Part shown: piece after piece, positions 1 through 43,237 of the stretch
Numbering within the stretch: position 1 is the stretch's first letter
Layout of the letters: every line of letters starts with the position of its first letter
NCBI GenBank assembly: GCA_027484165.1
Contig: JAIXWH010000015.1
Span: 1 to 43,237 of the forward strand
Source of the DNA: Chitinophagaceae bacterium
GTDB taxonomy: Bacteria > Bacteroidota > Bacteroidia > Chitinophagales > Chitinophagaceae
DNA length: 43,237 nucleotides
Direction: 5' to 3'
Position numbers and translations under genes: made by a program
The notes under the pieces: generated by a model
What the model saw: the letters and a program-made list of their open reading frames with translations, nothing else
Told to the model about the DNA's origin: nothing
Databases searched by the model: none

Positions 1-305
1 AAAAAGCGATGATGGCAAACAAAAATCAAAACCCAAACCCTAAGAAAAACCAAAATCCTATCATTATCTGAAAAGATAATGGTGAAAAACCAAAAAAATC
101 CAATATCCGGACTTATGCTAAAAAGCAAAGATAGTCCACGAAAACCAACAGCGTTATCCAAACCTGTTCAAAAACAACCGGGTTATTAATTAACCACTCA
201 AACCAGGAAACTTTTACTAAAATACAGTAAAATCCAACCCTGAAAAACCAAATTGAGTAAATCGGTTAAAAGATTTACTCCTACTTTTTAGTAGGAGTTT
301 TTTTA
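1..305 (+). ncRNA. candidate structured RNA, 5' end off or near window edge
   Basis: This stretch has no convincing gene but is packed with local hairpins joined by A/C-rich linkers that share the motif GAAAAACCAAA (near 43, 83 and 242). Helices seen directly are: 62-69/74-81 (8 bp, GAAA loop); 109-113/133-137 enclosing 116-119/124-127 (AAAA loop); 181-185/191-195; 212-218/226-232 (7 bp) with an extra GGA/TCC pairing at 206-208/233-235; 255-263/272-280 (9 bp); and the terminator 277-285/290-298. The last two helices share bases 277-280, so their outer pairs compete. The T-tract gives plus-strand direction. RNase P RNA, tmRNA and SRP RNA signatures were looked for and not seen. The 5' boundary is unknown and the ncRNA call is inference; two tiny ORFs lie inside (12-71, 79-189). 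Confidence 0.35.
277..305 (+). terminator. intrinsic terminator
   Basis: A perfect 9-bp stem (277-285 with 290-298, TTTT loop) is followed by a run of about eight T. It ends the left-edge transcript about 270 bp before the next gene, which has its own promoter, so it is not an attenuator of that gene. Confidence 0.8.
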
Positions 306-563
306 TTCTATAGCTTCCCCATTTAAACTAATTTGCTTACCATTTAAGTGGTGGGCTATATGATGAAATCAAAATCACTAATACATGAAATTAAATCACC
401 CCTAATATTGTAGGATTAATACTACAAATAAAACATCAATAAATACTACAAAAAATAAACTTCAAACACTCATATACTCTATAAAATCACACTTATTTAA
501 AAAAACAACACATTCGTTATAATTATATTTAATCAACTTCGCATTTAATACTTGTTGATAATT
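306..563. other. AT-rich intergenic spacer, nothing recognised
   Basis: About 260 bp of very AT-rich sequence between the terminator at 277-305 and the promoter at 564. I see only a weak hairpin near 341-354 and no ORF or RNA signature. Confidence 0.6.
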
Positions 564-571
564 TATCTTTG
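564..571 (+). promoter_or_regulatory. -7 box TATCTTTG, near-leaderless start
   Basis: A perfect TAnnTTTG box ends only 4 nt before the ATG at 576. Given the usual position of this box just upstream of +1, the transcript would begin at or next to the start codon. An in-frame TGA at 570-572 rules out an earlier start. Confidence 0.6.
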
Positions 572-575
572 AGAT

Positions 576-1349
576 ATGTTTTTAGAAAATCCAAATAAAT
601 TAGGTCTTATCCCAAAAAAAATCATATCTCTTGTCCCCTCTCAAACAGAGCTACTTTATGATTTAGATTTAGAAGAAGAAACTATCGGCATAACCAAATT
701 CTGTTATCATCCAAAAGAATGGTACCGCAGCAAAGAAAGAATTGGTGGAACTAAAACAATCAACATAAAAAAAATAATTTCGCTACAACCTGATTTAATC
801 ATAGCAAACAAAGAAGAAAACATCAAAGAACAAATTGAAGAACTTGCGAAATCATTTCCAGTTTGGCTTACAGATGTAAATAGTTTAGAAGATGCATTAA
901 AAATGATTAATGATATTGGCATATTAACAAACAGGAAAACAAAAGCAAAAGAAATTGTATCTCAAATAAAAAAATCACTTCCAGATCAATCTAAATCTCA
1001 AAAAGTAAAAAAGAAAGTCATCTATCTCATCTGGAGAAATCCATATATGGGTGTTGGGAATGAAACATTCATCAATGACATGATTTCAAGAGCAGGCTTC
1101 GACAATATGTTGAAAAACAAAAAAAGATACCCTACAATTAATCTGGAAGAATTTGCGAAAAAGAAATGTGATTTTATTTTTCTCTCGAGTGAGCCCTATC
1201 CTTTCAAAGAAAAACACATGTTGGATATCAACAAATTACTCCCCGATGCTAAAGTTATTTTAGTAGATGGCGAATACTTCAGTTGGTACGGAAGCAGATT
1301 ACTAAAATCAGCTGTTTATTTTGAAAAATTGAGAGAAGAATCAAACTAA
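576..1349 (+). CDS. BtuF-like helical-backbone metal receptor protein, no signal peptide
   Basis: A 257-residue protein of the periplasmic-binding-protein fold with a helical backbone (PF01497, BtuF/FhuD-like). Family features are the N-terminal 'KKIISLVPSQTELLYDL' strand-helix, then 'RIGGTKTINIKKIISLQPDLII' in two parts (about residues 56-77), and a C-terminal lobe with 'GVGNETFINDMISRAG'. Classical members bind cobalamin or ferric siderophores for an ABC importer. This one begins directly with the fold: it has no signal peptide or lipobox, and an in-frame stop abuts the start, so no leader can be missing. It is therefore predicted cytoplasmic and its ligand is unknown. No transporter genes are adjacent; the aldolase 57 nt downstream has its own promoter. 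Family confidence is good, function is open. Confidence 0.8.
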   Translation: MFLENPNKLGLIPKKIISLVPSQTELLYDLDLEEETIGITKFCYHPKEWYRSKERIGGTKTINIKKIISLQPDLIIANKEENIKEQIEELAKSFPVWLTDVNSLEDALKMINDIGILTNRKTKAKEIVSQIKKSLPDQSKSQKVKKKVIYLIWRNPYMGVGNETFINDMISRAGFDNMLKNKKRYPTINLEEFAKKKCDFIFLSSEPYPFKEKHMLDINKLLPDAKVILVDGEYFSWYGSRLLKSAVYFEKLREESN

Positions 1350-1384
1350 TCTCTCCTTCTTTTCAGTATTATAGCTGAGTTCCT

Positions 1385-1392
1385 TATTTTTG
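1385..1392 (+). promoter_or_regulatory. -7 box TATTTTTG of the aldolase-accD unit
   Basis: A TAnnTTTG match lies 14 nt before the ATG at 1407 in the 57-nt gap after the metal-receptor gene, giving a short leader. Confidence 0.6.
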
Positions 1393-1406
1393 CAAAAAAT
1401 AAAAAT

Positions 1407-2462
1407 ATGGCAGCAAATATTAAAGAGCTATTAGGCAAAGATGCCGAGTACTTACTGAACCACGAATGTAAAACCATCACTAAACATCAGATTCATTTAC
1501 CTTCTCCAAATCATGTTGAAAACACATGGATTAATAGCAACAGAAACAATCAAACTTTAAATAGCATACAAGGATTATTAAATCATGGAAGATTAGGAGG
1601 TACAGGATATGTTTCCATCTTACCAATAGATCAAGGTATTGAACATAGTGCTGGTGCTTCATTTGCTCCCAACCCCATTTATTTCGACCCTGAAAATATT
1701 GTAAAGCTTGCAATTGAAGGCGGATGCAATGGCATTGCTTCTACTTTTGGTGTACTTGGAATTGTAAGCAGAAAATATGCTCATCAAATTCCAATGATGG
1801 TTAAAATCAATCATAATGAATTTTTAAGCTATCCAAACAAATTTGACCAGGTGATGTTTGGTCAAATTAAATCTGCATGGAATATGGGTGCTACTTCGGT
1901 TGGTGCAACTATTTACTGGGGAAGCGATAACAGCACCAGACAACTACAAGAAGTAGCAACTGCTTTTGAAATGGCACATGAATTGGGGATGGCCACAGTT
2001 CTATGGTGCTATTTAAGAAATAACGCTTTCAAAGTTGATGGAGTTGATTACCATACCGCTGCCGATTTAACTGGACAAGCCAATCATTTGGGCGTTACTA
2101 TTCAGGCAGATATTATTAAACAAAAACTTCCTACCAATAATGGCGGATACAATGCTACTAAACATGGTAAGACTTCTCCACTTGTTTATAGCAATTTAAC
2201 AACAGATCACCCAATCGATTTAACCAGATATCAAGTGGCTAATTGCTATATGGGCAGAGTGGGCTTGATTAATAGTGGTGGCGAAAGTAAAGGAGCTTCT
2301 GATTTAAGTGAAGCAGTGACAACTGCTGTAGTAAACAAAAGAGCTGGTGGCATGGGATTGATTTGCGGACGTAAAGCATTCCAAAGGCCAATCAATGAAG
2401 GAATTGAGCTATTAAATGCCATTCAGGATGTTTATTTAGACAATTCAATAACTATTGCTTAA
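1407..2462 (+). CDS. fbaB: class I fructose-bisphosphate aldolase (DhnA/FbaB type)
   Basis: A 351-residue glycolytic and gluconeogenic enzyme that interconverts fructose-1,6-bisphosphate with dihydroxyacetone phosphate and glyceraldehyde-3-phosphate through a Schiff-base lysine, in the cytosol. It belongs to the archaeal/bacterial DhnA-type class I family. It shows '[13 protein letters not shown]' (about 71-83), '[14 protein letters not shown]' (105-118), 'MVKINHNEF' (131-139), and '[10 protein letters not shown]' (231-240), where K238 is the likely Schiff-base lysine, followed by the glycine-rich phosphate-binding segments '[12 protein letters not shown]' and '[12 protein letters not shown]'. 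The length is typical. It has its own -7 box and lies 27 nt upstream of accD, so the two are probably co-transcribed. Confidence 0.92.
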
Positions 2463-2489
2463 CCATTTATAAAATCTAAACCAATACCG

Positions 2490-3401
2490 ATGAGATTAGA
2501 TGATGATATAGACTCAAAACTAGGTGGAGATGAATCTTTGGCCGATGCAGAGAAAAGCAGTTGGTTTCGTAGAAAAAAACAGGGCATCTTAACTGATACT
2601 AAAGATAAAAAAGACGCCCCCGATGGCTTATGGGCTAAATGTCCTTCTTGCAACCATATTTGTACCGTTGAGGAATTATCTGAGAATAAATTTGTTTGTC
2701 CAAAATGCGACTACCATCACAGAATTGGAAGTGATGATTATTTTGATATTTTATTTGATGCAAAAACGTCTAAAGAATTGTTTAGCAATGTTATATCAAA
2801 AGACCACTTAGGTTTCGTAGATCTAAAACCTTATCAAAAAAGATTGGATGAAACCTACGCCAAAAGCGACATTCATGATTCAATAACCGTATCACATGGC
2901 AAGGTAAATGGATATGATTTAGTAGTTGCTTGTATGGATTTTGAATTTATTGGCGGAAGTTTGGGCAGTGTAATGGGAGAAAAAATCTCTAGATCATGCG
3001 ACTACTGCATTGAACATACAATTCCATTCATGATTATCAATAAAAGTGGTGGCGCAAGAATGATGGAAAGTGCTTTTTCATTGATGCAATTAGCAAAAAC
3101 ATCTGGAAAACTGACACAATTAAGCAATGCTAAAATCCCTTATATCTCACTATGCACTGATCCTACTTTTGGTGGAACTACCGCATCTTTTGCAATGTTG
3201 GGCGACATTATATGTGGCGAACCTGCTGCCCTCATTGGATTTGCCGGACCAAGAGTTATAAAAGAAACGATTAAGAAAGATTTACCTCCTGGCTTTCAAA
3301 GAAGTGAATTCTTGCTTGAACATGGCTTTTTAGACCTAATCATTCACAGAAAAGATTTGAAAAATAAAATAGCTGATCTTATAATCTTATTTAGAAACTA
3401 A
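2490..3401 (+). CDS. accD: acetyl-CoA carboxylase carboxyltransferase subunit beta
   Basis: The beta subunit of the acetyl-CoA carboxylase carboxyltransferase, which with AccA transfers the carboxyl group from biotin-BCCP to acetyl-CoA to make malonyl-CoA, the first step of fatty acid synthesis. The 303-residue protein has the N-terminal zinc ribbon C51-x2-C54...C70-x2-C73 after 'KKDAPDGLWAK', and the crotonase-like core with 'GGSLGSVMGEK', 'SGGARMMES', 'DPTFGGTTASFA' and 'GFAGPRVIKET'. About 23 residues precede the usual N-terminal 'SWFKRKK' motif (here SSWFRRKK at 23-30), a mildly extended start; no in-frame ATG lies closer. It is 27 nt after the aldolase and ends at a strong terminator; accA is not in the window. 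Confidence 0.96.
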   Translation: MRLDDDIDSKLGGDESLADAEKSSWFRRKKQGILTDTKDKKDAPDGLWAKCPSCNHICTVEELSENKFVCPKCDYHHRIGSDDYFDILFDAKTSKELFSNVISKDHLGFVDLKPYQKRLDETYAKSDIHDSITVSHGKVNGYDLVVACMDFEFIGGSLGSVMGEKISRSCDYCIEHTIPFMIINKSGGARMMESAFSLMQLAKTSGKLTQLSNAKIPYISLCTDPTFGGTTASFAMLGDIICGEPAALIGFAGPRVIKETIKKDLPPGFQRSEFLLEHGFLDLIIHRKDLKNKIADLIILFRN

Positions 3402-3420
3402 TTCAAGATTATTTATTTTC

Positions 3421-3457
3421 AAAGTCCATTAATATTCAATTTTAATGGACTTTTTTA
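3421..3457 (+). terminator. intrinsic terminator of the aldolase-accD unit
   Basis: A 12-bp perfect stem (3421-3432 with 3442-3453) and a run of seven T from 3451 lie 19 nt after the accD stop codon. Confidence 0.9.
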
Positions 3458-3547
3458 GTATTAATATTATTCAGTATACATACGAATACGTAATATCAGT
3501 AAAAAAGATTCCATTTTCAAAAAGTCTAAAAAATTTATTAACAAATT

Positions 3548-3579
3548 TTTGATGATTTCAATTATGAAATATACATTTG
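3548..3579 (+). promoter_or_regulatory. complete -33/-7 promoter of an orphan small RNA
   Basis: TTTG (3548-3551), a 20-nt spacer, then TACATTTG (3572-3579) match both Bacteroidota promoter elements. No ORF follows; the predicted transcript meets a terminator about 60 nt later. Confidence 0.65.
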
Positions 3580-3582
3580 TCC

Positions 3583-3642
3583 TAGTTTTCATAGGGTACG
3601 GATTAAAAACGAACCGGGGTTTCTACCCTGGTTTTCTTTTTT
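3583..3642 (+). ncRNA. candidate orphan small RNA (~60 nt)
   Basis: Between accD and smpB, a full promoter (3548-3579) is followed after about 60 nt by an intrinsic terminator, and nothing translatable lies between. The predicted RNA starts near 3583. It may form a weak CCTA/TAGG hairpin (near 3581-3595), then a single-stranded 'GGATTAAAAACG' segment, then the 8-bp terminator stem 3612-3619/3626-3633. smpB has its own -7 box at 3727, about 85 nt past this terminator, so this is not an obvious attenuator. No known RNA family is recognised; the boundaries are inferred. Confidence 0.4.
3612..3642 (+). terminator. intrinsic terminator of the candidate small RNA
   Basis: Stem AACCGGGG (3612-3619) pairs with CCCTGGTT (3626-3633), eight pairs including one G-U wobble, with loop TTTCTA, followed by TTCTTTTTT. 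Confidence 0.75.
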
Positions 3643-3726
3643 ATACTACTTCTGTTTAACAATTATCCACCCCTACCACTTTTTCACATTCACAAAAACA
3701 AAAATCATACGCAACATTTAACAACC

Positions 3727-3734
3727 TAAATTTG
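3727..3734 (+). promoter_or_regulatory. -7 box TAAATTTG of smpB
   Basis: A perfect TAnnTTTG box lies 13 nt before the TTG start at 3748, giving a very short leader. Its TA is part of the in-frame stop that limits smpB upstream. Confidence 0.65.
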
Positions 3735-3747
3735 CAAAAAACATCTA

Positions 3748-4185
3748 TTGGAATTTTTAAACAGGAAAGCTCATTACGACTACTTTTTTGAAGCAACTTA
3801 TGTTGCTGGAATTGTACTTGCTGGTACAGAAGTAAAATCACTGAGAGATGGAAAAATCAGTTTCAATGATAGCTACTGTATTTTTCATAATGAAGAGCTA
3901 TTTGTACACAGTTTACACATCTCGGAATATGCATTTGGCACCATCGTTAACCATCAACCGCTTCAGGAACGAAAATTACTTCTAAATAAGAGGGAACTAA
4001 AAAAACTTCATTTAAAGATTAAGGAAAAAGGATACAGCATCATCCCAATCAGAATTTTCTTCAATGAAAAAGGTATCGCTAAAATGGAAATTGGATTAGG
4101 AAAAGGTAAAAAGCATTTTGATAAAAGAAATACCATCAAAGAACGAGAAGCAACAAGAGAAGTAAAAAGAAAATATGGGATTTAA
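3748..4185 (+). CDS. smpB: SsrA-binding protein SmpB
   Basis: A 145-residue tmRNA-binding protein that delivers alanyl-tmRNA to stalled ribosomes for trans-translation. It has the OB-fold signature 'NRKAHYDYFFEATYVAGIVLAGTEVKSLRDGK' (split here only for description; residues 5-36), 'LHLKIKEKGYSIIPIRIFF' (about 89-107) and the basic tail 'GKGKKHFDKRNTIKEREATR'. The start is TTG at 3748: the in-frame TAA at 3727-3729 leaves no ATG upstream, and the conserved NRKA motif begins four residues in. It converges on sdaA with a single base between the stop codons. The tmRNA gene is not identified in the window. Confidence 0.95.
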   Translation: MEFLNRKAHYDYFFEATYVAGIVLAGTEVKSLRDGKISFNDSYCIFHNEELFVHSLHISEYAFGTIVNHQPLQERKLLLNKRELKKLHLKIKEKGYSIIPIRIFFNEKGIAKMEIGLGKGKKHFDKRNTIKEREATREVKRKYGI

Positions 4186-4186
4186 C

Positions 4187-5617
4187 TTAGCACTCAGATA
4201 AGCTTAAAGGAACATTTACAGCCAACCCACCATCCGATGTCTCCTTATATTTACTGTTCATGTCGAGGGCTGTATTCCACATCGTTCTGATTACATTATC
4301 CAAACTAACTTTTGCATAATCTGGAGCACTTTGTAATGCGAGCTGACTGGCTGTGATTGCTTTTATTGCACCCATTGTATTCCTTTCAATACATGGAATC
4401 TGAACAAGCCCTTTTATAGGATCGCACGTTAAACCTAAATGATGTTCCATAGCAATTTCTGCTGCCATTAAAGATTGTCTTTGCGTTCCTCCCATACATT
4501 CAGTCAAAGCTGCTGCTGCCATTGCACTACTCACTCCTATCTCTGCCTGACAACCACCCATTGCTGCAGAAATCGTTGCCCCTTTTTTAAATATACTTCC
4601 AATTTCAGATGCAGTCAATAGAAATTGAATTACTTTTTCTTCTTGTTTTTCTTGATTACAAAAAATTAGATAATACTGTAAAACTGCAGGTATAACTCCA
4701 GCCGCTCCGTTTGTAGGGGCTGTAACAATTCTTCCAAAGGAAGCATTTTCTTCATTTACAGCCAATGCAAAACAACTAACCCAATCCAGAATATTATTAA
4801 AACTATTACCAGTTGATTTTATTTGTAGCACCCATTCATCATAGTTAGTATACTCTTTGTTTGCGAGAAGCTTTCTATTAAGCTCAAACGCTCTTCTATT
4901 TACATTTAACCCTCCAGGCAAATACCCATTAGTGTGACATCCCCTAAAAAATGAAGATTTCATAACATCCCAGATACTCCACAATTTTAATTTTATTTCA
5001 GATTCACTAGCCCATGACATTTCATTCTCCATAACAATTTCATGAATATTCATTCCTGTTTTGATGCACCAATGCAATAAGTCTTCTGCTTTATCAATTG
5101 GGAATGGCAAAATTGTTTTTGAATTATTTAAATCACTTTCTCCTTCCTCAACAATAAATCCGCCACCAACTGAGTAATATGTTTTTGATAAATTATCTTC
5201 ATTTTTTAAAGTCGCCAAAAAAGTAAGTGCATTAGGGTGAAATGGAAGTGACTCACTATATAAAAATTCTATATGATCATTAGGCTCAAAATTAATTTCA
5301 TGAATCCCAGCAAGAATCAATTTCTTCATTGATTTTATATCTTCAATTTTTGCTTTTAAACTATTCACATCAAAAGTAACTGGATCTTCTCCACTTAAAC
5401 CTAATTGCACTGCAATATCTGTTCCATGTCCTATTCCGGTTTTTGCCAATGATCCATAAAACAAAATGGATACTCGATTGACATCTTGCAATATTTTTTT
5501 TTCTTTTAAAAAAGTTAAAAATTGTTGCGCTGCTCTCCAAGGACCAAGAGTATGACTGCTACTCGGCCCTATTCCGATTTTAAAAATATCAAATACAGAA
5601 ATTGATTCTTGACTCAA
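4187..5617 (-). CDS. sdaA: L-serine ammonia-lyase (iron-sulfur type)
   Basis: A 476-residue L-serine dehydratase that converts L-serine to pyruvate and ammonia. It is the single-chain form with the beta domain fused to the catalytic alpha domain. Visible are '[17 protein letters not shown]' (14-30), '[17 protein letters not shown]' (228-244), '[15 protein letters not shown]' (299-313) and '[19 protein letters not shown]'. C356, C398 (TCDP) and C409 (PCIERN) are the expected ligands of the catalytic [4Fe-4S] cluster. It lies 7 nt downstream of the small membrane-protein gene at 5625-5969 on the same strand, so the two probably form an operon. It meets smpB head-on with no room for a terminator. 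Confidence 0.95.
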
Positions 5618-5624
5618 TTTAAAT

Positions 5625-5969
5625 TTATTTAGATGACAGGTTATTTTGTATCGTTTTCTTTTTATTGATTAACTCCTGATACATTTGTTCATTCATCTCC
5701 CATTTAAAATGCATTCTAAAAAACGAAAAAAATAAAACGCACAAAAACAAACCAATTAATATAGGAGCAAAAGAACCGTTTAAATTTTGTGAGATTTTAG
5801 TATACCATTCTGGCGACAAAAAATATACTAATGCAACAGATAGTAATACAGGGAAAGTAAAAATGATTGACATAGGCATCCCTCTCATTAACTTACTCAA
5901 GAAACGACTTTGAGTTAATCTTACTGACTCCCAATACATTATAAAATCCTCTTCTTTTTTTGATAACAT
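5625..5969 (-). CDS. small two-helix membrane protein of unknown function
   Basis: A 114-residue protein that I cannot assign to a named family. A charged amphipathic N-terminus (about 1-30) is followed by two hydrophobic segments, about residues 32-51 ('[18 protein letters not shown]') and 68-86 ('[18 protein letters not shown]'), then a charged tail with '[19 protein letters not shown]', so it is probably a two-pass inner-membrane protein with both ends cytoplasmic. It sits 7 nt upstream of sdaA on the same strand, implying co-transcription. A link to serine uptake or catabolism is possible but unsupported. It is divergent from the HU-domain gene with 50 nt between starts. Confidence 0.7.
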
Positions 5970-6019
5970 GACATAAAATTAGCTGAAAACAATTTAAATA
6001 TAGCAGATAAATTGATATA

Positions 6020-6811
6020 TTGCATATAGTTATGCAACAAATCGTACAGATGAAAATTGAACAACTAATAGTTCAGTTTCTTTTCAAAAAGAAAAAAGTA
6101 AAATTACAAAGCATTGGAGAGTTTACTTTTTTATCTGAATCATCTACGGAAGTTTCCGACGACGATACTTTTTACTTTCCTGAAAATTCAATTCAATTTA
6201 CTTTTAATCCAAAAGCAACACAAGATGATGACTTGATACAATACATCATGTTGCAAACAGGAAAAATAAAACCATTAGCCGCATCAGATCTTGAATCCTA
6301 CATCGTTTTAAGCAAACAATTCTTAAACATAGGAAAGACTTTATTCTTAAGTGATCTTGGCTCTATACAAAAAAACCAAAACAACGAATATCTATTTACT
6401 CAAGGATTATCTGTTCCAATAAAATTAGATATAAACTCCCCTCAAAAAGTTGATACTAATCAAAATGAAAAAGTAATCAGTTTTGCATCTCCAGTAAGAA
6501 AGAAATCAAACAAAATATTTATTTTACCTGTAGCTATTCTGATAATGATCATTTTTAGCATTTCAGTTTTCTACTATTTTATTTCCAATCGAAACAATAC
6601 TCAAATAAACAATCTAACTCCAGTTATTGATAGTGCATCATACAATGATAGTATCAATTTAGTTTCCAATAACAGTAAAATAAACGACATCAACTCAAAG
6701 ATAAACATCAACAAAAAAGACTCTGCACATTTCAGTAATCCCGACTCATTGAATTTATCTTCCGATTCTGGAGCAACAAAAAAACCTGATACTATAAATC
6801 ATATTCAATAA
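6020..6811 (+). CDS. CCDC81-like HU domain protein with one membrane segment
   Basis: A 263-residue protein resembling the Bacteroidota family with tandem CCDC81-like prokaryotic HU domains. The first has 'VKLQSIGEFTF' (27-37) and a strand 'SIQFTFNP' (57-64). The second has 'AASDLESYIVLSKQFLNIGK' (87-106), then 'LFLSDLGSIQKNQNNEYLFT'. A single transmembrane helix follows at about 167-188, and the rest (189-263) is an S/N/D-rich low-complexity tail. Relatives usually end in a SPOR domain that binds septal peptidoglycan; none is recognisable here. ATGs at 6020, 6032 and 6050 are all possible starts; 6050 gives MKIEQLI directly before the HU fold and may be the true one. It ends at the shared hairpin 6814-6842, convergent with groL. 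Confidence 0.7.
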   Translation: MHIVMQQIVQMKIEQLIVQFLFKKKKVKLQSIGEFTFLSESSTEVSDDDTFYFPENSIQFTFNPKATQDDDLIQYIMLQTGKIKPLAASDLESYIVLSKQFLNIGKTLFLSDLGSIQKNQNNEYLFTQGLSVPIKLDINSPQKVDTNQNEKVISFASPVRKKSNKIFILPVAILIMIIFSISVFYYFISNRNNTQINNLTPVIDSASYNDSINLVSNNSKINDINSKININKKDSAHFSNPDSLNLSSDSGATKKPDTINHIQ

Positions 6812-6842
6812 AAAAAGTCTGTTGATAAAATCAACAGACTTT
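6811..6842 (-). terminator. terminator between the HU-domain gene and groL
   Basis: A 13-bp perfect stem (6814-6826 with 6830-6842, AAA loop) is followed on the minus strand by a T-rich tract, so it should stop groESL transcripts. It may also serve the convergent plus-strand gene. Confidence 0.85.
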
Positions 6843-6866
6843 AATCTTTAATTTACTTTTTTATTT

Positions 6867-8516
<1,650 letters not shown>

Positions 8517-8590
8517 TTAATTTTTGATTGTGATTGATAGGAATAAAAAATTCAAAAGTAAAAATCAAAAAAAGATTTCTTTTAACAACA

Positions 8591-8872
8591 TTATACGATT
8601 GCTAAAATATCGCTTTCACGCATAATCAGGTAATCCATTCCTTCTATTGAGATTTCTGTACCAGCGTACTTGCCATAAAGAACAGTATCTCCTGGCTTTA
8701 CTGTTACTGGCTCATCTTTTTTACCAGGCCCTGCAGCCAAGATTGTTCCTCTTTGAGGTTTCTCTTTTGCTGTATCTGGGATAATAATTCCACCAGCTGT
8801 CTTTTCTTCAGCAGCAGCAGGTTTTACAATAACCCTGTCGTGTAATGGAGTAATGTTTAAATTTTTTGCCAT
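8591..8872 (-). CDS. groES: co-chaperonin GroES (10 kDa)
   Basis: A 93-residue co-chaperonin that caps the GroEL ring as a heptamer. It shows '[12 protein letters not shown]' (7-18), the mobile loop '[21 protein letters not shown]' (22-42, GGI contact tripeptide), '[14 protein letters not shown]' and the C-terminal '[13 protein letters not shown]'. It is first in the groESL operon. No CIRCE element is seen upstream; instead an 8-bp inverted repeat lies 57-97 bp before the start (8930-8969). Confidence 0.97.
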
Positions 8873-8929
8873 AATACTTATTTTTAGTTTATTTTATTTT
8901 TAACACCTCAATAAAACGAGGTTGCTTTG

Positions 8930-8969
8930 AGTATGCTAATACTATACCAATTAAAAATAAAAGCATACT
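8930..8969. promoter_or_regulatory. inverted repeat upstream of groESL, possible operator
   Basis: Perfect 8-bp arms AGTATGCT (8930-8937) and AGCATACT (8962-8969) are separated by 24 nt of AT-rich sequence, 57 bp and more upstream of the groES start. It differs from the CIRCE/HrcA consensus. It could be an operator with the promoter in the spacer; this is inference. Confidence 0.3.
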
Positions 8970-9089
8970 TGACATAAAAAATCAAGGATTGTCAGTATTT
9001 GGAGATGTGTTTGCGTCATTTTTTCAGTCAATTCCTGCTATCCTGTCGACACATTTTTAAAATATGTAAATTTTTAAAATATTTAAGAG

Positions 9090-9124
9090 ATAAAATAAAA
9101 AAGGGATTGACTTATCAATCCCTT
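9090..9124 (-). terminator. intrinsic terminator after the PID-CTERM gene
   Basis: A perfect 10-bp stem (9101-9110 with 9115-9124, 4-nt loop) is followed on the minus strand by a TTTTTTATTTTAT tract. It lies 24 nt past the PID-CTERM stop codon and closes the giant-gene transcription unit. Confidence 0.9.
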
Positions 9125-9148
9125 GTAAAATATAATTTTGAGAATAAA

Positions 9149-9349
9149 TTATTTTCTTTTAACCAGCTTTCTTGCTCCTAGTCCTATACCTGTTGCAATC
9201 AAGATGCTTAATCCTCCATCAATTGGACAAGCAGGGTCAGCAGGATCACATCCTGGGTCAATGGGTTGAGCTGAAGAAATCAAAGGAAATAGAAAAGTCA
9301 AACCAAACAAAACCACTAAAACCAACTGCACTTTATTTATTTTATTCAT
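9149..9349 (-). CDS. PID-CTERM small secreted protein
   Basis: A 66-residue protein with the layout of Bacteroidota PID-CTERM proteins. A signal peptide (about 1-28, ending SSAQ) leads to a short acidic/Cys segment 'DPGCDPADPACP' (about 32-43). The C-terminal sorting-like module follows: 'PIDGGLSILIATGIGLG' (43-59), a hydrophobic helix and a basic tail ARKLVKRK. Such modules are thought to be protein-sorting or anchoring signals, but the processing enzyme and role are not established to my knowledge. The gene is 40 nt downstream of the giant T9SS cargo gene on the same strand and precedes a terminator, so co-expression is likely. The protein has almost no mature domain outside its two sorting signals. 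Confidence 0.75.
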   Translation of the reverse strand: MNKINKVQLVLVVLFGLTFLFPLISSAQPIDPGCDPADPACPIDGGLSILIATGIGLGARKLVKRK

Positions 9350-9389
9350 TTTATATCTCTTTATTTTTGTAAAATTAATACCAATTTAT

Positions 9390-12300
9390 TTAAAATAAAA
9401 ACTTAATTATAGTTTTGAAATCATCTATTTCATTTATAATTTCCAAAGAATAATTTCCTGGGATTAATTTCTTTTTAAAATCTAGTGAGTATTGTCCATC
9501 TAAAACATTATGAGTGATCACTTTTTTCATAATCACTTGTCCTAAACTGTTTAAAACTCTCATTTGATATGTCCCTTTATTCATGTTCACAAATCTTAAA
9601 TAAGTTGATTCGTTTGCTTTAACTGGATTAGGGAACATCGTTATAGATTGGTTTTGAATATTGTTAAGCTTAACAATATTACTGTAGGCGACCTCACCAT
9701 TATACCCATTACTTCTTATTCTATAATAATGCACACCTGTAAAAGTAGTTGCATCTATAAAAGAATAGGATGAAATATTGGATGATAAAACATTTCCAAT
9801 TTCTTCAAAACGAATGCCGTCTGATGATTTTTCAATACTATAATCTTTGATGTTGATTTCATTTGCAACATTCCAGCTAACTCTTACTCTGCTTTCTTCT
9901 TTTACAGCTTTAATATTTACAAATGTGACTAAAGGCCTTAATACTTTGAAGACAACTCTAAAACGATCTGGATTGTATGACCCTGAATCATTACTGATAT
10001 TGAAATTAATTAAAGTTGAACTTGATAAACTCACCTGTGATTTTGTATTTAAATAAGTATCTTCCAAATAAGCTTCTAAACTGTTAGCATTTAAATTCAT
10101 AGGTATGAATTCAAACTGATAATCGGCAACTTTAACTTGACTTAAATTGTAGAAAATGGTATCATTATCATTCATTCCATTTCTAAATTCTATCGCCAAT
10201 GATGTATTCTCGCGTTTGATTCCTAAATTCTCGGATGGGTTAAGCAATTTTAAAACATCATTATCATTCAAATCATTCGAATAAGCACTGTCATACATAT
10301 TCAATACCCCATCACAAATTTGGCTAGTGTTGTTTGCTACTATATACAAGTTTGTTCTAAACATTCCTTCTTTTATACCAAGTCGAGAAACCAGATTCAA
10401 AGAATCCGCTTTGATTGTTTCTTTGAAAGTGATAGAGCTTGTTCCAGGATTGATTTGTTGAACAATAAAACCTTGGCCAGATTGAATATTATAGTTACCA
10501 TTTGCATAACTATTAGTTGCCGAAGGTGTTGCAACAATATTATTAGAAATTACACTACATGTTATATAAGCACCAAAATCACTCGCTTTGGGATCCCATA
10601 AGTAATAACTTGATCTGATGTTATTCATTAAGCCTCTTGACAACAATTTTCTAAAATCAATTGGAGCTGCATACATGTTACCCACTCCAAAATATTGAGA
10701 AATTGTAGATGAAGGATAATTCAATGTAGAATCTCCAGTTATCAACTTACCTCTTTCTCTTAATACTGTAGCACTAGTGTTAGGGAATATGGTTGTTCTA
10801 TCACCTCTAATAAAGGTCATATATGCTTTACCTGGAATCATTTTATCTGTAGTTTTTGCAACCGCATTCCATTTTGAACCGGTTGAATCCAGTATTTTCA
10901 AAGAAGGCAGTCTTGAAAATCCATCCCAACCTTCTCCTCCAGCATTCGCAGAATTACTACCTCCTATTAACTGCGTTCCAAATCCAACAATAGCTGAAGC
11001 ATTTTCTTGGAAAGATTGCCTAATCGATTGAATATTATGTGAGGTAGGCATAGATAATAATCTCCATGCTCTTTTATTGGTAATATATCGTTCAACGATT
11101 GCATTTCCAGAAATGCTGTTGCCATTTACAGAACTATCAACCATTGCAGTTAAAGTATCTGAAGATTTCAACACCAGTCTATCATTGATTGTAAATGTTT
11201 TACCGGTTCCCACAAAACTTAACTTCCCTAATAATTGCAATGTATCTGTAATGATACTAACGCCACCACTATTATTTATCGTAAAGTTTCTAACTCTCTT
11301 ATTTTTTAAGGCAGCAGGATTTAAAGACAAAGCAGTTGTTCCTGCAATTTCAAGTGAACCTCTAGTTACATCAAATGTACCTGAATTTGTTATGGTGCCA
11401 TATATCGCCAACTTACCATTACCCAATACTGTTACTGATGCCCCTGAATTAATTGCTATGTTCTTGCACAAAGCATTTGAAGAAACAAATGGATATTTAG
11501 ATAACCCTGTTGGTATTGTAACGTTAACCGTATCAGTAGGCAATATTCCATCGCACCAATTTGCAGTATTACTCCAAATAGTATCAACTCCTAACCATGT
11601 GCCTCTTGCAGTAATATTTGCAATTACCGGTGTTCTTGTAATTGATTTACAACCCGATAAATTAATGGTTTGTGCATAATAAGTTGTTGTTGCAGAAATT
11701 ACAGGAGTATTAAAAGAAGTCACTCCCGACCCACCAGACAATACACTGCCACCCGAAGCAGCGCTGTACCAGTCAATTGTTAGACCTGAAGGAGGAGTAG
11801 CTTGTATGGTTACTGATGCCGGACCACAAAATATGCCACTCGATACTGCGGTTGGAGCTGCCGGAGGAGCGAACACGTCAAAAGTGATTGTTTTCGCACA
11901 TCCATTACTGTTAGTAAATGTAATATTAGTGCTTCCTGTTGCAATACCCTTAATGTATCTTGTAGTAGATGCTGAATTTGTGAGCGAAGCAATGCTACTG
12001 TTTGCTGTAAACCAAGGGGCGTTTGCACTTAATGCAGCATTGGTTCCGCTACCTGTAAGTAAAGAAGAATCACCAACACATACACCAGCTACTCCACTTA
12101 TTGTTGGCAATGCATTAATAGTAACAGCAGTATCCTTGAAACAACCAAAAGTATTGGTATATCTAATGGTATCTAAACCTCCGTTAACACCAGTAACGAA
12201 ACCACTTCCATTAACAGTTGCATTAGGATTAGAAGCTGACCAAGTTGCAGATTGAGTTCCTGTGCCTGGAGTTCCAGTTAAGGTTACAGAACTTCCCACA

Positions 12301-15300
12301 CACAATGTAGTAGTTCCTGTAATAGTAGGCTTACCTGAAACTGTTAATGACGAACTTGTTGTTGTACATGTATTATTGTTAGTATAATTAATAGTAACAC
12401 TTCCTGCGGTAACACCTGTTACCAATCCTGTATTACTTACTGTTGCGATTGATAAGTTAGATGACACCCATGGATTTGAACCTGCTGCTGTGCCAGATCC
12501 TGACAATTGAGTGGTAGCACCCACACATGCAAATAAAGTACCACTAAGTGTTGGTAATGCAGCTACAGTTACTAGCGTGTCTTTGAAACAACCATTTGTA
12601 TTCGTAAACCTTATGATTGTTGAACCAGCAGTTAAACCCGAAACCAAACCTGTGTTGCTTATTGAAGCAACACTTGGACTTAATGATACCCAAGGACTAG
12701 TCAATCTAGGGTTAGATGCGGTTAATTGTATGGTACTGTTTTGACAAACCGAAATACTGCCAGTTGCCGGAGATGTTACAGAAGGCGTTGGATTAACAGT
12801 AATTAATGCAGGTATAGAATTTACTGTTGCACCTCCACAACTACTAATTACCACCGCTCTGAAATAGGTTGTTGCGGTAATATTGGAATAACTGTAAGTT
12901 GTGTTAGTATTTGTAATTGAAACAGGAGCTGTGAAATTGATATCTGATGCAGATTGCCAGCTTTGAATAGTTCCAGAATATCCTGACAATGTCAATGTAC
13001 CGGAATTATTACCTGAACAAACAGTCGCATTATTGCTCACTGAACCTGCTGCACTTTGACCAGAGAACTCATCTGCTCCGATGTCTGGTGTGGATACATC
13101 TCTTGTTTCAGCATCTATATCTTCAACAATAGGAATAGGAGTTGTAATTGGAGTTCCCTTTCCATCAATATTATTTGAATTATTGACATCGCATGCATTT
13201 AAGTGCAAATCGGTTGAGTCTACGAAAGATGCATTTACTGAAACAGAATTGCTTTCTCTTGGAGCAAGTCTTGTTTGTAAGGCTGATAAAGTTGCATCGC
13301 TATTTGTACCGTCATAATATAACAATCTTGGACTTGCCTGAGGAAAGCCTGCATAGAAGTTGTTGTTATTGGAAATGGTCGAATCATTTAGTAGAGATGT
13401 GCCACTTCTTCTTAATGCAACGATTAAACCAGCCCCTACAGGAGTAGCAACATTAGAAATTAAATTATTTCTCATATCCAATCTATCGTTAGTTGATGTT
13501 GCATTAGCATTATGATAAATTCCACTAGTTCCAAACGCGGTAGCTCCAGTACCTTTAATACGAATAGTGTTGTTGAATAAACTTATAGTTCTAGTTGCAG
13601 GTGTTGTAGGTGCTGCCTCTATACCTCGAACTGCATCTAGATTATTCAACACTGTATCTCTAGCGATATTATTGGTAGAAGAAGCGGCTTTAGACAGATC
13701 TAATGCAATCATATTATTATAAATATTTGTGGTAGTTCCACTGGTTGTAGCTATACCTCTTACATAGGAACCTACTGTAGCGCTTTGTCCGGCAAAAAGG
13801 TTATAAATTTTATTTTTGTAAACATTGATTGTACCACCAACTTGTGAGATTATACCTGAAACCACTGCACTTGAATTGCTTGCTGAATAAAGATTAAAGA
13901 TTGTATTACCTGAAACATTTCTAATTGAGGTTGTAGCTGTGTTATTTATTATACCTCTTACAATATGTAACCCTGTTGAATTACCTGAAACAAACAAGTT
14001 ACTTATGGTGTTATTATTTATAGTTTCAATTTGACCACCACCACCATTTGTGTATCCTGAAATGGTAGCAACTACCGAACCGGAAATTCCAACAACTGAA
14101 TTATTATTGATGGTGTTGTTACTGATAGTATAAGTTGATGACCCTGCTTGTTGTATACAATCTAGTGTTACCGCTGTTGTAGATGCACTTATCACAGTGT
14201 TACTATCTATAGTATTGTTATTTACTGAAGTAATACAGGTGTTGCCAGTTGGTGTTTTTTGTGGAGATCCCACTGCAATTAAACGCATAATGCCTCCATT
14301 ATTTAAATTCCCAGCAGATTTTGTATTTCTTCTGATTGTATTTCCATTGATGTTCAAAATTGTTGAATCAGCAGCTGCATTTGAAATTGCCAAGAAAGTA
14401 CCAGAACCTGGCAAGGTATTCCCTACAACAGTATTATTGTTTAAATTCAATGATGTAATTCCAGCTGAAGCCATTTGTATTCCAGTGAAAGTACCTGTTG
14501 CTGTGTTAGGCAATATTACATTCTGTACTGTGTTCCCATTCATGTTCGTGTTAGTAGCATTTGCATTGTTTAAAATACCACTCCATGACCCAGCAGCCAT
14601 TGCTGGATGCCCTCCAGTAATGGTGTTGTTGTTTATGTTTACAGTATTTGATGCTGCTGTTGCACCTGCAGTATTATTGATACCAATTACTGCAGCAGTA
14701 GAGGAATTCGGTGTAAGCGTAACAGTATTGTTGTTGATGGTAACATTGGCGCTTGCAGCTACATCCATTTGTATTCCTGTAATAGATGCGGGATGATTAA
14801 CCCCACTTCCATTATTATTATTAATTGTATTAAAAGACAAATTAGCACCCCATTGATTCTTTGCAAATATTCCGTAAGAAATAATTGCTGTAGTTGCGCC
14901 TCCAAAATTAACAATTGTATTTGCTGTAGCAGAAGAACTACCTCCAACATCATTACCAATGTCTCCATCTGTAGGTTGTATACCACCTGTTGCAGCTCCA
15001 AAGCCAGACAAGAAAATTCCTACATGACAATTACTGATGTTGTTTGAATAAAATTTATTGTTCGAATTAGTGCTTGAAGCATTGGAAGCAATCACTGAGG
15101 CAGTTGTTGCAGTGTTATATATAGCATTTAATGCCAAAATACCAGTAGATCCAGAAGGGAAAAAAGTTTGAGCTGAAGCTGCTATATTATTTCTATTGAG
15201 AGTAATAGTACAATTCTTAATAGTGTTATTTTGAGCTCCATCTGCGTTAGTAAGTCTAAATAAACCAATTCCGTATTCCATCATTTTTGCAGAACTGACT

Positions 15301-18300
15301 GTATTGGTATCAGTAAAATTGATTCCGTCGATAGTTATATTATCAATTCCCTGAAGAACAAACATACCATTAGGCGTAGGATTTCCTGGTATGGTTGTAC
15401 CATTATTGTAAGCTCTAATAAGAGGATTTGAACCAGACCCTGATTTTTGGAAAATAATAGTGCGTGATGTTGATTGGGGATTTAATGTAGCACTACCTAG
15501 TACTAAATTACTATCTAGAGTTTCTGCGAAACCACTACTTACATTAAATACACAAGACGCGCTAATACCTCTTGTATTTAAGTCAGTAATTGCTGATGCA
15601 AAACTGATGTAATTTGAACAAGTTGTACCTGAAATAACTGATGAAGAGGTTAATCCAGTTGGAGCAATATTAACGGTTATCGTATCATTTGAAATTGCTG
15701 TAACTACTGTATTGGTAGAGAAACTTCCAGGTGCTGTGGTTACTGAAAGTACTGCTCCAACAGCAAGTGTTGAGCCCGATACTTTTATTTTTGTTGAAGA
15801 ACCTGCAGGCCATGATACCACATTTCCTTTAACTGCACCAATTGTGTATGTCCCTGACAAAGCTGCACCTGTAGATGGTGTGAAAGTATATGCTGAAGAG
15901 GTTGCAGAACAGCCAATAGAGTTGGTAATTTGAACTGTATAATTTCCTGCAGTTGTAACATAAAAAGTAGATTGAGTTCCACCTGATTGTGCAACTCCAC
16001 CCAGGTACCATTGATAAGCTGTAATCGTTCCACTACCAGCAGATGCACCAGCATCTAAAGTTGCAGAGTTAGAACCGCAGGTTAATGAAGATAATGATAT
16101 GATTGTTGTAGGCTTGGTTTTTAATGTTTGAATAACATATGCAGTTGCAGGATTAGGAGAAGCACATGAATTGGACGAAGTCATAGCCACAGATATACTA
16201 TCACCTGGGCCTGGGACATATGTATAAGTATTTCCGGAGTTAGTTACCGCTTGACCATTAACATAAAACTGATATGTTGGCGAAGTTCCTTGTCCTGATT
16301 GAGGATTAGCTGTGTAAGTGACTGATACACCAGCGCAAACACTGTCGATTCTTGGTGATTGTGTTATGGTAACACTTGGCGCTACTGCTGTAGTCGTAAT
16401 TTTAATTTTATTTGAAGTTGCAGGATTTCCAGGTGCACATGATGTAATACTTGAAGTCAAAATACAGTATACAGAATCATTATTAACTAATGAAGTTGTA
16501 GTGTAAACATTAGAAGAACCTTGCTGAAGCAAAACATCACTTGCCCCATTTTTTTTGCGGAAAACATATTGTGGTGTAACTCCGCCATTAGTTGCTGTTG
16601 CAGTAAATGTAACAGATGCTCCTAAACAAATAGCTACATCAGGATTTGCAGTTGGATTTGCGGTAAGACTAACAGATACAGGAAAAGATGTATTTACAGT
16701 CATTGTTACAGCATTGCTAACTGCAGGATTTGCAGAAGGACAAGTAATAGTATTATCCGGAACCATTTTACAGGTTACAATTTGACCATTGGTTAGTGTT
16801 CCGGCGTTGAGATAAGTAACAGAAGCAGAAGGACCTTGAACTGAAGTTGATCCTATAAACCATTGATAAGTTGGGTTAACTCCCCCATTATAAGGAGAAG
16901 CTGTAAAAGTTACATTATCTCCACCGCAAATCGGATTGGCAGATGCTGCAATAATTAAACTGTCTTTGGTATTTGGAGTTACCGTCATTGACAAAATATT
17001 ACTTGTAGCTGTTTGAGGCACAGCACACGCATCGTTCACGGTTAAAATGCATTTGATTTGATTTCCAGTTTGAATATTCTGTGTAATTAAAGTAGGTGAT
17101 GAACTATTTTGTAGAACACCAAATAAAACACTATTAAAAGGCACACTTACTGCTATTGGGTTACTAATAGTAAAAGAAACACCAGGATTAATACCTGTAA
17201 TAGTTGTACCAGGTAATATAGAACCCCTTCCTCTTGTGATACCAATTTCCATACCTACAGTTAGCTGTGAAGTATTTGTTGTTAAAATTGTTGTGCTGTT
17301 GGCTAATGCATTGGCACTAGGCATAGTTATACTATCAATTCTGAATTTATAATTGGCCCCAACCAAACCAGAACTTGGGGTTGGTGTTGCTGTAAATATA
17401 ACATCACTTCCTTTACATACTGTTGTGCTTGGTGTAGAGATGATTACTGATAATGCTAATGGAGTTACAGTTAATGTTGCTGCAGTTGTAGTATCTGATG
17501 ATGAGCAATCTGCTGAAAGATAAGCCCTGAATTGTGATCCATTCAATGCATTTGACAACCCATTAATTGTTAATGATGCAGTATTAACTCCTGAGAAAGA
17601 TGCATTGTTAGATAAATTAGACCAAGCTGCAGATGCATTTGCTCTTGTTTGCCACTGGTAAACAGGATTAGATCCGGTTGTGACCGTAAAATTGAAATTT
17701 GCAGAATTTGTAGAACTACAACTAACTGTAACATTTGAAGGTTGTGTTGTAATTGAAGTTACAACTGATGGCACCACTGTAAGTTTTCCTGAAACTGAAG
17801 TATCTGAAAGCACACAGTTTCCTTTCACCACTACTCTATACTCGAAGTTACTGAATGAAAGCGGAGCATTTAAAACTCTTAATGTATCTGAAGTTACACC
17901 ACTGTAATTGATTCCATTACTTAAAAAACTCCAAGCCCCTGTTGGAGAAGTTCGGAATTGCCATCTGTAAGTTGGAGTATTTATAGAGATTACTTTTACT
18001 GGGAAAAAAGTATTGCTTCCACAAGAAACCGAGGTGTTCACTGGAGCAATATCAAAGGTTACAGGAGAGCAAGGAATTAAATTTACTTGATAATCTTCTG
18101 TTTCGCCATTTGTATAAACTGTACATGCATCTGATGCTGCCAATGCTGTTGCTTTTCTTACTCGGATTCTCATTCTTGTCAATCCAGGCAAAGCTGTTGC
18201 AGGGATATTTATCACGTTGGATAAAGTTGTTGCAGATGAGGAATTGAAACTGCCAATTGCAGTATATTCTGAACTTTGGAATGTTCCATCTTGGTTATAA

Positions 18301-21300
18301 TCAATCCATGCTGCTACATATTCTATTCCTCCGCTACCTCCAGTTACTGTTACATAAATAGAATCGGTACCTCCTATGGTTCCCGACCCTGCTGCAACCG
18401 AACTTGAATAGTTTGTAAATCCTCCGGTGGTGTAACCGGATGTATTATTAATACCACCAAATTTCACGTTTGTAATTGCATCATTTGCTCCTGCCGTAGT
18501 ACTTGGAACACAATAACATCCTAAATTCCCTAAAACCACTTTGTATCCAATTGAAAAATTTGAAGTAGAAGAAACCGAACAAGTAGCTCTAATGCGGTAG
18601 AAAGTTGTAGCAGTAAGTGTAGTATTCAATGTTGTACTGGTTTGACCTGTAATATTGGTCCAAATTGAACTATCCGGAGAGGATTGCCATTGAAAAGTTA
18701 AACCTGAAATACCTACAGCATTTTGAATTGAAATAGTAAAAGGAATACTAGCGCATATTGTATCGATAGTTGAGAACAATTGCGGAACAAAAGAACTGTT
18801 ACATGCTGGTGCATATTGTATGTCTACCAAATAATCTTCTGTTTCTCCATATTGATATGTTCCACAAGAATTTATGCTTGACGGAGTTTGATTACTGTTT
18901 ACAATTCTCATCCTGGTGATTCCTTTGATGGTATCAGTACCACCATTTGTTAGTGTTGCAGGAATTATTAATGTACCGGTTTCAGTTCTTGGGAAAGTTG
19001 AACTTGTAACTGTTGAAACATATAGTTTTTCTGTTGCGTCCTCAAACAATCCATTCTTATTTAAATCAATCCATATGGCAATAGCATTTGCATTGGTTCG
19101 TGCATCACAAACACCTAGTGATACTGAAAATGCATTTGATGTTCCAGAGTAAATTACTGCCGGCGCAGGAGCTGCTGCACCTGAAGTATAATTTGAATAT
19201 CTGTTAGGTATTGTTCCTATACCGGGTGCAACACTTGAACAATCTGATGTATTGTTTAGTGTGCCAATGGTTACATTGGTTATATCTGAACTGTTTGATA
19301 ATGTTGCATTTGAAGCACAATAACAAGATGTTTGTGGATTCAATGAAATCAGAACTACGCTTGTTGAGGTTGCTGCACCGCATGTTCCAACTAATTGGAA
19401 ATAAGTATTTGCAGTAATTGGCTGAGTTACACTTGGTGATATTTGTAATGGCACTGGGGTAAATGAACCAGGATTGCCTGTGGGTGAAGAATTCCATTGT
19501 AAATTCAATCCCAAAGTTCCATTTAATGCAGCAGCATTACTTGAGGTTATTGATACATTTTCTCCACTACATAAAGACGTAAAGTTGGGAACCAATGTAC
19601 CAAGATTTGGAGCTCCTGAACAATTGGTGACATCTCTTATATCCACTAGGTAATCCTCAGTCTCTCCAAAACTATAACCATTACAAACGTCTGTGGCTAT
19701 TAGAGTTGTAGCAAATCTGATCCTTATCCTCATTCTCGTTGTACCAAGAAGTGCGTTAGAAGGAATTGTGATTGTGTTAGTAATAACACCACCTGTGTTG
19801 GTTGTAGATCCCAACCATTTGAATTCTGAGGCATCAAAAATACCATTGTGGTCGTAATCAATCCATACAGCAGCATTTTCAGAGAAACCTGAAGGAATTG
19901 TAACACTTATAGGTGAAGTTAAATTTCTGTATGCTACTGCAGGAGCTACCGTTGACGTATAATCGCTGTATCCATTATTTGGAGAATTTGTTGAGTTATT
20001 ATTTATACCGGCATAAGTTACGTTTGTTGTAATATCATTATCATCACTTCTTGTAAAACCAGGAATACAATAACAATTTACAAAAGAATTCATGCCCACT
20101 TTTATTACACCAGATTCTTTTGAACTACCATCAATACAATTCACTTTGACTTTGTAATATGTGGTATCTGTTTGTGTACCTGTATAAGAAATTGAAGTTG
20201 AATTTCCTGCAGCAACGTTCCAATTAGAAATTCCATTATTTGAAGAGTACCACTGATAAGTGACTCCTATTAAGGAGGAAAGAATTGTAGAGTTACCAAG
20301 TGTTAACGTGAATGATGCTGAAGGACATACCGTTGATGGTGAAGAAGTAATTGTGCCGGGAGGAATAAGCGATACAGAGCAGTTCTGTGCAGGAGATATA
20401 TTTATGAGATAATCTTCTGTTTGTCCAAAAGTATATGCAGAACAAGCATCAGAAGATGACAATGAGTTTGCAGAACCAACAACTGCAAATTTTGACCTTA
20501 CTCTTATTCGTGTTATACCATTAACAGCTGTTAGAGGAATAAAAACACTTCCAGTGAATACATAATCATTATTTGAATTCAAAACACCTGAACCAAAAGA
20601 AATAAATTCTGTACGATCAAAAGTGCCACTATGGTCATAATCAATCCACGCGGCTGCATTTTCTGACCCTCCATTGTTTACGGTAATACTTATCGGGTTA
20701 TTAATTCCAGAGAATACATTACCTGTGGGAGTACCCGTAAAATCGACATATCCATTACTTCCAGTTGGACAGTCTGTTGATGCAGTAGAGTTGTTATTAA
20801 TTCCTCCAAAAGTAACATTTAAGATGTCATCTGAAGCACCACAATTTGTATTTCCTGGAATACAATAACAGTTTAAAAAATTGGATTGCGTGATAGATAC
20901 TGGAGTTGATTTATTTGTAAGTCCACTGTTTGCACACCTTAATGAATCTCTAAAAAGAACTGTTGTTGCTGAGGATGGAACTCCTGCTGCAACAAGACTT
21001 GTTGTAAGGGAACTTGATGTTGCACCTGAAATGTTAGTCCAAGTAGCTCCACTATTTGTTGAAAATTGCCATTGATTTGAAATACCATTTTCACAATTCG
21101 GATTATCTATAGTAAGTGTTATAGAAAGATTTGGACAGGCAGTGGCTAATGTTGAGCTGGTAGCACCTGGACTAGGCTGGCCGGAGCAATTTTGTGAAGT
21201 ATAATCTATAATGAAAGGTAAATCTTGAGCTCCACCACCATCTGTTAATGCACTCCATATTCCTGTTGCAACATTTTTTTGTTTAGCGTTGTTACCGCTT

Positions 21301-21905
21301 TGAGTTGTTGTTCCTGTAACTGTACTTGGGGGTACAAATGAGGTAATACCTGCTGAGTTACCCAATGAAAAAACAACCCAATAAGTTCCTGGGCCTAATA
21401 CTTGATTTAAATTGACTTCAATTTTCCAGATTTTGCAATTTTGATTATTAGCTAAATTTTGAATTCTATATAAACTTGCGGATGAGGAAGCAGAGAAAAA
21501 ATTTGAATTAGGATCAGTATCTCCATACACTAAAGATCCTCCACTTTGTGGATCTCCATCGTAGATTGCAATTACCAGTTTATTGAATGGTGATGAAGTG
21601 TTGCTAGGATCACTTATTGCTGCATCATTAACATAAGCGAACAAAGTAATTTTTGACAATGTCCAATTTGTACAAACATCAAAATCATCAGCCAACAATA
21701 CAGTACTCGAATTTGCAGTATAACCTAACTGGGTATTACCAGATTGAACCTCGCTCCATGACGAACCAAAAGGTGCTGCAACACCTGCTCCATTGATACC
21801 TCCAGTTGATAAGTTCCCATTAACATATTGCTGCGACAAGGCATCCAAATTCAGGAGTAAAAATGAAACTAAAATTATGAATTTAAACTGCGTTATAAAT
21901 TTCAT
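9390..21905 (-). CDS. giant T9SS-secreted multidomain adhesin-like protein
   Basis: A 4171-residue predicted cell-surface or secreted protein in one uninterrupted frame. In order: Sec signal peptide (1-25, ...LDALSQ); an N-terminal beta-rich domain (about 28-240) with Asp-rich 'ADDFDV'; Ig-like segments alternating with four GEVED repeats (about 345-500, 608-750, 860-1025, 1132-1270). Each GEVED repeat has a CYC motif, an acidic loop such as 'WIDYDHNGIFD' (Ca-binding-like) and 'GETEDYLVDI'. Ig/PKD-like domains run to about 2100, then a right-handed beta-helix region (about 2100-2945) rich in NNNTI repeats, ending DIGADEF. BIG2-like domains (about 3035-3335) carry 'VTGVTAGS' motifs. A FN3-like module (about 4000-4085) and a T9SS type A sorting domain (4089-4171, 'MFPNPV', 'GNYSLEI') finish the chain. 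Adhesion or matrix function is inference. No enzymatic motif is seen. Confidence 0.92.
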   Translation of the reverse strand: MKFITQFKFIILVSFLLLNLDALSQQYVNGNLSTGGINGAGVAAPFGSSWSEVQSGNTQLGYTANSSTVLLADDFDVCTNWTLSKITLFAYVNDAAISDPSNTSSPFNKLVIAIYDGDPQSGGSLVYGDTDPNSNFFSASSSASLYRIQNLANNQNCKIWKIEVNLNQVLGPGTYWVVFSLGNSAGITSFVPPSTVTGTTTQSGNNAKQKNVATGIWSALTDGGGAQDLPFIIDYTSQNCSGQPSPGATSSTLATACPNLSITLTIDNPNCENGISNQWQFSTNSGATWTNISGATSSSLTTSLVAAGVPSSATTVLFRDSLRCANSGLTNKSTPVSITQSNFLNCYCIPGNTNCGASDDILNVTFGGINNNSTASTDCPTGSNGYVDFTGTPTGNVFSGINNPISITVNNGGSENAAAWIDYDHSGTFDRTEFISFGSGVLNSNNDYVFTGSVFIPLTAVNGITRIRVRSKFAVVGSANSLSSSDACSAYTFGQTEDYLINISPAQNCSVSLIPPGTITSSPSTVCPSASFTLTLGNSTILSSLIGVTYQWYSSNNGISNWNVAAGNSTSISYTGTQTDTTYYKVKVNCIDGSSKESGVIKVGMNSFVNCYCIPGFTRSDDNDITTNVTYAGINNNSTNSPNNGYSDYTSTVAPAVAYRNLTSPISVTIPSGFSENAAVWIDYDHNGIFDASEFKWLGSTTNTGGVITNTITIPSNALLGTTRMRIRIRFATTLIATDVCNGYSFGETEDYLVDIRDVTNCSGAPNLGTLVPNFTSLCSGENVSITSSNAAALNGTLGLNLQWNSSPTGNPGSFTPVPLQISPSVTQPITANTYFQLVGTCGAATSTSVVLISLNPQTSCYCASNATLSNSSDITNVTIGTLNNTSDCSSVAPGIGTIPNRYSNYTSGAAAPAPAVIYSGTSNAFSVSLGVCDARTNANAIAIWIDLNKNGLFEDATEKLYVSTVTSSTFPRTETGTLIIPATLTNGGTDTIKGITRMRIVNSNQTPSSINSCGTYQYGETEDYLVDIQYAPACNSSFVPQLFSTIDTICASIPFTISIQNAVGISGLTFQWQSSPDSSIWTNITGQTSTTLNTTLTATTFYRIRATCSVSSTSNFSIGYKVVLGNLGCYCVPSTTAGANDAITNVKFGGINNTSGYTTGGFTNYSSSVAAGSGTIGGTDSIYVTVTGGSGGIEYVAAWIDYNQDGTFQSSEYTAIGSFNSSSATTLSNVINIPATALPGLTRMRIRVRKATALAASDACTVYTNGETEDYQVNLIPCSPVTFDIAPVNTSVSCGSNTFFPVKVISINTPTYRWQFRTSPTGAWSFLSNGINYSGVTSDTLRVLNAPLSFSNFEYRVVVKGNCVLSDTSVSGKLTVVPSVVTSITTQPSNVTVSCSSTNSANFNFTVTTGSNPVYQWQTRANASAAWSNLSNNASFSGVNTASLTINGLSNALNGSQFRAYLSADCSSSDTTTAATLTVTPLALSVIISTPSTTVCKGSDVIFTATPTPSSGLVGANYKFRIDSITMPSANALANSTTILTTNTSQLTVGMEIGITRGRGSILPGTTITGINPGVSFTISNPIAVSVPFNSVLFGVLQNSSSPTLITQNIQTGNQIKCILTVNDACAVPQTATSNILSMTVTPNTKDSLIIAASANPICGGDNVTFTASPYNGGVNPTYQWFIGSTSVQGPSASVTYLNAGTLTNGQIVTCKMVPDNTITCPSANPAVSNAVTMTVNTSFPVSVSLTANPTANPDVAICLGASVTFTATATNGGVTPQYVFRKKNGASDVLLQQGSSNVYTTTSLVNNDSVYCILTSSITSCAPGNPATSNKIKITTTAVAPSVTITQSPRIDSVCAGVSVTYTANPQSGQGTSPTYQFYVNGQAVTNSGNTYTYVPGPGDSISVAMTSSNSCASPNPATAYVIQTLKTKPTTIISLSSLTCGSNSATLDAGASAGSGTITAYQWYLGGVAQSGGTQSTFYVTTAGNYTVQITNSIGCSATSSAYTFTPSTGAALSGTYTIGAVKGNVVSWPAGSSTKIKVSGSTLAVGAVLSVTTAPGSFSTNTVVTAISNDTITVNIAPTGLTSSSVISGTTCSNYISFASAITDLNTRGISASCVFNVSSGFAETLDSNLVLGSATLNPQSTSRTIIFQKSGSGSNPLIRAYNNGTTIPGNPTPNGMFVLQGIDNITIDGINFTDTNTVSSAKMMEYGIGLFRLTNADGAQNNTIKNCTITLNRNNIAASAQTFFPSGSTGILALNAIYNTATTASVIASNASSTNSNNKFYSNNISNCHVGIFLSGFGAATGGIQPTDGDIGNDVGGSSSATANTIVNFGGATTAIISYGIFAKNQWGANLSFNTINNNNGSGVNHPASITGIQMDVAASANVTINNNTVTLTPNSSTAAVIGINNTAGATAASNTVNINNNTITGGHPAMAAGSWSGILNNANATNTNMNGNTVQNVILPNTATGTFTGIQMASAGITSLNLNNNTVVGNTLPGSGTFLAISNAAADSTILNINGNTIRRNTKSAGNLNNGGIMRLIAVGSPQKTPTGNTCITSVNNNTIDSNTVISASTTAVTLDCIQQAGSSTYTISNNTINNNSVVGISGSVVATISGYTNGGGGQIETINNNTISNLFVSGNSTGLHIVRGIINNTATTSIRNVSGNTIFNLYSASNSSAVVSGIISQVGGTINVYKNKIYNLFAGQSATVGSYVRGIATTSGTTTNIYNNMIALDLSKAASSTNNIARDTVLNNLDAVRGIEAAPTTPATRTISLFNNTIRIKGTGATAFGTSGIYHNANATSTNDRLDMRNNLISNVATPVGAGLIVALRRSGTSLLNDSTISNNNNFYAGFPQASPRLLYYDGTNSDATLSALQTRLAPRESNSVSVNASFVDSTDLHLNACDVNNSNNIDGKGTPITTPIPIVEDIDAETRDVSTPDIGADEFSGQSAAGSVSNNATVCSGNNSGTLTLSGYSGTIQSWQSASDINFTAPVSITNTNTTYSYSNITATTYFRAVVISSCGGATVNSIPALITVNPTPSVTSPATGSISVCQNSTIQLTASNPRLTSPWVSLSPSVASISNTGLVSGLTAGSTIIRFTNTNGCFKDTLVTVAALPTLSGTLFACVGATTQLSGSGTAAGSNPWVSSNLSIATVSNTGLVTGVTAGSVTINYTNNNTCTTTSSSLTVSGKPTITGTTTLCVGSSVTLTGTPGTGTQSATWSASNPNATVNGSGFVTGVNGGLDTIRYTNTFGCFKDTAVTINALPTISGVAGVCVGDSSLLTGSGTNAALSANAPWFTANSSIASLTNSASTTRYIKGIATGSTNITFTNSNGCAKTITFDVFAPPAAPTAVSSGIFCGPASVTIQATPPSGLTIDWYSAASGGSVLSGGSGVTSFNTPVISATTTYYAQTINLSGCKSITRTPVIANITARGTWLGVDTIWSNTANWCDGILPTDTVNVTIPTGLSKYPFVSSNALCKNIAINSGASVTVLGNGKLAIYGTITNSGTFDVTRGSLEIAGTTALSLNPAALKNKRVRNFTINNSGGVSIITDTLQLLGKLSFVGTGKTFTINDRLVLKSSDTLTAMVDSSVNGNSISGNAIVERYITNKRAWRLLSMPTSHNIQSIRQSFQENASAIVGFGTQLIGGSNSANAGGEGWDGFSRLPSLKILDSTGSKWNAVAKTTDKMIPGKAYMTFIRGDRTTIFPNTSATVLRERGKLITGDSTLNYPSSTISQYFGVGNMYAAPIDFRKLLSRGLMNNIRSSYYLWDPKASDFGAYITCSVISNNIVATPSATNSYANGNYNIQSGQGFIVQQINPGTSSITFKETIKADSLNLVSRLGIKEGMFRTNLYIVANNTSQICDGVLNMYDSAYSNDLNDNDVLKLLNPSENLGIKRENTSLAIEFRNGMNDNDTIFYNLSQVKVADYQFEFIPMNLNANSLEAYLEDTYLNTKSQVSLSSSTLINFNISNDSGSYNPDRFRVVFKVLRPLVTFVNIKAVKEESRVRVSWNVANEINIKDYSIEKSSDGIRFEEIGNVLSSNISSYSFIDATTFTGVHYYRIRSNGYNGEVAYSNIVKLNNIQNQSITMFPNPVKANESTYLRFVNMNKGTYQMRVLNSLGQVIMKKVITHNVLDGQYSLDFKKKLIPGNYSLEIINEIDDFKTIIKFLF

Positions 21906-22140
21906 ATGCAGAGGCTTTATTGTTTTTTTAAAAATTTAAGAGTCAATTTTATAAGTAATAATAAATACAATCTGAAAAATCATTTATCTAGCTTAATAAA
22001 AGAAATATACAGATTATTTTATTTTGCAATACGTAATTAACATTTCAAAATAAAATTAATGTTTTTTTAATAATTACAAATGATTTTAGGTAATTATGTT
22101 TTAAAATGCTGGTATAATTTCTTAATGGTTCTTTTATCGT
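21906..22140. other. AT-rich intergenic spacer upstream of the giant gene
   Basis: About 235 bp of very AT-rich sequence that must hold the giant gene's promoter on the minus strand. I could not identify a clean TAnnTTTG box. No ORF or RNA is recognised. Confidence 0.5.
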
Positions 22141-22213
22141 TTCATCCCGATGGGGTTGGATGGATTTCTTTTTCATTTGGAGTAATTTCATCCCTACAGG
22201 GTTGGGTGGATAT
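22141..22213. repeat. REP-like duplicated motif (two imperfect copies)
   Basis: Two copies of TTTCATCCC-nnn-RGGGTTGGRTGGAT lie at 22141-22168 and 22187-22213, period 46 nt. They differ mainly at the three bases after CCC and at single positions. Each copy can fold: CCC/GGG and ATCC/GGAT in the first, CCCT/AGGG and ATCC/GGAT in the second. They sit in an intergenic spacer next to a tRNA, as palindromic REP-type elements often do. No transposase is nearby. Confidence 0.5.
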
Positions 22214-22218
22214 AAATA

Positions 22219-22247
22219 AAAAACCTCACCAATTAGTGAGGTTTTTT
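22219..22247 (-). terminator. terminator of tRNA-Val
   Basis: Stem CCTCAC (22224-22229) pairs with GTGAGG (22236-22241), flanked by A-run and T-run so it can act in both directions. On the minus strand it follows the tRNA directly. Confidence 0.85.
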
Positions 22248-22248
22248 G

Positions 22249-22323
22249 TGGGAGCTACAGGAGTCGAACCTGTGACCCTCTGCTTGTAAGGCAGATGCTC
22301 TAAACCAACTGAGCTAAGCTCCC
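22249..22323 (-). tRNA. tRNA-Val (anticodon UAC)
   Basis: A 75-nt cloverleaf on the minus strand: acceptor GGGAGCT/AGCTCCC with discriminator A; D arm GCTC/GAGC; anticodon stem TCTGC/GCAGA with 7-nt loop CTTACAA, giving anticodon TAC; T arm ACAGG/CCTGT with loop TTCGACT. The 3' CCA is not encoded. It has its own promoter (TATATTTG at 22344-22351) and terminator, so it is a single-gene unit. It lies just upstream of clpS and valS on the other strand. Confidence 0.97.
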
Positions 22324-22343
22324 TTTTTTTTAATTAGGGAGTG

Positions 22344-22372
22344 CAAATATAGGAGTATTATCTATAATCAAA
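22344..22372 (-). promoter_or_regulatory. promoter of tRNA-Val
   Basis: On the minus strand TTTG (22369-22372), a 17-nt spacer and TATATTTG (22344-22351) lie 20 nt before the tRNA 5' end. The -7 box is identical to that of the SRP RNA. Confidence 0.75.
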
Positions 22373-22450
22373 AAATTTTAATTACTTTTCTAATAAAAAA
22401 AATCATCCTCTCTTTTATTAAAGTATTTATCTTTTATTTTGTGTTGAATT

Positions 22451-22753
22451 ATGAACAGACAAAGAATATATAACCCATTAGTTGACTCAGATTACGAACT
22501 GGAAGTGTTAGAAGAAATCGAAACGACCTATCATCTCCTAGTATGGAATGATGACGTAAATACTTTTGATTGGGTTATTGATACGCTTGTTGAGATTTGC
22601 GGTCACACTAAAGAGCAAGCAGAACAATGTGCATTATTGATCCATTATAAAGGAAAATATGCTGTAAAAAAAGATTCCTACGAAAAACTCAAACCTCAGT
22701 GCGATGCAATCAATGACAGACTTATTAATGCTACTATCGAAGTCGTCGCCTAA
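22451..22753 (+). CDS. clpS: ATP-dependent Clp protease adaptor ClpS
   Basis: A 100-residue adaptor that binds the N-domain of ClpA/ClpC-type unfoldases and delivers N-end-rule substrates. The core is 'YHLLVWNDDVNTFDWVIDTL' (27-46), where NDD-x-T(F) forms the N-degron pocket, then 'GHTKEQAEQCALLIHYKGK' and the C-terminal 'RLINATIEV'. An acidic flexible N-terminus (1-25) is usual. It stands alone, 81 nt before valS; no Clp ATPase gene is in the window. Confidence 0.93.
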   Translation: MNRQRIYNPLVDSDYELEVLEEIETTYHLLVWNDDVNTFDWVIDTLVEICGHTKEQAEQCALLIHYKGKYAVKKDSYEKLKPQCDAINDRLINATIEVVA

Positions 22754-22800
22754 ATCATTGCCATATCAACTTACAGGCAAAAATAATCAACCTCCTTTTG

Positions 22801-22808
22801 TAACTTCG
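22801..22808 (+). promoter_or_regulatory. possible -7 box TAACTTCG of valS
   Basis: A one-mismatch variant of TAnnTTTG lies 26 nt before the valS ATG in the clpS-valS gap. It is supported only by position and similarity. Confidence 0.35.
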
Positions 22809-22834
22809 CCAACCTGCACAATTGCATTATAATT

Positions 22835-25447
22835 ATGGAATTATCTAAAAATTTTGAGCCTCAGATTACTGACAACAAATGGTATAACCATTGGCTTGAT
22901 AAAAATTATTTCAAAAGTACTCCTGATAACAGAGAAGCATACACGATTGTTATGCCTCCTCCTAATGTGACAGGTGTTCTTCATATGGGACACTGTTTGA
23001 ATAATACCATTCAAGATATTCTTATCAGAAGAGCAAGAATGAAAGGATACAACACTTGCTGGGTTCCCGGTACTGACCATGCTTCTATCGCTACTGAAGC
23101 AAAAGTAGTTGGAATGCTTAGAGAACGTGGTATAACGAAGTCTTCACTTAGCAGAGAGGAATTTTTATCTTATGCATGGGAATGGAAAGAGAAATATGGC
23201 GGTATCATTTTACAACAATTGAAAAAATTAGGCTGCAGTCTTGATTGGGATCGAACTTCTTTCACCATGGATAAAGAATACTATGATTCTGTAATCAAAG
23301 TGTTTGTAGACCTTCATAAAAAAGGAATTATTTACAGAGGTAAAAGAATGATCAATTGGGATGTAAAAGCACTAACAGCGCTTAGTGATGAAGAAGTGAT
23401 ACGTAAAGAAACCAAACAAAAACTATATCATTTAAAATACAAATTAGAAAACAGCGACGAACCTATTATTATAGCAACAGTAAGACCTGAAACCATTATG
23501 GGAGATGCTGCCATTTGCGTTCACCCTAACGATGAAAGATACAAAAATCTACATGGAAAATTTGCCTTCGTTCCACTAATCAACAGAAGAATTCCAATTA
23601 TCGCTGACGAGTATGTATCTATGGATTTTGGAACTGGGGCACTGAAGGTTACACCCGCACATGACGTGAACGATTATGCGCTGGGGCAGAAACACAATCT
23701 TGAAACCATTGATATCTTCAACGACAATGGAACATTGAGCGAAGCAGCACAAATTTATATTGGTCAAGATCGTTTTGAAGTAAGAAAAAAAATAGCTGTA
23801 GAACTGGAAGAAAAAGGATTCCTTTTAAAAACAGAAGAATATACAAGTGAGGTTGGATATAGCGAAAGAACAGATGTGGTAGTTGAGCCTCGGTTGAGTT
23901 TACAATGGTGGCTTAGCATGAAAGACATTGCAACGCCTGCATTAAAAGTAGTGATGGAAGAAGAAATTAAATTCTATCCTCCTAAATTTAAAAATGTTTA
24001 CCGCCATTGGATGGAGAACATCAAAGACTGGTGCATCAGCAGACAATTATGGTGGGGACATCGTATTCCTGCATGGTATGATGAAGAAGGCAATTATGTA
24101 GTTGCTGAAAATGAAAAAGAAGCCATTCAGGAATTCTCAAAAAAATATGGTAAATCAAATCTTACCATTAAGCAAGATGAGGATTGTTTGGATACCTGGT
24201 TCAGTAGCTGGTTGTGGCCATTCGAGGTATTTAAAGGTTACAGCAATCCAAACAACGATGAAATCAACTACTACTACCCTACCAATACTTTGGTTACAGG
24301 TCCGGATATTATTTTCTTTTGGGTGGCAAGAATGATTATGGCTGGATTGGAATACAAAAAACAAATTCCATTTAAAGAAGTTTATTTCACTGGAACAGTA
24401 AGAGATAAATTGGGCAGAAAGATGAGTAAAAGTTTAGGTAACTCTCCAGACTTACTTGGATTGATAGATCAATATGGGGCAGATGCAACCCGTTTTGGAA
24501 TCATGATTGCTTCTCCTGCAGGAAACGATATTCTGTTTGATGAAACCGCTTTGGAACAAGGAAGAAATTTCAATAATAAAATCTGGAATGCACTCAAGTT
24601 AATAAAAATGTGGGAACCCAGACAATCCGACACTTATCAGGAAGAAAATCAATTTGCAATTAATTGGTTTGAAAATAGATTGGATGAAGTAAGCAAAGAT
24701 GTAGATAACATGATGCAGCAATTCAGATTGAGTGAATCCCTAAAAACAATTTACTCTTTAATATGGGATGATTTTTGCAGTTGGTATTTAGAATGGATAA
24801 AACCTGGATTTGAAAATCCAATCAATTCGTCAACTTATAAAAAAACAGTAACATTCTTTACCGAATTAATGCAATTGATTCATCCATTTATGCCCTTTGT
24901 TTCTGAAGAAATCTATCACCATCTTGAAAAAAGAAATGATGACTTGTGCATAAAGCAATTAAGTAATTCTAAGCCATTCGATTCATTCACACTTAGCACT
25001 GGGCAACTTTTAAAAAATACAATTTCAGGAATCAGAGATGTTAGAAATAAACAACAGCTAAAGCCAAAAGAAACTATTCAATTATTTATTCAAACTGATA
25101 ATGAAAATACTTACAAATCCATTGAAAGTATTCTTTCAAAACAATTGAACACAAGCTCAATCAACTTTACTAAAGAAAATATCGCAGGCTCTTTCACTAC
25201 TATTATTGACAGAGATAAATTTTATGTCGTTACTGAAAAACCGATTGATAGTACCAATCAAAAAGCTGAACTTGAAAAGGAATTGAACCATTTGAAAGGA
25301 TTTTTAATTTCTGTAGAAAAGAAATTATCAAATGAAAAATTTGTCCAAAATGCAAAACCTGAAGTTCTTGCAATAGAACAAAAGAAAAAAGCAGATGCTG
25401 AAAGCAAAATAAAAACCATCAACGATAGTCTGGAGCTTTTGAATTAA
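22835..25447 (+). CDS. valS: valine--tRNA ligase
   Basis: An 870-residue class I aminoacyl-tRNA synthetase that charges tRNA-Val. The HIGH-type motif is 'PPPNVTGVLHMGH' (41-53), the editing domain includes 'TVRPETIMGD' and 'ALKVTPAHDVND', the tryptophan-rich catalytic segment 'DWCISRQLWWGHRIPAW' is intact, and the KMSKS loop 'GRKMSKSLGNSPD' is at about 527-539. An anticodon-binding helical domain follows and the last ~70 residues form the C-terminal coiled coil ('KAELEKELNHLKG', 'KKLSNEKF'). The length is normal. It lies about 0.5 kb from tRNA-Val on the opposite strand. Confidence 0.97.
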   Translation: MELSKNFEPQITDNKWYNHWLDKNYFKSTPDNREAYTIVMPPPNVTGVLHMGHCLNNTIQDILIRRARMKGYNTCWVPGTDHASIATEAKVVGMLRERGITKSSLSREEFLSYAWEWKEKYGGIILQQLKKLGCSLDWDRTSFTMDKEYYDSVIKVFVDLHKKGIIYRGKRMINWDVKALTALSDEEVIRKETKQKLYHLKYKLENSDEPIIIATVRPETIMGDAAICVHPNDERYKNLHGKFAFVPLINRRIPIIADEYVSMDFGTGALKVTPAHDVNDYALGQKHNLETIDIFNDNGTLSEAAQIYIGQDRFEVRKKIAVELEEKGFLLKTEEYTSEVGYSERTDVVVEPRLSLQWWLSMKDIATPALKVVMEEEIKFYPPKFKNVYRHWMENIKDWCISRQLWWGHRIPAWYDEEGNYVVAENEKEAIQEFSKKYGKSNLTIKQDEDCLDTWFSSWLWPFEVFKGYSNPNNDEINYYYPTNTLVTGPDIIFFWVARMIMAGLEYKKQIPFKEVYFTGTVRDKLGRKMSKSLGNSPDLLGLIDQYGADATRFGIMIASPAGNDILFDETALEQGRNFNNKIWNALKLIKMWEPRQSDTYQEENQFAINWFENRLDEVSKDVDNMMQQFRLSESLKTIYSLIWDDFCSWYLEWIKPGFENPINSSTYKKTVTFFTELMQLIHPFMPFVSEEIYHHLEKRNDDLCIKQLSNSKPFDSFTLSTGQLLKNTISGIRDVRNKQQLKPKETIQLFIQTDNENTYKSIESILSKQLNTSSINFTKENIAGSFTTIIDRDKFYVVTEKPIDSTNQKAELEKELNHLKGFLISVEKKLSNEKFVQNAKPEVLAIEQKKKADAESKIKTINDSLELLN

Positions 25448-25485
25448 TTAACTGTTAATTTAAAACAGCGTAAACTCAGTTATTT

Positions 25486-25493
25486 TACATTTG
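25486..25493 (+). promoter_or_regulatory. -7 box TACATTTG of the secreted protein-GNAT pair
   Basis: A perfect TAnnTTTG box lies 19 nt before the ATG at 25513, after the valS stop. Confidence 0.6.
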
Positions 25494-25512
25494 TTGAACT
25501 CAAACATAAAAT

Positions 25513-25992
25513 ATGAACAAAAACATCATTTCTTTTGCATTGATTTTACTATGCTTTAACTGTTTTTCACAAACAAAAACAAACGCTACCAACGAAACAA
25601 AAAAAACAATCAAAATTAAGCCCCCACATTTGACAACATCAATGGGAGTTTTAAAAGATAGCATTAACTCAACTCCTCTTGATCAAGTAAAAGCCTTGTT
25701 AGGCGCGCCATTAAAAGTAACTGATGATAACAATATTACATTAACTGTTACATATTATCAATTCTATTATAAGAGTAAAGCCGTCGTTCAAGATGAAAAA
25801 ACAGGAAAATACAAACAAACTTCAAGCATGGCAGCAGATTATTTTACAAGCACTCCTCTGCCTGAGAAATGGATTAAACTCATCAAAGACGAATTGATAT
25901 CTGGTGAAGAACTATACTTTTTCGATATTGTAGCAAAAGACAAAGAGGGGCATATATTTTATGCTCCCAATTTTAAAATCATCACAAAATAA
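25513..25992 (+). CDS. small secreted protein, faint GldM C-terminal-domain resemblance
   Basis: A 159-residue protein with a clear signal peptide (about 1-20, LLCFNCFSQ), predicted periplasmic or exported. A Lys/Thr-rich linker is followed by a beta-rich domain. The end of that domain reads 'LPEKWIKLIKDELISGEELY', then 'FFDIVAKDKEGHIFYAPNFKI' in parts (about 116-156). This resembles the closing strands of the last domain of gliding/T9SS protein GldM (a 'GdkvYfenI.AkGPDG..r...FkI' type pattern). It lacks the membrane helix and other GldM domains, so it is not GldM itself. Its stop codon abuts the ATG of the GNAT gene, so the two are translationally adjacent. The function is unknown. Confidence 0.65.
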   Translation: MNKNIISFALILLCFNCFSQTKTNATNETKKTIKIKPPHLTTSMGVLKDSINSTPLDQVKALLGAPLKVTDDNNITLTVTYYQFYYKSKAVVQDEKTGKYKQTSSMAADYFTSTPLPEKWIKLIKDELISGEELYFFDIVAKDKEGHIFYAPNFKIITK

Positions 25993-26499
25993 ATGCAGAT
26001 TAAATTTGCATCTTCAGAGAATATTTCAACCATTCAGGATATTGCCTATCAAACCTGGCCAGTTACGTACAAAAATATTTTAAGTAATGAGCAATTGTTA
26101 TACATGCTCAATTTGTTTTATCATAAAGATGCACTACAAAAACAATTTGAAGACAATAGTTTTTCTTTCATCATTTCACTTACAAACAACAACTCTGTAG
26201 GCTTTGCAATATACTCTATAATTTCCTCAGACGGACATTACAAACTCGATAAATTATATATTTTACCTGAATCTCAGTCGAAAGGTATTGGTAAATTCAT
26301 GTTGGATTTTATTTTATCTGATTTAAAAAATAAAAACGCCAAACGTTTAACCCTAAACGTTAATCGAAATAACAAAGCAGTTGAATTTTATTTGAAACAA
26401 AATTTCAAAATAATTAAAGAAGAAGACAATGATATTGGAAATGGTTATTTTATGAATGACTATGTGATGGAGAAGATATTTGATGATTTGGAAATTTGA
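25993..26499 (+). CDS. GNAT family N-acetyltransferase
   Basis: A 168-residue acetyl-CoA-dependent acetyltransferase of unknown substrate. The GNAT motif A is 'LDKLYILPESQSKGIGKFML' (about 84-103), with the pyrophosphate-binding Q-x-x-G-x-G loop SQSKGIGK. Motif B follows as 'LTLNVNRNNKAVEFYLKQNF' (about 117-136). The ATG directly follows the TAA of the upstream secreted-protein gene. The last codons and the stop lie inside the beginning of an ATTTGAAG repeat tract, so the C-terminal residues (FDDLEI) come partly from low-complexity DNA. Confidence 0.9.
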   Translation: MQIKFASSENISTIQDIAYQTWPVTYKNILSNEQLLYMLNLFYHKDALQKQFEDNSFSFIISLTNNNSVGFAIYSIISSDGHYKLDKLYILPESQSKGIGKFMLDFILSDLKNKNAKRLTLNVNRNNKAVEFYLKQNFKIIKEEDNDIGNGYFMNDYVMEKIFDDLEI

Positions 26500-26640
26500 A
26501 GATTTGAAGATTTGAAGATTCTTAGAACAAAAACTACAAACAACGAACATCCAAAATCTTCCAAACCTACAGAACCTATTAAACCTTTTCAACCTTTTAA
26601 ACTTTTTGAACCCGAGCAACGAGTTCAGCCCTTAAACAAG
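26494..26640. repeat. low-complexity repeat element, copy A
   Basis: Three perfect ATTTGAAG units (26494-26517) overlap the GNAT stop codon. They are followed by a mosaic whose minus strand (26528-26587) matches 43112-43171 at 52 of 60 positions by eye. The remainder is a run of AACCTTTT-like units to about 26640. It fills most of the 182-nt gap before the convergent Lrp gene. No terminator is obvious. Confidence 0.6.
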
Positions 26641-26681
26641 CGAAGCAATTTAAAATTGAAACTTTATAACTCTCGAATATC

Positions 26682-27185
26682 TTACCACACCAACTGATGT
26701 GTTTGCTTGATTACTCCCATCACAAAAACACTTTGAATATTTCCCATGTTTTCAATCAAGCTTAGTCGATTTACATGAAAATCATAATACTTATCCATAT
26801 TCTCTTCAACAACCTTTAGCATAAAATCAAACTCACCACTAATATTATAGCATTCAATCACTTCATTCAATGCATTAATTGATTTTATAAATTTCATCCC
26901 TGCATTTTTACTATGCTCCTTCAATGAAACGTAGCAAATAACCATCAAACCTTTTTTAACTTTTGTATGATCAACTAATGTTGCATATTGCTTTATTACG
27001 CCAGACTGTTCAAGATATTTTATTCTCTCATGAACAGGTGTTGTACTTAGATGTACTTTTTCTGAAATCTCTTTCACGGTTGCTCTTGCGTTTTCCTGCA
27101 AAATCCTCAGGATGGCTAGATCTGTTTTGTCTAAATTCGGAATTGAATTAGCTATTTGTTCTTTTTTTTCTACTTTTGAAGGCAT
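26682..27185 (-). CDS. Lrp/AsnC family transcriptional regulator
   Basis: A 167-residue DNA-binding regulator of the feast/famine family. The N-terminal winged HTH includes 'LDKTDLAILRILQENARAT' (18-36) and the recognition-helix region 'VHLSTTPVHERIKYLEQSG' (43-61). The C-terminal RAM ligand-binding domain includes 'GEFDFMLKVVEENMDKYYDF'. Members usually act as dimers or octamers and respond to amino acids. It is divergent from ahcY (115 nt between starts, with opposed -7 boxes at 27205-27212 and 27274-27281), so control of ahcY or of itself is plausible. The effector is unknown. Confidence 0.92.
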   Translation of the reverse strand: MPSKVEKKEQIANSIPNLDKTDLAILRILQENARATVKEISEKVHLSTTPVHERIKYLEQSGVIKQYATLVDHTKVKKGLMVICYVSLKEHSKNAGMKFIKSINALNEVIECYNISGEFDFMLKVVEENMDKYYDFHVNRLSLIENMGNIQSVFVMGVIKQTHQLVW

Positions 27186-27204
27186 ATTATATATATTTAT
27201 TCTT

Positions 27205-27212
27205 CAAATCTA
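27205..27212 (-). promoter_or_regulatory. -7 box TAGATTTG of the Lrp-type regulator
   Basis: A perfect TAnnTTTG box on the minus strand, 19 nt before the regulator's ATG. Confidence 0.6.
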
Positions 27213-27273
27213 ATGTTTTTTATACTTTTATCCTATTTTTTATTATTTATATAGAATAACCATCTTTTTAAAT

Positions 27274-27281
27274 TAATTTTG
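27274..27281 (+). promoter_or_regulatory. -7 box TAATTTTG of ahcY
   Basis: A perfect TAnnTTTG box 18 nt before the ahcY ATG at 27300. A TTG inside this box (27279) opens a longer frame, but it would overlap the promoter. Confidence 0.6.
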
Positions 27282-27299
27282 AATCTTAAAACAAATTAT

Positions 27300-28625
27300 A
27301 TGTCAAACACATTAAGTTCAATTGATTTTTCCTTGAAACACAAGGTAAAAGACATGAGCCTCGCAGAATGGGGCCGTAAAGAAATCAGATTAGCAGAAGC
27401 TGAAATGCCAGGATTGATGAGTCTCCGCAAAGAATTTGGAGCAAGTCAGCCACTTAAAGGCGCAAGAATTGCGGGATGCTTACACATGACCATTCAAACA
27501 GCCGTATTAATTGAAACCTTAGTTGCACTTGGCGCTGAAGTAAAATGGAGCAGCTGTAATATCTTCTCTACTCAAGATCAAGCTGCTGCTGCAATAGCTG
27601 CTGCTGGTATTGGAGTATTTGCATGGAAAGGACAATCTATCGAAGAAGCAGATTGGTGCATCGAGCAAACGTTATTCTTCGGAAGTTCTGATAAACCTTT
27701 AAACATGATTTTGGATGACGGAGGAGATTTAACTAATATCGTTTTTGACAAATACCCTGAATTGATTCCTCATATTAAAGGATTAAGTGAAGAAACAACA
27801 ACTGGTGTTCATCGCTTATACGAGCGGATGGCAAATGGTACATTACCAATCCCTGCTATAAACGTTAATGATTCAGTTACTAAATCAAAATTTGATAACA
27901 AATATGGTTGTCAGGAATCATTGGTTGATGCTATTCGCAGAGCTACTGATGTAATGATGGCTGGTAAAGTTGCTGTTGTTGGTGGTTATGGAGATGTGGG
28001 CAAAGGATCTGCATTAAGTTTACGTGGAGCTGGCGCTCGTGTAATCGTTACCGAAATTGACCCTATTTGTGCATTACAAGCAGCAATGGACGGATTTGAA
28101 GTTAAAAAAATGATTGATGCAGTAAAAGAAGCTGATATCGTTGTTACTGCTAGTGGTTGCAGAGATTTGATTACTGAAAACCATTTCAGATCAATGAAAG
28201 ACAAAGCTATTGTTTGTAACATCGGTCACTTTGATATCGAAATTGATATGGCTTGGCTGAATGACAACTATGGCAATACAAAAAATACCATCAAGCCTCA
28301 AGTTGACATGTATACTATCGAAGGAAAAGATGTAATTGTATTAGCTGAAGGCCGTTTAGTTAATTTAGGTTGTGCAACTGGACACCCCAGCTTTGTAATG
28401 AGTAATTCATTCACAAATCAAACTCTAGCTCAGATTGAACTTTGGACTAATACTGACAAGTACGAAAACAAAGTTTATGTTTTACCTAAGCATCTTGATG
28501 AGAAAGTAGCTCGTTTACACTTAGCTAAAATTGGAGTTGAATTAGATATATTAACCAATGATCAATCTGAATATTTAGGGATTCCTAAAGAAGGCCCTTA
28601 TAAAACAGACATGTATCGTTATTAA
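27300..28625 (+). CDS. ahcY: adenosylhomocysteinase
   Basis: S-adenosyl-L-homocysteine hydrolase, 441 residues, which reversibly splits S-adenosylhomocysteine into adenosine and homocysteine and so relieves product inhibition of methyltransferases. Visible are '[19 protein letters not shown]' (substrate domain), '[16 protein letters not shown]', 'DDGGDLT', the NAD-binding glycine loop '[13 protein letters not shown]', '[11 protein letters not shown]', '[20 protein letters not shown]' and the C-terminal '[10 protein letters not shown]', whose Lys-Tyr tail completes the NAD site of the neighbouring subunit. I chose the ATG at 27300 over the TTG at 27279, which lies in the -7 box. A strong terminator follows. 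Confidence 0.97.
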
Positions 28626-28648
28626 TACAGATTTCAAATCTATAATAC

Positions 28649-28680
28649 AATACCCTCTTTTTAGAGGGTATTATTTTTTA
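28649..28680 (+). terminator. terminator of ahcY
   Basis: Stem AATACCCTC (28649-28657) pairs with GAGGGTATT (28664-28672), followed by ATTTTTTAATTTT, 23 nt after the stop codon. Confidence 0.9.
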
Positions 28681-28703
28681 ATTTTGTTTTATAAAATACA
28701 AAT

Positions 28704-29354
28704 TTGTACATCAACATTCATACACATCAAGCTCCTAGTATCAGCCATGATACCAATTGGAGCCTATTCAACATCCATAAGAATTTTAATACTTTCAACT
28801 CCCTATCTTATTATTCAATGGGCATTCACCCTTGGTATATAAAAAACGAACCCATATCAGAGGAGATCATCGAATTGAAAATGAATAGCACAAAACAAAA
28901 CATACTTGCTATTGGCGAATGTGGATTGGACAGGTTTTGTGAAACACCTTATAAACTTCAACAAGAGATTTTCAAACAACAAATTATTTGGGCAAATGAA
29001 ATTGCAAAACCATTAATCATTCATAGTGTAAGAACTTATGACGATGTTTTGCAAACACTTAAAGACAACAAAAATATCATGCCTGTAATTTTTCATGGAT
29101 TCAATAAGAATAAAATTATCGCTCAAAAAATAATAGCATCTGGTCACTATATATCATTCGGAAAAGATTTAAGTAAATCTGAATTAGAAACAGTAATTGC
29201 ATCAGTACCTCTGGACAAAATTTTTCTTGAAACGGATGAGAGTGATTTGCCCATAGAATTTATTTATAAAGAATTTTCTAGAATTAGAAACATACCCCTA
29301 TCTCAGTTAATTTTGCAAACAAACAAGAATTTAAAAACAGTTTTTAAAATTTGA
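28704..29354 (+). CDS. TatD family metal-dependent hydrolase
   Basis: A 216-residue TIM-barrel hydrolase of the TatD family, whose characterised members are metal-dependent 3'-5' DNA exonucleases. The metal ligands are in place: H-x-H as 'NIHTH' (residues 4-8), Glu in 'AIGECGLD', His in 'LIIHSV', His in 'VIFHGF' and Asp in 'FLETDESDLP'. It is shorter than the usual ~260. The start must be TTG at 28704, because an in-frame TAA lies at 28692-28694 and the essential HTH motif begins at residue 6. It probably shares a transcript with tcdA, whose ATG is 4 nt past this stop codon. Confidence 0.88.
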   Translation: MYINIHTHQAPSISHDTNWSLFNIHKNFNTFNSLSYYSMGIHPWYIKNEPISEEIIELKMNSTKQNILAIGECGLDRFCETPYKLQQEIFKQQIIWANEIAKPLIIHSVRTYDDVLQTLKDNKNIMPVIFHGFNKNKIIAQKIIASGHYISFGKDLSKSELETVIASVPLDKIFLETDESDLPIEFIYKEFSRIRNIPLSQLILQTNKNLKTVFKI

Positions 29355-29358
29355 TAAA

Positions 29359-30084
29359 ATGATGGAAGATTTCTCTTGGTTGGGCAGAACTACCCTACTT
29401 ATTGGTGATGAAAAAGTAAAACATTTATCTAACAAACATGTAATGGTTGTTGGAATGGGTGGCGTTGGATCTTTTGCCGCAGAATTTATTTGTAGAAGCG
29501 GTATTGGTAAAATGACGATTATTGACGGTGATTTTGTTGATCCCACAAATAGAAACAGACAACTTCCAGCACTTGCTATAAATCATGGCGTTTCAAAAGC
29601 CGACATCATGGCTGAAAGACTAAAAGCAATTAACCCAGAATTAGAGTTGAATGTGATAAAAGAATTTGTAAACCCTGAAATGGTTGAAGAAGTTCTGAAG
29701 CTCAATCCTGATTATATCATTGATGCAATCGACAGTATCACTCCAAAAGTCACATTTCTTAAACTCGCTTACGAAAAAAATATACCAACGGTAAGCAGTA
29801 TGGGTGCAGGCGCAAAATTAGACCCAACTCAATTAAAAGTGGTGGACATATCAAAAACAATCATCTGTCCTTTTGCGCAACAAGTAAGAAAAGTTTTAAA
29901 ACAACATAAAATTTACAAAGGCATCAAAGCTGTTTTTTCAACAGAGATGCCGATCAAAGAAAGCTTAATGATGACTGATGGAAAGAATTATAAAAAATCA
30001 GCTTATGGAACAATATCCTATTTACCAGCAACATTTGGAGCCGTAACTGCTTCTGTTGTTATCAGAGATTTAATCAGTGAATAA
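29359..30084 (+). CDS. tcdA: tRNA threonylcarbamoyladenosine dehydratase
   Basis: A 241-residue ThiF/HesA-type adenylating enzyme. TcdA uses ATP to convert t6A37 of ANN-decoding tRNAs to cyclic ct6A. It shows 'SWLGRTTLLIGDEKVKHLSN' (5-24), the nucleotide-binding loop 'VVGMGGVGSFAAE' (29-41), 'IIDGDFVDPTNRNRQLPA', 'DAIDSITPKVTFL' and 'SSMGAGAKLDPTQL', the typical CsdL/TcdA set and length. Other E1-like enzymes (MoeB, ThiF) are less likely given the MGAGAKLDPT motif. ATG codons at 29359 and 29362 are equivalent starts. It lies 4 nt after tatD. Confidence 0.9.
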   Translation: MMEDFSWLGRTTLLIGDEKVKHLSNKHVMVVGMGGVGSFAAEFICRSGIGKMTIIDGDFVDPTNRNRQLPALAINHGVSKADIMAERLKAINPELELNVIKEFVNPEMVEEVLKLNPDYIIDAIDSITPKVTFLKLAYEKNIPTVSSMGAGAKLDPTQLKVVDISKTIICPFAQQVRKVLKQHKIYKGIKAVFSTEMPIKESLMMTDGKNYKKSAYGTISYLPATFGAVTASVVIRDLISE

Positions 30085-30096
30085 AAAAAGCGGGCA

Positions 30097-30104
30097 TATC
30101 TTTG
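30097..30104 (+). promoter_or_regulatory. -7 box TATCTTTG of pdxJ
   Basis: A perfect TAnnTTTG box in the 36-nt tcdA-pdxJ gap, 16 nt before the ATG at 30121. Confidence 0.65.
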
Positions 30105-30120
30105 TGAACTTAAATAAATT

Positions 30121-30837
30121 ATGACCAAGTTATCTGTAAATATCAATAAAATTGCTACCCTCAGAAATTCAAGAGGAGGGAACAACCCAAATCTTATTAA
30201 ATGTGCAATGGATATTGAAAGGTTTGGTGCAGATGGCATTACTGTTCACCCCAGACCAGATGAAAGACACATCAAATATTCAGATGTAATGGAGTTGAAA
30301 AAAATATTGACAACTGAATTTAATATCGAAGGAAATCCAACTGAAGAAAAATTTGTAAAGCTAGTTATTGACAACCAACCTACACAAGTTACTTTGGTGC
30401 CTGATACAACTGAACAAATTACCAGTAATCAAGGATGGAACACTATTGAACATTTAGACTACTTAAAAAATATCATTTCGCTTTTCAAATCAAAAGGAAT
30501 TCGTGTTTCTATTTTTGTTGATCCTGTTATTGAGATGATTGAAGGAGCAAAAAAAACTGGCACCGACAGAATTGAGCTTTACACAGAATCATACGCTAAA
30601 GCATTTCCAATTGACAAAAAAAAAGCAATCGAACCCTTTATCCATGCAGCAAAAAAAGCGAATGAGTTACAGTTAGGCATAAACGCAGGACACGATTTGG
30701 ACTTAAACAATCTTACTTACTTCGCTAATATGATTCCAGAGCTAAAAGAAGTTTCTATTGGGCATGCGCTAATTAGTGATGCAATATATTTTGGATTGGA
30801 GAATACAGTCCAATTATACAAACGTCAGTTGAAATAG
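30121..30837 (+). CDS. pdxJ: pyridoxine 5'-phosphate synthase
   Basis: A 238-residue TIM-barrel enzyme that condenses 1-deoxyxylulose-5-phosphate with 3-amino-1-hydroxyacetone phosphate to pyridoxine 5'-phosphate in DXP-dependent vitamin B6 synthesis. The family pattern is clear: 'LSVNINKIATLRNSRGG' (4-20), 'GADGITVHPRPDERHI' (36-51), 'NIEGNPTEEF'-like segment, 'VTLVPDTTEQITSNQGW', 'VSIFVDP', 'ELYTESYA' and 'INAGHDLDLNNL', with 'EVSIGHALISDA' near the end. It has its own -7 box. It converges on the TlpA-fusion gene across a GC-rich 120-nt gap. Confidence 0.96.
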   Translation: MTKLSVNINKIATLRNSRGGNNPNLIKCAMDIERFGADGITVHPRPDERHIKYSDVMELKKILTTEFNIEGNPTEEKFVKLVIDNQPTQVTLVPDTTEQITSNQGWNTIEHLDYLKNIISLFKSKGIRVSIFVDPVIEMIEGAKKTGTDRIELYTESYAKAFPIDKKKAIEPFIHAAKKANELQLGINAGHDLDLNNLTYFANMIPELKEVSIGHALISDAIYFGLENTVQLYKRQLK

Positions 30838-30849
30838 ATTTTAAATTCA

Positions 30850-30930
30850 TTAGTCAAATACTAATCCTGTTCTGTACGAACAGTAGTGAGAGACAAGCGG
30901 GAAGGTGTCAACCGGCTATAAACAGGCGGT
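30850..30930. other. GC-rich structured island of unknown nature
   Basis: In the 120-nt gap between pdxJ and the convergent TlpA gene, 30867-30930 is about 52% G+C in a much more AT-rich region. Adjacent helices: TTAGT/ACTAA (30850-30854/30860-30864), CTGTTC/GAACAG (30867-30872/30878-30883, loop TGTAC), GACA/TGTC (30892-30895/30906-30909) and ACCG/CGGT (30911-30914/30927-30930). There is no T-tract, so it is not a normal terminator. It may be a structured RNA or the relic of one. Confidence 0.35.
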
Positions 30931-30957
30931 AAAATAATATCGAAGGGATAAGTTTAA

Positions 30958-31695
30958 TTATTTAATTACACTTTCCAATTTTGAATCCAAATCCGGACCT
31001 CTCAAATTCTTACCAATAATGACTCCATTTGGATCAATTAAAAAGTTTTGGGGGATACTATTAATTCCGAATTTTTGAGCAACAGCATTTGTCCAACCCT
31101 TTAAATCACTTACATGAGTCCAAGTCAGTCCGTCACTATTAATGGCTTGTATCCATGGATCTTTAGATTTGTCTAATGAAATACCTAACACTGTAAAATT
31201 CTTACTGCTGTATTTTTTGTAAGCATTTACTACGTTTGGATTTTCACCGCGACAGGGGCCACACCAGCTCGCCCAGAAATCTATCAAAACATATTTTCCT
31301 CTGAATGACTTTATATTAATTGGTTTGCCATCAACATCATTTTGCTCAAAATCAGGTATCACTGTACCAATATCTCCAATTTTAGGTTCCTGAGCCTTTT
31401 TTTGACTTAATTCCTGAAACTTCTGTTGAATAACCATGCCTGCTTGTTCATTGGATATCAACTTCGGATTTCCTTTAAATGCATCATTGAATGCTTGCGA
31501 CAAAGCATCTAAATTTAAATCCTTAACCCCTTGGTTTGACAATTGAGTTGAAATATCGATACCAATAGCATAACTAAAACTATCTAACCCATTTTTTAGC
31601 TCTAATGATTTTAAATTATTTTGGGTTGATTTATTTTGCTTTTGTGCAAAAGCGAGTACAGGAATGAAACAAACTGCAATCAGAATTCTTTTCAT
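30958..31695 (-). CDS. TlpA-like thiol-disulfide oxidoreductase fused to FKBP N-terminal domain
   Basis: A 245-residue exported protein. A signal peptide (1-18, ...VLAFAQ) is followed by an alpha-helical segment (about 37-100: 'DSFSYAIGIDISTQL', 'LSQAFNDAFKGNPKLISNEQ') that matches the dimerisation domain found N-terminal to FkpA/Mip-type FKBP prolyl isomerases. The isomerase domain is replaced by a TlpA/ResA-type thioredoxin fold (about 108-245) with active site W144-C-G-P-C148 and cis-proline P215 in 'INSIPQNFLID'. It is presumably a periplasmic disulfide reductase or isomerase, made dimeric by the helical domain. The domain swap is seen directly; the role is inferred. Confidence 0.88.
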   Translation of the reverse strand: MKRILIAVCFIPVLAFAQKQNKSTQNNLKSLELKNGLDSFSYAIGIDISTQLSNQGVKDLNLDALSQAFNDAFKGNPKLISNEQAGMVIQQKFQELSQKKAQEPKIGDIGTVIPDFEQNDVDGKPINIKSFRGKYVLIDFWASWCGPCRGENPNVVNAYKKYSSKNFTVLGISLDKSKDPWIQAINSDGLTWTHVSDLKGWTNAVAQKFGINSIPQNFLIDPNGVIIGKNLRGPDLDSKLESVIK

Positions 31696-31772
31696 ATTTA
31701 TTACTTTAGAAAATTATGAAGTTAAAGTTAATCATTATTGACAATAATATTAAATTTAAGGAATCAAATACG

Positions 31773-32345
31773 CTATATGTGAAGCCAATTAGCTAACATT
31801 ATTTCCCCTTTTGGTGTCAAAATACTTTCAGGATGAAACTGCAATCCATTTAGATCATAGCTTTTGTGTCGAAGTCCCATTATGTTCCCCCAATCATCAA
31901 CACCTGTGATAGATAAACAATCAGGAAATCCATCTTTCGAAACTACCCAACTATGATATCTTCCAACCTTCTCAATTTCAGACAGCCCTTCAAATATTGG
32001 GTTTTCTCTTTCTAAAATATTAAACTGAGTTGCCACGCCATGAAAAACTGCATCTAAATTCTTTAGCTTAGCACCAAAAAACTCACCTAGAGCTTGATGT
32101 CCTAAACATATACCTAAAATTGATTTAGATGAAGCGTATTCCTGAATCACACTTTTTAGCATCCCTGCTTCATCTGGGAGACCTGGTCCTGGAGAGAGAA
32201 TAATTTTATCATACTCTACTATCTTTTCCAGCGTCCATTCGTCGTTTTTACACACGGCTATTTTAGTGTGAAGAATTTTCTCCACCATGTGCACCAAATT
32301 ATATGTAAATGAATCGTAATTATCGAAAACTAAAATTCTCGTCAT
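31773..32345 (-). CDS. glutamine amidotransferase, anthranilate/aminodeoxychorismate synthase component II
   Basis: A 190-residue class I glutamine amidotransferase that supplies ammonia to a chorismate-using partner (TrpE or PabB). It has 'VFDNYDSFTYNLVHMVE' (6-22), the oxyanion 'ILSPGPGLPDEAG' (49-61), the nucleophile C80 in 'GICLGHQALGEF', and H171-x-E173 in 'LQFHPES'. TrpG and PabA cannot be separated by sequence here, and no trp or pab partner is nearby; one subunit may serve both pathways. The 56-nt gap upstream contains a terminator-like hairpin whose T-run ends just before the start codon. Confidence 0.92.
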   Translation of the reverse strand: MTRILVFDNYDSFTYNLVHMVEKILHTKIAVCKNDEWTLEKIVEYDKIILSPGPGLPDEAGMLKSVIQEYASSKSILGICLGHQALGEFFGAKLKNLDAVFHGVATQFNILERENPIFEGLSEIEKVGRYHSWVVSKDGFPDCLSITGVDDWGNIMGLRHKSYDLNGLQFHPESILTPKGEIMLANWLHI

Positions 32346-32379
32346 AATAAAAATAAAAAAGACGGAAATAATCCGTCTT
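32346..32379 (-). terminator. terminator after the transaldolase gene, possible attenuator of the amidotransferase
   Basis: An 8-bp perfect stem AAGACGGA/TCCGTCTT (32359-32366 with 32372-32379) is followed on the minus strand by TTTTTTATTTTTATT running straight into the ATG at 32345. A TAATTTTC box-like sequence lies just upstream of the stem, so the hairpin may sit inside the amidotransferase leader. Confidence 0.75.
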
Positions 32380-32401
32380 GAAAATTAGTTTATTTGATTA
32401 A

Positions 32402-33055
32402 TTAAGCAAACTTTTTTGCATCTTCCAAAAACTTCGCCAAACCAATATCTGTAAGTGGATGCTTTAACAATCCTAAGATTGAATCCAATGGACAAGTGCA
32501 AACGTCTGCTCCTGCTTCTGCACACTTAATAATGTGATTTGGATTACGAATAGAAGCTGCTAATATTTCTGTCTTAAATCCCTGAATACTGAATATTTGA
32601 CGCATTTGATGAATCAAATCCATTCCATCCCAACCACTGTCATCTACTCTACCTATAAATGGCGAAACGTACGTAGCTCCTGCTTTTGCAGCAAGTATTG
32701 CCTGACCTGATGAAAATACTAAAGTACAATTGGTTCTGATTCCATTTTGAGTAAACCATTTTATAGCTTTGATGCCATCTTTAATCATTGGCACTTTAAC
32801 TACGATATTTTTATGAATAGCCACTAACTTTTTACCTTCTTCAATAATACCTTCAAAATCAGTTGAAATTACTTCTGCACTGATATCACCATCTACCATT
32901 TCGCAAATAGTTTTGTAGTGCTGCATTACTGCTACTTCACCTTTTATCCCTTCTTTAGCCATTAACGACGGATTGGTTGTAACGCCATCCAAAATACCTA
33001 ATTCATTAGCTTCTTTTATTTGAGCAAGGTTTGCAGTATCGATAAAAAATTTCAT
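32402..33055 (-). CDS. tal: transaldolase (TalC/FSA-type small transaldolase)
   Basis: A 217-residue member of the small transaldolase / fructose-6-phosphate aldolase family. The Schiff-base lysine is K87 in 'NIVVKVPM'. Two positions separate the activities in characterised members: FSA has Gln in the strand before 'ATTAEG' and Tyr in 'YIGR'. Here they are E61 ('DISAEVISTDFEG') and F133 ('SPFIGRVDDSG'), the transaldolase pattern, so sedoheptulose-7-phosphate + glyceraldehyde-3-phosphate exchange in the non-oxidative pentose phosphate pathway is the likely reaction. 'DGVTTNPSL' (23-31) is intact. Promoter TTTG-N19-TACTTTTG lies at 33085-33115. Confidence 0.93.
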   Translation of the reverse strand: MKFFIDTANLAQIKEANELGILDGVTTNPSLMAKEGIKGEVAVMQHYKTICEMVDGDISAEVISTDFEGIIEEGKKLVAIHKNIVVKVPMIKDGIKAIKWFTQNGIRTNCTLVFSSGQAILAAKAGATYVSPFIGRVDDSGWDGMDLIHQMRQIFSIQGFKTEILAASIRNPNHIIKCAEAGADVCTCPLDSILGLLKHPLTDIGLAKFLEDAKKFA

Positions 33056-33084
33056 GATGTTATATTAATTCAACAGTTAAAAAT

Positions 33085-33115
33085 CAAAAGTAAAAAGTAA
33101 AAAGTAAAATTCAAA
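33085..33115 (-). promoter_or_regulatory. promoter of the transaldolase gene
   Basis: On the minus strand TTTG (33112-33115), a 19-nt spacer and TACTTTTG (33085-33092). The spacer and -7 box are built from tandem TACTTTT heptamers, so unit-number changes would alter promoter spacing. Confidence 0.65.
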
Positions 33116-33168
33116 AATTTATATAAGAAACAGAATAAGTTTATTATTTTAATTTTAGAATCTTTATT

Positions 33169-33272
33169 AAAAAAAAATGGCAAGTTACTTACATCGCACC
33201 GCTCAACCATCTACCCTTGCTATCTTCCGATCCTGGGGGAATTCAACAGGAGCTGGTCGTATAAGACTTGCC
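33169..33272 (-). ncRNA. ffs: signal recognition particle RNA (small bacterial SRP RNA)
   Basis: A ~94-nt RNA on the minus strand (mature part 33179-33272). Its ends pair perfectly, GGCAAGT with ACTTGCC. The conserved SRP domain IV is plain: 'CCAGGATCGGAAGATAGCAAGG' in two parts, with the GGAA tetraloop and the asymmetric loop side 'AGCAAGG', the Ffh-binding surface. The 3' flank 'GGTGCGATGTAAGTAACTTGCC' matches the bacterial pattern. A run of nine T (33169-33177 on the plus strand as A) provides termination. It scaffolds Ffh/FtsY for co-translational targeting. It lies between the transaldolase and T9SS plug genes on the same strand. Confidence 0.93.
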
Positions 33273-33276
33273 GTTG

Positions 33277-33306
33277 CAAATATAGGGGTTTTGTTTAAAG
33301 GTTCAA
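33277..33306 (-). promoter_or_regulatory. promoter of SRP RNA
   Basis: TTG (33304-33306 on the minus strand), a 19-nt spacer, and TATATTTG (33277-33284) lie 4 nt before the GGCAAGT 5' end, placing +1 at the mature end. The -33 element sits inside the low-complexity repeat copy B. Confidence 0.75.
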
Positions 33307-33435
33307 TAAGTTTGGAAGGTTTGAAATGTTCAAAAGGTTGAATTTGTTTAAAGGGTTTAATTTTCGTCAAAAAACTCCAATCAATCAATCAACCAATCAA
33401 TCAATCAACCAATCAACCAATCAACCAATCAACCA
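33289..33435. repeat. low-complexity repeat element, copy B
   Basis: A mosaic of GGTTNAA/GGTTTGAA units (33290-33360) followed by AATCAATC/AATCAACC octamer repeats (about 33378-33433) and a run of eight C (33436-33443) that reaches the stop codon of the plug gene. It is related in composition and unit pattern to copies at 26494-26640 and 43112-43237. Confidence 0.6.
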
Positions 33436-33442
33436 CCCCCCC

Positions 33443-34744
33443 CTAATTCACCATTGGTCTTGCAACTGCCGTTTTTCTTGAATTGATTGTGGACACTCCT
33501 ATCAATTGATCATTTCTGTCGGTAAAAGATTTGTAATAAACCAAGATGGTATAATCATTTTCTGTTTCCCAATAATTACCTTCTAAATCTGTTTTTAGAG
33601 ATGGGTCATTTTTATCTGCAAGAATGTAAGTGTAGTTATAATATCCCTGTTTTAAAAAAGCACTTCCTTCATACCTTTCTTTTTCACTATTGTAAGTCAT
33701 TTTCCATTGATCCGTAAGATTGTATCCTGAAAAGGCTCCTGCTATGTAAATATCCTTATTATGATAGGGTATCCCATCAGGAGGAGAAAAATTGAAATTG
33801 AATTTCGCATAATCGGCCTGCCAAAATGGATTAATGCTTTCATAAGTAGAAATATTATATGAACCATTATAATCAGGAAAGTAGATATACTGTTGAGTAG
33901 TTCTGTCTATGTCATTCTTTAGGTTAAATTCTGCGATATTATCATTATAAACTCCATTATCAACTCTGTCGCCATAGAGTCTGAAACTTCTGATATCCAG
34001 CCATCGCCATTCTTTCCCACCCGGAAAGACTCCAATATTTTCGCTATTGTACTCTAACATATTTCCCCTTACATATGTTGGAGCTATATCTCTTTGAGCA
34101 TTATCCCACCTATTATTTTGTAAAATCACAACCTTAAATTGCTGAGCAGCACTAAAGGTATTGTTAACCTTATTATTAACTGTAAAGCGTAAACGCTGAT
34201 GGGTGTAAAATAATTGAGTAGAAAAAGGCTGTACCACCTCAGAACTGATTATAGCTTTTTGCTGAACAACAAGCATTTGTTTAGTAAAAACAACTTTGGA
34301 AGTATCCCCATCCAAATATACTTTCAATAAATAGTTCCCGGATTTTACTGGATAACCATCTTGTCCGGGAAGAAAAGCCTGATAATGAGTGTATTTTTTA
34401 TATGCCAAAGTAGAAAACCTGTATGTTGTTATTCTGTTTTGAATAAACCCCTTAATAAAATCAAAAGAATTTAAAGACGAAGGTTTCCAATTATAATCAC
34501 AAAGTACGAATGTGTAATAATAATTTTTAAATCCTCCATCCAAATCGTCAAAATTCAGTTCAAGTTTATTTGGATTATCGATATTGTAAACTGGAATGCC
34601 CTGCTGATTTCCATATTGAAACAACTGAATCGTTTTTATATTGGATCTGTATATTTTTTCTACATTTTGAGCGTACAAATTTTGCAATGAGATTAATATT
34701 GCAATAAAAAAGTTGGCCTTAGTTAGTTTCGAAACAAAATTCAT
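33443..34744 (-). CDS. type IX secretion system plug protein (DUF5103)
   Basis: A 433-residue exported protein of the DUF5103 family, identified in Flavobacterium as the Plug that occupies the SprA translocon. The start is the ATG at 34744, giving a signal peptide MNFVSKL...ISLQNLYAQ (about 1-26). The frame stays open further upstream, but that would overlap the divergent permease gene and bury the signal peptide. Features are 'IKTIQLFQYGNQQGIPVYNI' early, 'YYYTFVLCDYNWKPSSL', 'VFPGGKEWRWLDIRSFRLYG', 'IYIAGAFSGY' and 'GYYNYTYILADKN' near the end, an E-set/beta-sandwich layout. It links to the T9SS cargo encoded at 9390-21905. Confidence 0.9.
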   Translation of the reverse strand: MNFVSKLTKANFFIAILISLQNLYAQNVEKIYRSNIKTIQLFQYGNQQGIPVYNIDNPNKLELNFDDLDGGFKNYYYTFVLCDYNWKPSSLNSFDFIKGFIQNRITTYRFSTLAYKKYTHYQAFLPGQDGYPVKSGNYLLKVYLDGDTSKVVFTKQMLVVQQKAIISSEVVQPFSTQLFYTHQRLRFTVNNKVNNTFSAAQQFKVVILQNNRWDNAQRDIAPTYVRGNMLEYNSENIGVFPGGKEWRWLDIRSFRLYGDRVDNGVYNDNIAEFNLKNDIDRTTQQYIYFPDYNGSYNISTYESINPFWQADYAKFNFNFSPPDGIPYHNKDIYIAGAFSGYNLTDQWKMTYNSEKERYEGSAFLKQGYYNYTYILADKNDPSLKTDLEGNYWETENDYTILVYYKSFTDRNDQLIGVSTINSRKTAVARPMVN

Positions 34745-34762
34745 ATAATAACAAACTTGAAT

Positions 34763-34770
34763 TACTTTTG
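34763..34770 (+). promoter_or_regulatory. -7 box TACTTTTG of the FtsX-like gene
   Basis: A perfect TAnnTTTG box in the 46-nt divergent gap, 20 nt before the TTG start at 34791. A minus-strand variant TATCTTTC (34770-34777) for the plug gene abuts it. Confidence 0.55.
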
Positions 34771-34790
34771 AAAGATAATAAAAAAGAAGA

Positions 34791-36020
34791 TTGAACACAT
34801 CATTATTAATTGCAAAAAGAATCGCATTAAAGAATAAGCAGAACTTTTCAAGCTTTATCATAAAGCTTGCAATTACAGCAACTACATTAAGTGTTGCGGT
34901 TATGATTGTTGCATTAAGTTTTGTAAACGGTTTTCAATCGGCTATAAGTAATAAAATATTCAGTTTTTGGGGGCATATCAGAGTTCAACAAAATCTTGAG
35001 GATAAAGTAGATATTTCAGAAGAATACCCAATAGAACAAAATGACGTTGTTGAAAATTATTTGAAGCACAAGCAGAGTATTGTTTCAGTAGAAAGATATG
35101 CAACAAAATCTGCTATTCTAAAATACAATTCTAATATTGAAAGTATTTTACTAAAAGGTATCGACAGCAGTTTTGATTTCAATCGAATGCAATCCTTTTT
35201 ATTCAAAGGAAACTGGCTAAGATTCAAAGACAGCGGATACAGCAAAGAAATCATGATCAGCAAATACACTGCCAATCAAATTGACATCAAAGAAGGTGAC
35301 AGTTTAATTGTTTTTTTCTTTAGAGAAGACGGCAGCAAAACCGCTAGAAAATTGATCGTATCAGGGATATTTAAAACAGGAATAGAAGACTATGATAAGA
35401 ATTTCGCTTTTTGCGATATCAATTTAATCAGAAAACTAAATCAATGGAATACCAATCAAATTGGTGGTTATGAGGTTTATTTGAACGATTATAAAAAAAC
35501 AGATTCTATCAACAAACAGATCTACGAAGAACTTCCTCAAAGCTGGTATAGCAGAAGCATCAGAGAAATTTATCCTAACATCTTTGATTGGCTCAATTTA
35601 CAAGGGCAAATTAAAAATATATTGATTGGCATCATGAGCATCATTGCTATAATTAATTTAATTACTTGCCTGATAATTCTATTGTTAGAAAGAACACAAA
35701 TGATTGGAATTTTAAAAAGTATTGGAGCGAATAACTGGCTGATTCAAAAAGTATTTCTTTACAACATTTCTATTATTTCAATAATTGGAATTGTTTTGGG
35801 CACCATTATTGGATTAGCGATTTGTTGGATACAACAAAAAACAGGTTTTATAAAATTAGACGAAGAAGCCTACTTTATCTCAAAAGCAAGCGTGGAAATT
35901 GTTTGGTGGCAAGTAATTCTTGTAGATTTATCTACTTTAATTATTTGTTTTATGTCTTTAATTCTTCCTACCTTTTTAATTAACAAGATCTCACCTATTA
36001 AATCTATCAGATTTTCTTAG
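34791..36020 (+). CDS. FtsX-like ABC transporter permease (LolC/E-type)
   Basis: A 409-residue inner-membrane permease. N-terminal helix at about 25-48 ('[20 protein letters not shown]'), a large periplasmic MacB-like domain (about 50-265), then three helices near 276-298, 320-345 and 375-400, the four-helix FtsX/LolC topology. LolC/E with an ATPase extract lipoproteins for outer-membrane delivery; the partner ATPase is not in the window and the substrate is inferred. The start is TTG at 34791, since an in-frame TAA at 34779-34781 precludes an upstream ATG and the sequence [11 protein letters not shown] matches the usual family beginning. It converges on the SpoU gene with a 4-nt gap. Confidence 0.88.
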
Positions 36021-36024
36021 TTCA

Positions 36025-36771
36025 TTACCTTTTGAATTCATAAAGCATAATGGATGTAGCCACTGCAGCATTTAATGATTCCGCCTCCCCTATTTTAGGA
36101 ATCGTAATCATTTCATCGGCACAGTTCATCACTTCATGTGAAACTCCATTAGCTTCATTACCTATGATTAATATTGCTTCGTTTTTATTTTCGATTTGAT
36201 TTAATTTCAAACCATTCAATGCGCTACAATAAATCGGAATGTTTTTATTTTTTTGGAGCCATTTAATCAAGTCTGTATAAATAATATTTACTCTTGACAA
36301 ACTCGACATTGTACTTTGTACCACTTTTGGATTATAGCAATCAACTGTATTCATTGAACATACAATATTCTTAATCCCAAACCAGTCGGCAGTTCTTATA
36401 ATAGTACCCATATTTCCTGGGTCATTAATATCATCTAAAACCAGAGTAATTGATTCTTTAATATCGAATTCAGAAACAGGTGTCCTTTTCTTAAATAATC
36501 CCACTACTTTGTTAGGAGATTTGAGTGCGGAAATCTTTTCCAGCTCAAATTCTTCTACAACCTGCAACTTCTCTTTAAATTTTTCTAATAAAATATTATC
36601 TAACTCATCCATCCAACTTTTTATTAAAAAAAGAGCCTCCAAATCAAAAAAGTCATTCGCTAAAAGTTCTGTCATTAATTTCGGCCCCTCAGCTACAAAA
36701 ACATGATATTCATCTCTAAATTTTTTGTGCTGTAAACTTTGAATATATTTGACATTCGCTTTACTTAACAT
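36025..36771 (-). CDS. TrmH/SpoU family RNA 2'-O-methyltransferase
   Basis: A 248-residue SPOUT methyltransferase that adds 2'-O-methyl groups to rRNA or tRNA using SAM. An N-terminal substrate-binding domain ('MLSKANVKYIQSLQHKKFRD', 'VFVAEGPKLMTELL') is followed by the trefoil-knot motifs: 1 'DPGNMGTIIRTADWFG' (about 117-132), 2 'LIIGNEANGVS' and 3 'IPKIGEAESLNAAVATSIML'. The exact target (RlmB-like or other) cannot be told from sequence. Divergent from tamL with only 12 nt between start codons. Confidence 0.92.
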   Translation of the reverse strand: MLSKANVKYIQSLQHKKFRDEYHVFVAEGPKLMTELLANDFFDLEALFLIKSWMDELDNILLEKFKEKLQVVEEFELEKISALKSPNKVVGLFKKRTPVSEFDIKESITLVLDDINDPGNMGTIIRTADWFGIKNIVCSMNTVDCYNPKVVQSTMSSLSRVNIIYTDLIKWLQKNKNIPIYCSALNGLKLNQIENKNEAILIIGNEANGVSHEVMNCADEMITIPKIGEAESLNAAVATSIMLYEFKR

Positions 36772-36783
36772 TGAGCTGTTTTT

Positions 36784-39219
36784 ATGAGATATTTTAAATT
36801 TTTCAAATCAAAATTAATACTATCAAATCAATTCCTGTTGATAATATTAATTTTCACCTCATGCGGTAAGCCCTTTGTAAGAAAAGCCCCAAAAAATCAA
36901 TATTATCTTTATCAAAATAAAATTGAAATTATAAATCCCTTTTTAAATAAATCTTATAAGAAAGAGCTTACACAAAAACTATTTCTTCAAATAGAAGACA
37001 ATGCAAAAATAAAAGCAAAGCAGAAATTTATATTTTTCAAAATGCTAAAGCAACCTTTTGTTTACGATAGCAATTTGAGTAGATTATCATCCGAAAATAT
37101 GAAAGCTGCTTTATTTCATATTGGATATTACAATTCTGAAGTTTCTTTTTTCACTGATACTTCAAATAAAAGAATCAATGTAAGGTATATTGTTAAAACC
37201 GGAACACCGACTCACATCGAAGCTGTTCAATACAAAATAAACAACATTGAAACTAAAGGCTTTATTTCTGAAAGTGATCGATATTCTTACCTTAAGAAGA
37301 ATACCACTATTACAAAAGCTGCGGTCATAACTGAAATAGGTAGACTTGTTGACAGTTTCAGAAATAACGGATACTATAAATTCACTGCGACAGAATTAAA
37401 AGTACTCGGAGATACAACAATAAAAGCATTAACTACAATTTCTGATGACCCATTTGAACAAATCAGAATTTTAGCAGATGCTCAAAAACAAAAAGATTCA
37501 CCAAAAATAAAATTAGCAATCGTTTTCAATAAAGAATCAGATTCTAGCAAATTCCAAAAATACTTTATAAAAAATATTTACATTAATTGCGATTACAAAA
37601 TTGGTGATAGTTGGAATGATAGCACATTGACAATTTTGAAAACAAAAAATTATCATATAGGATTTCATCAAAAATCAATCAATCCAAAATTATTCGAAAA
37701 TAACATTACTTTAAAGCCAGGCAGTTTATACAAACAAACAGAATATTACAATACTCTTTTCAACCTCAATAAACTTGGAATTTGGCAAGGCATAGAAATT
37801 CAATTTATTGAAACAAAAGAAAACACAAATCAACTTGATGTTTTTATTAATTTACCCTTATCAAAAAAATATGGATTTGAAACCGGGATAGAGCTAAGTT
37901 ATTCTGCAGCAAGTAATACCAGCAATTTGATTGCAGGAAATTTGTTTGGTATTATTGGGAATGTTACAATCCTAAACAGAAATTTAGCAAGAGAAGCTAT
38001 AAGAATGACTCACAATTTCAGAGGAGGAATAGAATTAGACAATAATATAGGCTTAAAGCGAAGTTTAATTAATTCAAATGAAATTGGCTACTCTAACTCA
38101 ACTACATTTCCTCGTCTAATTTTATCATACATCCCAAATGCATTTATTGGAAAATCAAATAAAAACAAAGGAGAAAGTTTTATTAATTTAAACACAGCAT
38201 ACAACACAAGATTAAACTTATTTAATCAACAGTCAATCGGAGCAAGTTTTGGATGGTCTGGCACCAACAAATTCAATTGGAGATGGATATTTTCTCCGAT
38301 AAATTTAGGATACAGCAATTTGCTTAACCAAAGCGATAGCTTCAGAACAATTTTAACTGAAAATCCTTTTTTAAACTATTCATATAATACAGCGTTATTT
38401 GCCGGAAGCAGCTTCAGTTTATCAAAATTGAATTCTAATTATAAACATAAAAATAGCTTATCAAAAGAACTTTCAATGAAGATAAATGCGGAAGAGTCTG
38501 GTTTAACCTGGGGGCTTTTACCATATTTGACCAAATATAAAAGACGATTCATTAGAACAGATTTCGAGGTCAAATACACCATAAAATATCAAAAATCAAG
38601 TCTTGCTTTTAGAGGTTTTTCTGGGATTGGTATTCCATTACTTGGAACTGACACTAATAAAACACTTCCATTTTTCAAACAATATTTTGCAGGAGGAAGT
38701 AATAGCATGCGCGGATGGCCTGTTAGAGGAATTGGGCCCGGTGGAAGACCACTTATTCCGTTCGAATCTGGTAAAACAATTTTTAATGACAGAACTGGCG
38801 ATATTCAATTTGAAGTGAATGCCGAATACAGATATGATATCGCAAAAATCATTCCTAATACGCTAACTTTAAGAGGCGCGTTCTTTACAGACATTGGTAA
38901 TGTATGGAATTTAAATAACACCAAACTTGACGGCTCAGCCGACAGTTCTCAAATCAGTTTAAAGGATTTTTATAGTCAACTTGGAGTGACAGCCGGCACA
39001 GGTTTTAGACTAGACTTCAACTACTTTGTAGTCAGATTTGATTTAGGTTTCAGAATAAAAAGACCTGAGCTTTTTTATATCAAAGATGGCTGGAATGCCC
39101 CAAATATCGGACTTAATGATGCATTCAATAAAATTTTTTCTAGGGGAACAGATGACGAATTCAAAAAATGGAGATACGAGAATTTCAATTTCTCAATTGG
39201 TATTGGATACTCCTTCTAA
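36784..39219 (+). CDS. tamL: Omp85-family outer membrane lipoprotein TamL
   Basis: An 811-residue BamA/TamA-family protein. A signal peptide ends in a lipobox-like LIFTSC (C at about residue 27), so it is predicted lipidated, the feature that defines TamL in Bacteroidota. POTRA-like repeats (about 60-350) carry 'VRYIVKTGTPTHIEAVQYKI' and 'LVDSFRNNGYYKF'. The C-terminal 16-stranded barrel (about 360-811) has the L6 loop motif 'SMRGWPVRGIGPGGRP' (the VRGF/Y equivalent is MRGW) and ends in aromatic F. It is thought to insert outer-membrane proteins with a TamB partner, which is not in the window. The stop codon overlaps the truB stop on the other strand. Confidence 0.9.
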   Translation: MRYFKFFKSKLILSNQFLLIILIFTSCGKPFVRKAPKNQYYLYQNKIEIINPFLNKSYKKELTQKLFLQIEDNAKIKAKQKFIFFKMLKQPFVYDSNLSRLSSENMKAALFHIGYYNSEVSFFTDTSNKRINVRYIVKTGTPTHIEAVQYKINNIETKGFISESDRYSYLKKNTTITKAAVITEIGRLVDSFRNNGYYKFTATELKVLGDTTIKALTTISDDPFEQIRILADAQKQKDSPKIKLAIVFNKESDSSKFQKYFIKNIYINCDYKIGDSWNDSTLTILKTKNYHIGFHQKSINPKLFENNITLKPGSLYKQTEYYNTLFNLNKLGIWQGIEIQFIETKENTNQLDVFINLPLSKKYGFETGIELSYSAASNTSNLIAGNLFGIIGNVTILNRNLAREAIRMTHNFRGGIELDNNIGLKRSLINSNEIGYSNSTTFPRLILSYIPNAFIGKSNKNKGESFINLNTAYNTRLNLFNQQSIGASFGWSGTNKFNWRWIFSPINLGYSNLLNQSDSFRTILTENPFLNYSYNTALFAGSSFSLSKLNSNYKHKNSLSKELSMKINAEESGLTWGLLPYLTKYKRRFIRTDFEVKYTIKYQKSSLAFRGFSGIGIPLLGTDTNKTLPFFKQYFAGGSNSMRGWPVRGIGPGGRPLIPFESGKTIFNDRTGDIQFEVNAEYRYDIAKIIPNTLTLRGAFFTDIGNVWNLNNTKLDGSADSSQISLKDFYSQLGVTAGTGFRLDFNYFVVRFDLGFRIKRPELFYIKDGWNAPNIGLNDAFNKIFSRGTDDEFKKWRYENFNFSIGIGYSF

Positions 39220-39992
39220 GATACATTTTGATTAATACTATCAAGAAACTCATCAACACCAACTGTATTTTCAACTTTAAATTCCCCAATTGCAGTTCTT
39301 CTCAAACTACTTAAATAAGCTCCGCAATTTAATGCCAATCCAAAATCATTCGCCAAACTTCGTATATACGTTCCTGTTGAACAAACGACTTTGAATTCTA
39401 CTTTTGGTAAATCAATTTTTATGATTTCAAAACTAACTATCGAAACTCTTCTTGGTTTCAAATCAATATCCTTTCCTGTTCTTGCCAATTCATACAAAGG
39501 CTTACCTTCTTGCTTTAATGCAGAATAAATAGGAGGAAACTGGTCTATTTCGCCGATAAACTTTTTGGAAGCCTCAAGAATCATTTTTTCATCAATACTG
39601 GATATATCTTTTTGTTGTTCAGGCAAGCTCTCAAGATCATACGTTGGAGTAACCGCTCCTAAAATAAAGGAGCCAGTATATTCCTTTCGCTGAGCCATGT
39701 AATCGTTTATTTTCTTTGTATACTTTCCTGTACAAATGATGAGCAATCCTGAAGCCAATGGATCGAGGGTTCCTGCATGTCCTACTTTTTTAATTCGAAT
39801 TGCGCTTCGTATTTTTTTTACCACATCAAAAGAAGTCCAATGAATAGGCTTATCCAACAGAAGCACTTTTCCTTCTTCAAGTTCAGCTTTCAATTCTGGA
39901 GAGATATTTATTTTTCTTGAAGGTCTCAGACTTAGCAACCCCTCCTCTTTAAGATGTGCACTGTGTTTTTTAAGATAACTTCCTTTACTCAA
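39216..39992 (-). CDS. truB: tRNA pseudouridine(55) synthase
   Basis: A 258-residue enzyme that makes pseudouridine-55 in the T loop of elongator tRNAs. The catalytic Asp is D77 in 'VGHAGTLDPLASG' (70-82); 'LLLDKPIHWTSFDVVKKIR' (44-62) precedes it, 'QFPPIYSALKQEGKPLYELA' and 'VVCSTGTYIRSLANDFG' follow. It has about 29 extra residues before the core compared with the E. coli enzyme. No other in-frame ATG is close to the core, so the start is kept. It lies 23 nt downstream of proS on the same strand and is likely co-transcribed. Its TAG overlaps the TAA of tamL on the opposite strand. Confidence 0.95.
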   Translation of the reverse strand: MSKGSYLKKHSAHLKEEGLLSLRPSRKINISPELKAELEEGKVLLLDKPIHWTSFDVVKKIRSAIRIKKVGHAGTLDPLASGLLIICTGKYTKKINDYMAQRKEYTGSFILGAVTPTYDLESLPEQQKDISSIDEKMILEASKKFIGEIDQFPPIYSALKQEGKPLYELARTGKDIDLKPRRVSIVSFEIIKIDLPKVEFKVVCSTGTYIRSLANDFGLALNCGAYLSSLRRTAIGEFKVENTVGVDEFLDSINQNVS

Positions 39993-40015
39993 AATATGTT
40001 AATTGGTAGAATGAA

Positions 40016-41494
40016 TTAATAAGCTCTGGCGAACAGCACTCTTTGTGAGCTTGGATTACCTGTCAGTATACATTTACCTGATTCTTGTTTATTATCAAGA
40101 GGAATACATCTGATAGTAGCTTTGGTTTGTTCTTTAATTTTCTCTTCTGTTTCTGGATTACCATCCCAATGAGCAGCAACAAATCCGGCTTTGTTATCCA
40201 GTAAATCAACAAACTCATCCCAAGTGTTTGCTTCTCTGATATTTTCATTTCTGAAAGCAAGGGCTCTATTGAAAATATTTTGCTGAATTTCTTCCAATAA
40301 ATTTTTAATGTATGTTGCCAACCCATCTATTGATACACTTGACTTTTCTTTAGTGTCTCTTCTTGCCAACTCTACTACATTATTTTCGATATCCCTTAAT
40401 CCTAAGGCTACACGTACTGGAACACCTTTTAATTCATACTCAGCAAATTTCCATCCCGGACGGGCATTTTCACTATTATCATATTTCACAGAAATACCTA
40501 AAGCTTTTAAATCTTTAACCAATGTGGAAACTTTTTCATCAATAACCGGCTTACTTTCTTCTCCTTTATAAATTGGTACAATCACCACTTGCAAAGGTGC
40601 AATTCTTGGAGGCATAATCAAACCCTGATCATCACTGTGAGCCATAATCAAAGCACCGATTAATCGAGTTGACACCCCCCAACTGGTTGCCCAAACATAT
40701 TCCTGTTTATTTTCTTTATTCAGGAACTGTACATCAAATGCTTTAGCAAAATTTTGTCCTAGAAAATGTGAAGTACCTGCCTGTAAAGCCTTACCATCTT
40801 GCATCAACGCTTCAATACAATAAGTATCTTCAGCTCCAGCGAATCTTTCATTTGCTGTCTTTACTCCTTTGATTACTGGTACAGCCATGTACTCTTCAAC
40901 GAAAGTAGCATACACTTCAAGCATTTTTTTTGTCTCTTCAATAGCTTCCTCTTTTGTTGCATGAGCGGTATGACCTTCCTGCCACAAAAATTCTGCTGTG
41001 CGTAAGAACAATCTGGTTCTCATCTCCCATCTTACCACATTAGCCCATTGATTCACTAAAATTGGCAAATCGCGATAAGACTGAATCCAGCTTTTATAGG
41101 TATTCCAAATGATAGCTTCACTGGTTGGACGAATAACCAACTCTTCTTCCAGTTTGGCTTCGGGGTCAACAATAAGCTTGCCTTTGTTGTTTGGATCATT
41201 CTTTAAACGATAATGGGTAACCACTGCACATTCTTTTGCAAAACCTTCTGCATTTTTTTCTTCTGCCTCAAACAAACTCTTGGGAACAAACAAAGGGAAA
41301 TATGCATTAACGTGACCTGTTTCTTTGAACATTTTATCCAACTGATCTCTCATGTTTTCCCACAAGGCATATCCATATGGTTTGATTACCATACAACCTC
41401 TAACAGCAGAATAATCCGCAAGCTCTCCTTTTATCACCAAATCATTGTACCATTGAGAATAATCTGTAGCCCTTGATGTTAATTCTTTACTCAT
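40016..41494 (-). CDS. proS: proline--tRNA ligase (archaeal/eukaryotic-type)
   Basis: A 492-residue class II synthetase that charges tRNA-Pro. Motif 1 region '[20 protein letters not shown]', motif 2 '[20 protein letters not shown]' (the class II arginine), and motif 3 '[20 protein letters not shown]' are all visible. The editing insertion of the bacterial-type enzyme is absent and the chain ends in the extra C-terminal domain with terminal Tyr (FARAY), so it is the type common in Bacteroidota. Its own -7 box (41526-41533) lies in the gap before miaA; truB follows 23 nt downstream. Confidence 0.96.
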
Positions 41495-41525
41495 ATTTAT
41501 ATTTTAATAGCCATTTAAATTTGTG

Positions 41526-41533
41526 CAAAAATA
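41526..41533 (-). promoter_or_regulatory. -7 box TATTTTTG of proS-truB
   Basis: A perfect TAnnTTTG box on the minus strand, 31 nt before the proS ATG, between the miaA stop and proS. Confidence 0.6.
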
Positions 41534-41549
41534 TGGCATTATTGCTTAC

Positions 41550-42449
41550 CTATGATATAGATTGAATGATGTGATGTAAAATGGTTTCTAATTCAGGCTG
41601 AAACCAACACATGGCTGAATCTCTTTTAAACCAAGTCAATTGTCTTTTTGCGTAATGACGGGTATTTTGCTTAATCAATTCGATTGCACGTTGTTTGTCA
41701 TTATTACCTTCGAAATAATCAAACAACTCCGAATATCCTACTGTTTGCAAGGCATTAAGGTTTTTAAATGGGATAAGTTGTTTTGCTTCTTCAATCAGAC
41801 CTTCAGCAATCATCATATCAACTCTGGTATTGATTAAATCGTATAAAATTTGTCTGGGAAGTTCCAATCCGATTTTTATGATATTGAAATCTCTTTTTAA
41901 TTTCGAGCCTTTTTGATAAGTCAATATTGAGTTGCCTGTATTTAAAATTACTTCGAGGGCACGCATCATTCGTTGAGGATTTTGCATTTCACCATTGGAA
42001 GCATACACTGGATCTTTTTCATGCAACTTTTTAGTCAACCAATCCATCCCCTTTTGATTAAATTCATCAATCACTTGGTCTCTTAATTCAGGTGGAGTAG
42101 CAGGAATACTATCCATGCCTTCGCAAAAGGCTTTAATGTACAACCCAGTTCCACCAACCATTACAGCAACATCATTATTATTAAAAATAGAATGAACTGC
42201 ATCTAATGCATATCTTTCATAGTCGACCACATTAACGCTTTTGTGAATAGAATGTGAATTGATGAAATAATGTTGGGCCATTTTTAATTCTTCGGAAGAA
42301 GGCTTGGCTACACCAATTTTCAATTCTTGATAGCACTGACGACTATCCGCAGATATAATTGATGTGGAGAAATGTTGTGCGATTTGAATTGCCAATTTGG
42401 TTTTACCAACTGCTGTTGGTCCGGCAACAATAATGCAAGTTTTATTCAT
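41550..42449 (-). CDS. miaA: tRNA dimethylallyltransferase
   Basis: A 299-residue enzyme that transfers a dimethylallyl group to N6 of A37 in tRNAs reading codons starting with U. The P-loop 'VAGPTAVGKTKLA' (about 6-18), 'ISADSRQCYQELKIGVAKPS', 'VMVGGTGLYIKAFCEGMD', 'NPQRMMRALEV' and 'YAKRQLTWFKRD' are typical. The ATG at 42449 (MNKTCIIVAGPT) is preferred over an in-frame ATG at 42488, which would add 13 residues not found in the family and leave only 5 nt to the upstream gene. It lies 44 nt downstream of the pRiA4b-type gene. Confidence 0.95.
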   Translation of the reverse strand: MNKTCIIVAGPTAVGKTKLAIQIAQHFSTSIISADSRQCYQELKIGVAKPSSEELKMAQHYFINSHSIHKSVNVVDYERYALDAVHSIFNNNDVAVMVGGTGLYIKAFCEGMDSIPATPPELRDQVIDEFNQKGMDWLTKKLHEKDPVYASNGEMQNPQRMMRALEVILNTGNSILTYQKGSKLKRDFNIIKIGLELPRQILYDLINTRVDMMIAEGLIEEAKQLIPFKNLNALQTVGYSELFDYFEGNNDKQRAIELIKQNTRHYAKRQLTWFKRDSAMCWFQPELETILHHIIQSIS

Positions 42450-42493
42450 GATGTTATTGAGTTTGTGAAGAACTCTAAAACAAATCAAAATTA

Positions 42494-43066
42494 TTAAAAA
42501 TCTTCGTTGGCATCCTGAGAGCTATCTTCATCAGTTGCTTCTGAAATATCATCATCATCACCTTCATGGCCAAAACCATCACTCAAAGCATCAGGAGCTA
42601 AATCGTACTTTTCTTCAATTTCAGCAAGACGTGTATCTATCAATCCTTTGGTGCCATATTGCGAAGGGCCTAAACCTTCTGTTCTAACGCAGGAAGGATA
42701 AGTGGTATTTTTACTTTCTTCTTTATCAACATTAATTAACTCTACCATAAAACGCCAATTTTTTACAAAATCATAATCGTAAATAAACTTTTGATTAGGA
42801 TCAGCTATCTGGCTTCCGATATTCACTTCCGACATGATTAATGGATCAACTTTATAGGACTTATCATACTTTTCGAGAGAGATTTCTCTTCCTTCCTGCC
42901 AAGCATCGTTACTTTTATAAAATGTAGCAGCATGCTTGCTATCAAACTCATAACTTTTTAGAACTGCGAGATGTAGATCGTAGAATGTTTGAATATGCTT
43001 AATAACGATATCTCTATAAACACTTTCGTCTTCTTCCCAGTAGATTCTGAATTTTAATATTGCCAT
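42494..43066 (-). CDS. plasmid pRiA4b ORF-3-like family protein
   Basis: A 190-residue protein of the pRiA4b ORF-3 / IS1096 passenger TnpR-like family (PF07929), whose biochemical function is not established. It shows the usual N-terminal ubiquitin-like segment 'LKFRIYWEEDESVYRDIVIK' (4-23), then 'TFYDLHLAVLKSYEFD', 'FIYDYDFVKNWRFMVEL' (the conserved F-x-Y-D-x-x-x-W-x-h motif) and an acidic low-complexity tail (about 165-190). Despite the family name no mobile element is present; here it is a stable chromosomal gene just upstream of miaA. A -7 box ends 4 nt before the ATG. Confidence 0.85.
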   Translation of the reverse strand: MAILKFRIYWEEDESVYRDIVIKHIQTFYDLHLAVLKSYEFDSKHAATFYKSNDAWQEGREISLEKYDKSYKVDPLIMSEVNIGSQIADPNQKFIYDYDFVKNWRFMVELINVDKEESKNTTYPSCVRTEGLGPSQYGTKGLIDTRLAEIEEKYDLAPDALSDGFGHEGDDDDISEATDEDSSQDANEDF

Positions 43067-43070
43067 AAAT

Positions 43071-43078
43071 CAAAAATA
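43071..43078 (-). promoter_or_regulatory. -7 box TATTTTTG, near-leaderless start
   Basis: A perfect TAnnTTTG box on the minus strand with only 4 nt between its last G and the ATG of the pRiA4b-type gene, implying a leaderless or almost leaderless mRNA. Confidence 0.6.
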
Positions 43079-43111
43079 AGAAAAAAGGAGTAAAACGTTA
43101 TGTAAGTTTAG

Positions 43112-43237
43112 TAGGTTTAATAAGTTCTGTAGGTTTGAAAGGTTTTGGATGTTTGTGGTTTGTGGTTTGTGGTTTGTGGTTTGTGGTTTGTGGTTTGTGG
43201 TTTGTGGTTTGTGGTTTGTGGTTTGTGGTTTGTGGTT
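43112..43237. repeat. low-complexity repeat element, copy C, with TTTGTGG satellite
   Basis: 43112-43151 is a unique-looking arm that matches the minus strand of 26548-26587. From 43152 there are 12 exact copies of TTTGTGG plus 2 nt, cut off by the window end. The whole 43112-43171 segment matches 26528-26587 (minus) at 52 of 60 positions; there the heptamers are degenerate. Confidence 0.85.

Follow-up and report, generated by a model that had tools for sequence, protein, structure and literature searches.

A probable family of non-coding RNA genes in Chitinophagaceae, with repeated hairpin modules in Ferruginibacter

Few bacterial RNAs that are large, structured and widely conserved fall outside the known families, and wherever the function of such an RNA is known, it has proved to belong to the basic machinery or to be a global regulator. 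Little is known of post-transcriptional regulation in environmental Bacteroidota. Among the described systems closest to the locus reported here, CsrB/CsrC and RsmX/Y/Z are independent, terminator-ended RNAs, present as paralogous copies, in which a short hairpin motif is repeated between single-stranded linkers. The RNAs of type III toxin-antitoxin systems (ToxI, CptI and TenpI) are arrays of tandem structured repeats followed by a terminator and then a gene, with the known antitoxin RNAs being pseudoknot repeats. FopS, a multicopy sRNA of Bacteroidota acting with RbpB, is about 65–70 nt long and consists of a single-stranded 5' seed and one terminator (PMC11697453). The promoter consensus of Bacteroidota is TAnnTTTG at -7 with TTTG or TTG at about -33 (PMC7366714).

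The window, i.e. the whole stretch of 43,237 nt that was analyzed, is an entire contig (C131) of a genome assembly that has 158 contigs and a size of 2.5 Mb. A preliminary description had proposed a new structured RNA at its left edge and called for the sequence to be extended upstream. We found that the first bases of the window form the 3' half of a hairpin, of which the 5' half is carried by a second contig of this genome, C107; the left edge of the window is thus an assembly break and not a natural boundary, an exact identity of 119 bases between the two contigs being what an interrupted assembly path would leave. Upstream, C107 carries the end of a cystathionine beta-synthase (CBS) gene, the CBS terminator, and then about 300 more bases of similar sequence. 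Since the order CBS - RNA - PF01497 is unbroken in relatives, the join was trusted, and the joined feature is an RNA gene of about 490 nt between the CBS gene and a gene for a PF01497 protein, with window positions 1–305 making up its last three fifths. The predicted start lies about 190 nt upstream of window position 1, and the terminator about 270 bp before the PF01497 gene. The features are as follows (window coordinates unless a contig or locus is named):

L005:543-1898, CBS gene, flanking the RNA upstream
C107:357-339 (= L005:357-339), promoter palindrome over the -33 element
C107:318-311, promoter -7 box
C107:306, predicted RNA start, placed from the promoter
C107:212-198, 3' strand of the P1 stem
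1–119 (+), contig overlap, identical to 119 bases at the start of C107, where the RNA gene continues upstream
1–16 (+), 3' half of the canonical module hairpin GCC-UAUGCCUUAAAAAGCGAUGAU-GGC, complete at C107:130-104 (minus strand)
17–57 (+), single-stranded A/C-rich linker, with GAAAAACCAAA at 44–54
58–84 (+), perfect stem-loop CUAUCAUUAUCU-gaaa-AGAUAAUGGUG, from folding (z -6.4)
84–108 (+), linker GAAAAACCAAA...AUCCAAUAUCC
109–137 (+), degenerate module hairpin GGAC-UUAUGCUAAAAAGCAAAGAUA-GUCC
147–168 (+), stem-loop, from folding
180–195 (+), stem-loop GGGUUA-UUAAU-UAACC, from folding
203–242 (+), 3' domain with outer CAGG/CCUG and inner UUUUACU/AGUAAAA pairings, an arrangement common to many relatives
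255–280 (+), stem overlapping the terminator by 4 nt, without conservation in the family
277–305 (+), intrinsic terminator (hairpin 277–298, 9 bp, then a U-run) and transcript end
576–1349 (+), conserved neighbour gene outside the RNA, with the PF01497 periplasmic-binding-protein fold

All the stems of the preliminary description, which had counted at least six, were recovered (58–84, 109–137, 147–168, 180–195, 203–242, 255–280 and 277–298), and its repeated A/C-rich linker sequence proved to be GAAAAACCAAA, found three times, at window positions 44, 84 and 242. The first 310 nt of the window fold at -61.4 kcal/mol, compared with -37.1 kcal/mol for dinucleotide shuffles (z -5.8; 0/100), and the joined 491-nt transcript gives a z of -5.2. 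Downstream of the terminator, two short segments (319–360 and 496–532) each recur once elsewhere in the genome with 84–86% identity.

With Rfam 15 at the gathering threshold, no family matched the locus, and a permissive search of loci from Ferruginibacter and other genera gave only sub-threshold chance matches (E up to 1). The tRNA/tmRNA scan of the upstream contig found none, and the longest open reading frames average no more than in shuffled sequence (39.2 versus 38.9 aa); positions 1–305 contain no long ORF, as had been observed before, and no coding frame enters them from upstream. In the openly accessible literature, which does not include a large 2017 survey of RNA motifs, we found no paper that ties an RNA of this kind to Ferruginibacter or Chitinophaga. 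Comparison of the copies shows a gene with i) its own promoter, ii) the P1 stem, iii) repeated modules, iv) conserved linkers, v) a terminator, and vi) multiple copies. We are highly confident that the locus is a real gene for a non-coding RNA and that its family is uncatalogued. The proposal of a new structured RNA is thus well supported, with a promoter, a terminator, covarying stems and homologues in dozens of genera. Both conditions that the preliminary description had named as refuting, a coding frame continuing from upstream and homologues whose stems do not covary, were checked, and neither applied.

The promoter is of the Bacteroidota type, with CAnnTTTG at this locus lying 20 nt below a TTG. 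The -7 box reads CAnnTTTG in 98 of 105 Ferruginibacter copies and TAnnTTTG in one, and TAnnTTTG in 45 of the 47 copies of a second locus set, mostly from other genera. TTG and the box stand 20 nt apart in 87/87 Ferruginibacter copies and 32/36 others, and the AGAAG of the RNA begins 4 nt past the box in 143/144 copies, so that the family carries sigma-ABfr-type promoters of independent sRNAs. Given this fixed spacing, the predicted transcript start is the base with which P1 opens, the A of AGAAGUUGAUUG. In a profile of positions -75 to +50 from 28 copies, an 18-base promoter/5' core is almost invariant, the near-invariant elements being, in order, GTAATTAC, the palindrome AAAGAGCAA-N3-TGCTCTTG over -33, CATCTTTG at -7, and AGAAGUUGAUUGAU. 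The palindrome, AGAGCAA-N3-TGCTCT, overlaps the -33 element in nearly all copies (alignment A1, columns 36–53), and CGTA..TACG repeats are present further upstream. Both look like regulator binding sites, for which they are candidates only.

The 5' domain, of about 100–130 nt, is closed by the 15-bp stem P1 (AGAAGUUGAUUGAUA with UAUCAGUCAACUUCU), which is nearly palindromic and is paired in 95.9% of cells over 41 diverse sequences; it covaries only slightly because its sequence hardly varies. A local AUCAAUC is an alternative partner for the upper part of its 5' strand (95.3% of cells paired), so that the 5' domain holds a conserved pair of mutually exclusive predicted helices. As a U-run follows P1, a short form of the RNA, of about 115 nt, could end there, which is a guess. 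The long P1 stem and the strong independent promoter are also features expected of a 6S-like RNA binding RNA polymerase, and the family, like 6S and 6S-Flavo (RF01685), appears to be an abundant, independently promoted structured RNA of Bacteroidota. However, the loci scanned gave no match to the 6S or 6S-Flavo covariance models, the fold differs, and the interior of P1 is A/C-rich, unlike a promoter-like bubble; a 6S-like function is thus very unlikely. A separate search of 13 genomes found no 6S-Flavo, but since it matched no control genome either, it is uninformative on absence.

Downstream of P1, the Ferruginibacter copies carry a hairpin module, NNN-UAUGC-YNURAAAA-GCGAUGAU-N'N'N', in which the core is almost invariant and the outer stem variable. 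The 105 distinct copies contain 204 modules, with 0 to 7 per complete copy, and the loop YNURAAAA is present in most of 180 distinct modules. In the outer stem, 86.1% of cells are paired, compared with 69.6% in shuffles. Covariation, which the preliminary description had named as a check on homologues, is evident in this stem: 94 cells are double-changed versus 39.7 in shuffles, with a score of 0.429 versus 0.174 that none of 500 shuffles reached, although these counts are inflated by modules from recent duplication; against such inflation, five pair positions show between three and five pair types each. Sliding the partner strand abolishes the signal. Since energy folding by itself sometimes misses the module, its internal loop is suspected to have a non-canonical or protein-bound form. 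A kink-turn or sarcin-ricin identity of the UAU/GAUGAU internal loop was rejected by inspection, the sequence being a misfit, and a mini-ORF (AUG-CNN-UAA) in the module was rejected because its stop is lost in the UUA/UCA and long-loop variants.

That the copies are dispersed as well as tandem, lie often at contig ends, and have inverted repeats as units would agree with repetitive DNA (REP/BIME-like or a small mobile element) without RNA function. Repeats of that kind have neither strand preference nor promoter, however, whereas all 174 modules scored for strand lie on the transcribed strand and none on the opposite one, the promoter spacing is fixed, a terminator is present, the linkers and internal loop are conserved like the stems, and the locus is syntenic across genera. 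It is therefore very improbable that these are mere repeats.

The linkers are rich in A and C and poor in G, and carry CCAAUAUCC, AUCCAA and GAAAAACC; the RNA body as a whole is 41% A, 21% C and 14% G. The linker 7-mers CAATATC, CCAATAT and AATATCC occur in the family 20–40 times over Markov expectation, with CAATATC counted 260 times against 5 expected. W-C-C steps peak at a spacing of 7 nt, the control being flat. Such a composition and periodicity would suit a decoy for Rho, that is, C-rich, G-poor unstructured RNA with spaced pyrimidine-C steps occupying the protein. This reading is improbable, however, because Rho would require nothing like the conservation found in the module core and P1, the 7-nt spacing is shorter than the 9–13 nt usual for rut sites, and the transcript would itself be Rho-terminated.

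A terminator, as called by rules, is present at the 3' end of most copies. The preliminary description had also pointed to a switch-like overlap here. The two stems concerned, 255–280 and 277–298, do share positions 277–280, but the overlap is not conserved: a stem of at least 7 bp overlapping the terminator is found in 14% of copies and 8% of shuffled controls, under an overlap criterion loosened so as to include the case of the window, and a terminator switch was rejected as a family feature. In one subtype (loci L031, L072, L100 and L126), the terminator hairpin CUUCCACAGACUAUGAAAAACUAGUAGCUUGUGGAAG has a loop resembling the UAUG/UAG internal loop of the module. At eight loci (L175, L176, L179, L183, L184, L185, L187 and L209), the array ends before PF01497 in a strong hairpin, CCTCCTGCTAAA/TTTAGCAGGAGG, that no U-run follows; this hairpin, found in several other genera, may represent a different type of 3' end or a leader element.

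In Ferruginibacter, to which the named matches belong, the 105 distinct copies are often tandem; some loci hold 2–4 complete tandem copies, each with its own promoter and terminator. Genomes with the RNA carry 1 to 10 copies, complete copies have a median length of 461 nt, and the RNAs are 260–830 nt long. A profile of the promoter and 5' end (R1) matched 62 of 70 genomes of this genus and 108 of the 294 genomes, in 38 of 101 genera, of Chitinophagaceae, where genera are those of GTDB and the family name rests on the named Ferruginibacter matches. No match to R1 was obtained in any other family among 395 genomes spread over the phylum; four marginal matches outside the family (E 0.001–0.01), from the search that gave the count for the genus, were taken as chance. 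R2, a covariance model built on the 5' domain and leaving out the promoter, matched 97/294 genomes and 35/101 genera of Chitinophagaceae and nothing outside the family in phylum-wide samples; since R1 and R2 share about 45 nt of the RNA 5' end, they are only partly independent. The genomes searched are mostly metagenome-assembled, with some copies cut at contig ends. Among the samples searched, the predicted family is restricted to Chitinophagaceae. The module is narrower in range, being found in 1 of 36 genera by an order-wide pattern search; inspection of the sequences revealed that copies of other genera combine the 5' domain with A/C-rich linkers of the AUCC/GUCC type and different hairpins. 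It was not found in viral contigs, and lone matches in Vibrio, Paenibacillus and others were isolated and taken as chance.

The CBS and PF01497 genes flank the RNA in many genera of Chitinophagaceae, although their proteins have diverged to about 50–75% identity. This constancy, together with the copies of several other genera that end beside PF01497 in a hairpin lacking a U-run, would fit a cis element, i.e. a long leader or 3' UTR controlling the PF01497 gene. However, many copies stand beside unrelated genes, with neither CBS nor PF01497 at 27 of the 80 loci in Ferruginibacter (contig ends shorten several of these 27 or hide their neighbours), the Ferruginibacter copies terminate 270 bp before the gene, and 2–4 complete copies can follow one another. 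A transcript shared with a constant downstream gene, which characterizes riboswitches and cis-leaders, was not found, the copies without a U-run in several genera being less clear. Many copies adjoin different genes and carry a terminator of their own, which supports the view of the preliminary description that the RNA is not a simple leader. The cis reading is unlikely. An RNA antitoxin of a type III system is exceedingly unlikely. A structured repeat array (with a 56-nt period in locus L039), a terminator and then a gene do recall such systems, but the next gene is PF01497, which has no toxin-family match, and no toxin of the ToxN/CptN/TenpN kind follows the terminator; dispersed copies have other neighbours or stand alone, the repeat number varies from 0 to 7, and the units are covarying hairpin modules rather than pseudoknots.

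The near-invariant core within a variable stem, together with the repeated invariant linkers, reads as a set of repeated protein-binding sites. We tentatively propose, by analogy with CsrB/RsmZ, a multivalent RNA that would titrate an RNA-binding protein: the RNA would be made in quantity, and its numerous, nearly identical sites, namely the UAUGC/GCGAUGAU hairpin and, in the single-stranded linkers, CCAAUAUCC and GAAAAACC, would bind and sequester a sequence-specific protein. How many sites there are would depend on the tandem modules and the tandem genes, and a transcription factor would control the output of RNA through the palindrome at -33. Hairpin repeats in an independent RNA are shared with CsrB/RsmZ, and protein binding is predicted from that likeness. 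The family differs, however, in having YNURAAAA rather than GGA in the module loop, and in that no CsrA gene was found in 11 genomes (this one and 10 relatives), with the control detected in 3. As some copies have linkers only (L018 and L042) and no module was seen in those of other genera, the module would not be the sole binding site. Hfq was not found in this genome, and two RRM-domain proteins, the leading candidates for the partner, are encoded at C107:46771-46980 and C98:63138-63347. That module and gene copy number together tune a global RNA-binding protein, as a CsrB-like layer without Csr and Hfq, is conceivable but doubtful.

Paralogous mRNA-pairing RNAs could give the same pattern of conservation. 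In this alternative, the seeds for mRNA pairing would lie in the linkers or in P1 (its invariant AGAAGUUGAUUGAU strand), as in a multicopy base-pairing sRNA such as FopS or GibS, which act with RbpB in Bacteroides thetaiotaomicron. Multicopy paralogous sRNAs with sigma-ABfr promoters do exist in Bacteroidota (PMC11697453), this genome likewise encodes RRM proteins, and the nearly invariant 5' strand, which pairs locally or distally, could therefore be exposed. However, a small test with rough start-codon calls in 416 genes gave no enrichment, near these codons, of sequences complementary to linker or P1 7-mers, the RNAs are 260–830 nt long with a P1 domain and module arrays, lacking the size and seed of FopS, and much of the conserved sequence sits in a repeated hairpin. 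Base pairing as the main function thus appears rather unlikely, and titration of a protein is the reading that we prefer.

Whatever its mode of action, the kept gene position, the multiplication within genomes, and the near-invariant promoter and 5' domain suggest that the RNA is likely to be important to the cell. Its newness lies in fitting no catalogued RNA family, as its mode of action would be of a known kind if it is a sponge for a protein partner. Environmental Bacteroidota seem to lack Hfq and CsrA, and the family gives access to their post-transcriptional regulation; it is directly testable since cultured hosts exist, e.g. Ferruginibacter paludis CECT 8366. The window also carries a small SRP RNA of the Bacteroidales type at 33174–33280 (-) and a tRNA gene at 22249–22323 (-).
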